Positions 1 through 64,000 of a stretch of DNA of 64,000 bases are shown here, in pieces; within the stretch, counting starts at the first letter, position 1; every line of letters starts with the position of its first letter. The stretch is from positions 1 to 64,000 of the forward strand of contig NZ_JAJLPA010000014.1 of the NCBI RefSeq assembly GCF_025548555.1. Reading direction: 5' to 3'. Source of the stretch: Sphingomonas sp. A2-49 (GTDB lineage Bacteria > Pseudomonadota > Alphaproteobacteria > Sphingomonadales > Sphingomonadaceae). The position numbers and the translations under genes were made by a program. The notes under the pieces are model-generated. The model was given only the letters and a program-made list of their open reading frames with translations. It was not told the origin of the DNA and did not search any database.

Positions 1-2
1 CC

Positions 3-1478
3 GGTTCGTCGGTCGTGCAGGTCAATACCGGCCGCGGTCGCCTCGTCACGCTGTCGCGGCCGATGAGCGACGTGTTCGTCGCGGACGAGAACGTCGCCGA
101 CGTCCAGGTCCGTTCGCCGACCCAGCTCTACATCTTCGGCAAGAAGACGGGCGAGACGACGATCTCCGCCACCACCAAGGGTGGCGCGGTCGTCTATGCG
201 ACCACCGTCCGCGTCGGCAACAACCTCGATTCGATCGCCGCGATGCTCCAGCTCGCGATGCCCGATGCGCAGCTGACCGCGACGCCGATGAACGGCCTCG
301 TGCTGCTGACCGGCACCGTCGCGGGTCCGGGCGACGCCGCGGAAGCGGAACGGCTGGTCCAGGCCTATGTCGGCGATGCGACCAAGGTCCTGTCGCGCGT
401 CCGCACCGCGACCCCGCTCCAGGTCAACCTCCAGGTCCGCATCGCGGAAGTCAGCCGCGGCTTCGCCAAGAACATCGGCGTCAACCTCCAGTCGTTCGAC
501 AATTCGGGCGGGTTCAAGTTCGGCATCGGCCAGGGTCGCGCGGCGACGCTGTACACGCCGGGCGGCGGCCTGTTCGTCGGTGGCAACCAGGCACCGACCG
601 GCAACAACAGCGGCCTTGCCACCGCCGGTGCGACCACGCTCGGCCTCGCCGGCAAGTTGCTCGGCCTCAACCTCTTGAGCGCGATCGATCTCGGCGAGAC
701 GACCGGACAGGTGACGACGCTCGCCAATCCCAACCTCACCGCGCTGTCGGGCGAGACCGCGACCTTCCTGGCCGGCGGCGAGATCCCGATCCCGATCGCA
801 CAGGGCCTCGGCGCGGTGTCGGTCGACTACAAGCAATATGGCGTCAGCCTCGCCTATACGCCGACCGTGCTGTCCGACGGCCGCATCTCGCTGCGCGTCC
901 GGCCGGAGGTGTCGCAGCTCGACTATTCGAACGCGGTGACGCTGAACGGCACGCGCGTGCCCGGCATCACCAGCCGGCGTGCGGAAACGACGCTGGAACT
1001 GGGCTCGGGCCAGAGCATGATGATCGGCGGGCTGCTCCAGAACAGCCACAACAACAACATCCAGAAGACGCCCTTCCTCGGCGACCTGCCGATCCTCGGC
1101 GCGCTGTTCCGCTCGAACGGCTTCCAGCGCAACGAGACCGAGCTGGTCATCATCATCACCCCCTATCTGGTGAAGCCGGTGAACAGCCCGTCGCAGATCG
1201 CGCTGCCGTCCGACGGCTATCGCGCGCCGGGCGACGCGGCGCGCATCCTGCTCGGCGAGCTCGGCAACGGTGGCGGGGGCCCGCGCCCGGTCCCGGTCGC
1301 CGCGCCCGGCGGTCCCGGTCCCGATCCCGCGATCGGCGCCGCCGCACCGGTGCCGGTGACCGGCCGTGCGGCGGCCCTGCCCGTCCAGCCGCGCCGCGAA
1401 GGCCCGGTCGTTGCCGCCGATACCCGTGCGACGCCCAGAAAGACCGGCGCGGCGCCCGCCCCCGGCTTCTCCAACTGA
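3..1478 (+). CDS. cpaC: Tad pilus secretin CpaC/RcpA (5' end cut by window)
   Basis: Outer-membrane secretin of the Flp/Tad pilus; its oligomer forms the channel through which the pilus fibre leaves the cell. The frame is open to the left edge, so the signal peptide and true start are missing and 491 residues are visible. The N-terminal part (about residues 5-75) looks like the pilus-formation N-terminal domain, followed by a BON-like segment to about 140. The secretin domain spans roughly 220-390 and ends in VIIITPYLVKP. A Pro/Ala/Gly-rich tail of about 90 residues follows. It is the first visible gene of a co-directional tad block. Family assignment is firm; the exact N-terminus cannot be given. 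Confidence 0.95.
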   Translation, partial: GSSVVQVNTGRGRLVTLSRPMSDVFVADENVADVQVRSPTQLYIFGKKTGETTISATTKGGAVVYATTVRVGNNLDSIAAMLQLAMPDAQLTATPMNGLVLLTGTVAGPGDAAEAERLVQAYVGDATKVLSRVRTATPLQVNLQVRIAEVSRGFAKNIGVNLQSFDNSGGFKFGIGQGRAATLYTPGGGLFVGGNQAPTGNNSGLATAGATTLGLAGKLLGLNLLSAIDLGETTGQVTTLANPNLTALSGETATFLAGGEIPIPIAQGLGAVSVDYKQYGVSLAYTPTVLSDGRISLRVRPEVSQLDYSNAVTLNGTRVPGITSRRAETTLELGSGQSMMIGGLLQNSHNNNIQKTPFLGDLPILGALFRSNGFQRNETELVIIITPYLVKPVNSPSQIALPSDGYRAPGDAARILLGELGNGGGGPRPVPVAAPGGPGPDPAIGAAAPVPVTGRAAALPVQPRREGPVVAADTRATPRKTGAAPAPGFSN

Positions 1479-1516
1479 TGCTGCCCGCGCCGCCTGCGCA
1501 AAAGGACATGGCTCCG

Positions 1517-2155
1517 ATGACCAAGCGTTCGAACCTCCTCGCCCGTCTCGCACCCCTCGCGCTGCCGGCCCTGTTGCTCGGCGGGTGCATGGGCACCGAG
1601 AACCACGGCATCGAATCCGTCCACCAGCCGGTGGTGTCGCGCAGCGACTATGCGCTCGACCTCGCCACCGCGGGCGGGCGGCTCGCCGCGGGCGAGCGTC
1701 GCCGGCTGGCGGGCTGGATGAACACGATGCACCTCGGCTTCGGCGACCGCGTCGCGATCGACGACCCGGGCTATGGCGCCGCGCCCGCGCACGACGAAGT
1801 GGCGGGCCTCGTCGCCAGCTATGGCCTGTTGCTGTCGGAGGAACGGCCGGTGACCAACGCCCCGGTGACCCCCGGCACGCTGCGGATCGTCGTCAGCCGG
1901 ATGCGCGCGAGCGTCCCCGGCTGCCCCGACTGGAGCCGCGACGGCAGCCACGAAGTCGATGCCAACACCTCGTCCAACTACGGGTGCGCGACCAACACCA
2001 ACCTCGCCGCGATGATCGCGCGGCCGAGCGATCTGATCCGCGGCACCGATCCCGACACGATCGCCGACACCGCGGTCAACACCAAGGCGATCGAGGCGTA
2101 TCGCAAGAAGCCCGCGACGGGTGCGGGCGCGCTGGCATCCGCGGGAGGCAAGTGA
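1517..2155 (+). CDS. cpaD: Tad pilus assembly lipoprotein CpaD
   Basis: Predicted outer-membrane-associated lipoprotein of the Tad pilus, thought to help the CpaC secretin. The 212-residue product begins with a basic n-region and hydrophobic stretch ending in a lipobox LLLGGC, with the lipidated Cys at 24. Later sequence with YGCATNTNLAAMIARPSDLIRG is typical of the CpaD family. An in-frame ATG at 1478 overlaps the cpaC stop (ATGA), and another lies at 1508. I chose 1517 because AAAGGA at 1501-1506 is then about 10 bases away and the signal peptide begins cleanly. It sits between cpaC and cpaE, as in Caulobacter. Confidence 0.9.
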   Translation: MTKRSNLLARLAPLALPALLLGGCMGTENHGIESVHQPVVSRSDYALDLATAGGRLAAGERRRLAGWMNTMHLGFGDRVAIDDPGYGAAPAHDEVAGLVASYGLLLSEERPVTNAPVTPGTLRIVVSRMRASVPGCPDWSRDGSHEVDANTSSNYGCATNTNLAAMIARPSDLIRGTDPDTIADTAVNTKAIEAYRKKPATGAGALASAGGK

Positions 2156-2156
2156 G

Positions 2157-3446
2157 ATGAACGCACCCTGGAAGCCCGCCGGCGTCGGCCACCGCGAGCC
2201 CTTCGCCGCCTATGTCTGCGACGACACCACGGTCGAGACCCTGCGCCCCATCGCCGCCGAGCTCGGCTGGTCGGTCGACAAGGTCAACAAGGGCGGACTG
2301 CGCAACGCGGTCCAGTCGCTGTCGGTATCCGCCAGTCCGCAGATCCTGTTCGTCGACCTCGCCGAATCGGGCGATCCGCTGAACGACATCAACGCGCTCG
2401 CCGAAGTCTGCGAACCCGGCACGGTGGTGATCGCCGCCGGTCAGGTCAACGACGTGCGCCTCTATCGCGACCTCGTCGCGAGCGGCATCCAGGATTACCT
2501 GCTCAAACCGCTGCATCCCGATGCGTTGCGCGAGGCGTTCGGCCATGCGCAGGCGATGCTCAACGCGCCCAAGGTGGCGGAGGCGGTGGTCGACCGGCCG
2601 CATTGCGCGATCGCGGTGATCGGCACGCGCGGCGGCGTCGGTGCATCGACGATCGCGACCTCGCTCGCCTGGCTGCTCAGCGAGAAGGAGAAGCGATCGA
2701 CCGCGCTCCTCGACCTCGACGTGCATTTCGGCACCGGCGCGCTCACGCTCGACCTCGAACCGGGCCGGGGCCTCACCGATGCGATCGAGAACCCCAGCCG
2801 CATCGACGGCCTGTTCATCGAACGTGCGATGGTGAAGGCGACCGAAAAGCTCGCCGTGCTGTCCGCCGAGGCGCCGATCAACACGCCGCTGATGAGCGAC
2901 GGCGGCGCCTTCTACCAGTTGCAGGAAGAGATGCGCGCCGCATTCGAGGCGACCGTGGTCGACCTGCCGCGCGGCATGCTGGTCCAGCATCCGCACCTCA
3001 TCAGCGAGATCCAGGCCGCGGTGGTGGTCACCGAATTGACGCTCGCCGCCGCGCGTGACACGATCCGCATCCTGTCCTGGCTGAAGAGCAACGCACCGCA
3101 GACGCAGGTCACCGTGGTGGCGAACCGCATGCACGCCAGCGGCCAGCTGGAGATCAACCGCAAGGATTTCGAAGGATCGATCGAGCGCAAGATCGATTAC
3201 GTCATCCCCTTCGACCAGAAGCTCGCGGCCCAGGCGGCGAAGCTCGGCAAACCGCTGGCGGAGGCGGGCAAGAATTCGAAGACGGTCGCACCGATCCTCG
3301 ATCTCGCGCGCCAGGTGCTCAGCATCGGCGAGGATCTGGTCGTCGGCAAGGACGGCACCGGCAAGGGCGGCAAGGCGGGCAAGCCCAAGGGCAAGTCGCT
3401 GATCGGCGGCTTCCAGGCGCTGCTGCCCAGGCGCGCCGCCAAGTAA
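2157..3446 (+). CDS. cpaE: Tad pilus localisation/assembly ATPase-like protein CpaE (TadZ)
   Basis: ParA/MinD-superfamily protein that positions the Tad machine in the cell (CpaE/TadZ). The 429-residue product has a degenerate receiver-like domain (about residues 15-135) and then the P-loop domain. The deviant Walker A reads RGGVGAST from Arg158: the usual signature Lys is Arg and the second Lys is Ala, as in other CpaE proteins, so ATP turnover may be weak. A Gly/Lys-rich tail ends the protein. The start is ATG 2157, one base after the cpaD stop, with GGGAGG at 2143-2148; an in-frame start at 2121 would lie inside cpaD. The next gene is tadB, not the expected cpaF ATPase. Confidence 0.93.
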   Translation: MNAPWKPAGVGHREPFAAYVCDDTTVETLRPIAAELGWSVDKVNKGGLRNAVQSLSVSASPQILFVDLAESGDPLNDINALAEVCEPGTVVIAAGQVNDVRLYRDLVASGIQDYLLKPLHPDALREAFGHAQAMLNAPKVAEAVVDRPHCAIAVIGTRGGVGASTIATSLAWLLSEKEKRSTALLDLDVHFGTGALTLDLEPGRGLTDAIENPSRIDGLFIERAMVKATEKLAVLSAEAPINTPLMSDGGAFYQLQEEMRAAFEATVVDLPRGMLVQHPHLISEIQAAVVVTELTLAAARDTIRILSWLKSNAPQTQVTVVANRMHASGQLEINRKDFEGSIERKIDYVIPFDQKLAAQAAKLGKPLAEAGKNSKTVAPILDLARQVLSIGEDLVVGKDGTGKGGKAGKPKGKSLIGGFQALLPRRAAK

Positions 3447-3450
3447 CCAC

Positions 3451-3467
3451 CGCCGCCCGACGGCGGC
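3451..3467 (+). other. short hairpin between cpaE and tadB
   Basis: CCGCCG (3451-3456) and CGGCGG (3462-3467) form a 6-bp stem with a 5-base loop, just after the cpaE stop and without a T-run. It lies where cpaF normally sits. It might trim or attenuate the operon mRNA; short GC hairpins are common in this DNA, so confidence is low. Confidence 0.3.
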
Positions 3468-3496
3468 CAAGCGAACCGGAGGCGAAAAGCGCCGCG

Positions 3497-4471
3497 ATGG
3501 ATCTGTTCCCCCTCCTGATGATCGGCCTCGGCGGGCTCGTCGTGCTCGGCCTCGTCCTGTTCGCGTTCGCCGGCCCCTCGCCGCAGCGCGCCCAGACCCG
3601 CCGGATCGCGGCGCTCCGCGAACGGCACGGCGACGGCGCGACCGTCGTCGATGCGCAGATGCGCCGCATCGCCGCGGGGCGCGTCCAGACGAAGACCGAC
3701 GTCGCCTTCGGCCGGTTGCTGCCCAACCCGGCACAGCTCGCCAAGCGGCTGGCGATGACCGGCAAGGACTGGACCGTCGGCCAGTACGGCATGGTCAGCG
3801 CGGGCCTGATCGTCGTCGTCGGCGGGCTGCTGCTCATGAAGGGCGCACCCGTCCTGCTCGCGCTGCTGGCGGGCGTCGCGGTCGGCGCCGGGCTGCCGCA
3901 CAAGCTGGTCGGCTATTTCATCAAGCGCCGCGTCACCAGGTTCACGACGAAATTCCCCGACGCGATCGAACTGCTCGTCCGCGGCCTGCGCTCCGGCCTG
4001 CCCGTCACCGAAACGGTGGGCATCATCGGCGCCGAGGTCGAGGGGCCGGTCGGCGAGGAATTCCGCATGATCTCCGACAAGATGAAGATCGGCAAGTCGA
4101 TGGACGCGGCGTTGCAGGACACCGCCGACCGGCTCGGCACGCCGGAGTTCCAGTTCTTCGTCATCACCATCGCGATCCAGCGCGAAACCGGCGGCAACCT
4201 TGCCGAAACGCTCGCCAACCTCGCCACGGTGCTGCGCCAGCGCGCGCAGATGAAGCTGAAGATCAAGGCGATGTCGTCCGAATCGAAGGCGTCGGCCTAT
4301 ATCGTCGGATCGCTGCCGTTCATCGTCTTCTCGATGATCTGGGTCATCAACCAGGGCTATATGGCGAACTTCTTCGTCGATCCGCGCCTCATCATCACTG
4401 GCATCGGCGGGCTCGTCTGGATGGGCATCGGCGTCTTCATCATGGCCAAGATGGTCAGCTTCGAAATCTGA
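3497..4471 (+). CDS. tadB: Tad pilus inner-membrane platform protein TadB/CpaG
   Basis: Polytopic inner-membrane protein of the Tad assembly platform, which works with TadC and the CpaF/TadA motor to push pilin out of the membrane. The 324-residue product has an N-terminal membrane segment (about 5-27), a central hydrophobic pair (about 98-140), a type II secretion F domain around 165-285 with PDAIELLVRGLRSGLPVTE, and two C-terminal membrane segments (about 265-322). It lies 50 bases after cpaE and 15 bases before tadC, so the three are probably co-transcribed. The usual upstream cpaF/tadA gene is absent here. Confidence 0.93.
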   Translation: MDLFPLLMIGLGGLVVLGLVLFAFAGPSPQRAQTRRIAALRERHGDGATVVDAQMRRIAAGRVQTKTDVAFGRLLPNPAQLAKRLAMTGKDWTVGQYGMVSAGLIVVVGGLLLMKGAPVLLALLAGVAVGAGLPHKLVGYFIKRRVTRFTTKFPDAIELLVRGLRSGLPVTETVGIIGAEVEGPVGEEFRMISDKMKIGKSMDAALQDTADRLGTPEFQFFVITIAIQRETGGNLAETLANLATVLRQRAQMKLKIKAMSSESKASAYIVGSLPFIVFSMIWVINQGYMANFFVDPRLIITGIGGLVWMGIGVFIMAKMVSFEI

Positions 4472-4486
4472 TCGGGTAGATACGAC

Positions 4487-5467
4487 ATGCAGTCTTCCGG
4501 ACCGACGTTGATGGGCATCGACGTATTGTGGGTCGCGACGATCCTGTCGGGCGTCGCCGCCTTCGCCGTGATGGTCGCCATCTATGCCGTGACCACGGTC
4601 GGCGATCCCATGAGCAAGCGCGTGAAGGCGCTGAACGACCGCCGCGAGCAGCTGAAGGCGGGCATCACCGCCTCGACCAAGCGCCGCGCCAAGCTGGTGC
4701 AGCGCAACGACACCACCGACCGCATGCGCAGCCTGCTGTCGTCGCTCAAGGTGTTGCAGGACAGCCAGGTCAAGGACGCGCAGGTCAAGCTGATGCAGGC
4801 CGGCATCCGGTCCAAGGAATGGGCGGTCGGCGTGATCTTCGGGCGTCTCGCGCTGCCGATCGTGTTCGGCGGCCTGATGGTGCTGATCGTCTACGGCCTC
4901 GACTATTTCCCGGCCTGGTCGGCGCTGAAGCGCTACGGCCTCGTCGCGGTCACGTTCATCCTTGCGTACAAGGCGCCGGACATCTTCCTCAAGAACAAGA
5001 TCACCAAGCGCAGCCATGCGATCCGCAAGGGTCTGCCCGATGCGCTCGACCTGCTGGTGATCTGCGCCGAGGCGGGGCTGACCGTCGACGCCGCCTTCCA
5101 CCGCGTCGCCAAGGAACTGGGGCGCGCCTATCCGGAACTGGGCGACGAGTTCACCCTGACCGCGATCGAGCTGGGCTTTCTCACCGAACGGCGCCAGGCG
5201 TTCGAGAACCTCGCCACCCGCGTCGATCTCGATGCGGTGAAGGGCGTCGTCACGACGATGATCCAGACCGAGAAATACGGCACCCCCCTCGCCTCCGCGC
5301 TGCGCGTGCTGTCGGGTGAATTCCGTAACGAACGGATGATGCGCGCCGAGGAAAAGGCCGCGCGGCTTCCGGCGATCATGACCATCCCGCTGATCCTGTT
5401 CATCCTGCCGACGCTGTTCATCGTCATCCTCGGCCCGGCGGCCTGTTCGATCAGCGACGCGTTCTGA
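4487..5467 (+). CDS. tadC: Tad pilus inner-membrane platform protein TadC/CpaH
   Basis: Second F-domain platform protein of the Tad pilus, partner of TadB. The 326-residue product has membrane segments near residues 10-33, 108-128, 138-158 and 298-320, and an F domain at about 175-300 (LPDALDLLVICAEAGLTVDA). It starts 15 bases after tadB. An in-frame ATG at 4511 is an alternative start. A strong palindromic hairpin follows the stop, so this is probably the last gene of the transcript; the TPR and pseudopilin genes often found in tad loci are not in this window. Confidence 0.93.
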   Translation: MQSSGPTLMGIDVLWVATILSGVAAFAVMVAIYAVTTVGDPMSKRVKALNDRREQLKAGITASTKRRAKLVQRNDTTDRMRSLLSSLKVLQDSQVKDAQVKLMQAGIRSKEWAVGVIFGRLALPIVFGGLMVLIVYGLDYFPAWSALKRYGLVAVTFILAYKAPDIFLKNKITKRSHAIRKGLPDALDLLVICAEAGLTVDAAFHRVAKELGRAYPELGDEFTLTAIELGFLTERRQAFENLATRVDLDAVKGVVTTMIQTEKYGTPLASALRVLSGEFRNERMMRAEEKAARLPAIMTIPLILFILPTLFIVILGPAACSISDAF

Positions 5468-5476
5468 ACCGATCCT

Positions 5477-5507
5477 CGCGGATCGCGGCGTCGGGCCGCG
5501 ATCCGCG
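5477..5507 (+). terminator. perfect 12-bp hairpin after tadC
   Basis: CGCGGATCGCGG (5477-5488) pairs perfectly with CCGCGATCCGCG (5496-5507) across a 7-base loop, 9 bases after the tadC stop. There is no T-run, so it is a processing or Rho-assisted end rather than a textbook intrinsic terminator. Confidence 0.6.
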
Positions 5508-5516
5508 GGCATGATG

Positions 5517-5541
5517 TGAACCAACGCCCACCGCCATCGTT
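5517..5541 (+). promoter_or_regulatory. weak EcfG-type promoter candidate
   Basis: TGAAC (5517-5521), 16 bases, CGTT (5538-5541) matches the alphaproteobacterial general-stress promoter GGAAC-N16/17-CGTT with one mismatch in the first base. It ends 28 bases before the ATG of the 136-residue membrane protein at 5570. Confidence 0.35.
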
Positions 5542-5569
5542 ATGCCCCCGTAACAGGAGGGCTCCTACG

Positions 5570-5980
5570 ATGCTGTTCACGACGACCACGCAATTCGCCG
5601 CACTGGCGCTGTGCCTGATCGCAGGCTGGTTCTTCGGCCTCGCCAGCAGCAGCGGCGGCCGCAAGTGGAAGACGCGCTACGCCGCGGAGCGCGAGGCGCA
5701 TGCCGGCTATCGCAAGCAGGGCGACACCGCGCTCGCCGACGCAAACCGCCGCATCGCCGACCTCGAACGCGACAACGCGCGGCTGGCGAAAGCCGCCGAG
5801 GTGGTGCCGGTCGCGGCAGCCCCGGTCGCCGCTGCCCCGGTCGCCACCGCCCCCGTCGCCGCCGCGCCGACGCTGACCGAGCGGTTCACCGGCCGCCCGG
5901 CCGCCCGTGCGGCGCGACCGGCTTATCCAGCCGACAGCCGGCCCGGCTGGTTCGACTTCGGCAACCGCCCCCGCGTCTGA
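5570..5980 (+). CDS. small membrane-anchored hypothetical protein with coiled coil
   Basis: Family not recognised. The 136-residue product has one N-terminal membrane segment (about residues 8-27), a charged helical stretch rich in Arg, Glu and Ala (about 32-78) that looks like a coiled coil, then an Ala/Pro/Val repeat (several APVA units, about 82-103) and a Gly/Arg tail. This suggests an inner-membrane anchor with a periplasmic or cytoplasmic stalk. ATG 5570 is fixed by AGGAGG at 5555-5560, 9 bases upstream; a longer frame from 5516 lacks such a site. It follows the tad block but is separated by a hairpin, so it is probably its own unit. Confidence 0.75.
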   Translation: MLFTTTTQFAALALCLIAGWFFGLASSSGGRKWKTRYAAEREAHAGYRKQGDTALADANRRIADLERDNARLAKAAEVVPVAAAPVAAAPVATAPVAAAPTLTERFTGRPAARAARPAYPADSRPGWFDFGNRPRV

Positions 5981-5988
5981 CCCGCACT

Positions 5989-6011
5989 GCCGCCTCCCGA
6001 TCGGGGGCGGC
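5989..6011 (+). terminator. GC hairpin after the 5570 gene
   Basis: A near-perfect palindrome centred at 6000 (GCCGCCTCCCGA / TCGGGGGCGGC, one-base bulge) lies 9 bases after the stop. There is no T-run, so it is only a possible terminator. Confidence 0.4.
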
Positions 6012-6080
6012 GGGGCGGACGGACGATTAATCGCCCGTCGGTTGCTCGACTTGCGTCGCCCGAGCCGTCACATTGGCGCG

Positions 6081-7730
6081 ATGGAGAGACCCACACGTAC
6101 CGGCGGCCGCATCCTGGTCGACCAGCTGCTCGCCCAGGGTTGCGAGCGCATCTTCACCGTTCCGGGGGAAAGCTTCCTCGCGGTGCTCGACGCGCTGCAC
6201 GACACGCCCGCGATCCGGACCGTCGTCTGTCGCCAGGAAGGCGGCGCGGCGTTCATGGCCTGTGCCGAGGGCACGCTGACGCACCGCCCCGGCATCGCCT
6301 TCGTCACCCGCGGGCCGGGCGCGACCAACGCGTCGATCGGCGTGCACGTCGCACGGCAGGATTCGCAGCCGATGATCCTGTTCATCGGCGACGTCGATCG
6401 CGGCACGCGCGACCGCGAGGCGTTTCAGGAGGTCGATTTCCAGGCGATGTTCGCGCCGCTTGCCAAATGGGCGGCGCGGATCGACGATGCCGCGCGCATC
6501 CCCGAATATGTCGCGCGCGCCTATGCCGTCGCGATGAACGGCCGCCCCGGCCCCGTGGTCCTCGCCCTGCCCGAGGACATGCTGCTCGACGCGGTGGTCG
6601 CCGTCGATCGCCCGCTGGTCGAGCGCATGGCGCAGGCGTGCGACGATGCGGCGATGGACCGGCTGGCGGACATGCTCGCGACCGCCGAACGGCCGCTGGC
6701 GATCGTCGGCGGCGCCGGCTGGAACGGCCTCGCGGCGGACGATTTCGCCGCCTGGGCCGACCGTACCGGCGTACCCGTGGCCGCCGCCTTCCGGCGCCAG
6801 GACGCGATCCCCAACGCCTGCCCCAGCTATGCGGGCAACCTCGGCTACGGCCCCAACCCGAAACTCGTCGACCGGGTGAAGGCCGCCGACCTGCTGATCG
6901 TCGCGGGGCCACGCCTCGGCGAGGCGACGACCGACGGCTATGCGCTCGTCACCCCCGACCATCCCGGCCAGCGGCTGGTCCACGTCCACCCCGATCCCGA
7001 CGAGCTCGGCCGGACCTATCGCACCGACCTCGCCATCTGCGCCGGCATGGCCGATTTCGCCGAGGCGCTCGCCGCGATCGACGGCCCTCCGCATGCGGGT
7101 GGTGCGGATGCGCATGCGGACTGGCGCGCCTGGTCGACGCCGATCGCGCGCGTCGGGGTCGCCATGGACCTCGGCCCGTGCGTCGCGGCGATGCGCGAGA
7201 CGCTGCCCGCCGACACGATCATCTGCAATGGCGCAGGCAATTACAGCGGCTGGTGGCACCGCTATTGGCCCTATGCCGCCCCCGGCACGCAGCTCGCGCC
7301 GACCGCGGGCGCGATGGGCTATGGCCTGCCCGCGGCGATCGCCGCGGCGCTGCGCCATCCCGACCGCCAGGTGGTGGCACTCGCCGGCGACGGCTGTTTC
7401 CTGATGAACGGACAGGAGCTCGCGACCGCGGTCCAGCACGACGCGTCGCTGCTCGTGCTGGTGATCGACAATGGCGGTTACGGCACGATCCGCATGCACC
7501 AGGAGCGCGAATTCCCCGGCCGCGTGACAGGAACGGCGCTCGCCAACCCCGACTTCGCCGCGCTCGCCCGCGCCTTCGGATGCTGGGCGGAAACGGTCGA
7601 GCGGACCGAGGACTTCGCCCCCGCGCTCGCCCGTGCGCAGGACCGGCGCGGCGTCCGGCTGCTGCACCTCCGGACGGACATCGAGGTCATTACGGCCGGC
7701 ACGACATTGACGGCGATCGCGGCGCGCTGA
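6081..7730 (+). CDS. thiamine-pyrophosphate-dependent enzyme, acetolactate-synthase-like
   Basis: Member of the acetolactate synthase/benzoylformate decarboxylase superfamily; the substrate cannot be read from sequence. The 549-residue product has the three-domain layout of these enzymes: N-terminal PYR domain with the catalytic Glu53 in CRQEGGAA, a central domain, and a C-terminal PP domain with the Mg/TPP motif starting GDG at 436-438 and ending at Asn464. No regulatory small subunit (IlvH) or isoleucine/valine pathway gene is nearby, so a biosynthetic IlvB role is unlikely. I chose ATG 6081 because the protein then starts, as relatives do, shortly before the PYR domain. It is a single-gene unit ending in a strong palindrome. 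Confidence 0.88.
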   Translation: MERPTRTGGRILVDQLLAQGCERIFTVPGESFLAVLDALHDTPAIRTVVCRQEGGAAFMACAEGTLTHRPGIAFVTRGPGATNASIGVHVARQDSQPMILFIGDVDRGTRDREAFQEVDFQAMFAPLAKWAARIDDAARIPEYVARAYAVAMNGRPGPVVLALPEDMLLDAVVAVDRPLVERMAQACDDAAMDRLADMLATAERPLAIVGGAGWNGLAADDFAAWADRTGVPVAAAFRRQDAIPNACPSYAGNLGYGPNPKLVDRVKAADLLIVAGPRLGEATTDGYALVTPDHPGQRLVHVHPDPDELGRTYRTDLAICAGMADFAEALAAIDGPPHAGGADAHADWRAWSTPIARVGVAMDLGPCVAAMRETLPADTIICNGAGNYSGWWHRYWPYAAPGTQLAPTAGAMGYGLPAAIAAALRHPDRQVVALAGDGCFLMNGQELATAVQHDASLLVLVIDNGGYGTIRMHQEREFPGRVTGTALANPDFAALARAFGCWAETVERTEDFAPALARAQDRRGVRLLHLRTDIEVITAGTTLTAIAAR

Positions 7731-7746
7731 CGCCGCGATCGCCGTC
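7709..7746. terminator. perfect 16-bp bidirectional hairpin overlapping a stop codon
   Basis: The 16 bases at 7709-7724 (GACGGCGATCGCGGCG) are exactly complementary to 7731-7746, with a 6-base loop holding the TGA (7728-7730) of the TPP enzyme gene. It lies between convergent genes (the next one ends at 7755 on the minus strand) and probably terminates both. There is no clear T-run. Confidence 0.7.
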
Positions 7747-7754
7747 ATCGCCCG

Positions 7755-8039
7755 TCAGCGAAGCTTTTCGCTGCCGTTGACCAGCGCGGCCTTCTGGTCG
7801 TCGGTCATCGCGGCGGCATTGACGTCGGCGTCGTCGATCGCGTCGGCCTGCTGGTCGCCGCTCTTGCGCACCTGCGTGGCCTGCGCCTCGAGATTGTCGG
7901 CGGTCGCTTCCATCGCATCGGCGCGGTTGTCCGCCGCGGCCTCGACCTGGCTGCCCAGCTTGTCGTCGCCCTTGCCGCCGCAGGCGGTCAATGCCAGCGC
8001 CATCGCGCCCAGTGCCACGGCACCCATCGTCTTGTTCAT
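7755..8039 (-). CDS. small putative lipoprotein
   Basis: Family not recognised beyond being a short lipoprotein. The 94-residue product has a classical signal with lipobox LTAC (lipidated Cys20), then a Gly/Lys/Asp linker and a soluble, Ala/Asp/Gln-rich helical tail (about 28-94) without further Cys. It ends between the TPP gene terminator and csbD, on the same strand as csbD but separated from it by a terminator hairpin, so it is probably transcribed alone. Start ATG 8039 is chosen because the signal peptide begins there; the same frame runs open further upstream through the csbD region as a GC artefact. Confidence 0.75.
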   Translation of the reverse strand: MNKTMGAVALGAMALALTACGGKGDDKLGSQVEAAADNRADAMEATADNLEAQATQVRKSGDQQADAIDDADVNAAAMTDDQKAALVNGSEKLR

Positions 8040-8082
8040 GTCGTCTTCCCCTGTTTCCCGGCGGCACGCGCCGCCATACGGA

Positions 8083-8114
8083 AAGGGCCGCCCCGCTTCC
8101 CCGGGACGGCCCTT
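8083..8114 (-). terminator. intrinsic terminator of csbD
   Basis: On the minus strand AAGGGCCG pairs with CGGCCCTT, extended inward by a mismatch and four more pairs, and the 3' arm runs into TTTCC. It lies 21 bases after the csbD stop. Confidence 0.75.
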
Positions 8115-8134
8115 CCTGTCACTAAAGCCTTGGC

Positions 8135-8317
8135 TCAGATATCGTCGCCGAGCGCGCCCTTGACGCTGCCCTTGACCTTCTCGCCCTTGCCCTCGACCTG
8201 CTGGGCCTGGCCCTCGGCGGTCAGGTCGGCGTTGTCGGTGTGCTTGCCGATCGCTTCCTTGGCATTGCCGATGGCCTCGTTGACCGTGCCTTTGATCTTG
8301 TCGGTGAGTTCGCCCAT
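8135..8317 (-). CDS. csbD: CsbD-family stress protein
   Basis: Small hydrophilic protein of the CsbD family, commonly induced by general stress; its molecular role is unknown. The 60-residue product starts MGELTDKIKGTVNEAIGNAK and carries the typical GxxT...A.G.A.QxxGKxxKVKGxVKGA pattern over its full length. A strong AGGAGG lies about 7 bases before ATG 8317. A perfect general-stress (EcfG) promoter lies 61 bases upstream of the start, and an intrinsic terminator follows, so it forms a self-contained stress-regulated unit downstream of thiSG. Confidence 0.92.
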   Translation of the reverse strand: MGELTDKIKGTVNEAIGNAKEAIGKHTDNADLTAEGQAQQVEGKGEKVKGSVKGALGDDI

Positions 8318-8377
8318 GAGGACCTCCTGCCATGACTGCGGACCGCCAGCCGGTCCGCTTGATCTGTCGGGGGAATA

Positions 8378-8402
8378 AACGGGTCTAACTCGGACCGGTT
8401 CC
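8378..8402 (-). promoter_or_regulatory. EcfG general-stress promoter of csbD
   Basis: Read on the minus strand: GGAAC (8402-8398), a 16-base spacer, CGTT (8381-8378). This is an exact match to the alphaproteobacterial sigma-EcfG consensus and sits in the 105-base gap before csbD. The match is seen directly; use by EcfG is inferred. Confidence 0.85.
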
Positions 8403-8422
8403 GTGACAAATCCGTCAGACGG

Positions 8423-9430
8423 TCAGATCAGCCCCGCCAGCGGGCTCGACGGATCGGCGTAGCGCCGCTGGCCCATGCGCCCGGCGCGATAGGCGAGCCG
8501 CCCCGCCTCGACCGCGGATTTCATCGCGGCGGCCATCATCACCGGGTCCTTCGCCTCGGCGATCGCAGTGTTCATCAGCACGCCGTCGCAGCCCAGCTCC
8601 ATCGCGACCGCGGCATCGGACGCGGTGCCGACGCCGGCATCGACCAGCACCGGCACGCCGGCGCCCTCGACGATCAGCCGGATGGTGATGCGGTTCTGGA
8701 TGCCGAGGCCCGAGCCGATCGGCGCGCCCAGCGGCATGATCGCCACCGCGCCGGCATTCTCCAGCCGCTTCGCCGCGATCGGATCGTCGACGCAATAGAC
8801 CATCGGCTTGAAGCCTTCGTTCGCCAGCACCTCGGTCGCGCGCAGCGTCTCGTGCATGTCGGGGTACAGCGTCTTCGCCTCGCCCAGCACCTCCAGCTTG
8901 ACGAGGTCCCAGCCGCCCGCCTCGCGCGCCAGCCGCAGCGTCCGGATCGCGCTTTCGGCATCGAAACAGCCGGCGGTGTTGGGAAGGTAGGTGACCGTCT
9001 TCGGATCGATATAGTCCATCAGCAGCGGCTGGCTGCGATCGGAGATATTGACCCGCCGAACCGCGACGGTGACGATCTCCGCCCCCGATGCCTCCAGCGC
9101 GGCGGCGTTCTGCGCGAAGTCCTTGTACTTGCCGGTGCCGACGATCAGGCGCGAGCGAAAGGTGCGCCCCGCCACCGTCCAGCTATCGTCGGCAATCGGT
9201 TTCGGGTGATCGCCGCCGCCGACGAAGGTGACGATCTCCAGGTCGTCGCCATCCTCGACGCGGACGTCGGCGAGGGTCGAGCGGGGCACGATCTCCAGAT
9301 TGCGCTCCACCGCCACCTTTTCGGGGATCAGCCCCAGCTCGGACGCGAGATCGGCGAGGCTGAGGCCGGCCGCGACCCGCTTGTGCTCTCCGTTCACGGT
9401 GATCGATACGGTTCCGTCGCTGTGCGGCAT
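8423..9430 (-). CDS. thiG: fused sulfur carrier ThiS / thiazole synthase ThiG
   Basis: Makes the thiazole phosphate half of thiamine in the cytoplasm from deoxyxylulose phosphate, an iminoacetate source and sulfur carried by ThiS. The 335-residue product fuses a ThiS domain (about residues 7-73, ending in Gly71-Gly72-Gly73) to a full ThiG barrel (about 83-335) with the Schiff-base Lys178 in LVKLEV and the phosphate site GSGLGI. Free ThiS works through a C-terminal Gly-Gly; here the glycines are internal. Start ATG 9430 has AAGGAG 10 bases upstream; in-frame codons further up are not ThiS-like. No other thi gene adjoins it, and I see no TPP riboswitch upstream. Confidence 0.93.
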
Positions 9431-9742
9431 GCGGCTGTCACTCCTTGATGGCTTCCATCTAGGCACCCTGTCCCGAGTGTCCACCTTTGGCGGATCGGAA
9501 TCACGCGAGGCCGCCAAGCAGAGGACTGGTTCACGCGGAGGCGCGGAGGCGCGGAGGATGTCCCGCCCGCGGCAGCGGGCCTTCAATTCCTACGCGGGCA
9601 AGGAGAGCGCTGCGCGCGGCTCCTTTTCTTCTTCTCCGCGCCTCCGCGCCTCCGCGCCTCCGCGCGAACCATTCTTCTCTTCAGTCTTCGCGTGCCAGCA
9701 CCCCGCTTTGCGCGCCCCGCAAAACAACGATAAGCCGGCGGC
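9431..9742. repeat. intergenic region with a GCGGAGGC inverted repeat pair
   Basis: This 312-base gap between divergent thiSG and aroQ holds no gene I can support. Its main content is a low-complexity inverted repeat. One arm (9528-9558) reads GGTTCACGCGGAGGCGCGGA and continues with GGCGCGGA units; the other (9632-9670) is its approximate complement, made of CTCCGCGC units and ending in GCGAACC. The arms are 73 bases apart. Dispersed elements of this kind occur in sphingomonad genomes. Promoters for both flanking genes must also lie here, but no clear -35/-10 pair is visible. Confidence 0.7.
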
Positions 9743-10177
9743 ATGACCGACACGATCTACGTCCTCAACGGCCCCAACCTCAACCTGCTCGGCACTCGCG
9801 AGCCGGAGATCTACGGCAGCGATACGCTCGACGACATCGCCGGGCAGCTCGAGGACCGGGCGCGCGAACTCGACCTCGAAATCGACATGCGCCAGTCCAA
9901 TCACGAAGGGCACCTCGTCGACTGGCTGCACGAGGCGCAGGCGCGCGGCGCGAAGGCGGTGATCCTCAACGCGGGCGCCTTCACCCATACGTCGGTGGCC
10001 GTGCACGACGCGATCAAGGGCATCCGCACGCCCGTGATCGAGGTCCACCTGTCCAACCCGCACGCCCGCGAGGAATTCCGCCACATCAGCTACGTAAGCC
10101 GCGCCGCCAGGGGCACGATCGCCGGTTTCGGCGCGCTGTCCTACACCCTTGCGCTTGAAGCGGCGGCGCGCTTCTGA
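9743..10177 (+). CDS. aroQ: type II 3-dehydroquinate dehydratase
   Basis: Cytoplasmic enzyme of the shikimate pathway converting 3-dehydroquinate to 3-dehydroshikimate. The 144-residue product is the normal size for the dodecameric type II enzyme. It shows the signature [18 protein letters not shown] near the start with catalytic Tyr24, the NPGAFTH-like segment (here NAGAFTHTS) and [17 protein letters not shown], which supplies the catalytic His region. It lies 14 bases before accB, an arrangement common in alphaproteobacteria, and is probably co-transcribed with accB and accC. Confidence 0.96.
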
Positions 10178-10191
10178 CAGGAGGCGTCCCC

Positions 10192-10677
10192 ATGACTGAA
10201 CAGACTTCTTCTGGTGCCATGCAGGTCGACGTGAACCTCGTGCGCCAGCTCGCCGAACTGCTCGACGCCACCCATCTGACCGAGATCGAGGTGGAGGAAG
10301 GCGACCGCAAGATCCGCGTCGCGCGCAAGGCGGCACAGGCCGCGCCGGTGCAATATGCCCCGCCCCAGCCGATGGCCATGCCCCCCGTCGCAGCGGTCGC
10401 ACCGGTCGCCGCGGAAGCGGGCGCGATGGCACCCGCCAGCACGGCCAACGCGGTCAAGTCGCCGATGGTCGGCACCTGCTACCTGTCGGCGGAGCCGGGC
10501 GCCAAGCCCTTCGTCGCGGTCGGCCAGACCGTCGCGGCGGGCGACACGCTGCTGATCGTCGAGGCGATGAAGGTGATGAACCCGATCACCGCGCCGTCGG
10601 CCGGCGTCGTCCGCCAGATCCTGATCGAGAACGGCCAGCCGGTCGAATTCGACCAGCCGCTCGTGGTGGTCGAGTAA
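10192..10677 (+). CDS. accB: biotin carboxyl carrier protein of acetyl-CoA carboxylase
   Basis: Carries the biotin used by acetyl-CoA carboxylase to make malonyl-CoA for fatty acids. The 161-residue product has an N-terminal helix region (about 1-45), an Ala/Pro-rich flexible linker (about 47-85) and a C-terminal biotinyl domain with EAMKVMN, in which Lys127 is the biotinylation site. AGGAGG lies at 10180-10185, six bases before ATG 10192. It sits between aroQ and accC, 6 bases before the latter. Confidence 0.96.
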
Positions 10678-10683
10678 GCGCCC

Positions 10684-12051
10684 GTGTCCTCGACCCCCAA
10701 GCGACAGATCAAGAAGCTGCTGATCGCCAACCGTGGCGAGATCGCGCTGCGCATCCATCGCGCGTGCCACGAAATGGGCATCAAGACCGTCGCGGTGCAT
10801 TCCACCGCCGATGCCGACGCCATGCACGTCCGCCTTGCCGACGAGGCGATCTGCATCGGGCCGCCGGCGGCGACCGAGAGCTATCTCAACATTCCCAACA
10901 TCATCTCGGCGGCGGAGATCAGCGGCGCCGACGCGATCCATCCGGGCTATGGCTTCCTCAGCGAGAACGCCCGCTTCGCCGAGATCGTCGAGCTGCACAA
11001 CCTGCTTTTCGTCGGGCCCAAGCCCGAACACATCCGCACGATGGGCGACAAGATCGAGGCAAAGCGCACCGCCGGCGCGCTCGGCCTGCCGCTGGTTCCC
11101 GGTTCCGACGGCGCGATCAGCGACATCGCCGAAGCGAAGGCGATCGCCGCCAGGGCCGGCTATCCCGTCATCATCAAGGCGGCGTCGGGCGGCGGCGGCC
11201 GTGGCATGAAGGTGTGCACGTCCGAGGACGAGCTCGAAACGCTGATGCAACAGGCCGGCAGCGAGGCCAAGGCCGCGTTCGGCGACGCCACGGTCTACCT
11301 CGAAAAGTATCTCGGCAATCCGCGCCATATCGAGATCCAGGTGTTCGGCGACGGTGAAGGCAACGCGATCCATCTGGGCGAACGCGACTGTTCGCTGCAA
11401 CGCCGCCACCAGAAGGTGCTGGAGGAAGCCCCCTCCCCCGTCCTGGGGCAGGAGGATCGCGAGCGGATCGGCGGCATCTGCGCCCGGGCGATGGCCGACA
11501 TGGGCTATCGCGGCGCGGGCACGATCGAATTCCTGTGGGAAGACGGCGAATTCTACTTCATCGAGATGAACACCCGGCTGCAGGTGGAGCATCCGGTGAC
11601 CGAGATGATTACCGGCCTCGACCTCGTCCGCGAACAGATCCGCATCGCCGAAGGCCATCCGCTGACGCTGCGCCAGGAAGACGTGCAGTTTCGCGGCCAT
11701 GCGATCGAATGCCGCATCAATGCGGAGGATCCGCGCACCTTCGCTCCCTCCCCCGGCCTCGTGAAGCAATATCACGCGCCCGGCGGCATGCACGTGCGCG
11801 TCGATAGCGGCCTGTACGCGGGCTATCGGGTGCCGCCCTATTACGATTCGATGATCGCCAAGCTGATCGTCTACGGCACCACCCGCGCGGGTGCGCTGCG
11901 CCGGCTGCGGCGCGCGCTGGAGGAATTCGTGATCGAGGGGCCGACGACGACGATCCCGCTCCACCAGGCGCTGCTCGACGATCCGGAGTTCCAGGAGGGC
12001 CAGTACACGATCAAGTGGCTGGAAGAATGGCTGGCGCGACAGGCCGGCTGA
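10684..12051 (+). CDS. accC: biotin carboxylase subunit of acetyl-CoA carboxylase
   Basis: ATP-dependent carboxylation of the biotin on AccB, first half-reaction of acetyl-CoA carboxylase. The 455-residue product has the biotin-carboxylase N-terminal domain (about 8-120, [15 protein letters not shown]), the ATP-grasp domain (about 120-330) with the glycine-rich loop GGGGRGMKV and the [10 protein letters not shown] active-site segment, and the C-terminal domain (about 340-450). It starts with GTG at 10684, 6 bases after accB, which fits translational coupling. Length is standard. Confidence 0.96.
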
Positions 12052-12553
12052 TCGCGGCGGGCCTGGTCGCGACGCTGTCCGTCGCGGCGGGGCCCGCCGC
12101 CGTTCCCGATCCCGTCCGCGCGCTGGCGGGACGCTATTCGCACCATTTCGCCAACAGCGACGTCGACGGCGGCGCGTATTGGAGCGACGACGTGGTCGAG
12201 ATCGTGCCGGTCGATCGGTCCCACGCCTATTTCCGCATCGAACTCGCCTTCTTCAACGGCCACAGCTGCGGTCTGAGCGGCATCGCGCGGGCGCGGGGGG
12301 CGCGCCTCGACTATCGCGTGCCGCCGGGCGCCGAACCCGCCGGCTGCCACATGACGCTGTCGCGCCGGCGCGGCTGGCTGAACCTCGACGATCACGGCGG
12401 GTCGTGCCAGGCGAGTTGCGGCGCGCGGGGCGGCTACGCGGCCGAGGGGTTGCCGTGGGGCAGCCGCCGACCGATCCGCTATCTGGCGCGGCTGCGCGCC
12501 TCCACCCCCTATCGCAGCGCCCTCGATGCGTGGCGGAAAGGACAGACGACGCC

Positions 12554-12557
<4 letters not shown>
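12027..12557 (+). CDS. secreted hypothetical protein overlapping accC
   Basis: Family not recognised. The 176-residue product begins with a signal-peptide-like segment (about residues 1-24, Ala/Leu/Val-rich), followed by a soluble domain beginning [15 protein letters not shown]. It contains several Cys (SCGL, GCHM, SCQASCG), which suggests disulfide bonds and a periplasmic home. The start codon ATG 12027 lies inside the last 25 bases of accC; a GTG at 12015 is an alternative. It ends overlapping the next start by GTGA. The tight overlaps on both sides argue for co-transcription with accBC and the ArsC-like gene. Confidence 0.7.
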
Positions 12558-13394
<837 letters not shown>

Positions 13395-13449
13395 TTTCCC
13401 CCCGCCATCCGATTTCCCGACGCATCGTCAACACGAAAGAGAAGAGCAC

Positions 13450-14862
13450 ATGGCTGCCACTGCCAACGACATCCTGAGCAAGATCAAGGAAGAGGAGATC
13501 GAGTGGGTCGATCTGCGCTTCACCGACCCCAAGGGCAAATGGCAGCACCTCACCATGGTCGCCGGCCTGATCGGCGAGGACGAGCTGACCGACGGCCTGA
13601 TGTTCGACGGATCGTCGATCGAGGGCTGGAAGGCGATCAACGAATCCGACATGGTGCTGAAGCCCGATCTGGACGCGGTCTACACCGATCCGTTCTCGGC
13701 GACGCCGATGCTGATCGTGTTCTGCGACGTGGTCGAGCCGTCGACCGGCGAACTCTACGCGCGCGATCCGCGCTCGACCGCCAAGCGCGCCGAGGCGTAT
13801 CTGAAGACCACGGGGATCGGCGACACCGTCTACGTCGGGCCGGAAGCCGAATTCTTCATGTTCGACAACGTGCAGTTCGACACGAACTACGCCGAATCCT
13901 ATTTCAAGATCGACGATATCGAGCTGCCGACCAACACCGGCCGCGCCTATGAAGGCGGCAACCTGGGCCATCGTCCGCGCGCCAAGGGCGGCTATTTCCC
14001 CGTCGCCCCGGTCGACAGCGCCGTCGACATCCGCGCCGAGATGGTGTCGACGATGATCGAGATGGGCCTGCCCTGCGACAAGCACCACCACGAGGTCGCC
14101 GCCGCGCAGCACGAGCTGGGGATGACCTTCGGCACGCTGACCACCACCGCCGACCGCATGCAGATCTACAAATACGTCGTGCACCAGGTCGCGCATGCCT
14201 ATGGCAAGTCGGCGACGTTCATGCCCAAGCCGATCAAGGAAGACAACGGATCGGGCATGCACACCCATTTCTCGATCTGGAACGGCAAGACCCCGCTGTT
14301 CGCGGGGGAGGGCTATGCCGGCCTGTCGGAAATGTGCCTGTATTTCATCGGCGGCGTCATCAAGCACGCCAAGGCGGTCAACGCCTTCACCAACCCGACG
14401 ACGAACAGCTACAAGCGGCTGGTGCCGGGCTATGAGGCGCCGGTGCTGCTCGCCTATTCGGCGCGCAACCGCTCGGCATCCTGCCGTATCCCCTATGGCA
14501 CCGGCCCCAAGGCGAAGCGCGTCGAGATCCGCTTCCCCGATGCGATGGCCAACCCCTATCTCGCCTATGCGGCGCTGATGATGGCCGGCATGGACGGCAT
14601 CCAGAACAAGATCCATCCCGGCGAGGCGATGGACAAGAACCTGTACGACCTGCCGCCGGCGGAACTGGCGGAAGTGCCGACCGTCTGCGCGTCGCTGCGC
14701 GAGGCGCTCGATTGCCTGACCGCGGATCACGATTTCCTGCTGAAGGGCGACGTGTTCACCAAGGACCAGATCGAAGCCTATGTCGAGGTGAAGTGGGCCG
14801 AGGTCGCGCGTTGGGAAATGACGCCGAGCCCGGTGGAATACGATATGTATTACAGCGCGTAA
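13450..14862 (+). CDS. glnA: glutamine synthetase type I
   Basis: ATP-dependent condensation of ammonia and glutamate to glutamine; the main ammonia-assimilating enzyme, a cytoplasmic dodecamer. The 470-residue product has the beta-grasp N-domain ([14 protein letters not shown]) and the catalytic domain with [10 protein letters not shown] and NRSASCRIP. Tyr399 in NLYDLPP matches the adenylylation site of the GSI-beta class, so it should be controlled by GlnE and PII. GAGAAGAG lies just upstream of ATG 13450. It ends in a strong terminator. Confidence 0.97.
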
Positions 14863-14972
14863 GGCTGTCGGCCGGCAGCCGGTGCGACATCGTCGCGCCG
14901 GGCTGTCGGCCAGCGATCGCGCGTAGACCGTCGAACGCGACGCGCCATGCGCCAGAGGCACGCGATACAGGC

Positions 14973-15003
14973 ATGGGCGCTCGGTAAACCGGGCGCCCAT
15001 TTC
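14973..15003 (+). terminator. intrinsic terminator of glnA
   Basis: ATGGGCGCTCGG (14973-14984) pairs with CCGGGCGCCCAT (14989-15000) through one G-U pair, with loop TAAA and a trailing TTT. It is 110 bases after the glnA stop and faces the convergent gene ending at 15016. Confidence 0.85.
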
Positions 15004-15015
15004 CATATCGACGTC

Positions 15016-15888
15016 CTATGCCCGCAAACCGCCGGCGGCGGCGCGGACGAGCGCCGCCTGGGGAAGGCGATCGAGCCCGAACCGGCTCCACCAGAGATGA
15101 CGCACCATCTGCCGACAGACCGCTGACCAGAAGGCCCCCTCCCCACCGATCGTCATGCCGCGCGTGTCGCGCGGCCATGCTCGATGCAAGGCGGCGCGTG
15201 CGGCGGCGGCGTGGCCCGAAAGGATGAGCGCGGCGAGAGCCCGGACGGTGCCGGGCGTTCCATTGCTTGCCTGCGGCGGGAACAGGCGTGCAGGACGGCC
15301 AGCGTCGGCGGCCCAGCCGGCCAGCTCGCGCCGCATCGCCAGCATATCCACCTTCGCCGGTCGCCGGACCATTGCGGTGAGGTCGGCGGCGAAATCGCCC
15401 TCCCGCCAGACCACCGGCATCCGGACGATCGATACGGCGGCATGCGGCGCACCGTTGAAATATTCGATGTCGAAGGACAGATCGAGCGCCAATCGCCCTG
15501 CGACCGGATGCACGACGGCACCGTCGATCCGCTCTCCCCTCAACCGGGCGACCGAGATTTCAGGGTCGGTGGTCAACGCGAACAGGTCGCCCTCCCCGCC
15601 CGACCCGCCGTCGTCGCCCAGCACCACCACCGCAGGCTGCCCCGGCCGCGCCGCCGGGATGGGCATGATCGACACCGCCCGATATCCCCCGCCGAGCCGG
15701 ACGACGCGACCGGCGCGGCGAACCTCGACCGCGCGGCAACTGGCGTCATGGTCGCCCCCCGGAGGACATCGGGTGACGACCACCGACACATCACCGCGAT
15801 GCCAAACAGGGCCAAGCGGCTCCGCTGCCCCGGCACCGGTCGCCGCGGCGGCAGTCAGCAGGCCGCGGAGCAGGTGGCGGTATCGCAA
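15016..15888 (-). CDS. secreted hypothetical protein
   Basis: Family not recognised. The 290-residue product has a signal peptide (about residues 1-22, MRYRHLLRGLLTAAAATGAG) and a soluble remainder with one Cys pair (TRCPPGGDHDASC), a central beta-rich part to about 180 and an Ala-rich helical C-terminal half. The pattern suggests a periplasmic protein. It is 31 bases downstream of the gnd-HAD-HAD chain on the same strand and could be its tail gene. It converges with glnA, whose terminator lies just beyond its stop. A long opposite-strand frame across it is a GC artefact. Confidence 0.65.
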   Translation of the reverse strand: MRYRHLLRGLLTAAAATGAGAAEPLGPVWHRGDVSVVVTRCPPGGDHDASCRAVEVRRAGRVVRLGGGYRAVSIMPIPAARPGQPAVVVLGDDGGSGGEGDLFALTTDPEISVARLRGERIDGAVVHPVAGRLALDLSFDIEYFNGAPHAAVSIVRMPVVWREGDFAADLTAMVRRPAKVDMLAMRRELAGWAADAGRPARLFPPQASNGTPGTVRALAALILSGHAAAARAALHRAWPRDTRGMTIGGEGAFWSAVCRQMVRHLWWSRFGLDRLPQAALVRAAAGGLRA

Positions 15889-15919
15889 GGCTTCCGCCCC
15901 TAACCCAGGTGTCAGTCCG

Positions 15920-16666
15920 TCACTTCTGACAGGCGACGATCGCGGTGACGACCGAGATCGTTTCCTCCGGATCGCGCACGCGGACCGTGTCGAGACCCAG
16001 TTCCTTCGCGGGATAATCGTTGCCGCCGGGGAAGATCGCGTCGCCGATGAACATCATCTTGTCGAGCGCGATGCCGCTCTCGTCGCGCAGCTTCTTGAGG
16101 CCATAGGCCTTGTCGACGCCCTCGCGCGTGATGTCGATCGACGTCGCGCCGCCCATGTTGATCGACAGGCCCGGCAGGCGCTGCTTGAGGTCGGCCTGGA
16201 TCACCTTGCGCTTTTCGAACTTGGGGTCCCAATGCTCCTTTTCGGCGATCGGCGCTTCCTGGCCGAGCGCGGAGAAGGTGATCTGGCTGCCGCGATCCTC
16301 GATCCGCTCGCCCCAGGTCCGCTCCGGGGTGAAGCCGGTCGCTTCGAGCGATTCGTCGAACGCCTTCAGGATACGCGCCTTGGTGTCGTCGTCGAACAGC
16401 TCGGCATAGACCGGGCTCCAAGCGCCGTCGCGATGGGTATACAGCTTGGTGCCGGTGGTCGGCATCAGCCACAGCCGCGACAGGTCGGCCCGCTCCGGCA
16501 GGCGGCTGGCGACCTGCTTCTGGAACTGCGGCCAGTCGCCCCCGGAGATCACCGCGACGTGCGCGACGCCGAGCAGGTCGGCGAGCGCCTCGCCCATCGG
16601 CGCCTGCAAGGGCTGCTTGCTCTCGGCCAGCGTTCCGTCGAGGTCGAAGGCAACCAGGTCTTTCAT
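15920..16666 (-). CDS. HAD-IIB sugar-phosphate phosphatase or phosphomannomutase-like protein
   Basis: Haloacid-dehalogenase hydrolase of the IIB branch, near eukaryotic-type phosphomannomutase in sequence style. The 248-residue product has the motif I DLDGT (nucleophile Asp8, acid Asp10), a Ser/Gly motif II (VISGGDW), a cap region (about 85-190) and motif IV GDAIFPGGND with metal-binding Asp. The start ATG 16666 overlaps the stop of the upstream HAD gene by ATGA, so the two are translated together. The substrate is unknown; a phosphorylated sugar is likely from the pentose-phosphate context. Confidence 0.85.
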   Translation of the reverse strand: MKDLVAFDLDGTLAESKQPLQAPMGEALADLLGVAHVAVISGGDWPQFQKQVASRLPERADLSRLWLMPTTGTKLYTHRDGAWSPVYAELFDDDTKARILKAFDESLEATGFTPERTWGERIEDRGSQITFSALGQEAPIAEKEHWDPKFEKRKVIQADLKQRLPGLSINMGGATSIDITREGVDKAYGLKKLRDESGIALDKMMFIGDAIFPGGNDYPAKELGLDTVRVRDPEETISVVTAIVACQK

Positions 16667-17493
16667 GCGGAAACTCCAATACGGGGCAAGATGATCGTGT
16701 CGATCGCGTGCGCGACGCCGTCGGCGTCGTTGCCGGTGGTTACCCGATGCGCGATCTGTTTCACCGGATCGGGCGCGTTGCCCATCGCGATGGCGAGGCC
16801 GGCGCGTTCGAGCATCGGCACGTCGTTAAACTGGTCGCCGAGCACCGCCACCGCGTCCAGCGGCTGGTCGAACGTCGCCGCCAGCGCGATCAGGCCGTCG
16901 CCCTTGTTGGCGGCGAGCGCTGTGACGTCGAGGTAGTAAACTTGGCTCTGCGCGATGGTGGCATCCGTACCATGCCCCGCCTTGCACCGCTCGGCGAGGT
17001 CGGCGAGCATCGCATGATCGTCGCTGACGAAGGTCACCTTGTCGGCGTGATCGATCAGGTCGGAAAAGTCGGTGGTGACGATCGGATCCTGGTTCGACGC
17101 CAGCCGCTCGTGCGCGACATGCTCGCCGGCGTCGGTCGAGGCGTACCACAGATTGTCGGCGAACACCCATGTGTCGACCGCGCTGTCCGCGGCGATCGCC
17201 ATCACGCCGGCGGTGACGCCAGCGTCGATGACGTGGTGTTCCGTGACGCTGCCGTCGCGGCGGAACAGGATGCCGCCGTTGAACGCCGCCATCGGCGCGT
17301 CGATCGCCAGCGCCTCCGCGATCGGCATGATCCCCGACATCGGCCGCGCGCTGATGACGGTGAAGCCGACGCCGGCGTCCTCCAGCCGCCGGACCGCGTC
17401 GACGGTGGCCTGCGTCAGCACCTTCTGCTTGTCGACCAGCGTGCCGTCGATGTCGGACACGACCAGCCGGATGGCCTGTTCGTCAGCGCTCAC
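16663..17493 (-). CDS. Cof-type HAD phosphatase
   Basis: Cof/IIB-type HAD hydrolase that removes phosphate from small sugar phosphates or cofactors. The 276-residue product has motif I DIDGT (Asp14, Asp16), motif II VISARP, a Lys in LAANKGDGL and motif [11 protein letters not shown]. It starts with GTG 17493, which overlaps the gnd stop by GTGA, and its own stop overlaps the next HAD gene by ATGA. Such chaining makes co-expression with gnd near certain. An apparent 540-codon extension in this frame runs antisense-like through gnd and is not real. Confidence 0.88.
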
Positions 17494-18473
17494 TGCGGCA
17501 TCTCGACGTGCCCGCCGAAGCCGAAGCGCATCGCCGACAGCACCTTGTCGCCATAGGTGTGCTCGATCCGGCTGCGATAGCGCGCGAACAGCGAGGCGGT
17601 GAGGACGTTCGCCGGCACCTTTTCCTCCATCGCCGCGTCGATCGTCCACTGGCCCTCGCCCGAATCGGCGACGCTGCCCGAAAAGCCTTCCAGCTTTTCG
17701 TCCTTGGCGAGCGCGAGCGCGGTGAGATCGAGCAGCCACGACGAAATGACGCTGCCACGCCGCCAGACCTCGGCGATGTCGGTCATGTTGAGGTCGAAGC
17801 GCTCGTCCTCGGGCAGCTTGTCGCTGTTCTTCGACTTCAGGATGTCGAACCCCTCGGCATAGGCCTGCATCAGGCCGTATTCGATGCCGTTGTGGACCAT
17901 CTTGACGAAATGACCGGCACCGGCGGGGCCGGCGTGGATATAGCCCTTCTCCGCGCGCTCGTCGACCTCGCCGGCGATCCGCCCCTGCGTGCGCGGGATC
18001 GTGCCGAGGCCGGGGGCGAGCGCGTCGAACACGGGGTCGAGCAGCGTCACCGTCTCCGCATCGCCGCCGATCATCATGCAATAGCCGCGCTCCAGCCCCC
18101 AGACGCCGCCCGACGTGCCGACGTCGACATAATGGACGCCCTTGTCCGCCAGCGCCTTCGCGCGGCGGATGTCGTCCTTGTAGAAGCTGTTGCCGCCGTC
18201 GATGACGATGTCGCCGTCGCGCGCGCCCTCGCCGATCGCGGCGATCGTATCCTCTGTCGGGCCGCCGGCGGGCAGCATCACCCACCAGATCGCCGGCTGG
18301 TCGAGCTTGCCGCGCACGTCGTCGAGCGAAATAGCGGGGATCGCACCGTCCTTCGCCAGCGCCTGCACCGCATCGGCGCTGCGATCGTAGGCGACGATCT
18401 CGTGCCCCGCCTTCATCAGCCGCCGTGCGATATTGCCGCCCATGCGGCCGAGGCCGATCAGTCCGATCTTCAT
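17490..18473 (-). CDS. gnd: 6-phosphogluconate dehydrogenase (decarboxylating), short form
   Basis: Oxidises 6-phosphogluconate to ribulose 5-phosphate and CO2. At 327 residues it is the short class, against about 470 for the classic enzyme. The N-terminal Rossmann domain has [11 protein letters not shown] and an Asp30 at the end of the second strand (AYDRS). Acidic residues there favour NAD over NADP in this fold, so NAD use is inferred. The substrate motifs GTSGGVWG and [10 protein letters not shown] are present. It heads a chain with two HAD genes and follows rpiA-tkt-tal on the same strand after a 271-base gap. Confidence 0.93.
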
Positions 18474-18744
18474 GTCTGCTGTCCTGCTTCTGCGGTGATG
18501 GGGGCTAAACGGGGCGAAGGCGGTTGGGTTGCGGGTGGCGGCGCCACGGGCCGCGGAAGGTCACGAAAGTGGGTCAAAGGGAGGGTGAAACCGTCGCCCC
18601 TCCGTCACCCGGACGTGTCCGGGGCTACCGGATCGCGGGGGTCACGAGCCAGTCTCCGGCCGCCCTTCCCGCCCCGAAGCGGACCCCCGGAAAGGGTCCG
18701 GGGCGCAGACCGTTGCCCCACCCGGTCATGGGCGGGGCACCGGA
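18474..18744. repeat. 271-base gap with dispersed GTCACCC/CCGGGG repeat sequence
   Basis: No gene is supported here. From 18602 the sequence CCGTCACCCGGACGTGTCCG is a variant of the intergenic box seen elsewhere in the window. GGACCC (18681-18686) and GGGTCC (18694-18699) form a short hairpin. The gap separates tal from gnd and may end the rpiA-tkt-tal transcript and start the gnd one. Confidence 0.5.
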
Positions 18745-19869
18745 TCACGCCGTCGCCGGCTGCTTGGCCGCGATCGATCCCAGCAGGTCGTCGAACGCCT
18801 TCGCGAAGGACGCGACGCCCTGTTCGACCAGCGTATCGGTCACGCCGCCGAGGTCGAGGCCCAGCCGCTCCGCCTCCGCCAGCACGCGGCGGGCGTCGTC
18901 GACGTCCGCGGTCAGCGTGTCGGCCACCGTCCCGCGCTCGCGGAAGGCGTCCATCGTGGCGGGCGGCATCGTGTTGACGGTGTCGCGGCCGATCAGCGTG
19001 TCGACGTAGAGCGTGTCCGCATAGGCCTTGTCCTTCACCCCGGTCGACGCCCAGAGCAGGCGCTGCGGCTGCGCACCCTTGGCGGCGAGCGCCTGCCACC
19101 GATCCGACCTCTCGAAATCGAGGAACCACTGGTACGCCATCTTGGCGTTGGCGATGGCGACCTTGCCGCGCAGGGACCTGAGCGTCTCCGCCTCGGGATC
19201 GTTGTCGGCGACGCGGCGGTCGATCTCCTTGTCGATCATCGCATCGATGCGGCTGACGAAGAAGCTGGCGACGCTGGCGATCCGGTCGATCGGCTGCCCC
19301 TGCCGGACGCGTTCCTCGAGCCCCGTGGCATAGGCTTCGGCGACGCGGACATAGGCGTCGAGCGCGAACAGAAGCGTGACGTTGACGTTGATCCCCTTGG
19401 CGATCGTCGCGCTGATCGCCGGTGCGCCGGCCGGCGTGCCGGGGATCTTTATCATCAGGTTCGGGCGGTCGACGGCATGCCACAGCTTCTCCGCCTCGGC
19501 GATCGTCGCGTCGGTGTCGTCGGCGATATAGGGCGACACTTCGAGGCTGACATAGCCATCGCGTGCATCGAGCCGGTCATAGACCGGGCGAAGCGTTTCC
19601 GCCGCCGCCTTGATGTCCTGGATCGCCAGATGCTCGTAGCGGTCGATCGTCGCCGCGCCGGGATGCTCGCGGTCATAGTCGGCGAGGCTGGCGTCATAGG
19701 CGTCGCCATGGCCCATCGCCTTTTCGAAGATCGACGGGTTGGAGGTGACGCCGGTCAGGCCGTCCTCCTCCACCAGCGTCTTGAGACCGCCGGCCTCCAG
19801 AAACTTGCGATCGACGAAGTCGAGCCACACCGCGGTCCCCGCGGCGGACAGGTCGGCCAGCTTACCCAT
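18745..19869 (-). CDS. tal: transaldolase
   Basis: Transfers a dihydroxyacetone unit between sugar phosphates in the non-oxidative pentose phosphate pathway. The 374-residue product is the longer bacterial type, with GVTSNPSIFEKA near the N-terminus and the Schiff-base Lys141 in LMIKIPGT. A later RLLWASTGVKD is also diagnostic. Start ATG 19869 overlaps the transketolase stop by 8 bases, so it is translationally coupled to tkt; longer in-frame starts lie inside tkt and read as nonsense. Confidence 0.95.
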   Translation of the reverse strand: MGKLADLSAAGTAVWLDFVDRKFLEAGGLKTLVEEDGLTGVTSNPSIFEKAMGHGDAYDASLADYDREHPGAATIDRYEHLAIQDIKAAAETLRPVYDRLDARDGYVSLEVSPYIADDTDATIAEAEKLWHAVDRPNLMIKIPGTPAGAPAISATIAKGINVNVTLLFALDAYVRVAEAYATGLEERVRQGQPIDRIASVASFFVSRIDAMIDKEIDRRVADNDPEAETLRSLRGKVAIANAKMAYQWFLDFERSDRWQALAAKGAQPQRLLWASTGVKDKAYADTLYVDTLIGRDTVNTMPPATMDAFRERGTVADTLTADVDDARRVLAEAERLGLDLGGVTDTLVEQGVASFAKAFDDLLGSIAAKQPATA

Positions 19870-21952
19870 TGTTCTTCTCCAGCATCTCGCGCGCCACCTT
19901 GACGACATTGTCGACGGTGAAGCCGTATTTGTCCTGCAGCTTGGATATGGGGGCGGAGGCACCGAACGTCGACATGGTGACCGTCCGCCCCTTCAGCCCG
20001 ACGTAGCGGTGCCATCCCATCTCGCCCGCCTGCTCGACGGCCAGGCGCGACGGGACCGCCGAAGGCAGCACGCTTTCCTTGTACTCTTCCGATTGCAGTT
20101 CGTAGCGATACCAGCTCGGCATCGACACGACGCGGCTCTTCACCCCGTCGGCGCGCAGCGCCTCGTGCGCCTTGACGACGAGCGCCAGTTCACTGCCCGT
20201 GCCGATCAGGATCACGTCGGGCGTTCCGTCGCAGTCGGCAAGGACGTAGCCGCCCTTCAGCGTGCCCTCGGCGGGGGCATAGGTGCCGCGGTCGAGCGTC
20301 GGCAGCGCCTGGCGCGAGAAGATAAGCGCGGTCGGCCGGCTGGCGTCCTCCAGCGCGGCGCGCCAGGCATAGGCGACCTCGTTCGCGTCGCCGGGGCGGA
20401 TCGTGTCGAGGCCCGGGATGGCGCGGAGCGTCGCGAGGTGCTCGATCGGCTGGTGGGTCGGGCCATCCTCGCCGACGCCGATCGAATCATGGGTGAAGAC
20501 CCAGACGCTGGCCAGCTCCATGATCGCCGACAGGCGGATGGGCGCGCGCATATAGTCGGCGAACACCAGGAAGGTGGAGCCGTAGCTGCGCAGGTGCGAC
20601 AGCGTCATGCCGTTGACGACGCCGCCCATGCCGTGTTCGCGGACGCCGAAGTGGAAGTTCTGGCCGCCGTAATTGTCCGCCTCGAACGACGGCGCGCCCT
20701 TGATGTCGGTCTTGGTCGACGGCGCGAGATCGGCGGATCCGCCGATCAGCCATGGGACGCGCTTCGCCAGCGCGTTCAACACCTTGCCGCCGGAGTCGCG
20801 GCTGGCGAGACCCTTTTCGTCGGCCGGGAATTCCGGGATGTCGGCGTCCCAGCCCTGCGGCAGTTCGTCCTTCAGCATCAAATCCAGTTCGGCGGCGAGC
20901 TCGGCATGCGCGCCGCGATAACCCTCGAACAGCGCCTCCCATTCCTGGCGCAGCGTCGTGCCGCGATCGGCGATGGCATCGTGGAAATGCGCGGCGACGC
21001 CGTCGGGGACGAAGAAGTCCTTGTCCTCCGGCCAGCCATAGGCCCGCTTCGTGGCGCGAACATTGTCTTCGCCCAGCGGCTCGCCATGCGCCTTCTCGCT
21101 GCCGGCCTTGGGGCTGCCCCAGCCGATCACCGAATGGACGACGATGAAGGTCGGCCGGTCGTCGGTCGCCTTGAACGTCTCGATCGCCTTCGCGAAGGCC
21201 TTGGTATCGTTGGCATCGTCGAGGTGGATGACGTTCCAGCCATAGGCCTGGAAGCGCAGCCCGACATCCTCGTCGAAGGCGAGGTCGGTGCCGCCCTCGA
21301 TCGAGATGTGGTTGCTGTCGTAGATCCAGCAGAGGTTGGACAGCTTGAGGTGCCCGGCGAGGCTCGCCGCCTCGGCTGACACACCCTCCATCATGTCGCC
21401 GTCTCCGCACAGCGTGTAGATGTCATGGTCGAACAGCGTGAAGCCGGGCCGGTTGTAGCGCGCCGCAAGCCAGCGCTCGGCGATCGCCATGCCGACCGAA
21501 TTCGAACAGCCCGCGCCGAGCGGCCCGGTCGTCGTCTCGACCCCCGTGGTGTGACGGTATTCGGGGTGGCCGGGCGTGCGCGAGGCGAGCTGGCGAAAGC
21601 CCTTCAGGTCGTCGAGCGTCAGCGCCGCGCGGCCGGTCTTGTTGCCCGCGGCGTCGATCTCCTCGATCCCGGCGAGGTGGATCAACGAATAGAGCAGCAT
21701 CGACGCATGGCCGACGGACAGCACGAAACGATCGCGGTTCGGCCAGTCGGGCTTCGACGGATCGTAGCGCAGGAACTGCGACCACAGGGTATAGCCGACC
21801 GGCGCCAGCGCCATCGGCGTGCCGGGATGGCCCGAATTCGCCTTTTGCACGGCATCCATCGACAGCGTGCGGATCGTGTCGATCGTCAGGCGCTCCAGCG
21901 AACCGTCTTCGTGGATCCCGTTCGGCTGGGTCTGGATCTGGGTATCGGTCAT
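19862..21952 (-). CDS. tkt: transketolase
   Basis: TPP enzyme moving two-carbon units between sugar phosphates; links glycolysis with pentose phosphates. The 696-residue product has all three domains: the TPP domain with the GDGDMMEGVSAEAASLAGH motif, the PYR domain with REHGMGGVVNGM, and the C-terminal domain (about 560-696). AANSGHPGTPM-like sequence near residue 38 (KANSGHPGTPMA) is standard. It lies 71 bases downstream of rpiA and overlaps tal, forming one pentose-phosphate unit. Confidence 0.96.
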   Translation of the reverse strand: MTDTQIQTQPNGIHEDGSLERLTIDTIRTLSMDAVQKANSGHPGTPMALAPVGYTLWSQFLRYDPSKPDWPNRDRFVLSVGHASMLLYSLIHLAGIEEIDAAGNKTGRAALTLDDLKGFRQLASRTPGHPEYRHTTGVETTTGPLGAGCSNSVGMAIAERWLAARYNRPGFTLFDHDIYTLCGDGDMMEGVSAEAASLAGHLKLSNLCWIYDSNHISIEGGTDLAFDEDVGLRFQAYGWNVIHLDDANDTKAFAKAIETFKATDDRPTFIVVHSVIGWGSPKAGSEKAHGEPLGEDNVRATKRAYGWPEDKDFFVPDGVAAHFHDAIADRGTTLRQEWEALFEGYRGAHAELAAELDLMLKDELPQGWDADIPEFPADEKGLASRDSGGKVLNALAKRVPWLIGGSADLAPSTKTDIKGAPSFEADNYGGQNFHFGVREHGMGGVVNGMTLSHLRSYGSTFLVFADYMRAPIRLSAIMELASVWVFTHDSIGVGEDGPTHQPIEHLATLRAIPGLDTIRPGDANEVAYAWRAALEDASRPTALIFSRQALPTLDRGTYAPAEGTLKGGYVLADCDGTPDVILIGTGSELALVVKAHEALRADGVKSRVVSMPSWYRYELQSEEYKESVLPSAVPSRLAVEQAGEMGWHRYVGLKGRTVTMSTFGASAPISKLQDKYGFTVDNVVKVAREMLEKNNG

Positions 21953-22023
21953 GGAATGGCTGCCCTCGCTCTAATCCTGCGTCGAACGCCTGCACGCCCG
22001 ATCCGTTGCGGATGGACGCGCCT

Positions 22024-22713
22024 TTAGCGGGAGGCGCCGGCCCGTTCCAGCCGCGAAACGACTCCGCCGGCGGCGATATAGGCGGCGTCGACCTCGTCGA
22101 GGAACAGCCCGTGGCCGAGCATGCCGGGGATGCCGTCGAGCCATGCCGCCGTCGCGCGCGGATCGGTCAGGTCGAGCCGGCAGTCGGCGATCAAATTGCC
22201 GTTGTCGGTGACGTAGGGCGACCCGTCCGCCATCCGCAGCACCGCGCCCGCGCCGAGCGTCGACAGCAGCGATGCGCGCGCGAACGGCAGGATCTCCACC
22301 GGCACCGGCACCGCGCCGATCGCTGCGACGCGCTTGGCGGCGTCGGCGATCACCACCATCCGGTCGGATGCCGCGGCGACCAGTTTCTCGCGCAGCATCG
22401 CGCCGCCCTTCCCCTTCACCGCGTACAGCCGTCCGTCGATCTCGTCCGCCCCGTCGATGGTCAGGTCGACGCGTGGCACGTCGGCGAAATCGAGCATCGC
22501 GATCCCCAGCCCGCGCGCCTGCGCCTCGCTCGCCCGTGACGTGGCGACCGCACGTACCGACAGCCCCGTCGCGACGCGCCCGCCGAGCGCGCGGATGGCA
22601 TGCGCCGCGGTCGAGCCCGTGCCCAGTCCGACGAGCATGCCGTCGGCGATTTCGGCGACTGCCGCGCGGGCCGCCAGCGCCTTGTCCTCCTCGCCCCTCG
22701 CGTCCGCGTTCAT
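22024..22713 (-). CDS. rpiA: ribose-5-phosphate isomerase A
   Basis: Interconverts ribose 5-phosphate and ribulose 5-phosphate. The 229-residue product shows the family motifs GLGTGSTAAH, TIDGADEID with the catalytic Asp region, and KGKGGAMLREK with the active-site Lys and Glu. ATG 22713 is chosen because AAGGA precedes it by a normal spacing and the family starts here; an upstream in-frame ATG at 22740 adds only nine unlike residues. It is the first gene of the rpiA-tkt-tal run and faces the efflux operon across a 159-base divergent region. Confidence 0.94.
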   Translation of the reverse strand: MNADARGEEDKALAARAAVAEIADGMLVGLGTGSTAAHAIRALGGRVATGLSVRAVATSRASEAQARGLGIAMLDFADVPRVDLTIDGADEIDGRLYAVKGKGGAMLREKLVAAASDRMVVIADAAKRVAAIGAVPVPVEILPFARASLLSTLGAGAVLRMADGSPYVTDNGNLIADCRLDLTDPRATAAWLDGIPGMLGHGLFLDEVDAAYIAAGGVVSRLERAGASR

Positions 22714-22732
22714 GGCCTCGTCCTTTCCGCAC

Positions 22733-22749
22733 TGCGACAAATTGCGACA
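22733..22749. promoter_or_regulatory. tandem TGCGACA repeat in the rpiA/efflux divergent region
   Basis: TGCGACA occurs at 22733-22739 and 22743-22749, a 10-base period that places both copies on the same face of the helix. It sits 20-36 bases upstream of rpiA. It could be an operator for rpiA or the divergent pump; no regulator gene is adjacent. This is an inference from spacing alone. Confidence 0.35.
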
Positions 22750-22872
22750 TTAATAACGCCGTCGTCGGGTTGCATTTCCGGTCGCAACGCAGCCATTGGG
22801 CCGACAGAGCAACCAAACCCCGGTATCGTGCATTGTCGCGCGGTCCGGCTGCGCGAGCCGAGATACGATCGG

Positions 22873-24120
22873 GTGACATACTTGACCACAGCATCGATTC
22901 GCGGACGCCGGTTCTTCGCCGGCGCCGCTGCCGCCGCCCTCGCCCTGACGCTCGTCGCCTGTGGCGGCGGCAGCGAGGGGCAACAGAAGGGCGCGGGCAA
23001 GGGCGGCGCCAACAAGGGCCCCGCGACCGTCGGCTATGTCGTCGTCCAGCCGACCAGCGCCGCGATGGTCACCGAACTCGCCGCGCGTACCAGCGCGTTC
23101 GAAAGTTCCGACGTCCGTCCGCAGGTCAACGGGATCATCCGCCGCCGCTTCTTTACCGAGGGATCGCTGGTCCGGCGCGGGCAGCCGCTCTACGAAATCG
23201 ACCCGCGCCTCTATCGCGCCGCCGTCAACGAGGCGCAGGCCAACCTGCAAAGCGCGCGCGCCAATCAGGAGGCGCAGCGGATCCAGGCCGCGCGCTACAA
23301 GCCGCTCGCCGCGATCGAGGCGGTGTCGAAGCAGGAATATACCAACGCCATCGCCACCGCGCGCCAGGCGACCGCTTCGGTGGCGCAGACCGGCGCCGCG
23401 CTGGAGACGGCACGGATCAACCTCAAGTTCACCACCGTTCCTGCGCCGATCTCCGGGCGGATCGGGCGATCCCTGTTCACCGTCGGCGCGCTGGTGTCGG
23501 CGAGCCAGACCGACCCGCTGGCGCAGATCCAGCGGCTCGACCCGATGTTCGTCGACATCCAGCAATCCGCCGCCGACATGCTGGCGCTGCGCCGCAGCCT
23601 TGCGCAGAACGGCATCGTGCCGACGCGCGCGCAGGTGCGGCTGAAGCTGGAGGACGGCAGCGACTATGGCCTGACCGGATCGGTCGAATTCGCCGAAGCG
23701 CTGGTCAACACGGAAACCGGCACGGTGACGCTGCGCGGGCGCATCCCCAACCCGCAGGGGCTGCTGCTGCCCGGGATGTTCGTGCGCGCGAGCTTCGCGC
23801 AGGCGATCAACGAACGCGCGTTCCTGGTGCCGCAGGAGGCGCTGAGCCGCGATGCCAAGGGCGCGGCGACGGTGATGCTGGTCGGACCGGGCGACAAGGT
23901 GGTGCAGCGCACCGTCACCGCCGCGCGCACGCAGGGCCGCTACTGGGTGGTCACCAGCGGGCTCAATGCCGGCGACCGGATCATCACGCAGGGTCTGAAC
24001 AACCTGCGCCCGGGCGCCGCGATCAAGCCGGTCGCGGCGAACAGCCCGCAGGTCGTCGCGCCACCCAAACAGGGGGCGGACGGGAAACAACAGGGCGCCG
24101 GCCAGAGCAAGGGCGGCTGA
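22873..24120 (+). CDS. RND efflux periplasmic adaptor (membrane fusion lipoprotein)
   Basis: Periplasmic adaptor linking an RND pump to its outer-membrane channel. The 415-residue product has a lipoprotein signal with VAC (lipidated Cys30), then an HlyD/AcrA-type chain: the barrel-sandwich half motif DVRPQVNGIIRRRFFTEGSLV, a helical hairpin (about 110-175) and the second half INLKFTTVPAPISGRIGRS. A Lys/Gly/Gln-rich linker precedes residue 50 and a Gln/Gly-rich tail ends the protein. GTG 22873 is preferred; TTG 22882 would also keep the signal. It is followed after 4 bases by the pump gene. Confidence 0.93.
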   Translation: MTYLTTASIRGRRFFAGAAAAALALTLVACGGGSEGQQKGAGKGGANKGPATVGYVVVQPTSAAMVTELAARTSAFESSDVRPQVNGIIRRRFFTEGSLVRRGQPLYEIDPRLYRAAVNEAQANLQSARANQEAQRIQAARYKPLAAIEAVSKQEYTNAIATARQATASVAQTGAALETARINLKFTTVPAPISGRIGRSLFTVGALVSASQTDPLAQIQRLDPMFVDIQQSAADMLALRRSLAQNGIVPTRAQVRLKLEDGSDYGLTGSVEFAEALVNTETGTVTLRGRIPNPQGLLLPGMFVRASFAQAINERAFLVPQEALSRDAKGAATVMLVGPGDKVVQRTVTAARTQGRYWVVTSGLNAGDRIITQGLNNLRPGAAIKPVAANSPQVVAPPKQGADGKQQGAGQSKGG

Positions 24121-24124
24121 CCCC

Positions 24125-27100
24125 GTGATAAGTCGCATCTTCATCGATCGTCCCATCTTCGCATGGGTGCTGGCGATCATCGTCATGCTCGCCGGCGTGG
24201 GCGCGATCCTCAGCCTGCCGATCGCGCAATATCCCGACGTCGCCCCGCCACAGGTGTCGATCCGCGCGACCTTCCCCGGCGCATCGGCGCAGACGTTGCA
24301 GAATTCGGTGACGCAGATCATCGAGCAGCAGCTGACCGGGATCGACGGGCTGCTCTATTTCAGCTCGTCCTCGTCCAGCCGCGGCGCGGTGACGATCACC
24401 GCGACGTTCGAAAAGGGCACCGATCCCGACATCGCGCAGGTGCAGGTGCAGAACCAGGTGCAGCAGGGCGTCGCGCGCCTGCCGCAACAGGTGCAGCAGC
24501 AGGGACTGGTCGTCCGCAAGTCCAACCCGGACAACTTGCTGATCGTCGGCGTCTATGACGAAACCGACCAGCGCACCAACATGGACGTCAGCGACTATCT
24601 GGTCTCCAACCTCCAGGATCCGCTCGGCCGCGTGCAGGGCGTCGGCGACGTCAACGTGTTCGGATCGCAATATGCGATGCGTATCTGGCTCAATCCCGAA
24701 CGGCTCGCGAGCTATTCGCTGATCCCGTCCGACGTCAGCACCGCGATCCAGGCGCAGAACACCGAAGTCGCCGCGGGCGAGATCGGCGGCCTGCCGTCCG
24801 GTCCCGAACAGATGCTCAACGCGACCGTCACCGCGCAGTCGCGCCTGCAAACGCCCGAACAGTTCCGCCAGATCATCATCAAGACGTTGCCGTCCGGCGC
24901 CACCGTGCGCCTGTCCGACGTCGCGCGCATCGAGCTGGGGGCGGAAAGCTACGCCGCGGTCAGCCGGATCAACCGCCACCCGGGCGCCGGCATCGCGGTG
25001 CTGCTCGCCCCCGGCGCCGACGCGCTGGAAACCGCCGAGCTGGTGAAGGCGGAGGTCGCGCGCGTCGCCAAGGGGTTCCCCGCGGGGCTGAAGGTCGCCT
25101 ACGCCAACGACACCACCGCGTTCATCAAGCTGTCGATCGAAGAGGTCGTCAAGACGCTGATCGAGGCGGTGATCCTGGTCGTCGTCGTCATGTTCGTGTT
25201 CCTGCAAAGCTGGCGCGCGACGCTGATCCCGACGATCGCGGTCCCGGTGGTGCTGCTCGGCACGTTCGCGGTCTTCTCCTTTGCCGGCTTCTCGATCAAC
25301 ACGATGACGCTGTTCGGGCTGGTGCTCGCCATCGGCCTGCTCGTCGACGACGCCATCGTCGTCGTCGAGAACGTCGAGCGGTTGATGGAGGAAAATCCCG
25401 ACATGTCGCCGCGCGAGGCGACGATCGAATCGATGAACGAGATCAGCGTCGCGCTGATCGCGATCGCGCTCGTCCTGTCGGCGGTGTTCCTGCCGATGGC
25501 GTTCTTCGGCGGATCTACCGGCGTCATCTATCGCCAGTTCTCGCTGACGATCGTGTCGGCGATGGTCCTGTCGGTGCTCGTCGCGCTGATCCTCAGCCCG
25601 GCGCTCACCGCCTCGCTGCTGAAGCAGAAGTCGAAGGAAGCCGAAGAGACGCAGGGATTCGCACGCCGGTTCCCGCGCGTCGCCGGCTGGGGCGGCAAGG
25701 CATCGGGCTGGTTCAACCGCAACTTCGAACGCGGCGTGACCCGCTACACCGGGGCCGTGCAGAAGGTCATCGACCGCAAGTGGTTATTCCTTCTCATCTA
25801 CCTGGGCGTCTGTGCGCTGCTTGCGGTGCTGTTCCTGCGGCTGCCGACGGGCTTCCTGCCGACCGAGGACCAGGGCTCGGCGATCGTCCAGTTCCGCCTG
25901 CCGCCGGGTGCGACGCAGGCGCGCACGCTCGAGGTGCAGCGGCAGGTGGAACGCTATTTCACCCAGAACGAGGCCAAGAACGCCTCCGTCCTGTTCACCG
26001 TCGCGGGCGGCGGCGGTGGCGGCGTCAGCGGCCAGAACACGGGTCAGGGCTTCCTCAACTTCGTCGACTGGTCGGAACGCACGGGCAAGGAAAACACCGC
26101 CGACGCGATCACCGGCCGTGCCTCCGCGGCGTTCCGCGGCCTGCGCGATGCACAGGTGTTCGCCCTGGTTCCGCCGGCGATCCGCGGGCTGGGGTCGTCC
26201 GACGGCTTCACGATGGAATTGCAGAACACCGGCGGCCTGACCCAGGACCAGTTCAACGCCGCGCGCGACAAGCTGCTCGCCGCCGCCAACGCCGACCCGG
26301 AGCTCGCCTCGGTCCGCCTGACCGAACTGCCCGACATCGCGACGCTGCGCGTCGACATGGACCAGCAGAAGCTGACCGCGCTCGGACTGACGCAGACCAA
26401 CGCCAATTCGACGCTGACCACCGCGTGGGGCGGCCAGTATGTCAACGACTTCATCGATCGCGGCCGCGTCAAGCGCGTCTACGTTCAGGGCGATGCCCAG
26501 TATCGCTCGGCGCCCGACGACCTGAAGCAATGGTTCGTGCGCGGGTCGAACGGGCAGATGGTGCCCTTCTCGTCCTTCGCCACCACCGGCTGGTCGACCG
26601 CGCCGACGACGCTGTCGCGCTTCAACGGCATCGCGTCGTTCGAATTCCAGGGATCGGCCGCGCCGGGCAAGAGCTCGGGCGATGCGATGACGCGGATCGC
26701 GGCGCTGGCCGCGAAGATCCCCGGCACCTCGGTCGCCTGGGCCGGCCTGTCCTATCAGGAGCGGTTGTCGTCGGGACAGGCGCCGTTGCTGTACGGGCTG
26801 TCGATCCTGGTCGTCTTCCTGTGCCTCGCGGCGCTGTATGAAAGCTGGTCGATCCCGTTCGCGGTGCTGCTCATTATCCCGCTGGGGCTGATCGGTGCGA
26901 TCGCGTTCGTCACGCTGCGCGGCCTGACCAACGACGTCTATCTCCAGATCGGGCTGCTGACGACGATGGGGCTGGCGGCGAAGAACGCGATCCTGATGAT
27001 CGAATTCGCCGAACAGGCCGAACGCAAGGGCGCGCGCGTCATCGACGCCGCGCTGGAAGCGGCGAAGATCCGGTTGCGGCCGATCCTGATGACGTCGTTC

Positions 27101-27385
27101 GCCTTCATCTTCGGCGTGCTGCCACTCGCGATCTCGACTGGCGCGGGCGCGAACAGCCGGATCGCGATCGGGACCGCGGTGATCGGCGGCATGCTGTCGG
27201 CGACGTTCCTCGCGATCTTCTACATCCCGCTGTTCTTCGTGCTCGTCCGCCGCGGCGTGCGCGACGGCATCGCCCGGCTGCGCGGCCGGCCGACCGGGCA
27301 TCAGGGCAAGACCGACGACCATCCGCCGGCGCCGCCGATGCCGCCCGCCACGCCCCCTTCGCAGCCCGCACCGGAGCCCGCATGA
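24125..27385 (+). CDS. RND multidrug efflux pump (HAE1 family, AcrB/MexB-like)
   Basis: Inner-membrane proton-driven drug exporter, working as a trimer with the adaptor upstream and the channel downstream. The 1086-residue product has the usual 12 membrane helices and two large periplasmic loops. The proton relay residues are visible: Asp408-Asp409 in GLLVDDAIVVVEN and Lys953 in LAAKNAILM. The GTG start at 24125 is 4 bases after the adaptor stop. The C-terminus is Pro-rich (about 30 residues), somewhat longer than usual. Its substrates cannot be read from the sequence. Confidence 0.96.
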   Translation: MISRIFIDRPIFAWVLAIIVMLAGVGAILSLPIAQYPDVAPPQVSIRATFPGASAQTLQNSVTQIIEQQLTGIDGLLYFSSSSSSRGAVTITATFEKGTDPDIAQVQVQNQVQQGVARLPQQVQQQGLVVRKSNPDNLLIVGVYDETDQRTNMDVSDYLVSNLQDPLGRVQGVGDVNVFGSQYAMRIWLNPERLASYSLIPSDVSTAIQAQNTEVAAGEIGGLPSGPEQMLNATVTAQSRLQTPEQFRQIIIKTLPSGATVRLSDVARIELGAESYAAVSRINRHPGAGIAVLLAPGADALETAELVKAEVARVAKGFPAGLKVAYANDTTAFIKLSIEEVVKTLIEAVILVVVVMFVFLQSWRATLIPTIAVPVVLLGTFAVFSFAGFSINTMTLFGLVLAIGLLVDDAIVVVENVERLMEENPDMSPREATIESMNEISVALIAIALVLSAVFLPMAFFGGSTGVIYRQFSLTIVSAMVLSVLVALILSPALTASLLKQKSKEAEETQGFARRFPRVAGWGGKASGWFNRNFERGVTRYTGAVQKVIDRKWLFLLIYLGVCALLAVLFLRLPTGFLPTEDQGSAIVQFRLPPGATQARTLEVQRQVERYFTQNEAKNASVLFTVAGGGGGGVSGQNTGQGFLNFVDWSERTGKENTADAITGRASAAFRGLRDAQVFALVPPAIRGLGSSDGFTMELQNTGGLTQDQFNAARDKLLAAANADPELASVRLTELPDIATLRVDMDQQKLTALGLTQTNANSTLTTAWGGQYVNDFIDRGRVKRVYVQGDAQYRSAPDDLKQWFVRGSNGQMVPFSSFATTGWSTAPTTLSRFNGIASFEFQGSAAPGKSSGDAMTRIAALAAKIPGTSVAWAGLSYQERLSSGQAPLLYGLSILVVFLCLAALYESWSIPFAVLLIIPLGLIGAIAFVTLRGLTNDVYLQIGLLTTMGLAAKNAILMIEFAEQAERKGARVIDAALEAAKIRLRPILMTSFAFIFGVLPLAISTGAGANSRIAIGTAVIGGMLSATFLAIFYIPLFFVLVRRGVRDGIARLRGRPTGHQGKTDDHPPAPPMPPATPPSQPAPEPA

Positions 27386-28953
27386 TGCGCCGCCTGATCC
27401 TCGCCCTGGCGCTCGGCGGCAGCGCGCTCGCCGGCTGTTCGATGGAGCCCAAATACGTGCGGCCCGACCTGCCGGTGCCGCCGTCGTGGCCGGTCGGCGA
27501 TGCCTATCTGCGACAGAGCGAGGCGGCACTACCCGCGATCACCTATCGCGACGTGTTCCGGGACCGGCGGCTCCAGACGCTGATCGACCAGGCGCTCGCC
27601 AACAACCGCGACTTGCGCATCGCCGCCGCCAACATCGCCGCGGCGCGCGCGCAATATCGCATCCAGCGCGCCGACCTGTTCCCGGCGATCGACGCATCGG
27701 GCCGCTACAGCTATTCGGGCGGTGGCGACGGCGCGCGCAGCACCGCGAGCAGCGGCAGCACGGGCAACACCGGCACCGGCAACACGGGAACGGGCACGGG
27801 CACCGGCGGAACGGGCACGGGGACCGGCACGAGCACGGGCACGGTGACCACCACCAGCGGTTCGTCCAACAGCGCCTTTTCCGCGCAGGTCGGCACCACC
27901 GCGTTCGAACTCGACCTGTTCGGGCGCATCCGGTCGCTGTCGCGCGCTGCGCTCGACCGCTATTTCGCGACCGAGGCGGCGGCGCGCGCGACGCGGCTGA
28001 CGCTGGTCGGCGACATCGCGACCGCGTGGCTGACCTATGCCGCCGACCGCAGCCTGCTCAAGATCGCGCAGGACACCGCGACGAGCGCGCAGAAGAGCGT
28101 CCGGCTGACCCGCGCGCGGCTGGACGGCGGCATCAGCCCCCGCACCGACCTGCGCCAGGCGGAACAGATCCTCGAAACCGCCAACGCCGATCTCGCCGCA
28201 CAGACGACGCTGGTCGCGCAGGACGTCAATGCGTTGCAGTTGCTCGTCGGTGCGCCGATCGATGCCACGCTGCTCCCCGCCTCGATCGACGAGGCGCAGG
28301 CGACGATCGCGACGCTGCCCGCCGGGCTCGACAGCGGCGTGCTGCTGCGCCGCCCCGACGTGGTGCAGGCCGAATACGAACTGCGCGCCTACAATGCGGA
28401 AATCGGCGCGGCCCGGGCGGCGCTGTTCCCGCGTATCTCGCTGACCGGGCTGGTCGGCTTCGCGAGTACCGCGCTGTCGTCGCTGTTCAGCGGCGGCGCG
28501 TTCAACTATTCGGTCGCGCCGTCGGTCAGCTATCCGATCTTCCAGGCCGGCGCCGGCCGCGCCAACGTCCGCTATACGGAGGCGCAGCGCGACGCCGCGC
28601 TCGCTACATACGAAAAGACGATCCAGACCGCGTTTCAGGAAACCGCCGACGCGCTCGCCCGCCAGGGCACGCTCGCGGCGCAGCTGCGCGCGCAGACCAA
28701 TTTCCAGATCGCCGCCGCGGACACGCTGCGCCTCGTCAACGCGCGTTACCAGGGCGGCATCGACACCTTCCTGTCGAGCCTTGATGCGCAGCGCTCGCTC
28801 TACACCGCCCAGCGGACGTTGGTGGCGACGGCGCTGGTCGGCGCGACCAACCGGGTGACGCTGTACCGTGTCATCGGCGGCGATTCGTCGCTGGAGGCGA
28901 CGCCGCAGGGCCCGCAGCCGGTGACGCCAGGCGGCGCGCCGCGCAGGGACTGA
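27382..28953 (+). CDS. RND efflux outer-membrane factor, NodT family lipoprotein
   Basis: Outer-membrane channel of the tripartite pump, TolC/OprM-like. The 523-residue product has a lipobox LAGC (Cys19), two OEP repeats (about 60-260 and 280-480) and typical RPDVVQAEYELRAYNAEIGAA and YPIFQAGA motifs. The ATG overlaps the pump stop by ATGA, so all three pump genes are one operon. Odd feature: a Gly/Thr-rich insert of about 32 residues (about 124-155, repeated GTGTG) lies within the first half, where the first extracellular loop is expected. Confidence 0.95.
   Translation: MMRRLILALALGGSALAGCSMEPKYVRPDLPVPPSWPVGDAYLRQSEAALPAITYRDVFRDRRLQTLIDQALANNRDLRIAAANIAAARAQYRIQRADLFPAIDASGRYSYSGGGDGARSTASSGSTGNTGTGNTGTGTGTGGTGTGTGTSTGTVTTTSGSSNSAFSAQVGTTAFELDLFGRIRSLSRAALDRYFATEAAARATRLTLVGDIATAWLTYAADRSLLKIAQDTATSAQKSVRLTRARLDGGISPRTDLRQAEQILETANADLAAQTTLVAQDVNALQLLVGAPIDATLLPASIDEAQATIATLPAGLDSGVLLRRPDVVQAEYELRAYNAEIGAARAALFPRISLTGLVGFASTALSSLFSGGAFNYSVAPSVSYPIFQAGAGRANVRYTEAQRDAALATYEKTIQTAFQETADALARQGTLAAQLRAQTNFQIAAADTLRLVNARYQGGIDTFLSSLDAQRSLYTAQRTLVATALVGATNRVTLYRVIGGDSSLEATPQGPQPVTPGGAPRRD
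27750..27846 (+). repeat. GGCACG-type hexamer tract inside the outer-membrane factor gene
   Basis: About 16 imperfect copies of a 6-base unit close to GGCACG/GGAACG/GGCACC encode the Gly-Thr-rich insert. Such tracts change length by slippage in whole codon pairs, so the insert may vary between strains without breaking the frame. Confidence 0.7.
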
Positions 28954-29024
28954 CCGGCCGCGCCGACGGATCGGGTTGACCCGGCCGCCGCCGCCGCCGA
29001 TGGTCGCGGCAGGAGCCGCCCGCC

Positions 29025-29528
29025 ATGAACTATACGATCCGCCGTTTTCGTCCGACCGACGACGCCGCGATGCTCGCGTTCGCGGCGACCCTGCCCGAAC
29101 ACGACCTGTTGTTCCTCGGCCGCGACCTGCGCCATCCGCGCGTGATCGAGGCGTGGCAGCAGGCGATCGGAGAAGGCTGGATCGACAGCCTGATCGCCGA
29201 GGACGATGGCCGGATCGTCGCCAGCGCCGCGCTCGTCCGCGATCCGCTCGGCTGGAGCGGACATGTCGGTGAAATACGCCTGCTGGTGTCGCCGGAGCGG
29301 CGCGGTGCCGGACTGGGCGGGGACCTGCTCGAGGCGCTGCTGGGCATCGCGCATGCGCACGGCCTTGCCAAGCTGACCGCGTCGATGACGGTCGATCAGG
29401 CCGCGTCGATCGCGCTGTTCGAGGGGTTGAACTTCCGCCGCGAAGCGACGCTGGCGGACCACGTCCGGGCCAGCGACGGGATCGCGCACGACCTGCTGGT
29501 GCTGGCGCGCGCGATGCCGACCGGCTGA
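29025..29528 (+). CDS. GNAT-family N-acetyltransferase
   Basis: Acetyl-CoA-dependent acetyltransferase of unknown substrate. The 167-residue product has the GNAT fold: an early NYTIRRFRPTDDAAML strand-helix, HVGEIRLLVSPERRGAGLGGDLL with the acetyl-CoA-binding R-x-x-G-x-G type loop (RRGAGLGG), and a later ALFEGLNFRREATL. A GGAG lies 9 bases upstream of ATG 29025. It is downstream of the efflux operon by 71 bases and is probably independent. Confidence 0.88.
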   Translation: MNYTIRRFRPTDDAAMLAFAATLPEHDLLFLGRDLRHPRVIEAWQQAIGEGWIDSLIAEDDGRIVASAALVRDPLGWSGHVGEIRLLVSPERRGAGLGGDLLEALLGIAHAHGLAKLTASMTVDQAASIALFEGLNFRREATLADHVRASDGIAHDLLVLARAMPTG

Positions 29529-29791
29529 CGGTTCCGGCCGGCGGGGAAGCTTGCAGGGCCGGCGTCACCCCGGACTGGTCGAGGGATCTGCGAAATTACC
29601 CGATACGTCCGCGCCCCCGGCGCAGGCCGGGGCCCAGGTATGGGGCATCGGCGCAGTCCAGTAAACGGCTCCCGACCGGGTCCCGGCCTCAACCGGGCAA
29701 GACCTCGGATTGTCGCCTAGCGGTCGACCACGTTCGAAGTGACGGCGGGAGGGGTACCCACGCCCCTCCCGACCGTCGATCGGTACCGCGG
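29529..29791. repeat. 263-base gap with dispersed CGTCACCCCGGAC repeat
   Basis: No gene is supported. CGTCACCCCGGAC stands at 29563-29575, followed by GCGCAGGCCGGGGCCCAGG (29620-29638), a sequence family seen in other gaps of this window. The region lies between convergent genes and probably holds their transcript ends. Confidence 0.5.
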
Positions 29792-30217
29792 TCAGTCGGG
29801 CTTGCGCTCGGCGGCGGCGCGCAGCGGGGTTACCGCATCGCGGCCGAATTGCATGATGAGTTCGCCGATCTCGCGCGCCTGATCCATCGACCGCTGGCCC
29901 TGGGCGCGCAGATAGTCGCCCTGGATCCGCATCACGTCGCTCAGGTCCTTGGCGCTCGCCGCCTCGCGCATCGCTTCGAACGCCTGATGCGAATTCTGCT
30001 CGGCCTGTTCGATGATCTTCAGCCCGATCGTCGCGCTGCCATCGGCGACCTTCTGTCCGGACGCGCGCATCGCCTCCCCGGCGCGGCGGGCAGGATCGAT
30101 GACATGGTCCGAAAAGCCCTCGCGCGCGCGGTTCGCGGCATCGCGCATCGCATCGCCGGCACCGCCACCAAAGCCACCGTTGCCCGTCGCTTCGCCGCCG
30201 TCGTTGCCATCCGCCAT
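29792..30217 (-). CDS. phasin-like protein
   Basis: Probably a phasin-family protein, which in alphaproteobacteria coats polyhydroxyalkanoate granules or acts more generally in the cytoplasm. The 141-residue product is Ala-, Gln- and charge-rich and almost wholly helical: a Gly-rich start (about 1-25), then long amphipathic helices with EQNSHQAFEAMREAASAKD and DYLRAQGQRSMDQAREIGEL, which match the phasin pattern well. GAGGAG lies 7 bases before ATG 30217, deciding the start over a GTG at 30223. No phaC or phaZ gene is in the window. Confidence 0.7.
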   Translation of the reverse strand: MADGNDGGEATGNGGFGGGAGDAMRDAANRAREGFSDHVIDPARRAGEAMRASGQKVADGSATIGLKIIEQAEQNSHQAFEAMREAASAKDLSDVMRIQGDYLRAQGQRSMDQAREIGELIMQFGRDAVTPLRAAAERKPD

Positions 30218-30361
30218 CGTCACTCTCCTCTATGCATCGATCCGCCGGCCGGGCGGCCGATAGCCTGCGATCCGGTCAACGTGCGATGCCCGGCTTTGCT
30301 CCCCGCCCCGTGGCGCGCGATCCCCGTTGCGTCGTGCCCTCGCGTCGGTAAAACGCCCGCG

Positions 30362-30550
30362 ATGGACACGCCCGAAGACCCGACCCAGCGCAGGATCCGC
30401 GGTGAATTGCTTCATCGCGCGGTGGCGCTGGGCGAGGAACTGATGCGGCTGTCCGACGACCTGGGCCTGTCGGTCGCCGGACTGCATATCTGCCAGGGTA
30501 TCGAACTGATGCGCGACGAGGCCGATCGCCTGCTCGACCGGTCCGCCTGA
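30362..30550 (+). CDS. small acidic hypothetical protein
   Basis: Unrecognised 62-residue product beginning MDTPEDPTQRRIRGELLHRA. It is soluble, helix-forming and acidic, with a central LMRLSDDLGLSVAGLHI segment. No strong Shine-Dalgarno is visible and the frame extends upstream without good start signals. It faces the wHTH gene ending at 30564 and diverges from the phasin-like gene. Support is its protein-like composition compared with the Arg-rich shadow frames around it. Confidence 0.5.
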   Translation: MDTPEDPTQRRIRGELLHRAVALGEELMRLSDDLGLSVAGLHICQGIELMRDEADRLLDRSA

Positions 30551-30563
30551 CCGACCGGCGGCG

Positions 30564-31031
30564 TCAGGCGTCGCCGATGCAGCGCAGCACCAGCACCGTG
30601 CCCGCTTCGGTGAGCGACACCGCCGGTGGCCCCTCGCCGCCGATCCTGCGGACGAGGCCACGCTCGATCAGCACCTCGAGCCAGCGAACCGCGACCGCGG
30701 CGCGCACGCCCATGACGTCGGCGATCGCCGCCTCGGGCAGGGCGCGCCCCTCCTCGTAGGCGATGAACAGGTTGAGCAGCATGTCCCAGCCGGGCTCCCC
30801 GAACAATTCGGCGAGCGGGCCCGCCGCGGCATCGCGGCACCGGCGCTGCGCCAGCAGCGCGCGGGCGCGATCGGCGTCGTCGGGCTGTTCGGGTCCGGCG
30901 GGCACCGTCGCGACGATCTCGCCCCGCCCCCGCGCGCTCAGGTCGCGCAAACGGGCCAGCGTCGCCGCCAGCCGTTCATAGTCTTCCCGGTCGCGATCGT
31001 GCCAGCGTAACAGTCGGATATCGGCACTCAT
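30564..31031 (-). CDS. winged-helix (MarR-like) hypothetical regulator
   Basis: Probably a DNA-binding protein. The 155-residue product has an N-terminal helical region (about 1-70) and a C-terminal winged-helix-like part: ALPEAAIADVMGVRAAVAVRWLEVLIERGLV reads as the helix-turn-helix and recognition helix, followed by a wing RRIGGEGPPAVSLTEAG. ATG 31031 overlaps the stop of the membrane-protein gene by ATGA, so it is the last gene of the operon that begins with the LuxR-type regulator at 32606. Confidence 0.65.
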   Translation of the reverse strand: MSADIRLLRWHDRDREDYERLAATLARLRDLSARGRGEIVATVPAGPEQPDDADRARALLAQRRCRDAAAGPLAELFGEPGWDMLLNLFIAYEEGRALPEAAIADVMGVRAAVAVRWLEVLIERGLVRRIGGEGPPAVSLTEAGTVLVLRCIGDA

Positions 31032-31543
31032 GGTCGTTCGTCATCCGGATGGCGGAGCGGCGACCAGTCCCGGTCGCTGCCGAAGCGGGCGAGGCGATGG
31101 CGGTGCCGCCACGCACCGATCGCGAGGAGCGCGAGCATGGGATAGGCGATCTTGCTGCTCGCGCCGGCGTACATCCACGGCACCAGCGTCGGCTGGAACG
31201 CCTTCACGCCATGGATGGCGATGGTGATGAGGTGCAGCGCACTGACGTAGAGCGGCCAGTAGCGGTCGGCCCGCACCGCGATCCCCATCAGTCCCAACAG
31301 CATCAGCAGGTCGACCGACAGCAGCATCGGCTCCATCTGCGCAAAGGGACGCAGCGCGTTGTAGAACGGCGCCAGATAGGTCGCGACCGCGGCGGTCACG
31401 AACAGGAACGCCGTCCAGCGTTCGGGCGCGCCGCCGACCCGGACGGCATAGCCGCAGACCAGCGCGAGCACGACGTTGAACAGCGCGATGTGGATCATGG
31501 CTTGGCCGGCCAAAGGAGCAGTCTGGAGGCCAAGCCATGACAC
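31028..31543 (-). CDS. four-helix hypothetical membrane protein
   Basis: Family not recognised. The 171-residue product has about four to five membrane segments (near residues 17-35, 44-62, 74-88, 100-113 and 130-145) and a basic, polar C-terminal tail (HRHRLARFGSDRDW). It begins right after the stop of the 116-residue gene; a second possible start is ATG 31498 (MIHIALFN). It overlaps the wHTH gene downstream by 4 bases. The operon context suggests a membrane sensor or transporter, but no motif supports a specific job. Confidence 0.65.
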   Translation of the reverse strand: MSWLGLQTAPLAGQAMIHIALFNVVLALVCGYAVRVGGAPERWTAFLFVTAAVATYLAPFYNALRPFAQMEPMLLSVDLLMLLGLMGIAVRADRYWPLYVSALHLITIAIHGVKAFQPTLVPWMYAGASSKIAYPMLALLAIGAWRHRHRLARFGSDRDWSPLRHPDDERP

Positions 31544-31894
31544 CTAGGCGGCGACGCGCAGATGACTGACGTCGGCACCCGTCGGGGCGAATTCGGGCTT
31601 CGGCTTTTCGTCGCCGAAGCTCGTTTCGAACCCGATCTGCTTGCCCAGCTTCTCGATGATGCGGTGGCCGGCGACGGTATGACCGCGCGCGGTGCCGATC
31701 GCGAGAATCGCGTGGCCGAGAACCTCGAATGCCTGCTGGCCCGCGATCGCGGGCAGGTTGGCGGCGGAACGAGCGCGCGGCAGGGCGGCGAGCAGGTCGC
31801 CGCCGGTGGCGAACGCCTCGTCGAGTTGCGTTTCGAGCCGCCACAGCAGCTGCGCCACGGCATCGGCCGCGGCTTGCGTATTCGCGTAGGACAT
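31544..31894 (-). CDS. hypothetical cytoplasmic protein in the LuxR-type operon
   Basis: Unrecognised 116-residue soluble product, mostly helical, Ala-rich in its first half and more polar later (IIEKLGKQIGFETSFGDEK). The two halves look like an N-terminal helical bundle (about 1-70) and a short C-terminal extension. ATG 31894 is preferred, with GGAAAGG a few bases upstream; a GTG at 31900 is possible. It lies 37 bases after the LuxR-type gene and abuts the membrane-protein gene. Confidence 0.65.
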   Translation of the reverse strand: MSYANTQAAADAVAQLLWRLETQLDEAFATGGDLLAALPRARSAANLPAIAGQQAFEVLGHAILAIGTARGHTVAGHRIIEKLGKQIGFETSFGDEKPKPEFAPTGADVSHLRVAA

Positions 31895-31931
31895 AGCCAC
31901 CTTTCCACCCTGTCGGGCGCTTCCGTTGAAG

Positions 31932-32606
31932 TCAGGAAAGGCGTTGGGTCACGGCCTCGATCAGTCCCGTCAGCACCTGGAGGCCCGACATCAGCATGCC
32001 GAAACCGACGGCGATACCCAATGCGATGACCTGTATCCAGATCAGGCGGTCACCGACCGAAAGGTCGTTGTCCCTCTGTCCCTTCCGCCGGAAGGGCAAC
32101 CGTAGTTCCGGAGCGGGCCGCCTGGACGGCACCGCTCCGGAAACCACCGAAGCCCCGACGATCCCCTCGTCCGGCGACACGGCTGATGGCAGGGCGAGCG
32201 CCGGCTGGACCAGCCGCGCAGAATGCCCCCCGATTTTATCGGGGGCAGGAATCGTTGTTTCCGAATGACTTGCCGGCGATGGCCCCGCTTCGTGCGCGGC
32301 CCATTGCAGCGCCGCATCGCGCCGGTTGCGCGCGCCGAGGATCTTCACGGCATCGGTCAGATAGCCGTCGACGGTCGATTTCTCGATGCGGAGCGCGTCG
32401 GCGATCTCTTTCGATCCCTTGAGGTCGCGGACGCCACGCAGGCAGTCGCGATGACGCGGCGACAGGCGGTCGAACCGCGTCTGCGGCGCGGGCGCGCCAT
32501 CGGTCCGGGCGGCATGCCCCCCGTTTTCGCGCACATGGCCGCCGGACGGCACCGACGTGCCGTCGCCACGGCCTGCCGTAACCTGCTCCGTCTCGGCCGA
32601 CACCAT
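31932..32606 (-). CDS. LuxR-type HTH regulator with C-terminal membrane helix
   Basis: The 224-residue product has a disordered, Gly/Pro-rich N-terminus (1-45), a LuxR-type helix-turn-helix at about 48-105 (LSPRHRDCLRGVRDLKGSKEIA, then STVDGYLTDAVKILGARNRR), a Pro/Ser linker (about 110-178) and one strongly hydrophobic segment at about 189-212 near the C-terminus. No receiver or autoinducer domain is present. The layout suggests a membrane-tethered transcription factor. It is the first gene of a four-gene minus-strand operon (32606 down to 30564). Confidence 0.8.
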   Translation of the reverse strand: MVSAETEQVTAGRGDGTSVPSGGHVRENGGHAARTDGAPAPQTRFDRLSPRHRDCLRGVRDLKGSKEIADALRIEKSTVDGYLTDAVKILGARNRRDAALQWAAHEAGPSPASHSETTIPAPDKIGGHSARLVQPALALPSAVSPDEGIVGASVVSGAVPSRRPAPELRLPFRRKGQRDNDLSVGDRLIWIQVIALGIAVGFGMLMSGLQVLTGLIEAVTQRLS

Positions 32607-32728
32607 TACTCACCCGTTGCTCATCGCCGATTAGCACGATTTGACGGGCATGCCAGCGTAACCACCAGATCGGGTCAATCAATCGATCCTTTCGCCGCCG
32701 GGACCGGCCGTCCCGGCGCGCGTGCGGA

Positions 32729-33001
32729 TCAGGCCTTGCCGGTCTTGCGGGGCTTGGGCTTCGATGCGGTCGCCTTGCGGCCCCGGCGCGTGGCGACGGG
32801 TGGCTTGCGGCTGCGCAGCAGGGGCACCGCGATCGCCGCTGCCGCGCCGGCCAGCAACGTGCCGCCGATGGCGATCCAGGCGCCGGTACCGATCCCGCCC
32901 GCGGCGGGGGCGGCAGCGTGCGTGGCCTCGGCGGCCGGCGCCGTATCCTCGTGATGGGTCGGGCCGGCGTGTTTCATCACCGAACTCGGAATATGGGACA
33001 T
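32729..33001 (-). CDS. small single-pass membrane protein
   Basis: Unrecognised 90-residue product: a polar, His-rich start (MSHIPSSVMKH, HHED), an Ala/Thr linker, one membrane segment (about 37-58, Gly/Ala/Leu-rich) and a strongly basic tail rich in Arg, Lys and Pro. ATG 33001 is chosen because AAAGGA lies about 8 bases upstream. A good EcfG-type promoter lies 26 bases upstream (33052-33027), so it is probably a general-stress gene. Confidence 0.7.
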   Translation of the reverse strand: MSHIPSSVMKHAGPTHHEDTAPAAEATHAAAPAAGGIGTGAWIAIGGTLLAGAAAAIAVPLLRSRKPPVATRRGRKATASKPKPRKTGKA

Positions 33002-33026
33002 GGGCTGTTTCCTTTCAGCTGCTCCC

Positions 33027-33052
33027 AACCCCAGGCCGCGCGTCAATGTTCC
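33027..33052 (-). promoter_or_regulatory. EcfG-type promoter candidate for the 33001 gene
   Basis: On the minus strand GGAAC (33052-33048), a 17-base spacer and GGTT (33030-33027) match the consensus GGAAC-N16/17-CGTT apart from one base in the -10 box. It ends 25 bases before ATG 33001. Confidence 0.55.
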
Positions 33053-33072
33053 GCTGGCGGGGCGCGCGCGCC

Positions 33073-33615
33073 TCACCCGCGCCAGCGTCGCATCGCGCCG
33101 TCATAGGCGTCGGCCGCCGCCTGCCGCGCCGCGTCCAGGCGCTCGCGCTCGTCCTCCTGCTCGCGCTCCATCGTCCGTCGCCGCTTGGCGAGCGCCGTTT
33201 CCTCGGCGCGCAGCGCCCGCTGCGCGCTGCTGGCCCGGGCGGCCGCCTGCGTCACCGCTTCCTCCGCCGCGTCGAGGCGCGACCGGTCGGGCCTCGGCGC
33301 GCGGGCCTTCCGCACCGGCGCTGGTGCCGGGGCATCGGGTTCGGCCGCGTCGTGCGGGGCCGCCCGTCGCGTCGGGCGGGCGGCGGGCAGCGCCGCGATC
33401 TGTTCCGCCGCGGTACCGCGCGAGCGCTTGACGACCGTGCCGGGGCTGGCCAGCGGCGCGGCGGTCAGCGCGGGATCGTCGACGACCTCCGCGACCCCGC
33501 GCGCGAACAGGTCGTGCGTGCTGCCCCAGGCCGCCAGCGCCGCCTTCTGGCTCGTCGCCGCGACATAGGCGTCGTGGAACCCGATCGGGGTGCGATAGAC
33601 CTTGAGCTTCGCCAT
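33073..33615 (-). CDS. hypothetical protein with long charged coiled coil
   Basis: Unrecognised 180-residue product of the kind often annotated as cell-envelope or TolA-like in sphingomonads. The first 50 residues are compact (AKLKVYRTPIGFHDAYVAATSQKAALAAWG), followed by a Pro/Ala linker and a C-terminal coiled coil (about 118-175) rich in Arg, Glu and Ala. No signal peptide or membrane segment is seen. Start ATG 33615; an in-frame ATG at 33636 adds seven residues. It lies 71 bases upstream of the 33001 gene on the same strand and diverges from the L,D-transpeptidase. Confidence 0.65.
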   Translation of the reverse strand: MAKLKVYRTPIGFHDAYVAATSQKAALAAWGSTHDLFARGVAEVVDDPALTAAPLASPGTVVKRSRGTAAEQIAALPAARPTRRAAPHDAAEPDAPAPAPVRKARAPRPDRSRLDAAEEAVTQAAARASSAQRALRAEETALAKRRRTMEREQEDERERLDAARQAAADAYDGAMRRWRG

Positions 33616-33776
33616 GGCGGCGATCCTATCGCCCATGGCGGGTGTCGGCCAGCGGCGGTGCGCGACAGGTTACCGGCCACCGGCTTCGTGCCATCGCGGG
33701 ACGGGCCGATCCGGGCACTGGCCAGCATCCGCGATCCCGGGCATCCTGCACATTCCATCCGACCGGAGCCTACCCC

Positions 33777-34427
33777 TTGCCCGCACCCCGCCGGGCCCTC
33801 GCGGCCAAGCTGATCCTCGCCCTCGCGACGCCGGCGATCGCTGCCGTGGCGACGGTGGCGGCCACCGGGGCGGCGCATCGCCCGGCGGCGGTCGGCGCGG
33901 CCCCGCGCACCGCGAAGATGCCGGCGCGGCGCGCGCCCGCCCCCGCCCCCGCCGTCCCGCCGCCGGCCGATCCGCTCGCGGTCAAGCGGATCCTGCCGAT
34001 CGGCCCGATCCGGTTCGGCGAGTATGCCTGGGACGCGAAGGGCGTTCCCGACGGCCCGTTGATCGTCACCGTCGATCTGGCCGCGCAGACCCTGTCCGTC
34101 TTCCGCGGCGGTTACGAGATCGGCGCGACCGCCATCCTGTACGGCGCGGACGACAAGCCGACGCCGCTCGGCACCTTTCCCATCCTGATGAAGGATGCGG
34201 ACCACGTGTCCGCGACCTATGGCGCGCCGATGCCCTATACGCTGCGGCTGACCGCGGACGGCGTGTCCGTCCATGGCACCGAGGTGGCGTGGGGCTATGC
34301 GACCCACGGCTGCATCGGCGTGCCCACGGCCTTTGCCCGCCTGCTGTTCCGCGAGGCGAAACCGGGCGACAAGGTCATCATCACGCGCGGCAGGACGCTG
34401 GCGACCGGCGAGGCGCTGATCGGCTGA
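33777..34427 (+). CDS. L,D-transpeptidase (YkuD domain)
   Basis: Periplasmic enzyme that cross-links peptidoglycan by 3-3 bonds or attaches proteins to it. The 216-residue product has a signal/anchor (about 8-30), an Ala/Pro linker (about 35-65) and a YkuD domain (about 92-205). The active site is visible: His166 in VHGTE, then His177-Gly-Cys179 in YATHGCIGVP; the Ser usual before HGC is Thr. No ATG suits the start; TTG 33777 is chosen because GGAG lies 8 bases before it and the signal begins there. Longer frames from 33642 lack a signal at the N-terminus. Confidence 0.85.
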   Translation: MPAPRRALAAKLILALATPAIAAVATVAATGAAHRPAAVGAAPRTAKMPARRAPAPAPAVPPPADPLAVKRILPIGPIRFGEYAWDAKGVPDGPLIVTVDLAAQTLSVFRGGYEIGATAILYGADDKPTPLGTFPILMKDADHVSATYGAPMPYTLRLTADGVSVHGTEVAWGYATHGCIGVPTAFARLLFREAKPGDKVIITRGRTLATGEALIG

Positions 34428-34524
34428 CCGACGCCCTTGCATCGACCGCCGCGGAATGTTTTGATCTGGCATCGGCCCTGCGGTTACATCGACGCGCAGG
34501 CCACGGGGTGCGGGAAAGCGGGAC

Positions 34525-35178
34525 ATGGGGGACGAGGAAGAGCGGCTGGCGACGCTGGCCAAATACAATGTGCTCGACACCGAGGCGGAGCCCCAGTTCG
34601 ACGCGCTGGTGCACGCCGCGTCGCAACAGCTCGACGCGCCGATCTCGACGATCTCGCTGATCGATGCGCGCCGGCAATGGTTCAAGGCGCGGATCGGGCT
34701 GGACGTCGCCGAGGGTCCGATCGAGGAATCGTTCTGCGCCAGGGTGATCGAGCAGGACGACGTGGTCGTCGTGCCCGACGCGACGCTGGACGAGCGGTTC
34801 CAGGATTACCCGAACGTGACCGGCGGGACCAAGATCCGCTTCTACGCCGGCGCGCCGCTCAAGATGCGCAACGGTGCGCGGATCGGGACGATCTGCGTCG
34901 TCGACGTCGTGCCGCGCGAGGGCCTCGACGAGGAGGAGCGCGTCGCGCTGGAGGACCTTGCCCGCCGTACCGTGGCCGCGCTGGAATTGCGGCGCGATTT
35001 CGACGAGGCGCGCGGCGAGGACGCCGGCCCCGCCACCGACACGCAATGGCTGGCGCAGGCGAGCGAGCATCTGGTCAAGGCCTGGGCGGCGCTCGACCTG
35101 GTCGGTGCCACCGCCGAACTCGCCCGGCTGGAACAGGTGATCGTCGAGGTCGACGCGTTGCGGCTGGGGGCGCGCTAG
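34525..35178 (+). CDS. GAF-domain protein
   Basis: Stand-alone GAF domain sensor of unknown ligand. The 217-residue product has the GAF fold at about 10-160: EERLATLAKYNVLDTEAEPQ, ISTISLIDARRQWFKARIGL, SFCARVI and FYAGAPLKMRNGARIGTICVVD are typical of GAF proteins found beside or within histidine kinases. A helical tail (about 160-217) follows. No output domain is attached. GGGAAAGCGGGAC precedes ATG 34525 as a weak Shine-Dalgarno. It is 158 bases upstream of acnA but is probably unrelated. Confidence 0.85.
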   Translation: MGDEEERLATLAKYNVLDTEAEPQFDALVHAASQQLDAPISTISLIDARRQWFKARIGLDVAEGPIEESFCARVIEQDDVVVVPDATLDERFQDYPNVTGGTKIRFYAGAPLKMRNGARIGTICVVDVVPREGLDEEERVALEDLARRTVAALELRRDFDEARGEDAGPATDTQWLAQASEHLVKAWAALDLVGATAELARLEQVIVEVDALRLGAR

Positions 35179-35336
35179 CCTCTTCGCCGCGGACGCCGCA
35201 TCTGCGCTTCCCCCGCCGATAACCCCTTGCTAAGGCCGCGGCGACATACGCTTTCGCTTGCAGCGCTCTCGCGCGCCCGCGCGGCCCTGGTGGCCGCCTC
35301 CCCGTGCGCGGCCTGGGCCAATTTGAAGGGACCAAC

Positions 35337-38021
<2,685 letters not shown>

Positions 38022-38327
38022 GCGACGGCCGAAGCGTCTGTTCCGGGGGGGAGGTGCCGCGGGGTGCCTCCCCCTTTTCATGGGGGTTTCGAGCGCAGGC
38101 GCGCCCTCCCCACTCCGTCACCCCGGACGTATTCGCGGTTTCTGCGAACGTCGATAACCCTTCTTGTTCCCCGGCGCAGGACAGGGACGTTCGCGGCGAC
38201 CTCGAACCAATGCAGTGCGCGTTGGAGTGTCCGGGGAGCCGGATCGCGTGCAACGCTGCCCCGTGAGCGACACACCCTCGCCATATCCGGCGCTATACTG
38301 ATCCTTTTCCCGGACCCTTATCGCCGC
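38022..38327. other. 306-base intergenic region after acnA
   Basis: It holds the acnA terminator (38047-38078), then a copy of the dispersed repeat (CCGTCACCCCGGACG at 38115-38129). A 9-base inverted repeat GCGAACGTC (near 38144) and GACGTTCGC (near 38187) follows, and then the leader of the DUF2141 gene. No further gene is supported. Confidence 0.55.
38047..38078 (+). terminator. intrinsic terminator of acnA
   Basis: GGGGGAGG (38047-38054) pairs with CCTCCCCC (38067-38074) and is followed by TTTT, 25 bases after the acnA stop. Confidence 0.9.
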
Positions 38328-38801
38328 ATGCTTCGCTTCATCGCCCTCGCCCCAGCCTTACTGCTCGCCACGCCGGCCCCGGCGCAGCGCAACACCGCCG
38401 GTTGCACCGCTGGGACTCCGCACCGCGTGCTCGTCGCGATCCGCGGGCTGCGCGCATCGACCGGGGCGGTACGCGTGCAATTGTACGACGAGGACGGGTT
38501 CCTCGAAAAGGGCCGCTGGATCGCGCGGGTCGAAGTGCCCGGCGGCGGGCGGCGCAGTGTCGAGCTGTGCGTGCCCGTGCCGCGGCCGGGCACCTATGGC
38601 ATCGCGGTCCGCCATGACGCCAACGCCAACGGCAAGTCCGACGGCGGCGACGGCGGCGGTTTCTCGCGCGACCCGAAACTGTCGCTGCTGCGGCTGAAAC
38701 CCGCCTTCGCGCAGGTCGCGGTGCCGCTAGCCGCCGGCACCAGCCGGATCGCTGTGACGATCAACTACCGCCACGGCTTCGGCGTCGGTCCCGATCGCTA
38801 G
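38328..38801 (+). CDS. DUF2141 secreted protein
   Basis: Periplasmic or secreted protein of the DUF2141 family, function unknown. The 157-residue product has a signal peptide (about 1-18, ending APAQ) and the family pattern: VLVAIRGLRASTGAVRVQLYDED, KGRWIARVEVP, GTYGIAVRHDANANGKSD and RDPKLSLLRLKPAFAQVAVPL. The fold is a short beta sandwich. It converges with the MTAP gene, whose stop is 16 bases away. The start ATG 38328 is preferred because it begins the signal peptide. Confidence 0.88.
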   Translation: MLRFIALAPALLLATPAPAQRNTAGCTAGTPHRVLVAIRGLRASTGAVRVQLYDEDGFLEKGRWIARVEVPGGGRRSVELCVPVPRPGTYGIAVRHDANANGKSDGGDGGGFSRDPKLSLLRLKPAFAQVAVPLAAGTSRIAVTINYRHGFGVGPDR

Positions 38802-38817
38802 CGCGGGCCTGCGGGGT

Positions 38818-39675
38818 CTAGCGCAGCGCCCGCCCCGCCACGGCATCCAGCTTCGCGACCAGCGCCGGATCGCGCGCCGACGGGGCGGTGATGAGCGCGG
38901 CATCGAGGCATGTGTCGATCGGCGAGGCGGTCCGTTCCGCGGGCAGCGCGTGAAGCAGCCGCATCACCATGTCGCGCGCCCGCGCGGCGTTTGCGGACAA
39001 TTGGGCCAGCACCTGCGCGACGTCGACCGCGGCCGCGTCCGCCCGCCAGCAGTCATAGTCGGTGACCATGCCGACCAAAGCATAGGGCAGCTCGGCCTCC
39101 CGCGCGAGCTTCGCCTCCGGCATCGCGGTCATCCCGATGACGTGGCATCCCCATTGCCGGTAGAGGTGGCTTTCCGCGCGCGTCGAGAATTGCGGGCCTT
39201 CCATCGCCAGATAGGTGCCGCCCGACGTCGTCCCCTCACCGGCCGCGTCGGCGGCGAACGCGCTGAGGCGGGGACAGACCGGATCCGCCATCGAGAGATG
39301 CGCGACGCAGCCGGTGCCGTAGAAACTCGACACGCGGCCCTTGGTACGGTCGACGAACTGGTCGACGATCGTGAAGCTGCCGGGCGGACGATCCTCGACC
39401 AGCGACCCCACCGACGACACCGCCAGCACGTCGGTGACGCCGAGGCGCTTCAGCGCGTCGATGTTGGCGCGTGGATTGAGCTGTTCCGGGCTGATCCGGT
39501 GCCCGCGGCCGTGGCGCGGCAGGAACGACACCGCGACCGGACCGACGCGGCCGGTGAAGATCGCATCGGACGGCGCGCCCCAGGGTCCGGCGACCTCTAC
39601 CCAGCGGCCGTCCGCTACCCCTGCGACGTCGTAGAGGCCCGATCCGCCGATGATCCCGATATGCCAGCCGCTCAC
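38818..39675 (-). CDS. mtnP: S-methyl-5'-thioadenosine phosphorylase
   Basis: Phosphorolysis of methylthioadenosine to adenine and methylthioribose 1-phosphate, the first step of methionine salvage. The 285-residue product has the purine-nucleoside phosphorylase type motifs: IIGGSGLYDV at the start, RHGRGHRISPEQLNPRANI, the phosphate-site residues, and GTYLAMEGPQFSTRAES plus EAKLAREAELPYALVGMVTDYDCW. GTG 39675 overlaps the permease stop by GTGA. Purine nucleosides with similar motifs are possible substrates, but the EGPQFSTRAES segment favours MTA. Confidence 0.93.
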   Translation of the reverse strand: MSGWHIGIIGGSGLYDVAGVADGRWVEVAGPWGAPSDAIFTGRVGPVAVSFLPRHGRGHRISPEQLNPRANIDALKRLGVTDVLAVSSVGSLVEDRPPGSFTIVDQFVDRTKGRVSSFYGTGCVAHLSMADPVCPRLSAFAADAAGEGTTSGGTYLAMEGPQFSTRAESHLYRQWGCHVIGMTAMPEAKLAREAELPYALVGMVTDYDCWRADAAAVDVAQVLAQLSANAARARDMVMRLLHALPAERTASPIDTCLDAALITAPSARDPALVAKLDAVAGRALR

Positions 39676-41069
39676 GAGCGCGCGATCTCCGCCCGACCGC
39701 GCGCGTAGAGGAAGTAGACGAGCAGCCCGAACGCGTTCCAGCCGACGAAGGCGACCTGCGTCACCACCTGGAGGCTGGTGAACAGGTACAGGCAGCCGAG
39801 GATGGCGAGCGGTGCGACCACCCAGGCAAGCGGCGTGCGGAACGGCCGTCGCGCCGCCGGATCGCGCCGGCGCAGCACCAGCACGCAGGCGGCGACCGCG
39901 ACGAAGGCGCACAGCGTGCCGGCATTGGCGAGGCTGGCGATGACGTCGAGCGGCGCCAGCCCGGCGATGATCGCGACGAAGATCGCGGTCATCGCGGTGA
40001 TCCGCACCGGCGTGCCGCGCGCGCTGACCCTGGCGAGGCTGGGCGGCAGGAAGCCGTCGCGCGCCATGACGAGAAAGATGCGGCTCTGGCCATAGAGGAA
40101 CGCCAGCAGCACCGTCGGCAGCGCGACCGCCGCCGCGGCGGCGACGATCGTCGCGACCTTCGGCTGGTTCAGCTCGCGCAGGATCAGGGCCAGCGGCTCC
40201 GCGCTCTTGCCGAACTGCGTATAGCTGACCGCGCCCACCGCGGTCGCGGCGACGATCATGTAGATCGCGGTGCACGCCACCATCGACCCGACGATACCGA
40301 TGGCAAGGTCGCGCTCGGGGTTCTTTGCCTCTTCCGCGGCGGTCGAGATCGCATCGAAGCCGTAGAAGGCGAAGAAGATGATCGCCGCCGCGCCCATCAC
40401 GCCATATTTGACGCCGCCCTCCCCCGTGGGGCTGCCATAGCCATAGGGGGTGAAGGGATGCAGGTTGGCGACGTCGAAATGCGGCAATGCCACGCCGACG
40501 AACAGCGCCAGCGTGACGATCTTCAGCACCACCAGCGCGGTGTTGATCCGCGCGCTTTCGCGCGTGCCCAGCATCAGCAGTCCGGCGACGACGCCGATGA
40601 TCGCGACCGCGGGCAGGTTGACGACGCCGCCCAGGCCCGGCCCGTTCGCGAACGCCGCCGGCACCGTCACGCCCAGCCCCTTGAGGAAGCCGACCGCATA
40701 GCCCGACCAGCCGACCGCGACGGTCGACACGACCAGCGAATATTCGAGGATCAGGCTCCACCCGACGACCCAGGCGATCACCTCGCCCAGCACCGCATAA
40801 CTGTACGTATAGGCCGAGCCCGAGGCCGGGATCATCGTCGCCATTTCGGCATAGCAGAGCGCCGCGCAGGCGCAGATCGCGCCGGCGACGACGAACGACA
40901 CGATCACCGCCGGTCCCGCCCGTTCCGCGCCGACGCCGATCAGCGTCAGGATGCCCGTGCCGACGATCGCGCCGACGCCGAGCGCCACCAGATGCGGCCA
41001 GCCCAGCGTCCGCGCGAGCTGTTGCCCCGGCGGCTGCGCCCCGATCGTCTTGCGGCGAAATAGACTCAT
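39672..41069 (-). CDS. APC-family amino-acid permease
   Basis: Inner-membrane amino-acid transporter of the APC superfamily, near the cationic amino-acid (CAT/YfnA) branch. The 465-residue product has 12 or more membrane segments; the N-terminus LVALGVGAIVGTGILTLIGV and FFAFYGFDAISTAAEEAKNP are the family signatures. It is co-transcribed with mtnP by a 4-base overlap, so its cargo may be a sulfur amino acid or another compound in methionine metabolism (inference). The leader carries a hairpin over the Shine-Dalgarno. Confidence 0.92.
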   Translation of the reverse strand: MSLFRRKTIGAQPPGQQLARTLGWPHLVALGVGAIVGTGILTLIGVGAERAGPAVIVSFVVAGAICACAALCYAEMATMIPASGSAYTYSYAVLGEVIAWVVGWSLILEYSLVVSTVAVGWSGYAVGFLKGLGVTVPAAFANGPGLGGVVNLPAVAIIGVVAGLLMLGTRESARINTALVVLKIVTLALFVGVALPHFDVANLHPFTPYGYGSPTGEGGVKYGVMGAAAIIFFAFYGFDAISTAAEEAKNPERDLAIGIVGSMVACTAIYMIVAATAVGAVSYTQFGKSAEPLALILRELNQPKVATIVAAAAAVALPTVLLAFLYGQSRIFLVMARDGFLPPSLARVSARGTPVRITAMTAIFVAIIAGLAPLDVIASLANAGTLCAFVAVAACVLVLRRRDPAARRPFRTPLAWVVAPLAILGCLYLFTSLQVVTQVAFVGWNAFGLLVYFLYARGRAEIARS

Positions 41070-41074
41070 GCGGA

Positions 41075-41096
41075 CCCCCTCGATGTTGCGAGGGGG
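41075..41096 (-). promoter_or_regulatory. hairpin covering the permease Shine-Dalgarno
   Basis: On the minus strand CCCCCTCG (41096-41089) pairs perfectly with CGAGGGGG (41082-41075) with a 6-base loop. The 3' arm contains the GAGGGGG that would act as ribosome binding site 5 bases before ATG 41069. Folding would hide it. TTATAC stands just upstream as a possible -10 box. Confidence 0.55.
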
Positions 41097-41131
41097 TATA
41101 AGCGGCCCGGGCGACCGTGGGTAGCTGTCCC

Positions 41132-43174
41132 CTACCAGACCTGCACGCGCTTGTCGGGCGCGAGGTACAGCGCATCGCCCGGCTTCACGCCGAACGCCGC
41201 ATACCAGCCGTCGAGATTGCGCACCGTCTGTGCGCGGAAGCGGGCCGGGGCATGGACGTCGCCCTGCACCCGCGCGCGCAGCGCCCTGTCGCGGAACTTG
41301 GAGGCCCAGGTCTGCGCGAACGACAGGAACAGGCGCTGGTCGCCGGTCATGCCGCCGATCACCGGCGCGGGCTTGCCGCCGAGCGAGGCGTGATAGGCGT
41401 CGAGCGCGGCGGTCAGCCCGGCGACGTCGGCGATATTCTCGCCCAGCGTCTGCTTGCCGTTGACGTGCAGCCCCGGCAGCGCCTCATAGGCGTCATATTG
41501 CGCGACCAGCGCCTGACCCTGTGCCTCGAACCGCGCGAGATCCTGCGCCGTCCACCAGTTGCGCAGCCGCCCGGCGGCGTCGAAGTCGGCACCGAGATTG
41601 TCGAACCCGTGGCTGATCTCATGCCCGATCACCGCGCCGATCGCGCCGTAATTGGCGGCGGCGTCGCGCTTCGGATCATAGAAGGGCGCTTCGAGGATCG
41701 CCGCCGGGAAGTTCAGCGCATTCTGCATCGGCAGGTTGAGCGCGTTCACCGTCTGCGGCGTCAGCCACCATTCGCGGCGGTCGACCGGCCGGCCGATCTT
41801 GGCGAGCTGGCGTTCGGTGTTGGCGAGCTCGGCACGCTCGGCATTGCCGACCGGATCGTCCGCGCGGATCGAGAGCGCGCCGTAATCGGCCCAGCGGTCG
41901 GGATAGCCGATGCCGACGATCATCGTCTCGATCTTCCTGCGCGCCTCCGCCTTGGTCGCGGGCTTCATCCAGGCGAGGCCGGCGACGCGCGTGTCGAACG
42001 CCTTCAGCATCCCCTCCACCATCTGCTGGATGTCCGCCTTCGACGACGCCGGGAAATAACGCTGGACGTAGATACGGCCGATGGCATCGCCGAGCGCGCC
42101 GTTGACCGCGTCGAGCCCCCGCTTGTCGCGCGGACGCTGTTGCGGCGTGCCGCTCAGCGCCTTGCCGTGAAAGGCGAAGCTCGCCTCGTCGAACGCGCGC
42201 GGCAGCACCGCGGTGACCGCATCGATGCGATGGAAACGCAGCCAGTCCTGCCACGCGTCCAGCGGCTCGCTGGCGACCAGCGCGGACAGGCCGGTGATCG
42301 CACCCGGCTGCCAGACGATGAAATCCTGCTGCCGCCCCAGCCGCGCGGCGGGCCAGAACGCCGCCCAGTCGATGCCGGGCGCCCTGGTCGCGAAGTCCGC
42401 CGCCTTCCACGGATTGTCCGCCTTGTGCGCGTCCTGGCTGGTGACGAGGTCGACCTGCGCGCGCGCGATCTTCGTTTCGAGGTCGAGGACGCGGCCCGCG
42501 CGCGCCTCGGGCCGGTCGAAGCCGGCGAGGCGGAACAGCGTCGTCACATAGGTGCGATAGGCGTCGCGCACCTCCTTCATCGCTGCGGTGTCGGACAGGT
42601 AATAGTCGCGGTCGGGCATGCCGAGCCCGCCTTGCAGGACATAGGGCACCGTCTTCGTGGGCTGGTCGAACGCCTGCGTCACGAACAGGCCAAAAAGGTT
42701 GCCCGTCTTGAAATCGGTCGCGTTGAGCGGATCGACGTCGACGCGGGTGTTTGCGCCCAGCATCCGCGACAGCGCGGTCCGGTCGCGCACGCCGTCGATC
42801 GCCGCGAACGCGGGCCTGAGCGGGGCGATGCCGCGCGCCTCGATCCCGGCGCCATCCATGTAGGCGGCGTAGTAATCGGCGATGCGGCGCTGGTCGCCGC
42901 CGGGCCTGTCCTGCGCGCGGGCGGCATCGGCGACGATTGCGGCGCTGCGGTCCTCGGCGATCTTCGACACGGTGAGGAAGATGCCGACCGACGATCGGTC
43001 CGCCGGAATCTCGGTCCGGGCGCGCCAGGCGCCATTGGCATATTGTTCGAAATCGTCGCCAGGCTTGACCGTCCGGTCGATCGCGGTCGGATCGACCCCG
43101 GCGGGCTTGACCTGCGCGTCGACCGCGGTGCCGGCGAGCAGGGTGGTGGCGAGGAACAGAGCGGTACGCGTCAT
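41132..43174 (-). CDS. M13-family zinc metallopeptidase (neprilysin-like)
   Basis: Secreted endopeptidase of the M13 family. The 680-residue product has a signal peptide (about 1-20, ending VDAQ) and the two M13 domains: the N-terminal helical domain (about 35-410) with FEQYANGAWRARTEIPADR, and the catalytic domain (about 465-678). Zinc ligands are His518 and His522 in GHEISHGFDN and Glu579 in GENIAD. Start ATG 43174 begins the signal; an in-frame ATG at 43216 does not. It is probably exported to the periplasm. It is the last of a minus-strand run from erpA. Confidence 0.95.
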   Translation of the reverse strand: MTRTALFLATTLLAGTAVDAQVKPAGVDPTAIDRTVKPGDDFEQYANGAWRARTEIPADRSSVGIFLTVSKIAEDRSAAIVADAARAQDRPGGDQRRIADYYAAYMDGAGIEARGIAPLRPAFAAIDGVRDRTALSRMLGANTRVDVDPLNATDFKTGNLFGLFVTQAFDQPTKTVPYVLQGGLGMPDRDYYLSDTAAMKEVRDAYRTYVTTLFRLAGFDRPEARAGRVLDLETKIARAQVDLVTSQDAHKADNPWKAADFATRAPGIDWAAFWPAARLGRQQDFIVWQPGAITGLSALVASEPLDAWQDWLRFHRIDAVTAVLPRAFDEASFAFHGKALSGTPQQRPRDKRGLDAVNGALGDAIGRIYVQRYFPASSKADIQQMVEGMLKAFDTRVAGLAWMKPATKAEARRKIETMIVGIGYPDRWADYGALSIRADDPVGNAERAELANTERQLAKIGRPVDRREWWLTPQTVNALNLPMQNALNFPAAILEAPFYDPKRDAAANYGAIGAVIGHEISHGFDNLGADFDAAGRLRNWWTAQDLARFEAQGQALVAQYDAYEALPGLHVNGKQTLGENIADVAGLTAALDAYHASLGGKPAPVIGGMTGDQRLFLSFAQTWASKFRDRALRARVQGDVHAPARFRAQTVRNLDGWYAAFGVKPGDALYLAPDKRVQVW

Positions 43175-43247
43175 GGGGCGATGGCCTTCCGGATGTGTAT
43201 GGCCGCGGCGATACACCCGCCTGCGGCCGCGATCCAGAGGCCCCGCG

Positions 43248-44039
43248 TCAGAAGCGGCGCGACACGCCGAAGGCGAGCTGGACGTCGGGCGCGGCGGCGT
43301 TCAGCCCGGCCACGCAGATCGCGTCGAGTTGCAGGTCGTCGCGCGCCTGCCATGCCAGCGACACCGCCGCGAAGGTCTGCGTCGTGCGATCGTCGGGATC
43401 CCGGTCGCGGATCACCTGTCCCTCCAGCGCGGCCGACAGCGACTTGGTCAACTCCACCGTGGCACCGCCCGCCACGCTGTAGCGCAGGTGGCGGCCCGAT
43501 CGTTCCGCGTTGGGCTGGGCATCGATCTCGGGCGTGGCGTCGAGCTGGACCGTGTCGCCCAGCGCATAGGTCACGGGGATCAGCAGCCCCGCCCCCACCG
43601 CACCCCCGCCGATGCGGCTGCCGCCGACCGGCAGCGTGACATAGGGCAGCGCCGCGACCGACAGCCCGCTGCCGTCGGGATTGTGCAGCGACGCCTTCAG
43701 TCCGAACGATACGTCGCCGCTCTGCCCGACGGCATCGACTGCGCCGGTCTGGCGATCGCGGACGCGCTGGTGGCCATAGGGTGTCCAGCCGATCCGCGCC
43801 TCGACCGTGTCGTCGACGCCCACGCGCACCAGCGTGTCGCCGATCAGGATGGTGTCGGTCCGACTGTTTGGCTGGCGGTCGAGCGTCCAGTCGAGCAGCG
43901 ACGTCTCGACCGACACGCGGCCGCGGTCGACGATGCACGCCGGCGTATCGAGACCCGGCCGTTCGGGGCAATATTCGCGTTCCTGCGCCAACGCGGGCGA
44001 CGCCGCCAGCGTCAGCACCGCCGCGAGGATTCGCCTCAC
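43248..44039 (-). CDS. outer-membrane transporter-like hypothetical protein
   Basis: The 263-residue product has a signal peptide (about 1-18, ending ALAQ), a Cys pair (YCPERPGLDTPAC) and a beta-barrel pattern of alternating hydrophobic strands that ends in aromatic Phe (GVSRRF), as outer-membrane proteins do. VSVETSLLDWTLDRQ, DVSFGLKASLHNPDGSG and IPVTYALGDTVQLDATPEID resemble proteins annotated as transporters of the MetA/phenol-degradation type. GTG 44039 overlaps the xthA stop (GTGA). The substrate is unknown. Confidence 0.75.
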   Translation of the reverse strand: MRRILAAVLTLAASPALAQEREYCPERPGLDTPACIVDRGRVSVETSLLDWTLDRQPNSRTDTILIGDTLVRVGVDDTVEARIGWTPYGHQRVRDRQTGAVDAVGQSGDVSFGLKASLHNPDGSGLSVAALPYVTLPVGGSRIGGGAVGAGLLIPVTYALGDTVQLDATPEIDAQPNAERSGRHLRYSVAGGATVELTKSLSAALEGQVIRDRDPDDRTTQTFAAVSLAWQARDDLQLDAICVAGLNAAAPDVQLAFGVSRRF

Positions 44040-44806
44040 GTCAGGCGGACCCAGGTCGGGGCGTGGTCGCTCGCCTTTTCCCGGCCGCGATAGTCCTTGT
44101 CGACGCCGGCATCGACCAGCCGGTCGGCGGCCTGCGGGCTGAGCAGCAGGTGATCGATGCGGAAACCCGCGTCGCGCTGCCACGCGCCGGCCTGATAATC
44201 CCAGAACGTCCATACGCCGCCGCCGGGCCGGCGCGTCCGCAATGCGTCGGTCCACCCCTGCGCCAGCAGCCGGCGATAGGCCGCGCGGCTTTCCGGCTGC
44301 ATCAGCGCATCGTCCGCCATGGCGGCGACGGAAAAGGTATCGTCGTCGTTCGGGATGACGTTGTAATCGCCCATCAGTACGGTCGGCACCTCGTCCGCGA
44401 GCAGCGCCTGTGCCCGCCGCGCGAGCCGCTCCATCCAGCGCAGCTTGTAATCGAACTTGGGGCCGGGCTGCGGATTGCCGTTGGGCAGGTAGATCGACGC
44501 CACGACCAGCCCGTCGACATCGCATTCCAGGTAGCGGCTATGCTCGTCCTCCGCCTCGCCGTCGAGGCCGCGCTGACGCTCGACCGGCGTCCGTCCCCGC
44601 GCGAGCACGGCGACGCCGTTGAACCCCTTCTGGCCGTGCCACACCACGCCATAGCCCGCAGCCTCGATGTCCGCCGCCGGGAAGGTGTCGTCGCTGCACT
44701 TGATTTCCTGCAGGCAGACGATGTCGGGCTGTGCCTCGGTGAGATATTCGATCAGTCGCGGCAACCGGGCCTTGATGCCGTTGACGTTGTAGGTGACGAG
44801 CTTCAA
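44036..44806 (-). CDS. xthA: exodeoxyribonuclease III
   Basis: AP endonuclease and 3'-5' exonuclease of base-excision repair. The 256-residue product has the Mg-dependent endonuclease/exonuclease/phosphatase fold: VTYNVNGIKARLPRL, VCLQEIKCSDD with the metal-binding Glu, the GDYNVIPNDDD catalytic segment, RIDHLLLSPQ, and a C-terminal SDHAPTWVRL with the catalytic Asp-His. It lies between erpA (3 bases upstream) and the transporter-like gene (4-base overlap), all on the minus strand. Confidence 0.94.
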   Translation of the reverse strand: MKLVTYNVNGIKARLPRLIEYLTEAQPDIVCLQEIKCSDDTFPAADIEAAGYGVVWHGQKGFNGVAVLARGRTPVERQRGLDGEAEDEHSRYLECDVDGLVVASIYLPNGNPQPGPKFDYKLRWMERLARRAQALLADEVPTVLMGDYNVIPNDDDTFSVAAMADDALMQPESRAAYRRLLAQGWTDALRTRRPGGGVWTFWDYQAGAWQRDAGFRIDHLLLSPQAADRLVDAGVDKDYRGREKASDHAPTWVRLT

Positions 44807-44809
44807 CCG

Positions 44810-45148
44810 TCAGATCGCAAAGCTGGAGCCGCAGCCGCAGCCCGACGCGGCATTGGGGTTCTCCACGCGAAACGCCGCGCCGCCGAGCGATTCGACGTAA
44901 TCGACCTGGCAACCGCGGACGAGGTCGAGGCTGACGCTGTCGACCACCAGCCGTACGCCGTCCGTTTCGGCCACGGTGTCGTCGCCCTCCGGCGCGTCGG
45001 CGAAACCGAACTTGTACTGGAAACCGGAACAGCCGCCGCCGTCGACCGACAGGCGCAGGATCGCAGGCTTGTTCTGTTTGCCGGCGATCGCGGCGACGCG
45101 CGCCGCCGCGGCGGGCGTGAGCATGATGTCTGGGGCGAGTGTGGCCAT
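44810..45148 (-). CDS. erpA: iron-sulfur cluster insertion protein
   Basis: A-type carrier that passes Fe-S clusters to target apoproteins. The 112-residue product has the three conserved Cys: Cys40 in GGGCSGFQY and Cys104 and Cys106 in the C-terminal SGCGCGSSF. The size fits ErpA/IscA. No isc or suf operon is adjacent, which favours ErpA over IscA. ATG 45148 is chosen; an in-frame start at 45187 adds 13 unlike residues. It heads the run into xthA, 3 bases apart. Confidence 0.9.
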   Translation of the reverse strand: MATLAPDIMLTPAAAARVAAIAGKQNKPAILRLSVDGGGCSGFQYKFGFADAPEGDDTVAETDGVRLVVDSVSLDLVRGCQVDYVESLGGAAFRVENPNAASGCGCGSSFAI

Positions 45149-45452
45149 GACGATGAGATAGGCGCGGCGCGAGGGCGGGGCAACCATCGATGGCGGCGCG
45201 CAATGGCGGCGTCAGGGTCCGACTATCGGGCTTGGGGCGCGAGGAGTCGGCACTCTAACGGCGGTATGGTCACCCCAGACCGGTCCCAGCGCCTACGGTG
45301 ACGAAAGGGTCGCGCAAACGCCCGCCCACTCCGACCGCGGCGTACATCCCAAAGCTTGTCCAGGATCTCGGCCGGGATCGGAAATGTCGTTCAGATCCCG
45401 CCCGTTCGTCGATCCCGGGGACGGATGCCACCCATCGTCGACTCGCGTCGGA
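45149..45452. repeat. 304-base gap with degenerate GTCACCCC repeat
   Basis: No gene is supported. GGTCACCCCAGACCGGTCCC starts at 45268 and a matching GGTGAC stands at 45297-45302, an imperfect copy of the dispersed inverted repeat found in several gaps. The rest shows no clear promoter or structure. Confidence 0.45.
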
Positions 45453-46607
45453 TCAGTCCTGCGCGGCGGGCCCGTCGGTCGACACCGGGATCGCGTGGAC
45501 CGCGCGGTCCTGCGACGCGAGCAGATAGTCCGCGGTGGTCAGGAACGGGATCGGGTTGACCGCATGGCCGTCGATGCGGACCTCGTAATGGAGGTGCGGG
45601 CCGGTCGAGCGGCCGGTCGAGCCCATCAGCGCAATCAGCTGGCCACGGGTGACGCGCGCACCGTCGGCCACGAGGATCTTCGACAGATGGCCGTAGCGGG
45701 TGGCGATGCCCTTGCCGTGGTTGATCTCGACCATGTTGCCATAGCCGCCCTGCCGCGCGGCGTGATCGATGATGCCGTCGGCGGTGGCATAGATCGGCGT
45801 GCCGACCGGGCCGGGGATGTCGACGCCGGCGTGCATCGCGGCGGTGCCGCGGAACGGATCGGAGCGGATCCCGAAATTGCTGGTGAATTGCAGGTGCTGG
45901 ACCGGCTGCACCGACGGGATGGCGATCGCGCCCTGCTGGAGCGTGTCGAGCTTCTTCCAGCTCTGGAACAGCGTACGGAACTGCGCGTCGGCCTTCAGGT
46001 CGGCCTGCGCCTCGGCACCGTTGGCGTCGAGCATCGGGCCGCCCATGCCGCCCTTCGCGACGCGACCGGCGACCCCGAGCTTCCTGAGCGTGGCGTTGGT
46101 CTGCGCGAGGCGCCGGTCGACGACCTGCTGCGCCGCATCGGCGAGCTGCGCCTGACGCCCCTCGACCTTGACCAGTGGCTTGACGACGTCGGCGGCGAGG
46201 CGATCGCGGGTGGGATCGATCGCCAGCGTCGCCAGCGCCAGCTCGGCCTCGTCGCCCTTGCCGGTCAGCGCGGCGGTGATGAGCGCCTGGCGCTGCTCGA
46301 CGCGCTCCGCATGCGCCTTGGCGACGTGGCGGATGTCGCTCACGCGCGCCTGCATCGCGTCGATCTGGCGCGCCATGTGCGCGATCCGCGTATCGACCGG
46401 CGCCGCGACGACCTGCGCCGCCTGTGCCGCGCCATAGCCCGAAAACCCGATGGTCAGCGCGCCGATCGCGGCGGCGGCGGCCTGGCGGCGGCCCGTGATG
46501 CTGATCCGGCGCAGCGACCGGCCGTCGTGGATCAGGACGTCGCGGGTGGCGAAGAGGGCGCGAAGGCGCGAACCGAAGGAGGAAGCAGTACGGGCGAAGC
46601 TGTTCAT
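45453..46607 (-). CDS. M23 (LytM-type) peptidoglycan endopeptidase
   Basis: Zinc peptidase or catalytically active regulator acting on peptidoglycan. The 384-residue product has an N-terminal region with one membrane segment (about 43-63), a long charged helical part (about 70-215) like a coiled coil, and an M23 domain (about 240-355). The zinc site is visible: His259 and Asp263 in AMHAGVDIPG, and His338-Leu-His340 in GPHLHYEV. ATG 46607 is chosen over 46682 because it starts the compact protein. It diverges from the 2OG-Fe(II) oxygenase gene. Confidence 0.93.
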   Translation of the reverse strand: MNSFARTASSFGSRLRALFATRDVLIHDGRSLRRISITGRRQAAAAAIGALTIGFSGYGAAQAAQVVAAPVDTRIAHMARQIDAMQARVSDIRHVAKAHAERVEQRQALITAALTGKGDEAELALATLAIDPTRDRLAADVVKPLVKVEGRQAQLADAAQQVVDRRLAQTNATLRKLGVAGRVAKGGMGGPMLDANGAEAQADLKADAQFRTLFQSWKKLDTLQQGAIAIPSVQPVQHLQFTSNFGIRSDPFRGTAAMHAGVDIPGPVGTPIYATADGIIDHAARQGGYGNMVEINHGKGIATRYGHLSKILVADGARVTRGQLIALMGSTGRSTGPHLHYEVRIDGHAVNPIPFLTTADYLLASQDRAVHAIPVSTDGPAAQD

Positions 46608-46920
46608 CGGACCCCAACACAATGCGCCGTACCCGGCCCCGCCGGATGCGACTGATTTCGATCGTCCTGCTCGCAGCCCCACCGCGCCCCAGACGCCGAG
46701 TGTGTGCCTGCAATCCGCCGTTCACCACAAGTGCGTGGGTACCGCTACCGCGGCCAACCGGCAGCGGGCCGCGCCGAGTCGATGGCCCGGCGGCGTCCCG
46801 ACACGGTGAAAGGCACGTCATTCTGCCATTTTCGCCGCCGAATCCTGCCGTGGCGACGAGACACATGACGTGGCCCGCGCGCCCGCCTATACTGCCCGCT
46901 TCATCAAACGGATGGCCCTT
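46608..46920. other. 313-base divergent intergenic region
   Basis: It separates the M23 gene (minus) from the oxygenase gene (plus). The plus-strand promoter at 46865-46893 is the only clear signal. No repeat copy and no further gene are seen. Confidence 0.5.
46865..46893 (+). promoter_or_regulatory. sigma-70-like promoter of the oxygenase gene
   Basis: ATGACG (46865-46870), a 17-base spacer and TATACT (46888-46893). The -10 box is one base from TATAAT. Transcription would start near 46900, leaving a very short leader of about 20 bases before ATG 46921. Confidence 0.6.
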
Positions 46921-47877
46921 ATGCTCGACACCCCTTCCGCCCAGGTCCCGACGCTCAGCCTCGCCGACCAGGAGCACGACCCCGACGGTTTCGCCGCCGC
47001 CTTCGGCGAATCGTTCGAACGCTACGGCTTCGCGATCGTCGCCGACCACGGCGTGCCGCAGCCGCTGATCGAGCGCGCGTGGCGCGAGACCGAGGAACTG
47101 TTCGCGCGCCCCGAAGCGGAAAAGCGCGGCTATTTCGTCGCGGGCGGTGGCGGCGCGCGCGGCTACACCCCGTTCAAGACGGAGATCGCGAAGGACGCCA
47201 GCCACGTCGACCTGAAGGAATTCTGGCACGTCGGCCGCGAACTGCCGGCGGGTCACCGCTTTGCCGACAGCATGTCGCCCAACATCTGGCCGACGCGGCC
47301 GGAGGGGTTCAGGGACACGTTCCTCGAACTGTTCACCGCGTTCGATCGCGCCGGCGACCGGCTGCTGTCGGCGATCGCGCGCCACCTGAAGCTCGATCCG
47401 GACTGGTTCGATCCCGCGGTGAAGGACGGCAATTCGGTGCTGCGCCTGCTCCACTATCCGCCGATCCCCGCGGATGCCGAGGGGGTCCGCGCCGGCGCGC
47501 ACGAGGACATCAACCTCATCACGCTGCTGCTCGGTGCCGAGGAGGCCGGACTCGAATTACTCGACCGCGCCAACGGGCGCTGGCTGGCGATCAAGCCGCC
47601 CGAAGGCGCGATGGTGGTCAACGTCGGCGACATGCTGCAACGGCTGACCAACCACGTCCTGCCCTCGACGACGCACCGCGTCGTCAACCCGCCGCCCGAA
47701 CGGCGCGGCCATTCGCGCTATTCGATGCCCTTCTTCCTGCATCCGGCGCCCGATTTCCTGATCGAGACGCTGCCGCAGACGATCACCGCGGAAAACCCGA
47801 ACCGCTACCCCGAGCCGATCACGGCGCACGACTATCTCCACCAGCGGCTGGTCGAGATCGGGCTCATCAAGGCATAG
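46921..47877 (+). CDS. 2-oxoglutarate/Fe(II) oxygenase, isopenicillin-N-synthase family
   Basis: Non-haem iron oxygenase of the isopenicillin-N-synthase superfamily, substrate unknown. The 318-residue product has an N-terminal DIOX_N-like domain (about 5-115, GFAIVADHGVP) and the double-stranded beta helix. The iron ligands are His194, Asp196 (HED) and His252 (THRVV). Arg266 and Ser268 (RYS) would bind the co-substrate carboxylate. ATG 46921 is preferred over 46912 because the promoter lies so close. No beta-lactam gene is nearby, so antibiotic synthesis is not implied. It converges on the amidohydrolase gene. Confidence 0.9.
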   Translation: MLDTPSAQVPTLSLADQEHDPDGFAAAFGESFERYGFAIVADHGVPQPLIERAWRETEELFARPEAEKRGYFVAGGGGARGYTPFKTEIAKDASHVDLKEFWHVGRELPAGHRFADSMSPNIWPTRPEGFRDTFLELFTAFDRAGDRLLSAIARHLKLDPDWFDPAVKDGNSVLRLLHYPPIPADAEGVRAGAHEDINLITLLLGAEEAGLELLDRANGRWLAIKPPEGAMVVNVGDMLQRLTNHVLPSTTHRVVNPPPERRGHSRYSMPFFLHPAPDFLIETLPQTITAENPNRYPEPITAHDYLHQRLVEIGLIKA

Positions 47878-47901
47878 GGCGCGCCGACGCCGGGGCGCGG
47901 G

Positions 47902-49116
47902 TCAGTCGAACCCGCGCTCCAGGTAGCGCGTCGCGACCGCGCAATGGATCGCGACGCCGCGCGCCATCACCGATTCCTCGATCGTCATGCGCGTATTGTG
48001 GAGCGGCGGGTTGGTCGCGGGGTCGCTGCCCGCCGGCGCGACGCCCAGGAACGCGAACGCGCCGGGATAGCGGCGCAGGACGTAGGAGAAATCCTCCGCC
48101 CCCATCATCGGCTGCGGCATCCGCGCGAAAGCCGCGCCCAGATCGTCCGCCACCGCCTCGACCAACGCGGCACCGCGCGGATCGTTGACGGTCACCGGAT
48201 AGCCGGTGTCGATCCAGGCTTCCGCGGTCGCGCCATGCGCCGCGGCGATGTTCTCGGCGATCCGGCGAAAGGCGGCGTGCATCGTGTCGCGCGTCGCCTC
48301 GGACAACGTCCGCAACGTGCCGAGCATCCGTACCTCGCCGGGGATGATGTTGTGCGCCGATCCCGCCTCGATCTTGGTGATCGACAGCACCGCGGGATCG
48401 GTGACCGCGATACGCCGCGCGACGAAGGTCTGGAGCGCGGTGACGATCTCGCAGGCGACCGGCACCGGATCGATGCAGTCGTGCGGCATCGCGGCATGGC
48501 CGCCGGCGCCGCGGATCACGACGTGCAGCGTGTCCGCCGACGCCATGATCGACCCGCTGCGCGTGATGACGGTCCCGGCGGGCGCGTTGGGGGTGATGTG
48601 CAGCGCGAAGGCGGCGTCGGGCGCGGCGATGTCGAGCAGCCCGTCGTCGATCATGAAGCGCGCGCCATGATGTCCCTCCTCGCCGGGCTGGAACATGAAG
48701 ACGACGTTACCGGGCAGTTGGTCGCGCCGCGCGGACAGCGCGCGCGCCGCACCGACCAGCATCGCCGTGTGCGAATCGTGGCCGCAGGCATGCATGCGGC
48801 CGGGGACCGTGCTCGCGAACGGCAGCCCGGTCTCCTCCTGCATCGCCAGCGCATCCATGTCGCCGCGCAGCAGCACGGTCCGGCCGTTGCCCCCGTCCTG
48901 TCCGCGCAGGATCGCGATCAGTCCGCTGGTCGACGGACCCTCGTGATAGTCGAGCGGCAGGCCGGCGAGCGCGGCCTTGATCTTCGCGGTGGTCAGCGCA
49001 CAGTCGAGGCCGAGTTCGGGTTCCGCATGGATCGCCCGGCGCAGCGTGACGATATCGTCGAGTTCGGCCTCGCCGGCCGCGGTCCAGTCGCTGATGCTGT
49101 GGTCGTCAAGGGACAT
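47902..49116 (-). CDS. M20-family amidohydrolase
   Basis: Metal-dependent hydrolase of N-acyl amino acids or related amides (hippurate hydrolase/AbgA-like). The 404-residue product has the M20 layout: catalytic domain with GDMDAL, the HACGHDSHTAM metal motif and QPGEEGHHGA, a dimerisation insert (about 190-310) and the closing catalytic part with PQPMMGAEDFSY. No signal peptide is seen, so it acts in the cytoplasm. GGAG precedes ATG 49116. It is alone between the oxygenase and the HerA-like gene. Confidence 0.92.
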   Translation of the reverse strand: MSLDDHSISDWTAAGEAELDDIVTLRRAIHAEPELGLDCALTTAKIKAALAGLPLDYHEGPSTSGLIAILRGQDGGNGRTVLLRGDMDALAMQEETGLPFASTVPGRMHACGHDSHTAMLVGAARALSARRDQLPGNVVFMFQPGEEGHHGARFMIDDGLLDIAAPDAAFALHITPNAPAGTVITRSGSIMASADTLHVVIRGAGGHAAMPHDCIDPVPVACEIVTALQTFVARRIAVTDPAVLSITKIEAGSAHNIIPGEVRMLGTLRTLSEATRDTMHAAFRRIAENIAAAHGATAEAWIDTGYPVTVNDPRGAALVEAVADDLGAAFARMPQPMMGAEDFSYVLRRYPGAFAFLGVAPAGSDPATNPPLHNTRMTIEESVMARGVAIHCAVATRYLERGFD

Positions 49117-49148
49117 GATCGGGCTCCGTTGATCCCGACCTTGTGAGC

Positions 49149-49177
49149 CCGCCCGGCGCCATTGTCGAGCCGGGCGG
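49149..49177 (-). terminator. hairpin after the HerA-like gene
   Basis: CCGCCCGGC (49149-49157) pairs perfectly with GCCGGGCGG (49169-49177), loop of 11 bases, 22 bases beyond the stop at 49199. It has no T-run, so termination is possible but not certain. Confidence 0.5.
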
Positions 49178-49198
49178 TGGGCGTCGTCCCCGCCCGCC

Positions 49199-50839
49199 TC
49201 ACCGCCGCATCAGATTGCCCAGCACGCTACGCAGCACGGTGCCGACCAGCCCGCCGCCCGACGATCCGCGCCGCGATCCGCCACCGAACACCTGCTTGCC
49301 GATCTCGTTGGCCACCTGTCGTCCGATCGACGAACTGGCCGCGCGGGTGGCGGAGCCGACCGCCTTGGTCCAGGGCGAATTCGCCGCCTCGCGGTCCGCC
49401 GCGCGCTGCGCCTGCGCGTCGGCCCTCGCCTGCGCGGCCTGGGTGCGCGCGGCCTCCTTGGCGACGCGCGCATCCTCCTTGGCCTGTACCGCCGCGGCCT
49501 TTTCGGCGTCGGTCGCGGCGCGCGCGGCGGCGGCGGCGGCGGCGGCCTCCTGCGTCTTGGCGGCGAGCATCTCCTCCGCCGATTCGCGATCGACCGCGGT
49601 GTCGTATTTGTCGCCGACCGCATCGGTCTGGATCATCACGCCGCGCTCCTGCGGCGTCACCGGGCCGACGCGACTGGCGGGCGGCTTGATGAGCGTGCGC
49701 TCGACCGGCGACGGCGATCCGTCCGGCTGGAGCAGCGACACCAGCGCCTCGCCGACCTTCAGCTCGGTGATCGCGGTGGCGACGTCGACACCGGGGTTGG
49801 CGCGGAACGTTTCCGCCGCGGACCGCACCGCCGCCTGGTCGCGCGGGGTGAAGGCGCGGAGCGCATGCTGGACCCGGTTGCCGAGTTGGCCCGCCACCGT
49901 ATCGGGGATGTCGATCGGGTTCTGCGTGATGAAATAGACGCCGACGCCCTTGGACCGGATCAGCCGCACGACCTGTTCGATCTTGTCGAGCAGCGCCTTG
50001 GGCGCCTCGTCGAACAGCAGATGCGCCTCGTCGAAGAAGAAGACGAGCTTGGGCTTTTCAGGGTCGCCGACCTCGGGCAGATGCTCGAACAATTCGCTCA
50101 TCAGCCACAGCAGGAACGTGCTGTAGAGCTTGGGGGCGGCCATCAGCTTGTCGGCCGCCAGCACGTTGACGATCCCCCTGCCCCTGTCGTCTGTGCGGAT
50201 GAAGTCGTCCATTTCCAGCGCGGGTTCGCCGAAGAAATGCTCGCCCCCCTGCGTGCGCAGCTGGAGCAGGGAGCGCTGGATCGCGCCTATCGACTGTTTC
50301 GACACGTTGCCGTAGGTCGTGGTCAGTTCGTCGGCCCGATCCGCGCAATGCGCCAGCATCGCCTGGAGGTCGTCGAGGTCGATCAGCAGCAGCCCGTCCT
50401 TGTCGGCGACGTGGAAGGCGATCGTCATAACGCCCTCCTGCACCTCGTTGAGGTCCATCAGCCGCGACAGCAGCAGCGGCCCCATCTCGCTGACCGTGGT
50501 GCGGATCGGATGGCCCTGTTCGCCGTACAGGTCCCAGAATTGCACCGGATTGTCGGCATAGACCCAGTCGGTGTCGCCGATTTCCGCGGCGCGGGCGGCG
50601 AAGGCGGCATGCGTCTTCGCCTGTGGCGATCCGGCCATGGCGAGGCCCGACAGGTCGCCCTTCACGTCGGCGACGAAGCTCGGCACGCCGATCCGGCTGA
50701 ATCCCTCGATGATGCCCTGCAACGTCACCGTCTTGCCGGTGCCGGTCGCGCCCGCGATCAGCCCGTGGCGATTGGCGCGCCTGAGGTCGAGCACCTGCGG
50801 CGTGCCGCCGCCCAGACCGATGAAAATGCCGTCGCCCAT
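49199..50839 (-). CDS. HerA/DUF853-type ATPase
   Basis: P-loop ATPase related to HerA and YjgR (DUF853), function unknown. The 546-residue product has Walker A GATGTGKT (residues 30-37), Walker [10 protein letters not shown] and a later [24 protein letters not shown] typical of HerA-like translocases. A long Ala/Arg/Glu-rich coiled coil (about 425-500) and a Gly/Ser/Arg tail follow. ATG 50839 is chosen because the domain begins there; an in-frame ATG at 50935 runs into the degP terminator. No NurA partner is adjacent. Confidence 0.9.
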
Positions 50840-50891
50840 ATCCGCTCCTTTGGTCCTGCCGACAGACCTAGCGCCATGGACGCGCAAAAGG

Positions 50892-50926
50892 AAAGGGCCG
50901 CCGCCCGGGGAAGGCGACGACCCTTT
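50892..50926 (-). terminator. intrinsic terminator of degP
   Basis: On the minus strand AAAGGG pairs with CCCTTT, with further GC pairs inside (CGCC with GGCG), and the 3' side continues into CCTTTT. It is 36 bases after the degP stop. Confidence 0.75.
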
Positions 50927-50961
50927 GGGGTGCACGTCCCGGCGATGGCCGGGCGCTGGTG

Positions 50962-52524
50962 CTACTTGATCTTGACGGGCACGAACGCCGGATTGCCGCG
51001 CCCGCGCTGGACCAGCAGGAGCACCTGCGGCCGGCCGGCCGCCTTGGCCTGCGCGACGACCCGCGCATAGTCGACCGCGGTACGGACCGGCACGCCGTTG
51101 ACCGCGGTGATGACGTCGGCGCGCTTCAGCTTGCCCGCCGCATCGCTCGACGCGTCGACCGTCGCGATCACCACGCCCTGCACGCTGCTGTCGACGCCGA
51201 TCGCGCGCGAGATGCCCGGCGTCAGCGGCTGGACGGTGAGGCCCAGCGGCGCCGTGCTCGATGCGGGCACCGACGAGGTGTCGTCGTCGCCGTCGTCGCC
51301 CGACCCGGCGCCGGGATTGGCGCCGAAGCCGCCGCTGTCGTCCTCGCCCTGGATCGCCTTTTGCAGCTGGTCGTTGGACGGCCGAGTGGCGACGGCGATG
51401 CCGACGCTCACCGGCTGGCCGCCGCGCAGCACGTCGAAGCGCGCGGTCGTGCCGGGTTTGAGGTTGGAGACGAGGTAGGTCAGCGACTGTTCCTTGGTCA
51501 CCGGCTGGCCGTTGATCTTCGTCACCACGTCGCCGACGCGCAGGCCGCCGCGCGCCGCCGGGCCGGCGGGCTCGACGCGCGCGATAAGCTCGCCCGCATT
51601 CTTGGGGATGCCGAGCGCCGCGGCGGCGTCGTCGTCGACCGGGCCGCCGATGCTCACGCCGATATAGCCGCGGCTGATCTTGCCGCCGTTCATGAACGTC
51701 TCGATGATCGGCTTGGCGGTCGCCGCAGGGATTGCGAAGCCGATGCCGATGTTACCGCCGGACTGGCTGAAGATCTGGCTGTTGACCCCGATCACGTTGC
51801 CGTTGAGGTCGAACATCGGGCCGCCCGAATTGCCCTGGTTGATCGACGCGTCGGTCTGGATGAACCGGTCGTAGGCGCCGCCCTGCCCGGTCACGCGGTT
51901 GATCGCCGAGATGATGCCCGCCGTGACGGTGCCGCCGAGGCCGAAGGGCTCGCCGATCGCCAGCACCCAGTCGCCGACGCGCGACTTGCTCGAATCGCCC
52001 CACTTGACGAACGGCAGGCCGGCGGCGTCGATCTTGAGCAGCGCCAGATCGGAATCCTGATCCTTGCCGATCACGCGCGCGGTATATTCGCGGTTGTTCG
52101 ACAGGGTCACCGTGATCGAATTGACCGTCGCGCCCTCTGCGCCCGGCGCGATGACGTGATTGTTGGTCACGACATAGCCGTCGGGCGAGATCAGGAAGCC
52201 CGAACCCAGCGACGCGCCCTCGCGCTTGACCGGCGCACCGCCCTGCCCGCCCATGCCGCCGAACAATTCGCCGAACGGCGTGCCCGAGAAGGGGTTCGCC
52301 GCCTGCCGCTGGACGATGGTCTGCTTGGTGGAGATGTTGACGACCGCGGGCTGAAGCTTCGCGACCATGTCGGCGAAGCTCATCGGCGCGCCGCCGCGCG
52401 GCACCGCCGCCTGGATCGCGCCCGGCTCGTTCTGCGCCTGCTGTGCATTGCTGGGCTGGAGGGCGAGCGTGGCGGTCGCGCCGCCGAGCAGAAGCGCACT
52501 GGTAATGGCGTAGGCGTAGCGCAC
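50962..52524 (-). CDS. degP: DegP/HtrA-type serine protease Do
   Basis: Periplasmic serine protease and chaperone of protein quality control. The 520-residue product has a signal peptide (about 1-25), a trypsin-like domain with catalytic His123 (NHV), Asp159 (SDLALL) and Ser233 (GNSGGP), and two PDZ domains (about 290-375 and 420-510). The order and sizes match DegP/DegQ. ATG 52524 begins the signal. It is 114 bases downstream of hflC on the same strand, a neighbourhood of membrane-protein quality control common in alphaproteobacteria. Confidence 0.96.
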
Positions 52525-52638
52525 TAGGGGATAATCCTCTCGTTAAGGGCGTTCGGAATGGGTGACTTACTGGACCCAAACGCCTGAACGCCGCTTGAAT
52601 GTTCACACGCCGGCAAGCTGGGTGCTAATCCTCGACGA

Positions 52639-53514
52639 TCAACGCCCCCGGCCTTCGAATTCGCGCAAGTAACTGTTTCCCGGCGACAGGATGATCGACG
52701 TCGAGCCGCCCGGCGCCGGTCCGCCGTCCGCACCGAAGGTGTGGCGGTACGACTGCATCGCACGGTAGAAATCGTAGAAGTCGGCGTCCTTGGTGAAGCT
52801 CTGCGCATAGATGCGCGCCGAGGCGGCATCGGCCTCGCCGCGGATGATCTGCGCGTCCTTCTGCCCCTGCGCACGGATCGTGATCGCCTGCTGCTGGCGT
52901 GCCGTCGCCATTCGGGCGAGCGCGCGGTCGAGCGGGCTGCCGTCGGGCAGGTCGGCGTGCTTGATCCGCACGTCGACGATCTGGACGCCATATTGGCTGG
53001 CGAGCCGTTGCAGGCGCGCCTGGATATTGTCCATCACCCGGTCGCGCTCCGGGCTGAGCAACGTCGCGAACGGCTGGTTGCCGAGCTCGTTGCGGATCGA
53101 ACTGCCGAGCAACGGGCGCAGCGCCTCGGTGATCGCGGTCTCGGTCTGCGACGTGCTGCCGGTGGCGTTCACCGCCTTCAGCGGATCGATGATGCGGAAG
53201 CGCGCATAGGCGTCGACCTCGAGCCGCAGCTGGTCGGACGAGAGCACCTGCTGGTTGTCGTAATCGACGTCGAGCACGCGCTTGTTGAGCCATACCATGC
53301 GATCGACGAACGGGATGCGCAGGATCGGCCCCGCACCGGTGCGACCGAACTGTTCGCCCTGTTTCCACGCGTTGACGGTGCGCACCGGCTGTTCGAAGCG
53401 CAGGATCACCGCCTGCTGCGTCTCGGGCACGATCGTGACCGTCGCGGCAAGCAGGATGACGAAGACGAGCGCGGCGAGGCCGAGCGCGATCGGGTGACGC
53501 CAGACGCCGGTCAC
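52639..53514 (-). CDS. hflC: HflC, SPFH-domain regulator of FtsH
   Basis: Inner-membrane SPFH-domain protein that forms the HflKC cage around the FtsH protease. The 291-residue product has one N-terminal membrane segment (about 8-30), an SPFH domain (about 35-220) and a helical end (RATAMVATARQQQAITIRAQ-like, then DADFYDFYRAMQSY). GTG 53514 overlaps the hflK stop (GTGA), as expected for the obligate partner pair. Confidence 0.95.
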   Translation of the reverse strand: MTGVWRHPIALGLAALVFVILLAATVTIVPETQQAVILRFEQPVRTVNAWKQGEQFGRTGAGPILRIPFVDRMVWLNKRVLDVDYDNQQVLSSDQLRLEVDAYARFRIIDPLKAVNATGSTSQTETAITEALRPLLGSSIRNELGNQPFATLLSPERDRVMDNIQARLQRLASQYGVQIVDVRIKHADLPDGSPLDRALARMATARQQQAITIRAQGQKDAQIIRGEADAASARIYAQSFTKDADFYDFYRAMQSYRHTFGADGGPAPGGSTSIILSPGNSYLREFEGRGR

Positions 53515-54647
53515 TGGCCGGCTCCCGACGTCACCGCGGGCTGGACCGATTGCCCCGGCTGGCCCGCCGCGGCGGCGTCCGGAATGCGGCGGGCATTGCC
53601 CATCGGCAGGTACGGCACGACGCCGCTCGGTTCGACGATCGTCTTGTCGGACTTGGCCAGCACGGCCTCCATGGTCTCGTAATACATGCGGCGGCGGGTC
53701 ACTTCGGGGGCGAGCTTGTACTGTTCGTACACCTTGTCGAACTGCGATGCCTCGCCCTCGGCGCGCGCCACGACCTGCTTGGCGTAGGATTGCGCCTGGT
53801 TGCGCACGCCCTGCGCGTCCTGCTGCGCGGCGGTGACGTCCTTGAACGCGTCGTTGACGCGGGCGGGCGGATCGGCCTGCTTGATGCCGACGCCGACGAC
53901 GACGATGCCGGACTTATAGTCGTCCAGCACCTTCTGCATCCGTTCCTGCACCTGGTTCTCGATCATCGCGCGGCCCGGCCCGAGCGCCGAATCGAGCGTC
54001 ACGTTCGCCACCACCTCGCGCATCGCGCTTTCGGCGGTCGCGCGCACCGTCTCGCGCGGCTTGTCGATCTGGAACACGTAGTTCTGCGGGCTCGAGATCT
54101 TCCAGCGCACCGCATAGGCGAGGTCGATGATGTTCTGGTCGCGGGTGAGCATCAGGTTTTCCGAGCCCGTCTCCGGGAAATTCTCGATCCGGATGTTCTG
54201 CACGTCGACCTTGACGACGCGAGCGATCGGCGCCGGCAGCGTCATCGCGATGCCGGGATCGAGCGTGCCCGAATACCGGCCGAGATAGGTCACGACGCCG
54301 CGTTCCTGCGGCGCGATCGGGTGGATCGAGGTGTAGAGCACCCAGACGAGCAGGATGATCCCCGCCCCGATCAGCCACAGTGCGCGCGCGTTGGGCGCGC
54401 CGGGCAGGCCGTTGAAACCGCCGCCACCGCCGCCGCCGCCGCCCGCATTGCGCGCCTTCTTCAGGAAATCGTCGAGCGCGGTCGGCTTGGCGCCCGGCTT
54501 GCGGCCGCCCGGCGGCAGCGACCACGGGTTGCGCGGGCCGCCGCTACCGGGGCTGCCGTTGGCATCGTCGCCCTGGCCCCAGGGACCTTTCGGCGTTTCG
54601 GCGGCGAGAATGGGAGGGCGCCCGTTGCAGCCCGGCAGGATCGTCAT
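53511..54647 (-). CDS. hflK: HflK, SPFH-domain regulator of FtsH
   Basis: Partner of HflC in the FtsH-regulating cage. The 378-residue product has a Gly/Pro-rich N-terminus with a run of nine glycines (about 71-81), one membrane segment (about 93-113), the SPFH domain (about 115-290) and an extended helical C-terminus rich in Gln and Ala. The cytoplasmic N-terminus is longer than in some homologues. The start is uncertain: ATG 54647 has AAGGGAGGG immediately upstream with little spacing, and a TATAAG is only 13 bases away, so a later start is possible. It is divergent from mrp across 70 bases. Confidence 0.93.
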   Translation of the reverse strand: MTILPGCNGRPPILAAETPKGPWGQGDDANGSPGSGGPRNPWSLPPGGRKPGAKPTALDDFLKKARNAGGGGGGGGGFNGLPGAPNARALWLIGAGIILLVWVLYTSIHPIAPQERGVVTYLGRYSGTLDPGIAMTLPAPIARVVKVDVQNIRIENFPETGSENLMLTRDQNIIDLAYAVRWKISSPQNYVFQIDKPRETVRATAESAMREVVANVTLDSALGPGRAMIENQVQERMQKVLDDYKSGIVVVGVGIKQADPPARVNDAFKDVTAAQQDAQGVRNQAQSYAKQVVARAEGEASQFDKVYEQYKLAPEVTRRRMYYETMEAVLAKSDKTIVEPSGVVPYLPMGNARRIPDAAAAGQPGQSVQPAVTSGAGQ

Positions 54648-54717
54648 CCCTCCCTTATAGGAGAGCCAACGCGGAAAAACAGTGGCAAGCCGCCGCGGCG
54701 GGCCTATCTGCCCCGGC

Positions 54718-55665
54718 ATGACACAAGATGTAACGATCGCGGCGGTCCGTGCGGCCGCGGGAGAGCGGGCGACGCTGCGCTTCGAGGGCGCGCGCGCCGG
54801 CATCGTGCTCGACGCGACCGGCCTGTCGGGGCGCGAGCGCGACACGCTGGAGGATGCCGTCCGCGCCGCCGCGGCGGCAAAATGGACCGGCGAGGTGCGC
54901 GTCGTCGTCACCGCCGAACGCGTCGCCCGCCGCCTGATCGCGGTCGCCAGCGGCAAGGGGGGCGTCGGCAAGTCGACGCTCGCCGCCAATCTCGCCATCG
55001 CGCTGAAGGCGCGCGGGCGCCGTGTCGGGCTGGTCGATGCCGACATCTACGGCCCGTCGCAGCCGCGGCTGATGGCGGCGGAGGACCAGCGGCCGACCGC
55101 CAAGGACAAGGTGCTCGATCCGGTGCCGACGCCCTATGGCGTGCCGATGCTGTCGATGGGCCAGCTGATCGAGCCCGGCAAGGCGATCGCGTGGCGCGGG
55201 CCGATGGCGGCGGGCGCGCTGACGCAGCTGGTCGATGCCGATTGGGGCGCGACCGACACGCTGGTGCTCGACCTGCCGCCGGGCACCGGCGACGTCCAGC
55301 TGACGATGATCCAGAAGCACAAGCCGGCGGGCGCGATCATCGTGTCGACGCCGCAGGATCTGGCGCTGATCGACGCGACGCGTGCGATCGACCTGTTCGA
55401 CAAGGCGGGCATTCCCGTGATCGGGCTGGTCGAGAACATGGCGGGCTATGTCTGCCCGCATTGCGGCGTGGCATCGGATCCGTTCGGCAATGGCGGCGCG
55501 GAGGACACCGCGGCACGGCTCGGCATCCCGTTCCTCGGCCGCGTGCCGCTGGCGATCGGCATCCGCACCGCGTCGGACGCAGGCCAGCCGCCCGCCGCCG
55601 GGAACGGCGCCGATGCGACCGCGTTCCATGCCATAGCCGCACAGGTCGACGCCTGGCTGGCCTAA
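54718..55665 (+). CDS. mrp: Mrp/ApbC Fe-S P-loop carrier protein
   Basis: ParA-type ATPase of the Mrp/NBP35 family that carries or assembles Fe-S clusters. The 315-residue product has an N-terminal segment (about 1-70) that resembles a shortened DUF59 domain, the Walker A GKGGVGKST (residues 79-87), and a C-terminal CPHCG with Cys246 and Cys249, which would bridge a cluster between two subunits. ATG 54718 follows a divergent promoter region shared with hflK. It overlaps nothing and precedes the CoA-binding protein by 10 bases. Confidence 0.93.
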   Translation: MTQDVTIAAVRAAAGERATLRFEGARAGIVLDATGLSGRERDTLEDAVRAAAAAKWTGEVRVVVTAERVARRLIAVASGKGGVGKSTLAANLAIALKARGRRVGLVDADIYGPSQPRLMAAEDQRPTAKDKVLDPVPTPYGVPMLSMGQLIEPGKAIAWRGPMAAGALTQLVDADWGATDTLVLDLPPGTGDVQLTMIQKHKPAGAIIVSTPQDLALIDATRAIDLFDKAGIPVIGLVENMAGYVCPHCGVASDPFGNGGAEDTAARLGIPFLGRVPLAIGIRTASDAGQPPAAGNGADATAFHAIAAQVDAWLA

Positions 55666-55675
55666 GGAGACGCAC

Positions 55676-56107
55676 ATGCCGCTGACCGAGGATGCCGACA
55701 TCAGGGCGCTGCTGGACGGCGCGCGCACGATCGCGCTGGTCGGCGCGTCGGACCGCCCCGATCGCCCGTCGCACCGGGTCATGGCGACGCTCCAGCGCCA
55801 CGGCTATCGCGTCATCCCGGTCAATCCGCAGATTACCGGCGAACATGTCCACGGCGAATTCGTGTTCCGCGACCTCGACCAGCTCGGCGATCCGATCGAT
55901 ATCGTCGATATCTTCCGTCGGTCCGACGCGGTGGGGCCGATCGTCGATCAAGCGATCGCGATCGGTGCGAAGGCGGTGTGGATGCAGCTCGGCGTCGTCG
56001 ACGATGCCGCCGCCGCGCGCGCCGAGGCGGCGGGATTGCAGGTGGTGATGGACCGCTGTCCGGCGATCGAGATCCCGCGGCTGGGCCTCGCGCCGATCGC
56101 CACTTGA
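55676..56107 (+). CDS. CoA-binding protein, YccU-like
   Basis: Small CoA-binding Rossmann-fold protein of the YccU family, function unknown. The 143-residue product has ARTIALVGASDRPDRPSHRV near the start, GYRVIPVNPQITGEHVHGE, and the VDIVDIFRRSDAVGPI, WMQLGVVDDAAAARAEAAGL and VMDRCPAIEIPRLG segments of the CoA_binding domain over its full length. AGGAG lies 6 bases before ATG 55676. It is probably co-transcribed with mrp, 10 bases upstream. Confidence 0.92.
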   Translation: MPLTEDADIRALLDGARTIALVGASDRPDRPSHRVMATLQRHGYRVIPVNPQITGEHVHGEFVFRDLDQLGDPIDIVDIFRRSDAVGPIVDQAIAIGAKAVWMQLGVVDDAAAARAEAAGLQVVMDRCPAIEIPRLGLAPIAT

Positions 56108-56155
56108 TCTCGGGCCGGACCTGACCGACAACGGCGCATTGCGGAGGATGGCCCG

Positions 56156-56503
56156 ATGTTCGCCCTGCTGTTGTCGATCGTCCTGCCCGCCGATGATGCC
56201 GCCGCGCTGCTCGACCGGTCGCGGACGATGATCGCGGGCCAACGTTGCACCACCAACCCGAATGCCACCGACATCACCGTGTGCGGCCGGCGCAACGCAG
56301 ACCGGTTCCGCGTGCCCTTCGTCGTGCACGACGCGGGCGATCCGCGCCACGAGGCGGTGGCGGTGGAGCGCGACCGGCTGCTCGACCGCACCAACCCGGT
56401 GAGAGAATTGAGCCCGTTCCTCGTCGGCGGCGGCATGGCCGGCGTGACGGTCAGCAGCCGCAACGGCCTGACCGGCACGACCGACCGCAAGCTCGCGCCG
56501 TGA
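56156..56503 (+). CDS. small secreted protein with DITVCG motif
   Basis: Unrecognised 115-residue product. It has a short N-terminal hydrophobic stretch (about 1-20) and then a pattern: a Cys (GQRC), about ten residues, then DITVCGRR and RFRVP. The next gene holds a similar DIVVCG and RLPLP. This Cys-Cys spaced motif suggests a disulfide in a periplasmic protein. The stop overlaps the start of the next gene (GTGA). GGAGG lies 7 bases before ATG 56156. Confidence 0.7.
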   Translation: MFALLLSIVLPADDAAALLDRSRTMIAGQRCTTNPNATDITVCGRRNADRFRVPFVVHDAGDPRHEAVAVERDRLLDRTNPVRELSPFLVGGGMAGVTVSSRNGLTGTTDRKLAP

Positions 56504-56913
56504 TCTGGCTCGCGATCCTGCTTCAGGCCGCCCCCGCCGCGGTCCCGCAGCGCTTCTCGATTCTCGCCCGGCAGTGCGGCCAGCCCGACGACAAGGGCGA
56601 CATCGTCGTCTGCGGCAATGGCGACACCGGCAACCGCCTGCCGCTGCCCGACGATGCCGGACCGGTCGATGGCCGCGGCGCCAATCGGGATCTGTCGGCG
56701 GTGCGCGCCTTGCAGCTCGAAGGCACGCCCTGCGCCGCGACGCAGCGCGGCTGCACCGTCGGCTTCGGGCCGCCGATCGCGCCGCTGGTGGGGGCGCTCG
56801 CGGGTGCGGTGAAGTCCGCCTTCGCGCGCAAGCCCGACACGCGCGGACGCGTGGCCATCCCGCTCGACGATCCGGCGACGGCCCCGGCGAAGGCGGTCAC
56901 GCCCGCGCCCTGA
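56500..56913 (+). CDS. small secreted protein with DIVVCG motif, paralogue-like neighbour
   Basis: Unrecognised 137-residue product. It has a short signal-like start (IWLAILLQAAPAA), then ARQCGQPDDKGDIVVCGNG and RLPLPDDAG, resembling the motif in the preceding gene. A second Cys pair (PCAATQRGC) lies mid-protein, and the tail is basic. GTG 56500 overlaps the preceding stop (GTGA), so both are translated together. A 17-bp inverted repeat follows, before the convergent hom gene. Confidence 0.7.
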   Translation: MIWLAILLQAAPAAVPQRFSILARQCGQPDDKGDIVVCGNGDTGNRLPLPDDAGPVDGRGANRDLSAVRALQLEGTPCAATQRGCTVGFGPPIAPLVGALAGAVKSAFARKPDTRGRVAIPLDDPATAPAKAVTPAP

Positions 56914-56951
56914 CCGGGCGCCCCTGTCCGGCCCCGCCGCCGCACCATCCA

Positions 56952-57030
56952 CCGTCACCCCGGACCGGCGTCTGAATCCCTGCAAAAACTTCTTCTGCTC
57001 GCATAGGCCGCAACCGGTCCGGGGTGACGG
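56952..57030. repeat. perfect 17-bp inverted repeat of the GTCACCCCGGAC family
   Basis: CCGTCACCCCGGACCGG (56952-56968) is exactly complementary to 57014-57030, with a 45-base loop. It lies between the convergent secreted-protein gene and hom, so it may stop both transcripts. It is the best copy of a repeat found, in decayed form, in several other gaps of this window (18602, 29563, 38115, 45268, 60795). Confidence 0.75.
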
Positions 57031-57062
57031 AAACGAAGGGACAAGCGCCCCGATCCGCGCCC

Positions 57063-58358
57063 CTAACCGAGGATGTGCATCCACATCGGCTGGCCCGCGA
57101 GACTCTGCGACCCGCGCAGCGTCTCCAGCGCGTGCGCGACCGCGCGTTCGGGTCCTTCGTGCGTCACGATCGCGACGATGACGCTGCCGTCGGTCGTCAC
57201 CCCGCGCTGGATCAGGCTTTCGATCGACACGCCGGCATCGCGCATCGCCGCGGCGATCTCGGCCAGCACGCCCACCTTGTCCTGCACGGTGAAGCGCAGG
57301 TACGCGCGGCCGCGCCGGGCGCCGCTGTCCGCCTTGGGCGCGGCGACCAGCGCGGCGGCGGGCATCGCATAGGGCGGCCCGAATTCGCCGCGCGCGATGT
57401 CGATCAGGTCGGCGACCACCGCGCTCGCGGTCGGCCCGTCGCCGGCGCCGGCGCCCTGGAAGAACAGCCGGCCGACGAAATTCCCTTCCGCCACCACCGC
57501 GTTGAGCGATCCGGTGACGTGTGCCAGCGGATGGTCGATCGGGACCAGATGCGGATGGACGCGCTGGAACAGCCCGCCCGCGCCCGCCTCGGCGACGCCG
57601 ACCAGTCGCACCTTGTAGCCGAGCGACGCCGCCTCGGCGATGTCGGCGGCGATGACGTGGCGGACGCCGGTCGCGGACACGTCGTCGAACGCGGGCTGCG
57701 TCCCGAAGGCGATGCTGGCGAGGATCGACAGTTTATGCGCCGCATCGACGCCGTCGATGTCGAAACTGGGGTCCGCCTCGGCATAGCCGAGCGCCTGCGC
57801 CTCGCGCAGCACGTCGGCGAAATCTAAGCCCTCCGCCTCCATTTTCGACAGGATGAAATTGCAGGTACCGTTGAGGATGCCGTAGACGCGGCCGATCTCG
57901 TTGGCCGCCGCCCCCTCGCGCAGCCCCTTGATGACCGGAACGCCGCCCGCCACCGCCGCCTCGAACTTGAGCGGCACGCCCGCCTGCTCCGCCGCCTGCG
58001 CGAGGTCGAGGCCGTGGTGCGCGAGCATCGCCTTGTTGGCGGTCACGAAGCCCTTGCCCGCCGCCAGCGTGGCGCGGGCCAGCGTCAGCGCCGGGCCGTC
58101 CGACCCGCCGATCAGCTCGACCACCACGTCGGCGCCGTCATGCGCGGCGAGTTCGCGGGTGTCGTCGACCCAGGCGAAGCGCGCCAGATCGAGCCCGCGG
58201 TCCTTGTAGCGGTCGCGGGCGGACACGGCGACGACCTCGATCGGGCGGCCGGCGCGGCGGGCGATCAGATCGCGGTTGGTGTCGAGCAGGCGGATCACGC
58301 CGCCGCCGACGGTGCCGAGCCCGGCGAGCGCGACGCGCAAGGGTGTGGTGGTCTTCAT
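57063..58358 (-). CDS. hom: homoserine dehydrogenase
   Basis: Reduces aspartate semialdehyde to homoserine in the threonine/methionine branch. The 431-residue product has the NAD(P) motif GLGTVGGGV (about 13-21), the catalytic domain with ANKAMLAHHG and GGVPVIKGLREG, the TCNFILSKM segment and a C-terminal ACT domain (about 350-425, FTVQDKVGVLAEIAAAMRDA), so it should be feedback-inhibited by threonine. It is a monofunctional enzyme. It diverges from the OPT transporter across 134 bases. Confidence 0.95.
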   Translation of the reverse strand: MKTTTPLRVALAGLGTVGGGVIRLLDTNRDLIARRAGRPIEVVAVSARDRYKDRGLDLARFAWVDDTRELAAHDGADVVVELIGGSDGPALTLARATLAAGKGFVTANKAMLAHHGLDLAQAAEQAGVPLKFEAAVAGGVPVIKGLREGAAANEIGRVYGILNGTCNFILSKMEAEGLDFADVLREAQALGYAEADPSFDIDGVDAAHKLSILASIAFGTQPAFDDVSATGVRHVIAADIAEAASLGYKVRLVGVAEAGAGGLFQRVHPHLVPIDHPLAHVTGSLNAVVAEGNFVGRLFFQGAGAGDGPTASAVVADLIDIARGEFGPPYAMPAAALVAAPKADSGARRGRAYLRFTVQDKVGVLAEIAAAMRDAGVSIESLIQRGVTTDGSVIVAIVTHEGPERAVAHALETLRGSQSLAGQPMWMHILG

Positions 58359-58492
58359 GGCCGCCGCCTAGCGGAAACCGGCGTGCGATGTCGAGCGGGC
58401 GCAGCTTTGTTTCGCTTTCCCACATGGCATTGCCCGGAGGCCGGGCCGCGTGCACAGTCGGCCCGACACCGACCAGCGAAGAGCGCATTCCC

Positions 58493-60457
58493 ATGGCCAC
58501 TGCCCCCGCCCCCGCATCCCCGATGCGCGAACTGACCGTTCGCGGCATCCTGCTGGGCGGGCTCATCACGTTGCTGTTCACCGCGGCCAACGTCTATCTC
58601 GGGCTGAAGGTCGGGCTGACCTTCGCGACGTCGATCCCCGCCGCGGTGATCTCGATGGCGATCCTGCGCTACCTGCCCGGCGCGACGATCCTCGAAAACA
58701 ACATCGTCCAGACGGTCGCCTCCGCGGCGGGAACGCTCGCCGCGATCATCTTCGTCCTGCCCGGCCTCGTCATGATCGGCTGGTGGCAGGGGTTCCCGTA
58801 CCTGCTGACCGCCGGGATCACGATGACCGGCGGCATCCTCGGCGTCATGTTCTCCGTGCCGCTGCGCCGCGCGCTCGTGGTCGATACCGACCTGCCCTAT
58901 CCGGAGGGGCGCGCCGCGGCGGAGGTGCTGATGGTCGGCGCGGGCAGTCGCGCAGGGGAAGCGGAAAGCGGCCGGGGCCTGCGGCTTATCGTGGTCAACG
59001 CGCTCGCCTCCGCGGGCTTTGCGGTGCTGACCCAGACCAGATTGGTCGTCGCAGAGGCCGCGCATTTCTTTCGCGTCGGCGCGGGCGCGACCGGCATATC
59101 GGGCGGCCTGTCGTTCGCGCTGATCGGCGCAGGCCATCTCGTCGGCCTGTCGGTCGGCCTCGCGATGTTCGCGGGCGTCGTCATCGGCTGGTGGATCGCG
59201 CTGCCGATCCTGACCGGCCTGTCCCCCGCCGCGGCGGGCGTCGGCATCGAGGCGTGGGCGGGCGGCGTGTTCCGCACCGACGTGCGCTTCCTCGGCGCCG
59301 GCGTGATCGGCGTCGCGGCGATCTGGACGTTGCTCAAGATCATCGGGCCGGTGCTCGGCGGCATCCGCTCGTCGATCGCCGCGAGCAAGGCGAAGCGCGG
59401 CGGCGCGGTGCTCGCCCTCGGCGAGCGCGACCTGTCGATCGGCATCGTCGTCGCCGTCAGCCTCGCGACGCTGGTGCCGATCGCCGCATTGCTCTGGTCG
59501 GTGATCGCCGGCGGGCCGCTGGAGGGATCGGCGGTCGTCCTGATCCTCGGCGCGCTCGTGTTCGTACTGGTGCTCGGGCTCGTGATCGCGGCGGTGTGCG
59601 GATACATGGCCGGGCTGATCGGCGCGTCGAACAGCCCGGTGTCGGGGATCGGCATCCTTTCGGTGCTCGCCGCGTCGCTGATGCTGGTCGGGCTGTTCGG
59701 CCGCGGCGCCGGGCCGGACACGACGCAGGCGCTGGTCGCCTATGCGCTGATCGTCACCGGCATCGTCTTCGGCGTCGCCACCATCTCGAACGACAATCTC
59801 CAGGATCTCAAGACCGGCCAGCTCGTCGGCGCGACGCCGTGGAAGCAGCAGGTCGCGCTGATCTTCGGCGTCGTCTTCGGCAGCCTCGTGGTGCCGCCGG
59901 TCCTCGAACTGCTCGCGACGACGCTGGGGTTCCAGGGCGCGCCCGGCGCCGGCCCCAATGCGCTGGCCGCCCCGCAGGCCGCGCTGATCTCGGCACTGGC
60001 CAAGGGGGTGCTAGGCGGCGACCTCAACTGGGCGATGATCGGCTATGGCGCGGCGGTCGGCGTCGTCGTGATCGCGCTGGACGAAACGCTCGGCCGGCTG
60101 GGCAAACTGCGCCTGCCGCCGCTCGGGATCGGCCTCGGCGTCTACCTGCCGATGGCGGTGACGCTGCCGGTGGTGATCGGCGCGGTGATCGGCGCGCTCT
60201 ACGATCGCTGGGCGGAGCGCGCGCCCGACGTCGAGCTCGCCAAGCGCATGGGCGTGCTGACCGCCACCGGCATGATCGTCGGCGAAAGCCTGTGGGGCGT
60301 CGCCTTTGCGTGTCTCGTCTACGCCACCAATTCGGACGCGCCGCTCGCGATCGCTCCGGCGGGGTTCGAGCCGGTCGCGCTGATCGGCGGGACGATCGCG
60401 TTCCTGGCGCTGGTCGCGGCGCTCTATCGCTATACGCGGCGGTCGGTCGCCGCCTGA
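58493..60457 (+). CDS. OPT-family oligopeptide transporter
   Basis: Proton-coupled transporter of the OPT family, taking up small peptides or metal-chelate complexes. The 654-residue product has about 15 membrane segments and the family signatures NVYLGLKVGLTFATSIPAAV, LENNIVQTVASAAGTLAAII, DLPYPEGRAAAEVL and SNDNLQDLKTGQLVGATPWKQ. Bacterial members of this type often carry peptides or iron-siderophore-like cargo; the cargo here is unknown. ATG 58493 has GAAGAG about 9 bases upstream. It is followed by a small terminator and, 135 bases later, a short ORF. Confidence 0.93.
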   Translation: MATAPAPASPMRELTVRGILLGGLITLLFTAANVYLGLKVGLTFATSIPAAVISMAILRYLPGATILENNIVQTVASAAGTLAAIIFVLPGLVMIGWWQGFPYLLTAGITMTGGILGVMFSVPLRRALVVDTDLPYPEGRAAAEVLMVGAGSRAGEAESGRGLRLIVVNALASAGFAVLTQTRLVVAEAAHFFRVGAGATGISGGLSFALIGAGHLVGLSVGLAMFAGVVIGWWIALPILTGLSPAAAGVGIEAWAGGVFRTDVRFLGAGVIGVAAIWTLLKIIGPVLGGIRSSIAASKAKRGGAVLALGERDLSIGIVVAVSLATLVPIAALLWSVIAGGPLEGSAVVLILGALVFVLVLGLVIAAVCGYMAGLIGASNSPVSGIGILSVLAASLMLVGLFGRGAGPDTTQALVAYALIVTGIVFGVATISNDNLQDLKTGQLVGATPWKQQVALIFGVVFGSLVVPPVLELLATTLGFQGAPGAGPNALAAPQAALISALAKGVLGGDLNWAMIGYGAAVGVVVIALDETLGRLGKLRLPPLGIGLGVYLPMAVTLPVVIGAVIGALYDRWAERAPDVELAKRMGVLTATGMIVGESLWGVAFACLVYATNSDAPLAIAPAGFEPVALIGGTIAFLALVAALYRYTRRSVAA

Positions 60458-60483
60458 TTTGCGCCGAACCGTTGGTCGACGCG

Positions 60484-60508
60484 GGAACGCCGGCGGGGGT
60501 CGCCCGTT
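60484..60508 (+). promoter_or_regulatory. perfect EcfG-type promoter, upstream of a small ORF
   Basis: GGAAC (60484-60488), a 16-base spacer and CGTT (60505-60508) exactly match the general-stress consensus. It points away from the OPT gene toward the short ORF at 60593, 84 bases on. Confidence 0.6.
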
Positions 60509-60543
60509 ATCCCCCCGAACCCGGTAACCACCCGCCATCCCCC

Positions 60544-60566
60544 CCCGGCCGGTGATTGCCGGGTTT
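60544..60566 (+). terminator. short terminator after the OPT gene
   Basis: CCCGGC (60544-60549) pairs with GCCGGG (60558-60563), 8-base loop, followed by TTT. If the EcfG promoter at 60484 is used, this hairpin would lie in its leader, upstream of the small ORF. Confidence 0.5.
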
Positions 60567-60592
60567 GCCTTACGCGTAACATAGGGCCAGCC

Positions 60593-60763
60593 GTGACACG
60601 GTCATCAGAACAGCATCGCGACAGATTCGCCGGTGTCCGCGGGGCGCTCCAGTCGGGGCTCGCGGTGCCGACGGACACGTTCATCACCGACGACATACCG
60701 CTGCTGCTGACGAGGCTGTCACAGCTGCCCCCCGCCAAACGGGCGAGGGACGACCGCACCTAG
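60593..60763 (+). CDS. possible 56-residue stress-linked small protein
   Basis: Unrecognised. The frame starts with GTG 60593 and encodes MTRSSEQHRDRFAGVRGALQ, then a Leu-rich, helix-forming segment with DTFITDDIPLLLTRLSQL and a basic end. Composition is protein-like, unlike the Arg/Pro-rich shadow frames common here. Support comes from the perfect EcfG promoter upstream and an AGGG about 7 bases before the start. A transcription terminator-like hairpin between them is a complication. The general-stress anti-sigma NepR is also a small helical protein, but I cannot claim homology. Confidence 0.4.
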   Translation: MTRSSEQHRDRFAGVRGALQSGLAVPTDTFITDDIPLLLTRLSQLPPAKRARDDRT

Positions 60764-60794
60764 GGTCGTCGACGCGGTCGTCGGGCCGTGCGCC

Positions 60795-60837
60795 CGTCAC
60801 CGCCCCGGCTGTACCCCGACCTGCGCCCGGGGTGACG
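60795..60837. repeat. decayed GTCACCCCGGAC inverted repeat
   Basis: CGTCACCGCCCCGG (60795-60808) and CCCGGGGTGACG (60826-60837) form an imperfect inverted repeat close to the end of the GH130 gene, which probably ends its transcript here. Confidence 0.5.
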
Positions 60838-60892
60838 CCCCGGCCCGTTAGACACCCGCCAGCGCACCGTCCCCGTCAGCCGGCCGCCGGGG

Positions 60893-62173
60893 TCACACCA
60901 TCGCGGCGAGCAGGTCGCTGATCGGCACGAACGCGAAGCCCACGGAACTGTCGGCGATGCCATAGGGCAGGAACAGCGTATCGCCGTGGCGGATCGCACC
61001 GCAGCTGTACACGACGTTGGGGACATAGCCCTCGCGGTCCTGATCCTTCGCCGCCAGGATCGGTTCGCGCGTGCGGCCGATCACCTTCGACGGATCGTCC
61101 TTGTCCAGCAGCGCCGCGCCGATCGAGTATTTGCGCATCGCGCCGACGCCATGCGTCAGCAGCAGCCAGCCCTCGTCCAGCTCGATCGGCGGCCCGCAAT
61201 TGCCGATCTGTACCAGCTCCCAGGGATAGTGCGGCGCCAGGATCTTCTCGCCCTCGTCCCAATGCTCCAGCGTGTCCGATTTCAGCAGGAACAAATTCTC
61301 GCCGTCCTGCCGCCCGATCATCATATACTGGCCACCGACCTTGCGCGGGAACAGGCCCATGCCCTTGTTCCGCGCGGCGGACCCCGACATCGGCACCAGA
61401 TCGAACGCCCGGAAGTCGCGCGTGCGCATCAGTTCGGACTGGATCACCGACCCGTTATAGGCGGTGTAGGTGCCGATCCATTCGTAGCTGCCGTCCTCAT
61501 GCTGGAAATGGACGATGCGCAGGTCCTCCAGCCCCTTCGACTGCGCCTGTGTGATCGGGAAGATGACGGTGCCCGACAGCGTCGAATCGCGGTGCCGCCA
61601 GACCGTGACCGGCCCCTCCGGTATCTCCTCGCCCTCCCCCACGACGTCGGTCGCGGTCGCGAACGGCGGCTCGGGCGCGAGCTTCAGTTCGTGTGTGCCG
61701 GTGATGATGCCCTCGCGGAACGCGACCGACGAGATATGCCCCTCGCCCACCGCACGCAGGCTCATCAGGATGCGCATCGATCCTTCGGGCATGCCGGTCT
61801 GGTCGAAGTGCGGCACCGCGCTGGGGTTCATCAGCGCCGCCGCGGCATAGCTGTATTCGTGGCAGAAATAGGCACCGATCAGCTGGCGCTTTTCATCGCC
61901 GATGTCGCGACCGTCGAGTCCCAGCAGGTCCTCGATCTCGTCGTAGCGCGTCATGAACACCCGGCGCGTCTGCCAGTGGCGCGCCTCGAAATCCTTCAGC
62001 ACGGTCTCGAGCTGCTCGCGCGCCTCCTCGGCCGACATCTCCAGCACTTCGCCGACCAGACGCTCGGTCCGGTTGGGCGCGCCGCCCTTGCCGCCCCACG
62101 CGATGTGGAACGGGCGGACGACCACGCGGGACGGGTCGGCGTGAAGCCGCAAGCGGTGGGTAAACAGGTCCAT
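60893..62173 (-). CDS. GH130-family glycoside phosphorylase
   Basis: Glycoside phosphorylase of family GH130, which uses phosphate to break beta-linked mannosides (for example mannosyl-glucose or beta-1,2-mannobiose) or runs in reverse. The 426-residue product is a five-bladed beta-propeller type, with NPSAVPHFDQTG, WIGTYTAYNGS, DFRAFDLVPMSGSAARNKGMGLFPRKVGG and NCGPPIELDEGWLLLTHGVG, all family hallmarks. The subtype cannot be set by eye. It is 54 bases downstream of the glycosyltransferase gene on the same strand, so the two probably act on the same glycan. No signal peptide: it acts in the cytoplasm. Confidence 0.9.
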   Translation of the reverse strand: MDLFTHRLRLHADPSRVVVRPFHIAWGGKGGAPNRTERLVGEVLEMSAEEAREQLETVLKDFEARHWQTRRVFMTRYDEIEDLLGLDGRDIGDEKRQLIGAYFCHEYSYAAAALMNPSAVPHFDQTGMPEGSMRILMSLRAVGEGHISSVAFREGIITGTHELKLAPEPPFATATDVVGEGEEIPEGPVTVWRHRDSTLSGTVIFPITQAQSKGLEDLRIVHFQHEDGSYEWIGTYTAYNGSVIQSELMRTRDFRAFDLVPMSGSAARNKGMGLFPRKVGGQYMMIGRQDGENLFLLKSDTLEHWDEGEKILAPHYPWELVQIGNCGPPIELDEGWLLLTHGVGAMRKYSIGAALLDKDDPSKVIGRTREPILAAKDQDREGYVPNVVYSCGAIRHGDTLFLPYGIADSSVGFAFVPISDLLAAMV

Positions 62174-62227
62174 CGCGATTGTAGCCTCGTCGGTCGGATA
62201 CGGTGGCGGCGTCGACGTCCTACGGAT

Positions 62228-64000
62228 TTAGGCGACGACGCGCGACGTCCCTGCCACGCCTTGGACCGACTTTGAAAGCCCCGAAATCGCGCAGCTGGCC
62301 AGTTGCAGCGCCAAAATCGACTCCGCACCCTGGTTCCGGTTCAATCCGGTCGGCATCAGGCCATCGAAACAGCCCCCGTCCAGCGGACTGGCGAGCGGCA
62401 GGTCGAGGTCGTTCTGGCCGAGATACCAGCCATAGGCGCGCTCCGCCTCCGTCTTCCAGCGCAGGTCGTCCGTCGCGCGATAGGCGGCGATGCACGCATC
62501 GACCGTCGCCTGCGCCTCCAGCGGCTGCTGGTCGAACTGCAACGGATCGGCATAGGGCCGGTGGAAACTTTCCGTCCCGACCGCCCGGAACCGTCCTTCC
62601 GGCGAGGTCTGCTTGGCGACGATCCAGCCGAGCGTCTCCAGCCCGCAATCGATCAGGTCCTGCCGCCCGAGCGCCTGCCCCGCGACGATCAGCGCCTGCG
62701 GCAGCCGCGCATTGTCATAGGCGAGCACGATTTCGAACCATTCCCATTCGGGCCGCCGCGCCGCAGCGAGCAGCGCGATCTGGTCGTCGGGGAAGCGTTC
62801 GAGGATCGATCGCGCGAGCTCGTGACCGGGCGATGCCTCCAGCATCGCCGCCGCGCCGAGCATCGCGAACGACTGCGCGCGCAGCGAGCCGAGGTCGAGC
62901 CCCAGGCTGGCCGTCGCGTCGAACATCGCGCGCGCCCAGTCGCGATGCTTGGGATCCTTGCCGTCGCGCGCGGTCACGCCCAGCGCCCAGATCGCACGGC
63001 CGTTCGAATCCTCGGACCCGACGTCCTCGCACCACGTCCGGTCGAAGTTCATGAAGTTGCGGAAGCGCCGCTCGTCGGGGTTCCACGCATATTGCACGAA
63101 CGACGCATAGATCGTCGTCCACTTGTCGCGCTCGACGGGATCGAGATCGTCCATCGCGCTCATCAGCATCAGCGCGCGCGCATTGTCGTCGATGCAATAG
63201 CCGTGGCGCCGGTCGGGGACCGAATAGATCGAATGCTGGAGCATGCCGGTCGCATCGCTCATCCGCTCGACCGCCGCGAAATTGGGTTGCAGCGCCTTCA
63301 CTCCGGCGAGCGGCTTGGCGAGCCGCCTAGGGCGGGCGGCGACGGCGACCTCCGTCTCGTGCAGCGTCGCCTCGGCCAGACGCGGCCAGATCATCGTGCG
63401 GCCGCGATCGTAGGCGCGCTGCGCGAGGCGGGTCCGGTCGCGCGCGCTCGACAACAGCCGGTCGATCTCGCGCGCGAACGCGGCGACATCCTTGAAGTCG
63501 ACGAGCACGCCATGGCCGTCCGCCAGGATCTCGGTCGCGTGGACATAGGGGGTGGAGATCACCGCCTTGCCGACCCCGACTGCGTACGACAAGGTGCCCG
63601 ACGTGATCTGGGCGGGATTGAGATACGGCGTGGCATAGATGTCCGCCGCCTGCAGATAGTCGATCAGTTCGCCATGCTCGACGAAACCGTCGACGAACGC
63701 GACATTGTCGCCGACCCCCAGTTCGGCGGCAAGCGCCTTCAGCCGCTCGCGATACGCCTCGCCCTCGTGCGCGACGAGGTTCGGATGCGTCGCGCCGAGC
63801 ACGACGTAGAGCAGATTCGGGTGCCGCTCCGCGATCGTCGGCAGCGCCTCTATGATCGTCTCGATGCCCTTGTTCGGCGCGAGCAGGCCGAAGGTCAGGA
63901 CGACGTCGCGCCCTTCCCAGCCCATCCGCGGCTTCAGCGTTTCGGGATCGGTGAAGGCGCGATCGGGTACGCCGTGCGGGATCATCGCGATCTGGCGCGG
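62228..64000 (-). CDS. GT4 glycosyltransferase fused to a glycosidase-like domain (5' end cut by window)
   Basis: The visible 590 residues contain two parts. The first (about residues 1-220) is the C-terminal half of a GT-B family 4 glycosyltransferase: FGLLAPNKGIETIIEAL, YLQAADIYATPYLNPAQITSGTLSYAVGVG with the donor-binding Glu region (HATEILADGHG). The second (about 240-585) looks like an alpha/alpha-barrel glycosidase-like domain (YCIDDNARALMLMSAM, GRFRAVGTESFHRPYADPLQFDQQPLEAQATVDACIAAY). The frame is open to the right edge, so the N-terminal acceptor half is missing. Next to GH130, it may build or trim a mannose-containing glycan (inference). Confidence 0.88.
   Translation of the reverse strand, partial: PRQIAMIPHGVPDRAFTDPETLKPRMGWEGRDVVLTFGLLAPNKGIETIIEALPTIAERHPNLLYVVLGATHPNLVAHEGEAYRERLKALAAELGVGDNVAFVDGFVEHGELIDYLQAADIYATPYLNPAQITSGTLSYAVGVGKAVISTPYVHATEILADGHGVLVDFKDVAAFAREIDRLLSSARDRTRLAQRAYDRGRTMIWPRLAEATLHETEVAVAARPRRLAKPLAGVKALQPNFAAVERMSDATGMLQHSIYSVPDRRHGYCIDDNARALMLMSAMDDLDPVERDKWTTIYASFVQYAWNPDERRFRNFMNFDRTWCEDVGSEDSNGRAIWALGVTARDGKDPKHRDWARAMFDATASLGLDLGSLRAQSFAMLGAAAMLEASPGHELARSILERFPDDQIALLAAARRPEWEWFEIVLAYDNARLPQALIVAGQALGRQDLIDCGLETLGWIVAKQTSPEGRFRAVGTESFHRPYADPLQFDQQPLEAQATVDACIAAYRATDDLRWKTEAERAYGWYLGQNDLDLPLASPLDGGCFDGLMPTGLNRNQGAESILALQLASCAISGLSKSVQGVAGTSRVVA

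Follow-up and report, generated by a model that had tools for sequence, protein, structure and literature searches.

A predicted four-gene operon in Sphingomonas sp. A2-49 (3.93-Mb genome, 54 contigs) raises the question of what a LuxR-type regulator that lacks a receiver domain and ends in a predicted membrane helix does in the company of a small soluble protein, a multi-helix membrane protein and a winged-helix protein. The operon lies in a stretch of 64,000 nucleotides (contig NZ_JAJLPA010000014.1, positions 1 to 64,000), which we refer to as the window, and the original prediction, made from the letters of the sequence, suggested that the four genes form a self-contained membrane sensing and switching system with no match to a known one. 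The genes, termed LuxR-TM, sol, mem and wH in their order on the minus strand, and the elements within and between them are as follows.

31932..32606, minus strand: LuxR-TM, 224 aa, a GerE-type helix-turn-helix regulator without a receiver and with a predicted tail anchor
32310..32468, minus strand: GerE/LuxR helix-turn-helix of LuxR-TM, residues 47-99, from the Pfam scan
31989..32045, minus strand: predicted C-terminal membrane segment of LuxR-TM, residues 188-206, mean hydropathy 2.23
31544..31900, minus strand: sol, 118 aa, soluble protein; an ATG start at 31894 would give 116 aa
31492..31543, minus strand: intercistronic RNA hairpin between sol and mem, with the mem ATG within its 3' arm (z=-4.45)
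31028..31498, minus strand: mem, 156 aa from the ATG or 171 aa from a GTG at 31543, five-helix membrane protein according to its predicted model
30564..31031, minus strand: wH, 155 aa, MarR-like winged-helix protein, 4-nt overlap with mem

The genes had been described as following one another with near-zero spacing, which is true of mem and wH, whose overlap consists of the 4 nt ATGA, but not of LuxR-TM and sol, which stand 31 nt apart. A distance of 0 between sol and mem requires the GTG at 31543 to be the start of mem; measured to the ATG at 31498, the distance is 45 nt, filled by the hairpin. Comparison with relatives makes the ATG the likelier start, because one orthologue (L205) carries an in-frame stop in the stretch between the two codons and in another (L207) the mem frame opens only past that stretch. 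Among the matches found, the mem genes of named organisms closest to this one are those of Sphingomonas aquatilis, S. melonis and others, with identities of 65-72%. Upstream of LuxR-TM, positions 32729-33076 of the window (minus strand) encode, by our own reading of the sequence, a small basic protein with one hydrophobic stretch. The DNA upstream of LuxR in several orthologues resembles this segment, S. parapaucimobilis carries a 66-aa gene at the matching position, and the small basic protein is possibly the product of a fifth gene of the locus.

LuxR-TM matches the GerE helix-turn-helix above the Pfam cut-off (E=1.6e-7), with a sub-threshold match to sigma-70 region 4 beside it and no other domain above cut-off. 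The same scan detected neither a receiver domain nor the autoinducer-binding domain PF03472, so that the predicted LuxR helix-turn-helix without a receiver stands as described, and assignments to the NarL/FixJ two-component regulators and to the quorum-sensing LuxR proteins were rejected for want of the respective domain. The helix-turn-helix is followed by a variable linker and, close to the C-terminus, by a single hydrophobic segment. By hydropathy prediction, this segment is C-terminal in 93 of the 96 regulators of the family, in line with the claim that the regulator ends in a single membrane helix; the other three are open frames in which LuxR-TM continues into sol, and there the segment is internal. 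Mean pairwise identity across 10 orthologues is 82% in the helix-turn-helix region (residues 46-107), 77% over residues 187-209 and 46% in the linker, and by this measure the anchor looks to be more than a mere greasy tail. In three groEL-type loci (L126, L132, L146), where LuxR-TM and sol share one open frame, sol retains its own Met with a Shine-Dalgarno-like GGGGAG or GGGGAAG upstream, and both a fusion and a separate start of sol are therefore possible. If the two are truly fused, sol would come to lie beyond the membrane, on its outer face; translation of sol from its own Met would avoid this.

The second and third proteins resist assignment to any family. The prediction of a soluble second protein of no known family was borne out, as sol shows no membrane segment and no family match above the cut-off in Pfam or NCBIfam, nor any in PHROGs, and sol and mem together yielded nothing above the cut-offs of Pfam, NCBIfam, PHROGs and PADLOC. 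The best stray family matches were E=0.0012 for one mem protein of 26 and E=0.0042 for one sol protein of 26, and sequence-profile searches of the PDB gave chance-level matches only (best E=0.0039 over 24 positions for mem and E=0.032 for sol). The AlphaFold2 model of mem (mean pLDDT 93.4) predicts five helices of membrane-spanning length (residues 2-21, 24-42, 57-76, 81-101 and 118-139) and an additional short helix (107-116), which agrees with the multi-helix membrane protein originally proposed. The sol model (mean pLDDT 86.4) consists of a two-helix hairpin (3-44 and 53-86) with a loose tail. Fold searches with the two models returned no match at E<=0.001, and since the VIA-align rows were made up of helical bundles and long helices from many unrelated proteins, no fold is assigned to, or excluded for, either.

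Whether the four genes belong together is a question that their relatives can answer. The neighbourhood survey that the original prediction called for found LuxR-TM, sol and mem recurring together, and a failure of these genes to co-occur in relatives was not seen. A mem relative is present in 80 of 149 genomes of the family, and the 29 loci found through mem (L028-L056) all carry LuxR and, with one exception (L040), sol (28/29). A sol relative occurs in 91 of 121 genomes of the genus, at 137 listed places (one to four per genome); in a sample of 56 of these places, chosen by hand down the list, both LuxR and mem were present every time (56/56), sol forming a separate frame in 53 and lying in frame with LuxR-TM in three. 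Among the best-scoring 30 places matched by a LuxR profile across the order, mem was present in 30/30 and sol in 29/30 (absent in L187). These three seed sets overlap, in that 10 of the 30 LuxR-seeded places are also among the 29 mem-seeded ones and one of the 30 is the window. All four genes occur in the same order in nine of nine named records, and when LuxR-TM and wH were used to search the A2-49 genome and the sequence around their shared place was inspected, a second complete copy came to light, again in this order, on contig C12 beside the plasmid replication genes RepC and RPA. One record with a Sphingomonas-type locus is titled Arthrobacter sp. TPD3018 (L201, QDFQ01000003.1), a title that is, given this locus, probably wrong.

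Across the class, a mem relative was found in only 6 of 289 genomes, namely the A2-49 genome itself, one of the same genus, two others of the same family and two of another family (f63). One of the two f63 loci (the pair L224, L225) has the arrangement sol-sol-mem-mem and the other sol-sol-mem, and a LuxR match sought within 6 kb of each was absent from both. Elsewhere, the first of these f63 genomes carries LuxR-sol-mem (L071) and a LuxR-mem pair without a sol match (L070). In L224 and L225, the sol and mem genes sit behind two genes that, on our own reading, resemble PaaI-type thioesterases. Another locus (L158:4960-8153) has four tandem mem genes behind a single LuxR-TM and a single sol, and this arrangement, together with the sol-sol-mem-mem locus, fits a view of sol and mem as a working unit of varying copy number.

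The fourth gene behaves differently from the other three. The wH gene was present in 12/29 mem-seeded, 46/56 sol-seeded and 8/30 LuxR-seeded loci, the first and last of these counts being taken within short flanks of 1.5 kb and the second being based on a single module from each locus (L142 counts through its second module, which is truncated where the retrieved stretch stops, although its first has wH). The predicted four-gene set thus does co-occur in relatives, but its conserved core is LuxR-TM, sol and mem, with wH optional. As for the protein itself, the winged-helix designation holds to the extent that wH belongs to a family with more members in the genome, its matches to MarR being sub-threshold (PF01047, 18.1 bits against a cut-off of 24.6). 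Six further members (E up to 2.6e-4) lie outside both modules, on contigs C53 (two), C9, C3, C13 and C25. One of these six lies, by our own reading of the sequence, near chemotaxis-like genes (L025).

The core is also unequal in how closely its members have diverged together. Across 67 loci, pairwise distances correlated most strongly between sol and mem (r=0.826), followed by LuxR and sol (0.618) and LuxR and mem (0.530), and wH correlated with the other members at r 0.58-0.60 (54 loci); none of these values was reached in 2000 permutations. Much of this correlation is accounted for by whole modules having descended together. When the comparison was limited to pairs in which each protein differed by more than 50%, sol and mem kept r=0.517, against r -0.131 to 0.028 for LuxR-sol, LuxR-mem and all pairs with wH. 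The loss of these other correlations at larger distances may mean that LuxR and wH can be exchanged, or else that the distances are saturated.

The junction between sol and mem carries an additional element, an RNA hairpin whose stem reaches 16 pairs at most and which also has an inner stem and, in its loop, a conserved GCUCC motif. The hairpin is present in all 10 of the close orthologues examined (the window and nine named loci). An alignment of 12 rows, comprising these ten and two loci added because both showed the hairpin (L107, L121), has 92.5% of its cells paired; shuffles averaged 89.4% (sd 0.8), and none of the 500 reached the observed value. The covariation score was 0.232 vs 0.188 in shuffles (1/500), cells changed on both sides numbered 9 vs 4.6 (5/500), pairs changed on both sides numbered 5 vs 3.2 (44/500), and slid controls were at most 42.5% paired; as the sequences are related, these statistics are indicative only. 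The mem frame is kept out of all or part of the hairpin by the stop in L205 and the later opening in L207, which argues that the structure is not just a by-product of coding. A search of positions 30000-33200 against Rfam at E 1 gave no match. A dispersed repeat element was considered and rejected, since the exact pattern occurs at one place only in the A2-49 genome and model hits of 70 bits or more are confined to this junction, in 4 of 61 genomes of the genus; three weaker model hits (E 5e-4 to 0.009) lie elsewhere in two other genomes (G435, G460) and in A2-49 itself.

The hairpin is not general to all copies of the module: over all 95 sol-mem junctions, 36 score 10 or more and 59 score under 10, and 34 have z below -2. 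Among copies at the acnA locus, two (L116, L119) gave a weak match to the hairpin model at the same junction and three (L057, L115, L129) gave none. Nonetheless, strong stems (score 10 or more) were found at 20/64 junctions after sol vs 12/109 control same-strand junctions (Fisher p=0.0011), and elsewhere in the module at 2/67 junctions after LuxR and 1/66 after mem. With the six window-type copies removed, 14/58 junctions after sol still score 10 or more (p=0.024), and 8/58 vs 4/109 controls score 12 or more (p=0.020). Because the loci are not independent, this is moderate evidence that strong stems of differing sequence are enriched at the junction in other copies as well. The loop (31510-31521) contains CUCCUUU, a sequence also present at the 3' end of 16S rRNA, and pairing of this motif with Shine-Dalgarno sequences of the operon is possible; the L206 orthologue departs from the loop sequence. 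By analogy with the puf operon, in which, according to the text consulted, an intercistronic RNA structure sets protein ratios (PMC11354728), the hairpin probably sets the ratio of mem to the regulator and sol.

The module recurs on chromosomes, plasmids and viruses of Sphingomonas-type bacteria. Copies occupy an acnA/phasin/RND-efflux locus, annotated as such in L057 and likewise the setting of the window, and others stand beside ribosomal protein genes (rplK/A), groEL and lon-hupB, according to our own reading of clustered sequences. PLSDB holds 14 plasmid records with a mem relative, and the five regions inspected all carry LuxR, sol and mem. On a Sphingopyxis plasmid (L060), a GntR gene and genes for lasso-peptide biosynthesis come after the module. 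Two copies lie upstream of quorum-sensing-type genes, one before luxR-luxI-PhyH-GntR (L134:7007-9983) and the other before luxR-GntR (L135:2705-4255), and both neighbouring luxR genes match PF03472. A search with mem of a prophage led to 6 IMG/VR contigs, all with the four genes; they are 6 of 16 stretches matching a pattern, and two of them (L193, L194) may be one and the same phage. Directly upstream of the module and on the same strand, an HTH_3 (CI-like) gene was found in 9/9 phage or prophage loci with DNA at that point (L058, L149, L150, L192-L197; in a tenth, L198, the sequence ends there), the HTH_3/repressor-type matches having been made on two of the nine and the other seven assigned by similarity to those two. 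The CI-like gene is presumed to be the lysogeny repressor; in L196 a second repressor-like gene is encoded on the other strand. The phage setting is supported by tail genes, which are present in L150 and L196.

How the module itself is controlled was approached through the roughly 160 bases before LuxR in 67 loci. No shared dyad or operator was identified in these 67 upstream regions, and the enriched k-mers were mostly GATC-containing, which we read as a composition effect. Inverted 9-bp repeats had a mean best of 7.21 matches vs 6.91 (sd 0.07) in shuffles, with 28% vs 15% of regions reaching 8 or more, and these could be either operators or terminators of the preceding gene. Direct 9-bp repeats of the type found in LytTR Regulatory Systems (LRSs) averaged 6.37 of 9 at best vs 6.21 (sd 0.08), with 4% vs 3% at 8 or more.

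This last comparison bears on the known system that the module most resembles in outline. In the text consulted on the LRSs HdrRM and BrsRM, a DNA-binding regulator without a receiver is followed by a multi-helix membrane protein in one operon, several copies per genome can occur and the signals are largely unknown (PMC6193735). A further mark of LRSs is that the membrane protein inhibits the regulator. The module shares this gene order, with a membrane protein gene downstream of a receiver-less regulator on the same strand. It differs in that its DNA-binding domain is of the GerE/LuxR type, in the predicted membrane anchoring of the regulator itself, in the nearly constant presence of sol as a third protein and in the lack of clear enrichment of LRS-type direct repeats; because the Pfam scan detected no LytTR domain, the module is not filed as an LRS despite the similar layout. 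Regulators of the ToxR/TcpP/CadC type are DNA-binding proteins tethered by a single helix, with small partner genes adjacent; they bind DNA through an OmpR-type winged helix, and most have a sensor domain in the periplasm. LuxR-TM is like them in its single predicted membrane helix and unlike them in its LuxR helix-turn-helix and in having, in the window, only 18 residues past the predicted segment. With the sphingomonad LuxR/LuxI regulators and LuxR solos, as described in the text consulted (PMC4288048), LuxR-TM shares a GerE-type helix-turn-helix, and two copies of the module adjoin genuine autoinducer-binding luxR genes; unlike quorum-sensing LuxR proteins, LuxR-TM lacks the autoinducer-binding domain, has its helix-turn-helix toward the N-terminus and bears a membrane anchor. 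The main text of PMC4288048 contains neither the word transmembrane nor the word membrane in its treatment of sphingomonad LuxR proteins. None of the named systems that were tested fits, as the original prediction had anticipated. Searches of the open-licence literature for the set, for membrane-bound regulators of its type and for analogues returned no description of the module, and what is in print beyond that literature may differ; within the open-licence literature and databases searched, the composition of the module and the sol and mem families appear to be undescribed.

What, then, does the module do? The reading that we favor, to which we would assign an even chance, is that it is a portable transcription switch, tethered to the membrane and governed by sol and mem as a pair. 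Its starting points are the linkage of the genes, the predicted tail anchor, the co-variation of sol and mem, the hairpin of the close orthologues and the spread over chromosomes, plasmids and phages; from these, we infer the topology, the contacts between the proteins, sensing, the sign of control, the targets and the role of the hairpin. The C-terminal helix of LuxR-TM would anchor the regulator at the inner membrane, with the DNA-binding domain facing the cytoplasm. The five-helix mem would act as the membrane control element and sol as its dedicated partner, linking mem to the regulator. A change sensed by mem, by sol or by the membrane itself might then alter dimerization or DNA access of the tethered helix-turn-helix, which in turn would control its own operon and neighboring genes. 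The optional wH could serve as a second, soluble arm or as a feedback regulator, and the hairpin would adjust how much mem is made relative to the regulator and sol. Against such a switch stand the sol and mem loci without a detectable LuxR in the two f63 genomes and the L070 locus, where LuxR and mem occur without a sol match.

Those same f63 loci speak for the main rival, in which sol and mem do the actual work of the module, with a function such as membrane exclusion, immunity or a stress response, and LuxR-TM and wH do no more than regulate their expression. This reading, which we hold to be rather unlikely, would explain carriage by plasmids and by prophages next to a CI-like gene, behind which the module directly follows in every phage or prophage locus with DNA there, and it accords with sol-mem being the tightest co-varying pair and with copies adjoining plasmid replication genes and a lasso-peptide cluster. 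It sits less well with the many copies beside housekeeping genes (acnA by annotation; rplK/A, groEL and lon-hupB by our own reading), with the PADLOC models, which match the module only in the helix-turn-helix range (E 0.0036 and 0.0056), and with the conserved membrane anchor of the regulator, which it leaves unexplained. Still less probable is a role for sol as an antiactivator of the tethered LuxR, after the manner of TraM and TraR, with mem releasing or recruiting sol. TraM is linked to mobile elements, and copies of the module beside luxR/luxI in L134 and luxR in L135 would suit such a role. In the text consulted, TraM is an allosteric regulator of TraR, a LuxR-type protein, and sol is likewise a small predicted helical hairpin; yet TraM also contacts the N-terminal domain of its target, a domain absent from LuxR-TM (PMC3246441). 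Although TraM (2q0o_C) appears among the weak fold matches of sol, it does so at rank 44 and at chance level (E=6.1), 102 of 235 chains scoring Z of 8 or more against the sol model, so that the likeness in fold is at noise level. Moreover, sol has no sequence match to TraM, and the whole genome yielded no match to Prok-TraM (PF09228) at E 10. A TraM-like role for sol is a lead suggested by this analogy. That the four genes share no function and are simply neighbors, a pair of unrelated regulators beside a pair of unknown proteins, is scarcely credible; the optional nature of wH and its six relatives outside both modules would fit, but the linkage counts from three seeds and the permutation results already contradict this view for LuxR, sol and mem, and it is possible for wH.

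Membrane-tethered regulators and operons that pair a regulator with a membrane protein are kinds already known. A broader proposal, which we put forward tentatively and with more doubt than confidence, is that the module represents a new class of membrane signaling, in which a sensor pair of undescribed families, sol and mem, would act with a tail-anchored LuxR-type factor, a hairpin setting the proportion of mem in some copies. This class would have become widespread among sphingomonads, with copies on chromosomes, on plasmids and in temperate phages, the phage copies being joined to a CI-like gene and perhaps tying prophage behavior to the state of the host membrane. If the switch is real, it would constitute an unrecognized route from membrane to transcription in an environmentally important group of bacteria, and because phages carry the module right behind a CI-like gene, it becomes possible to test whether a signal from the membrane serves prophages in making a decision or in modifying the host.
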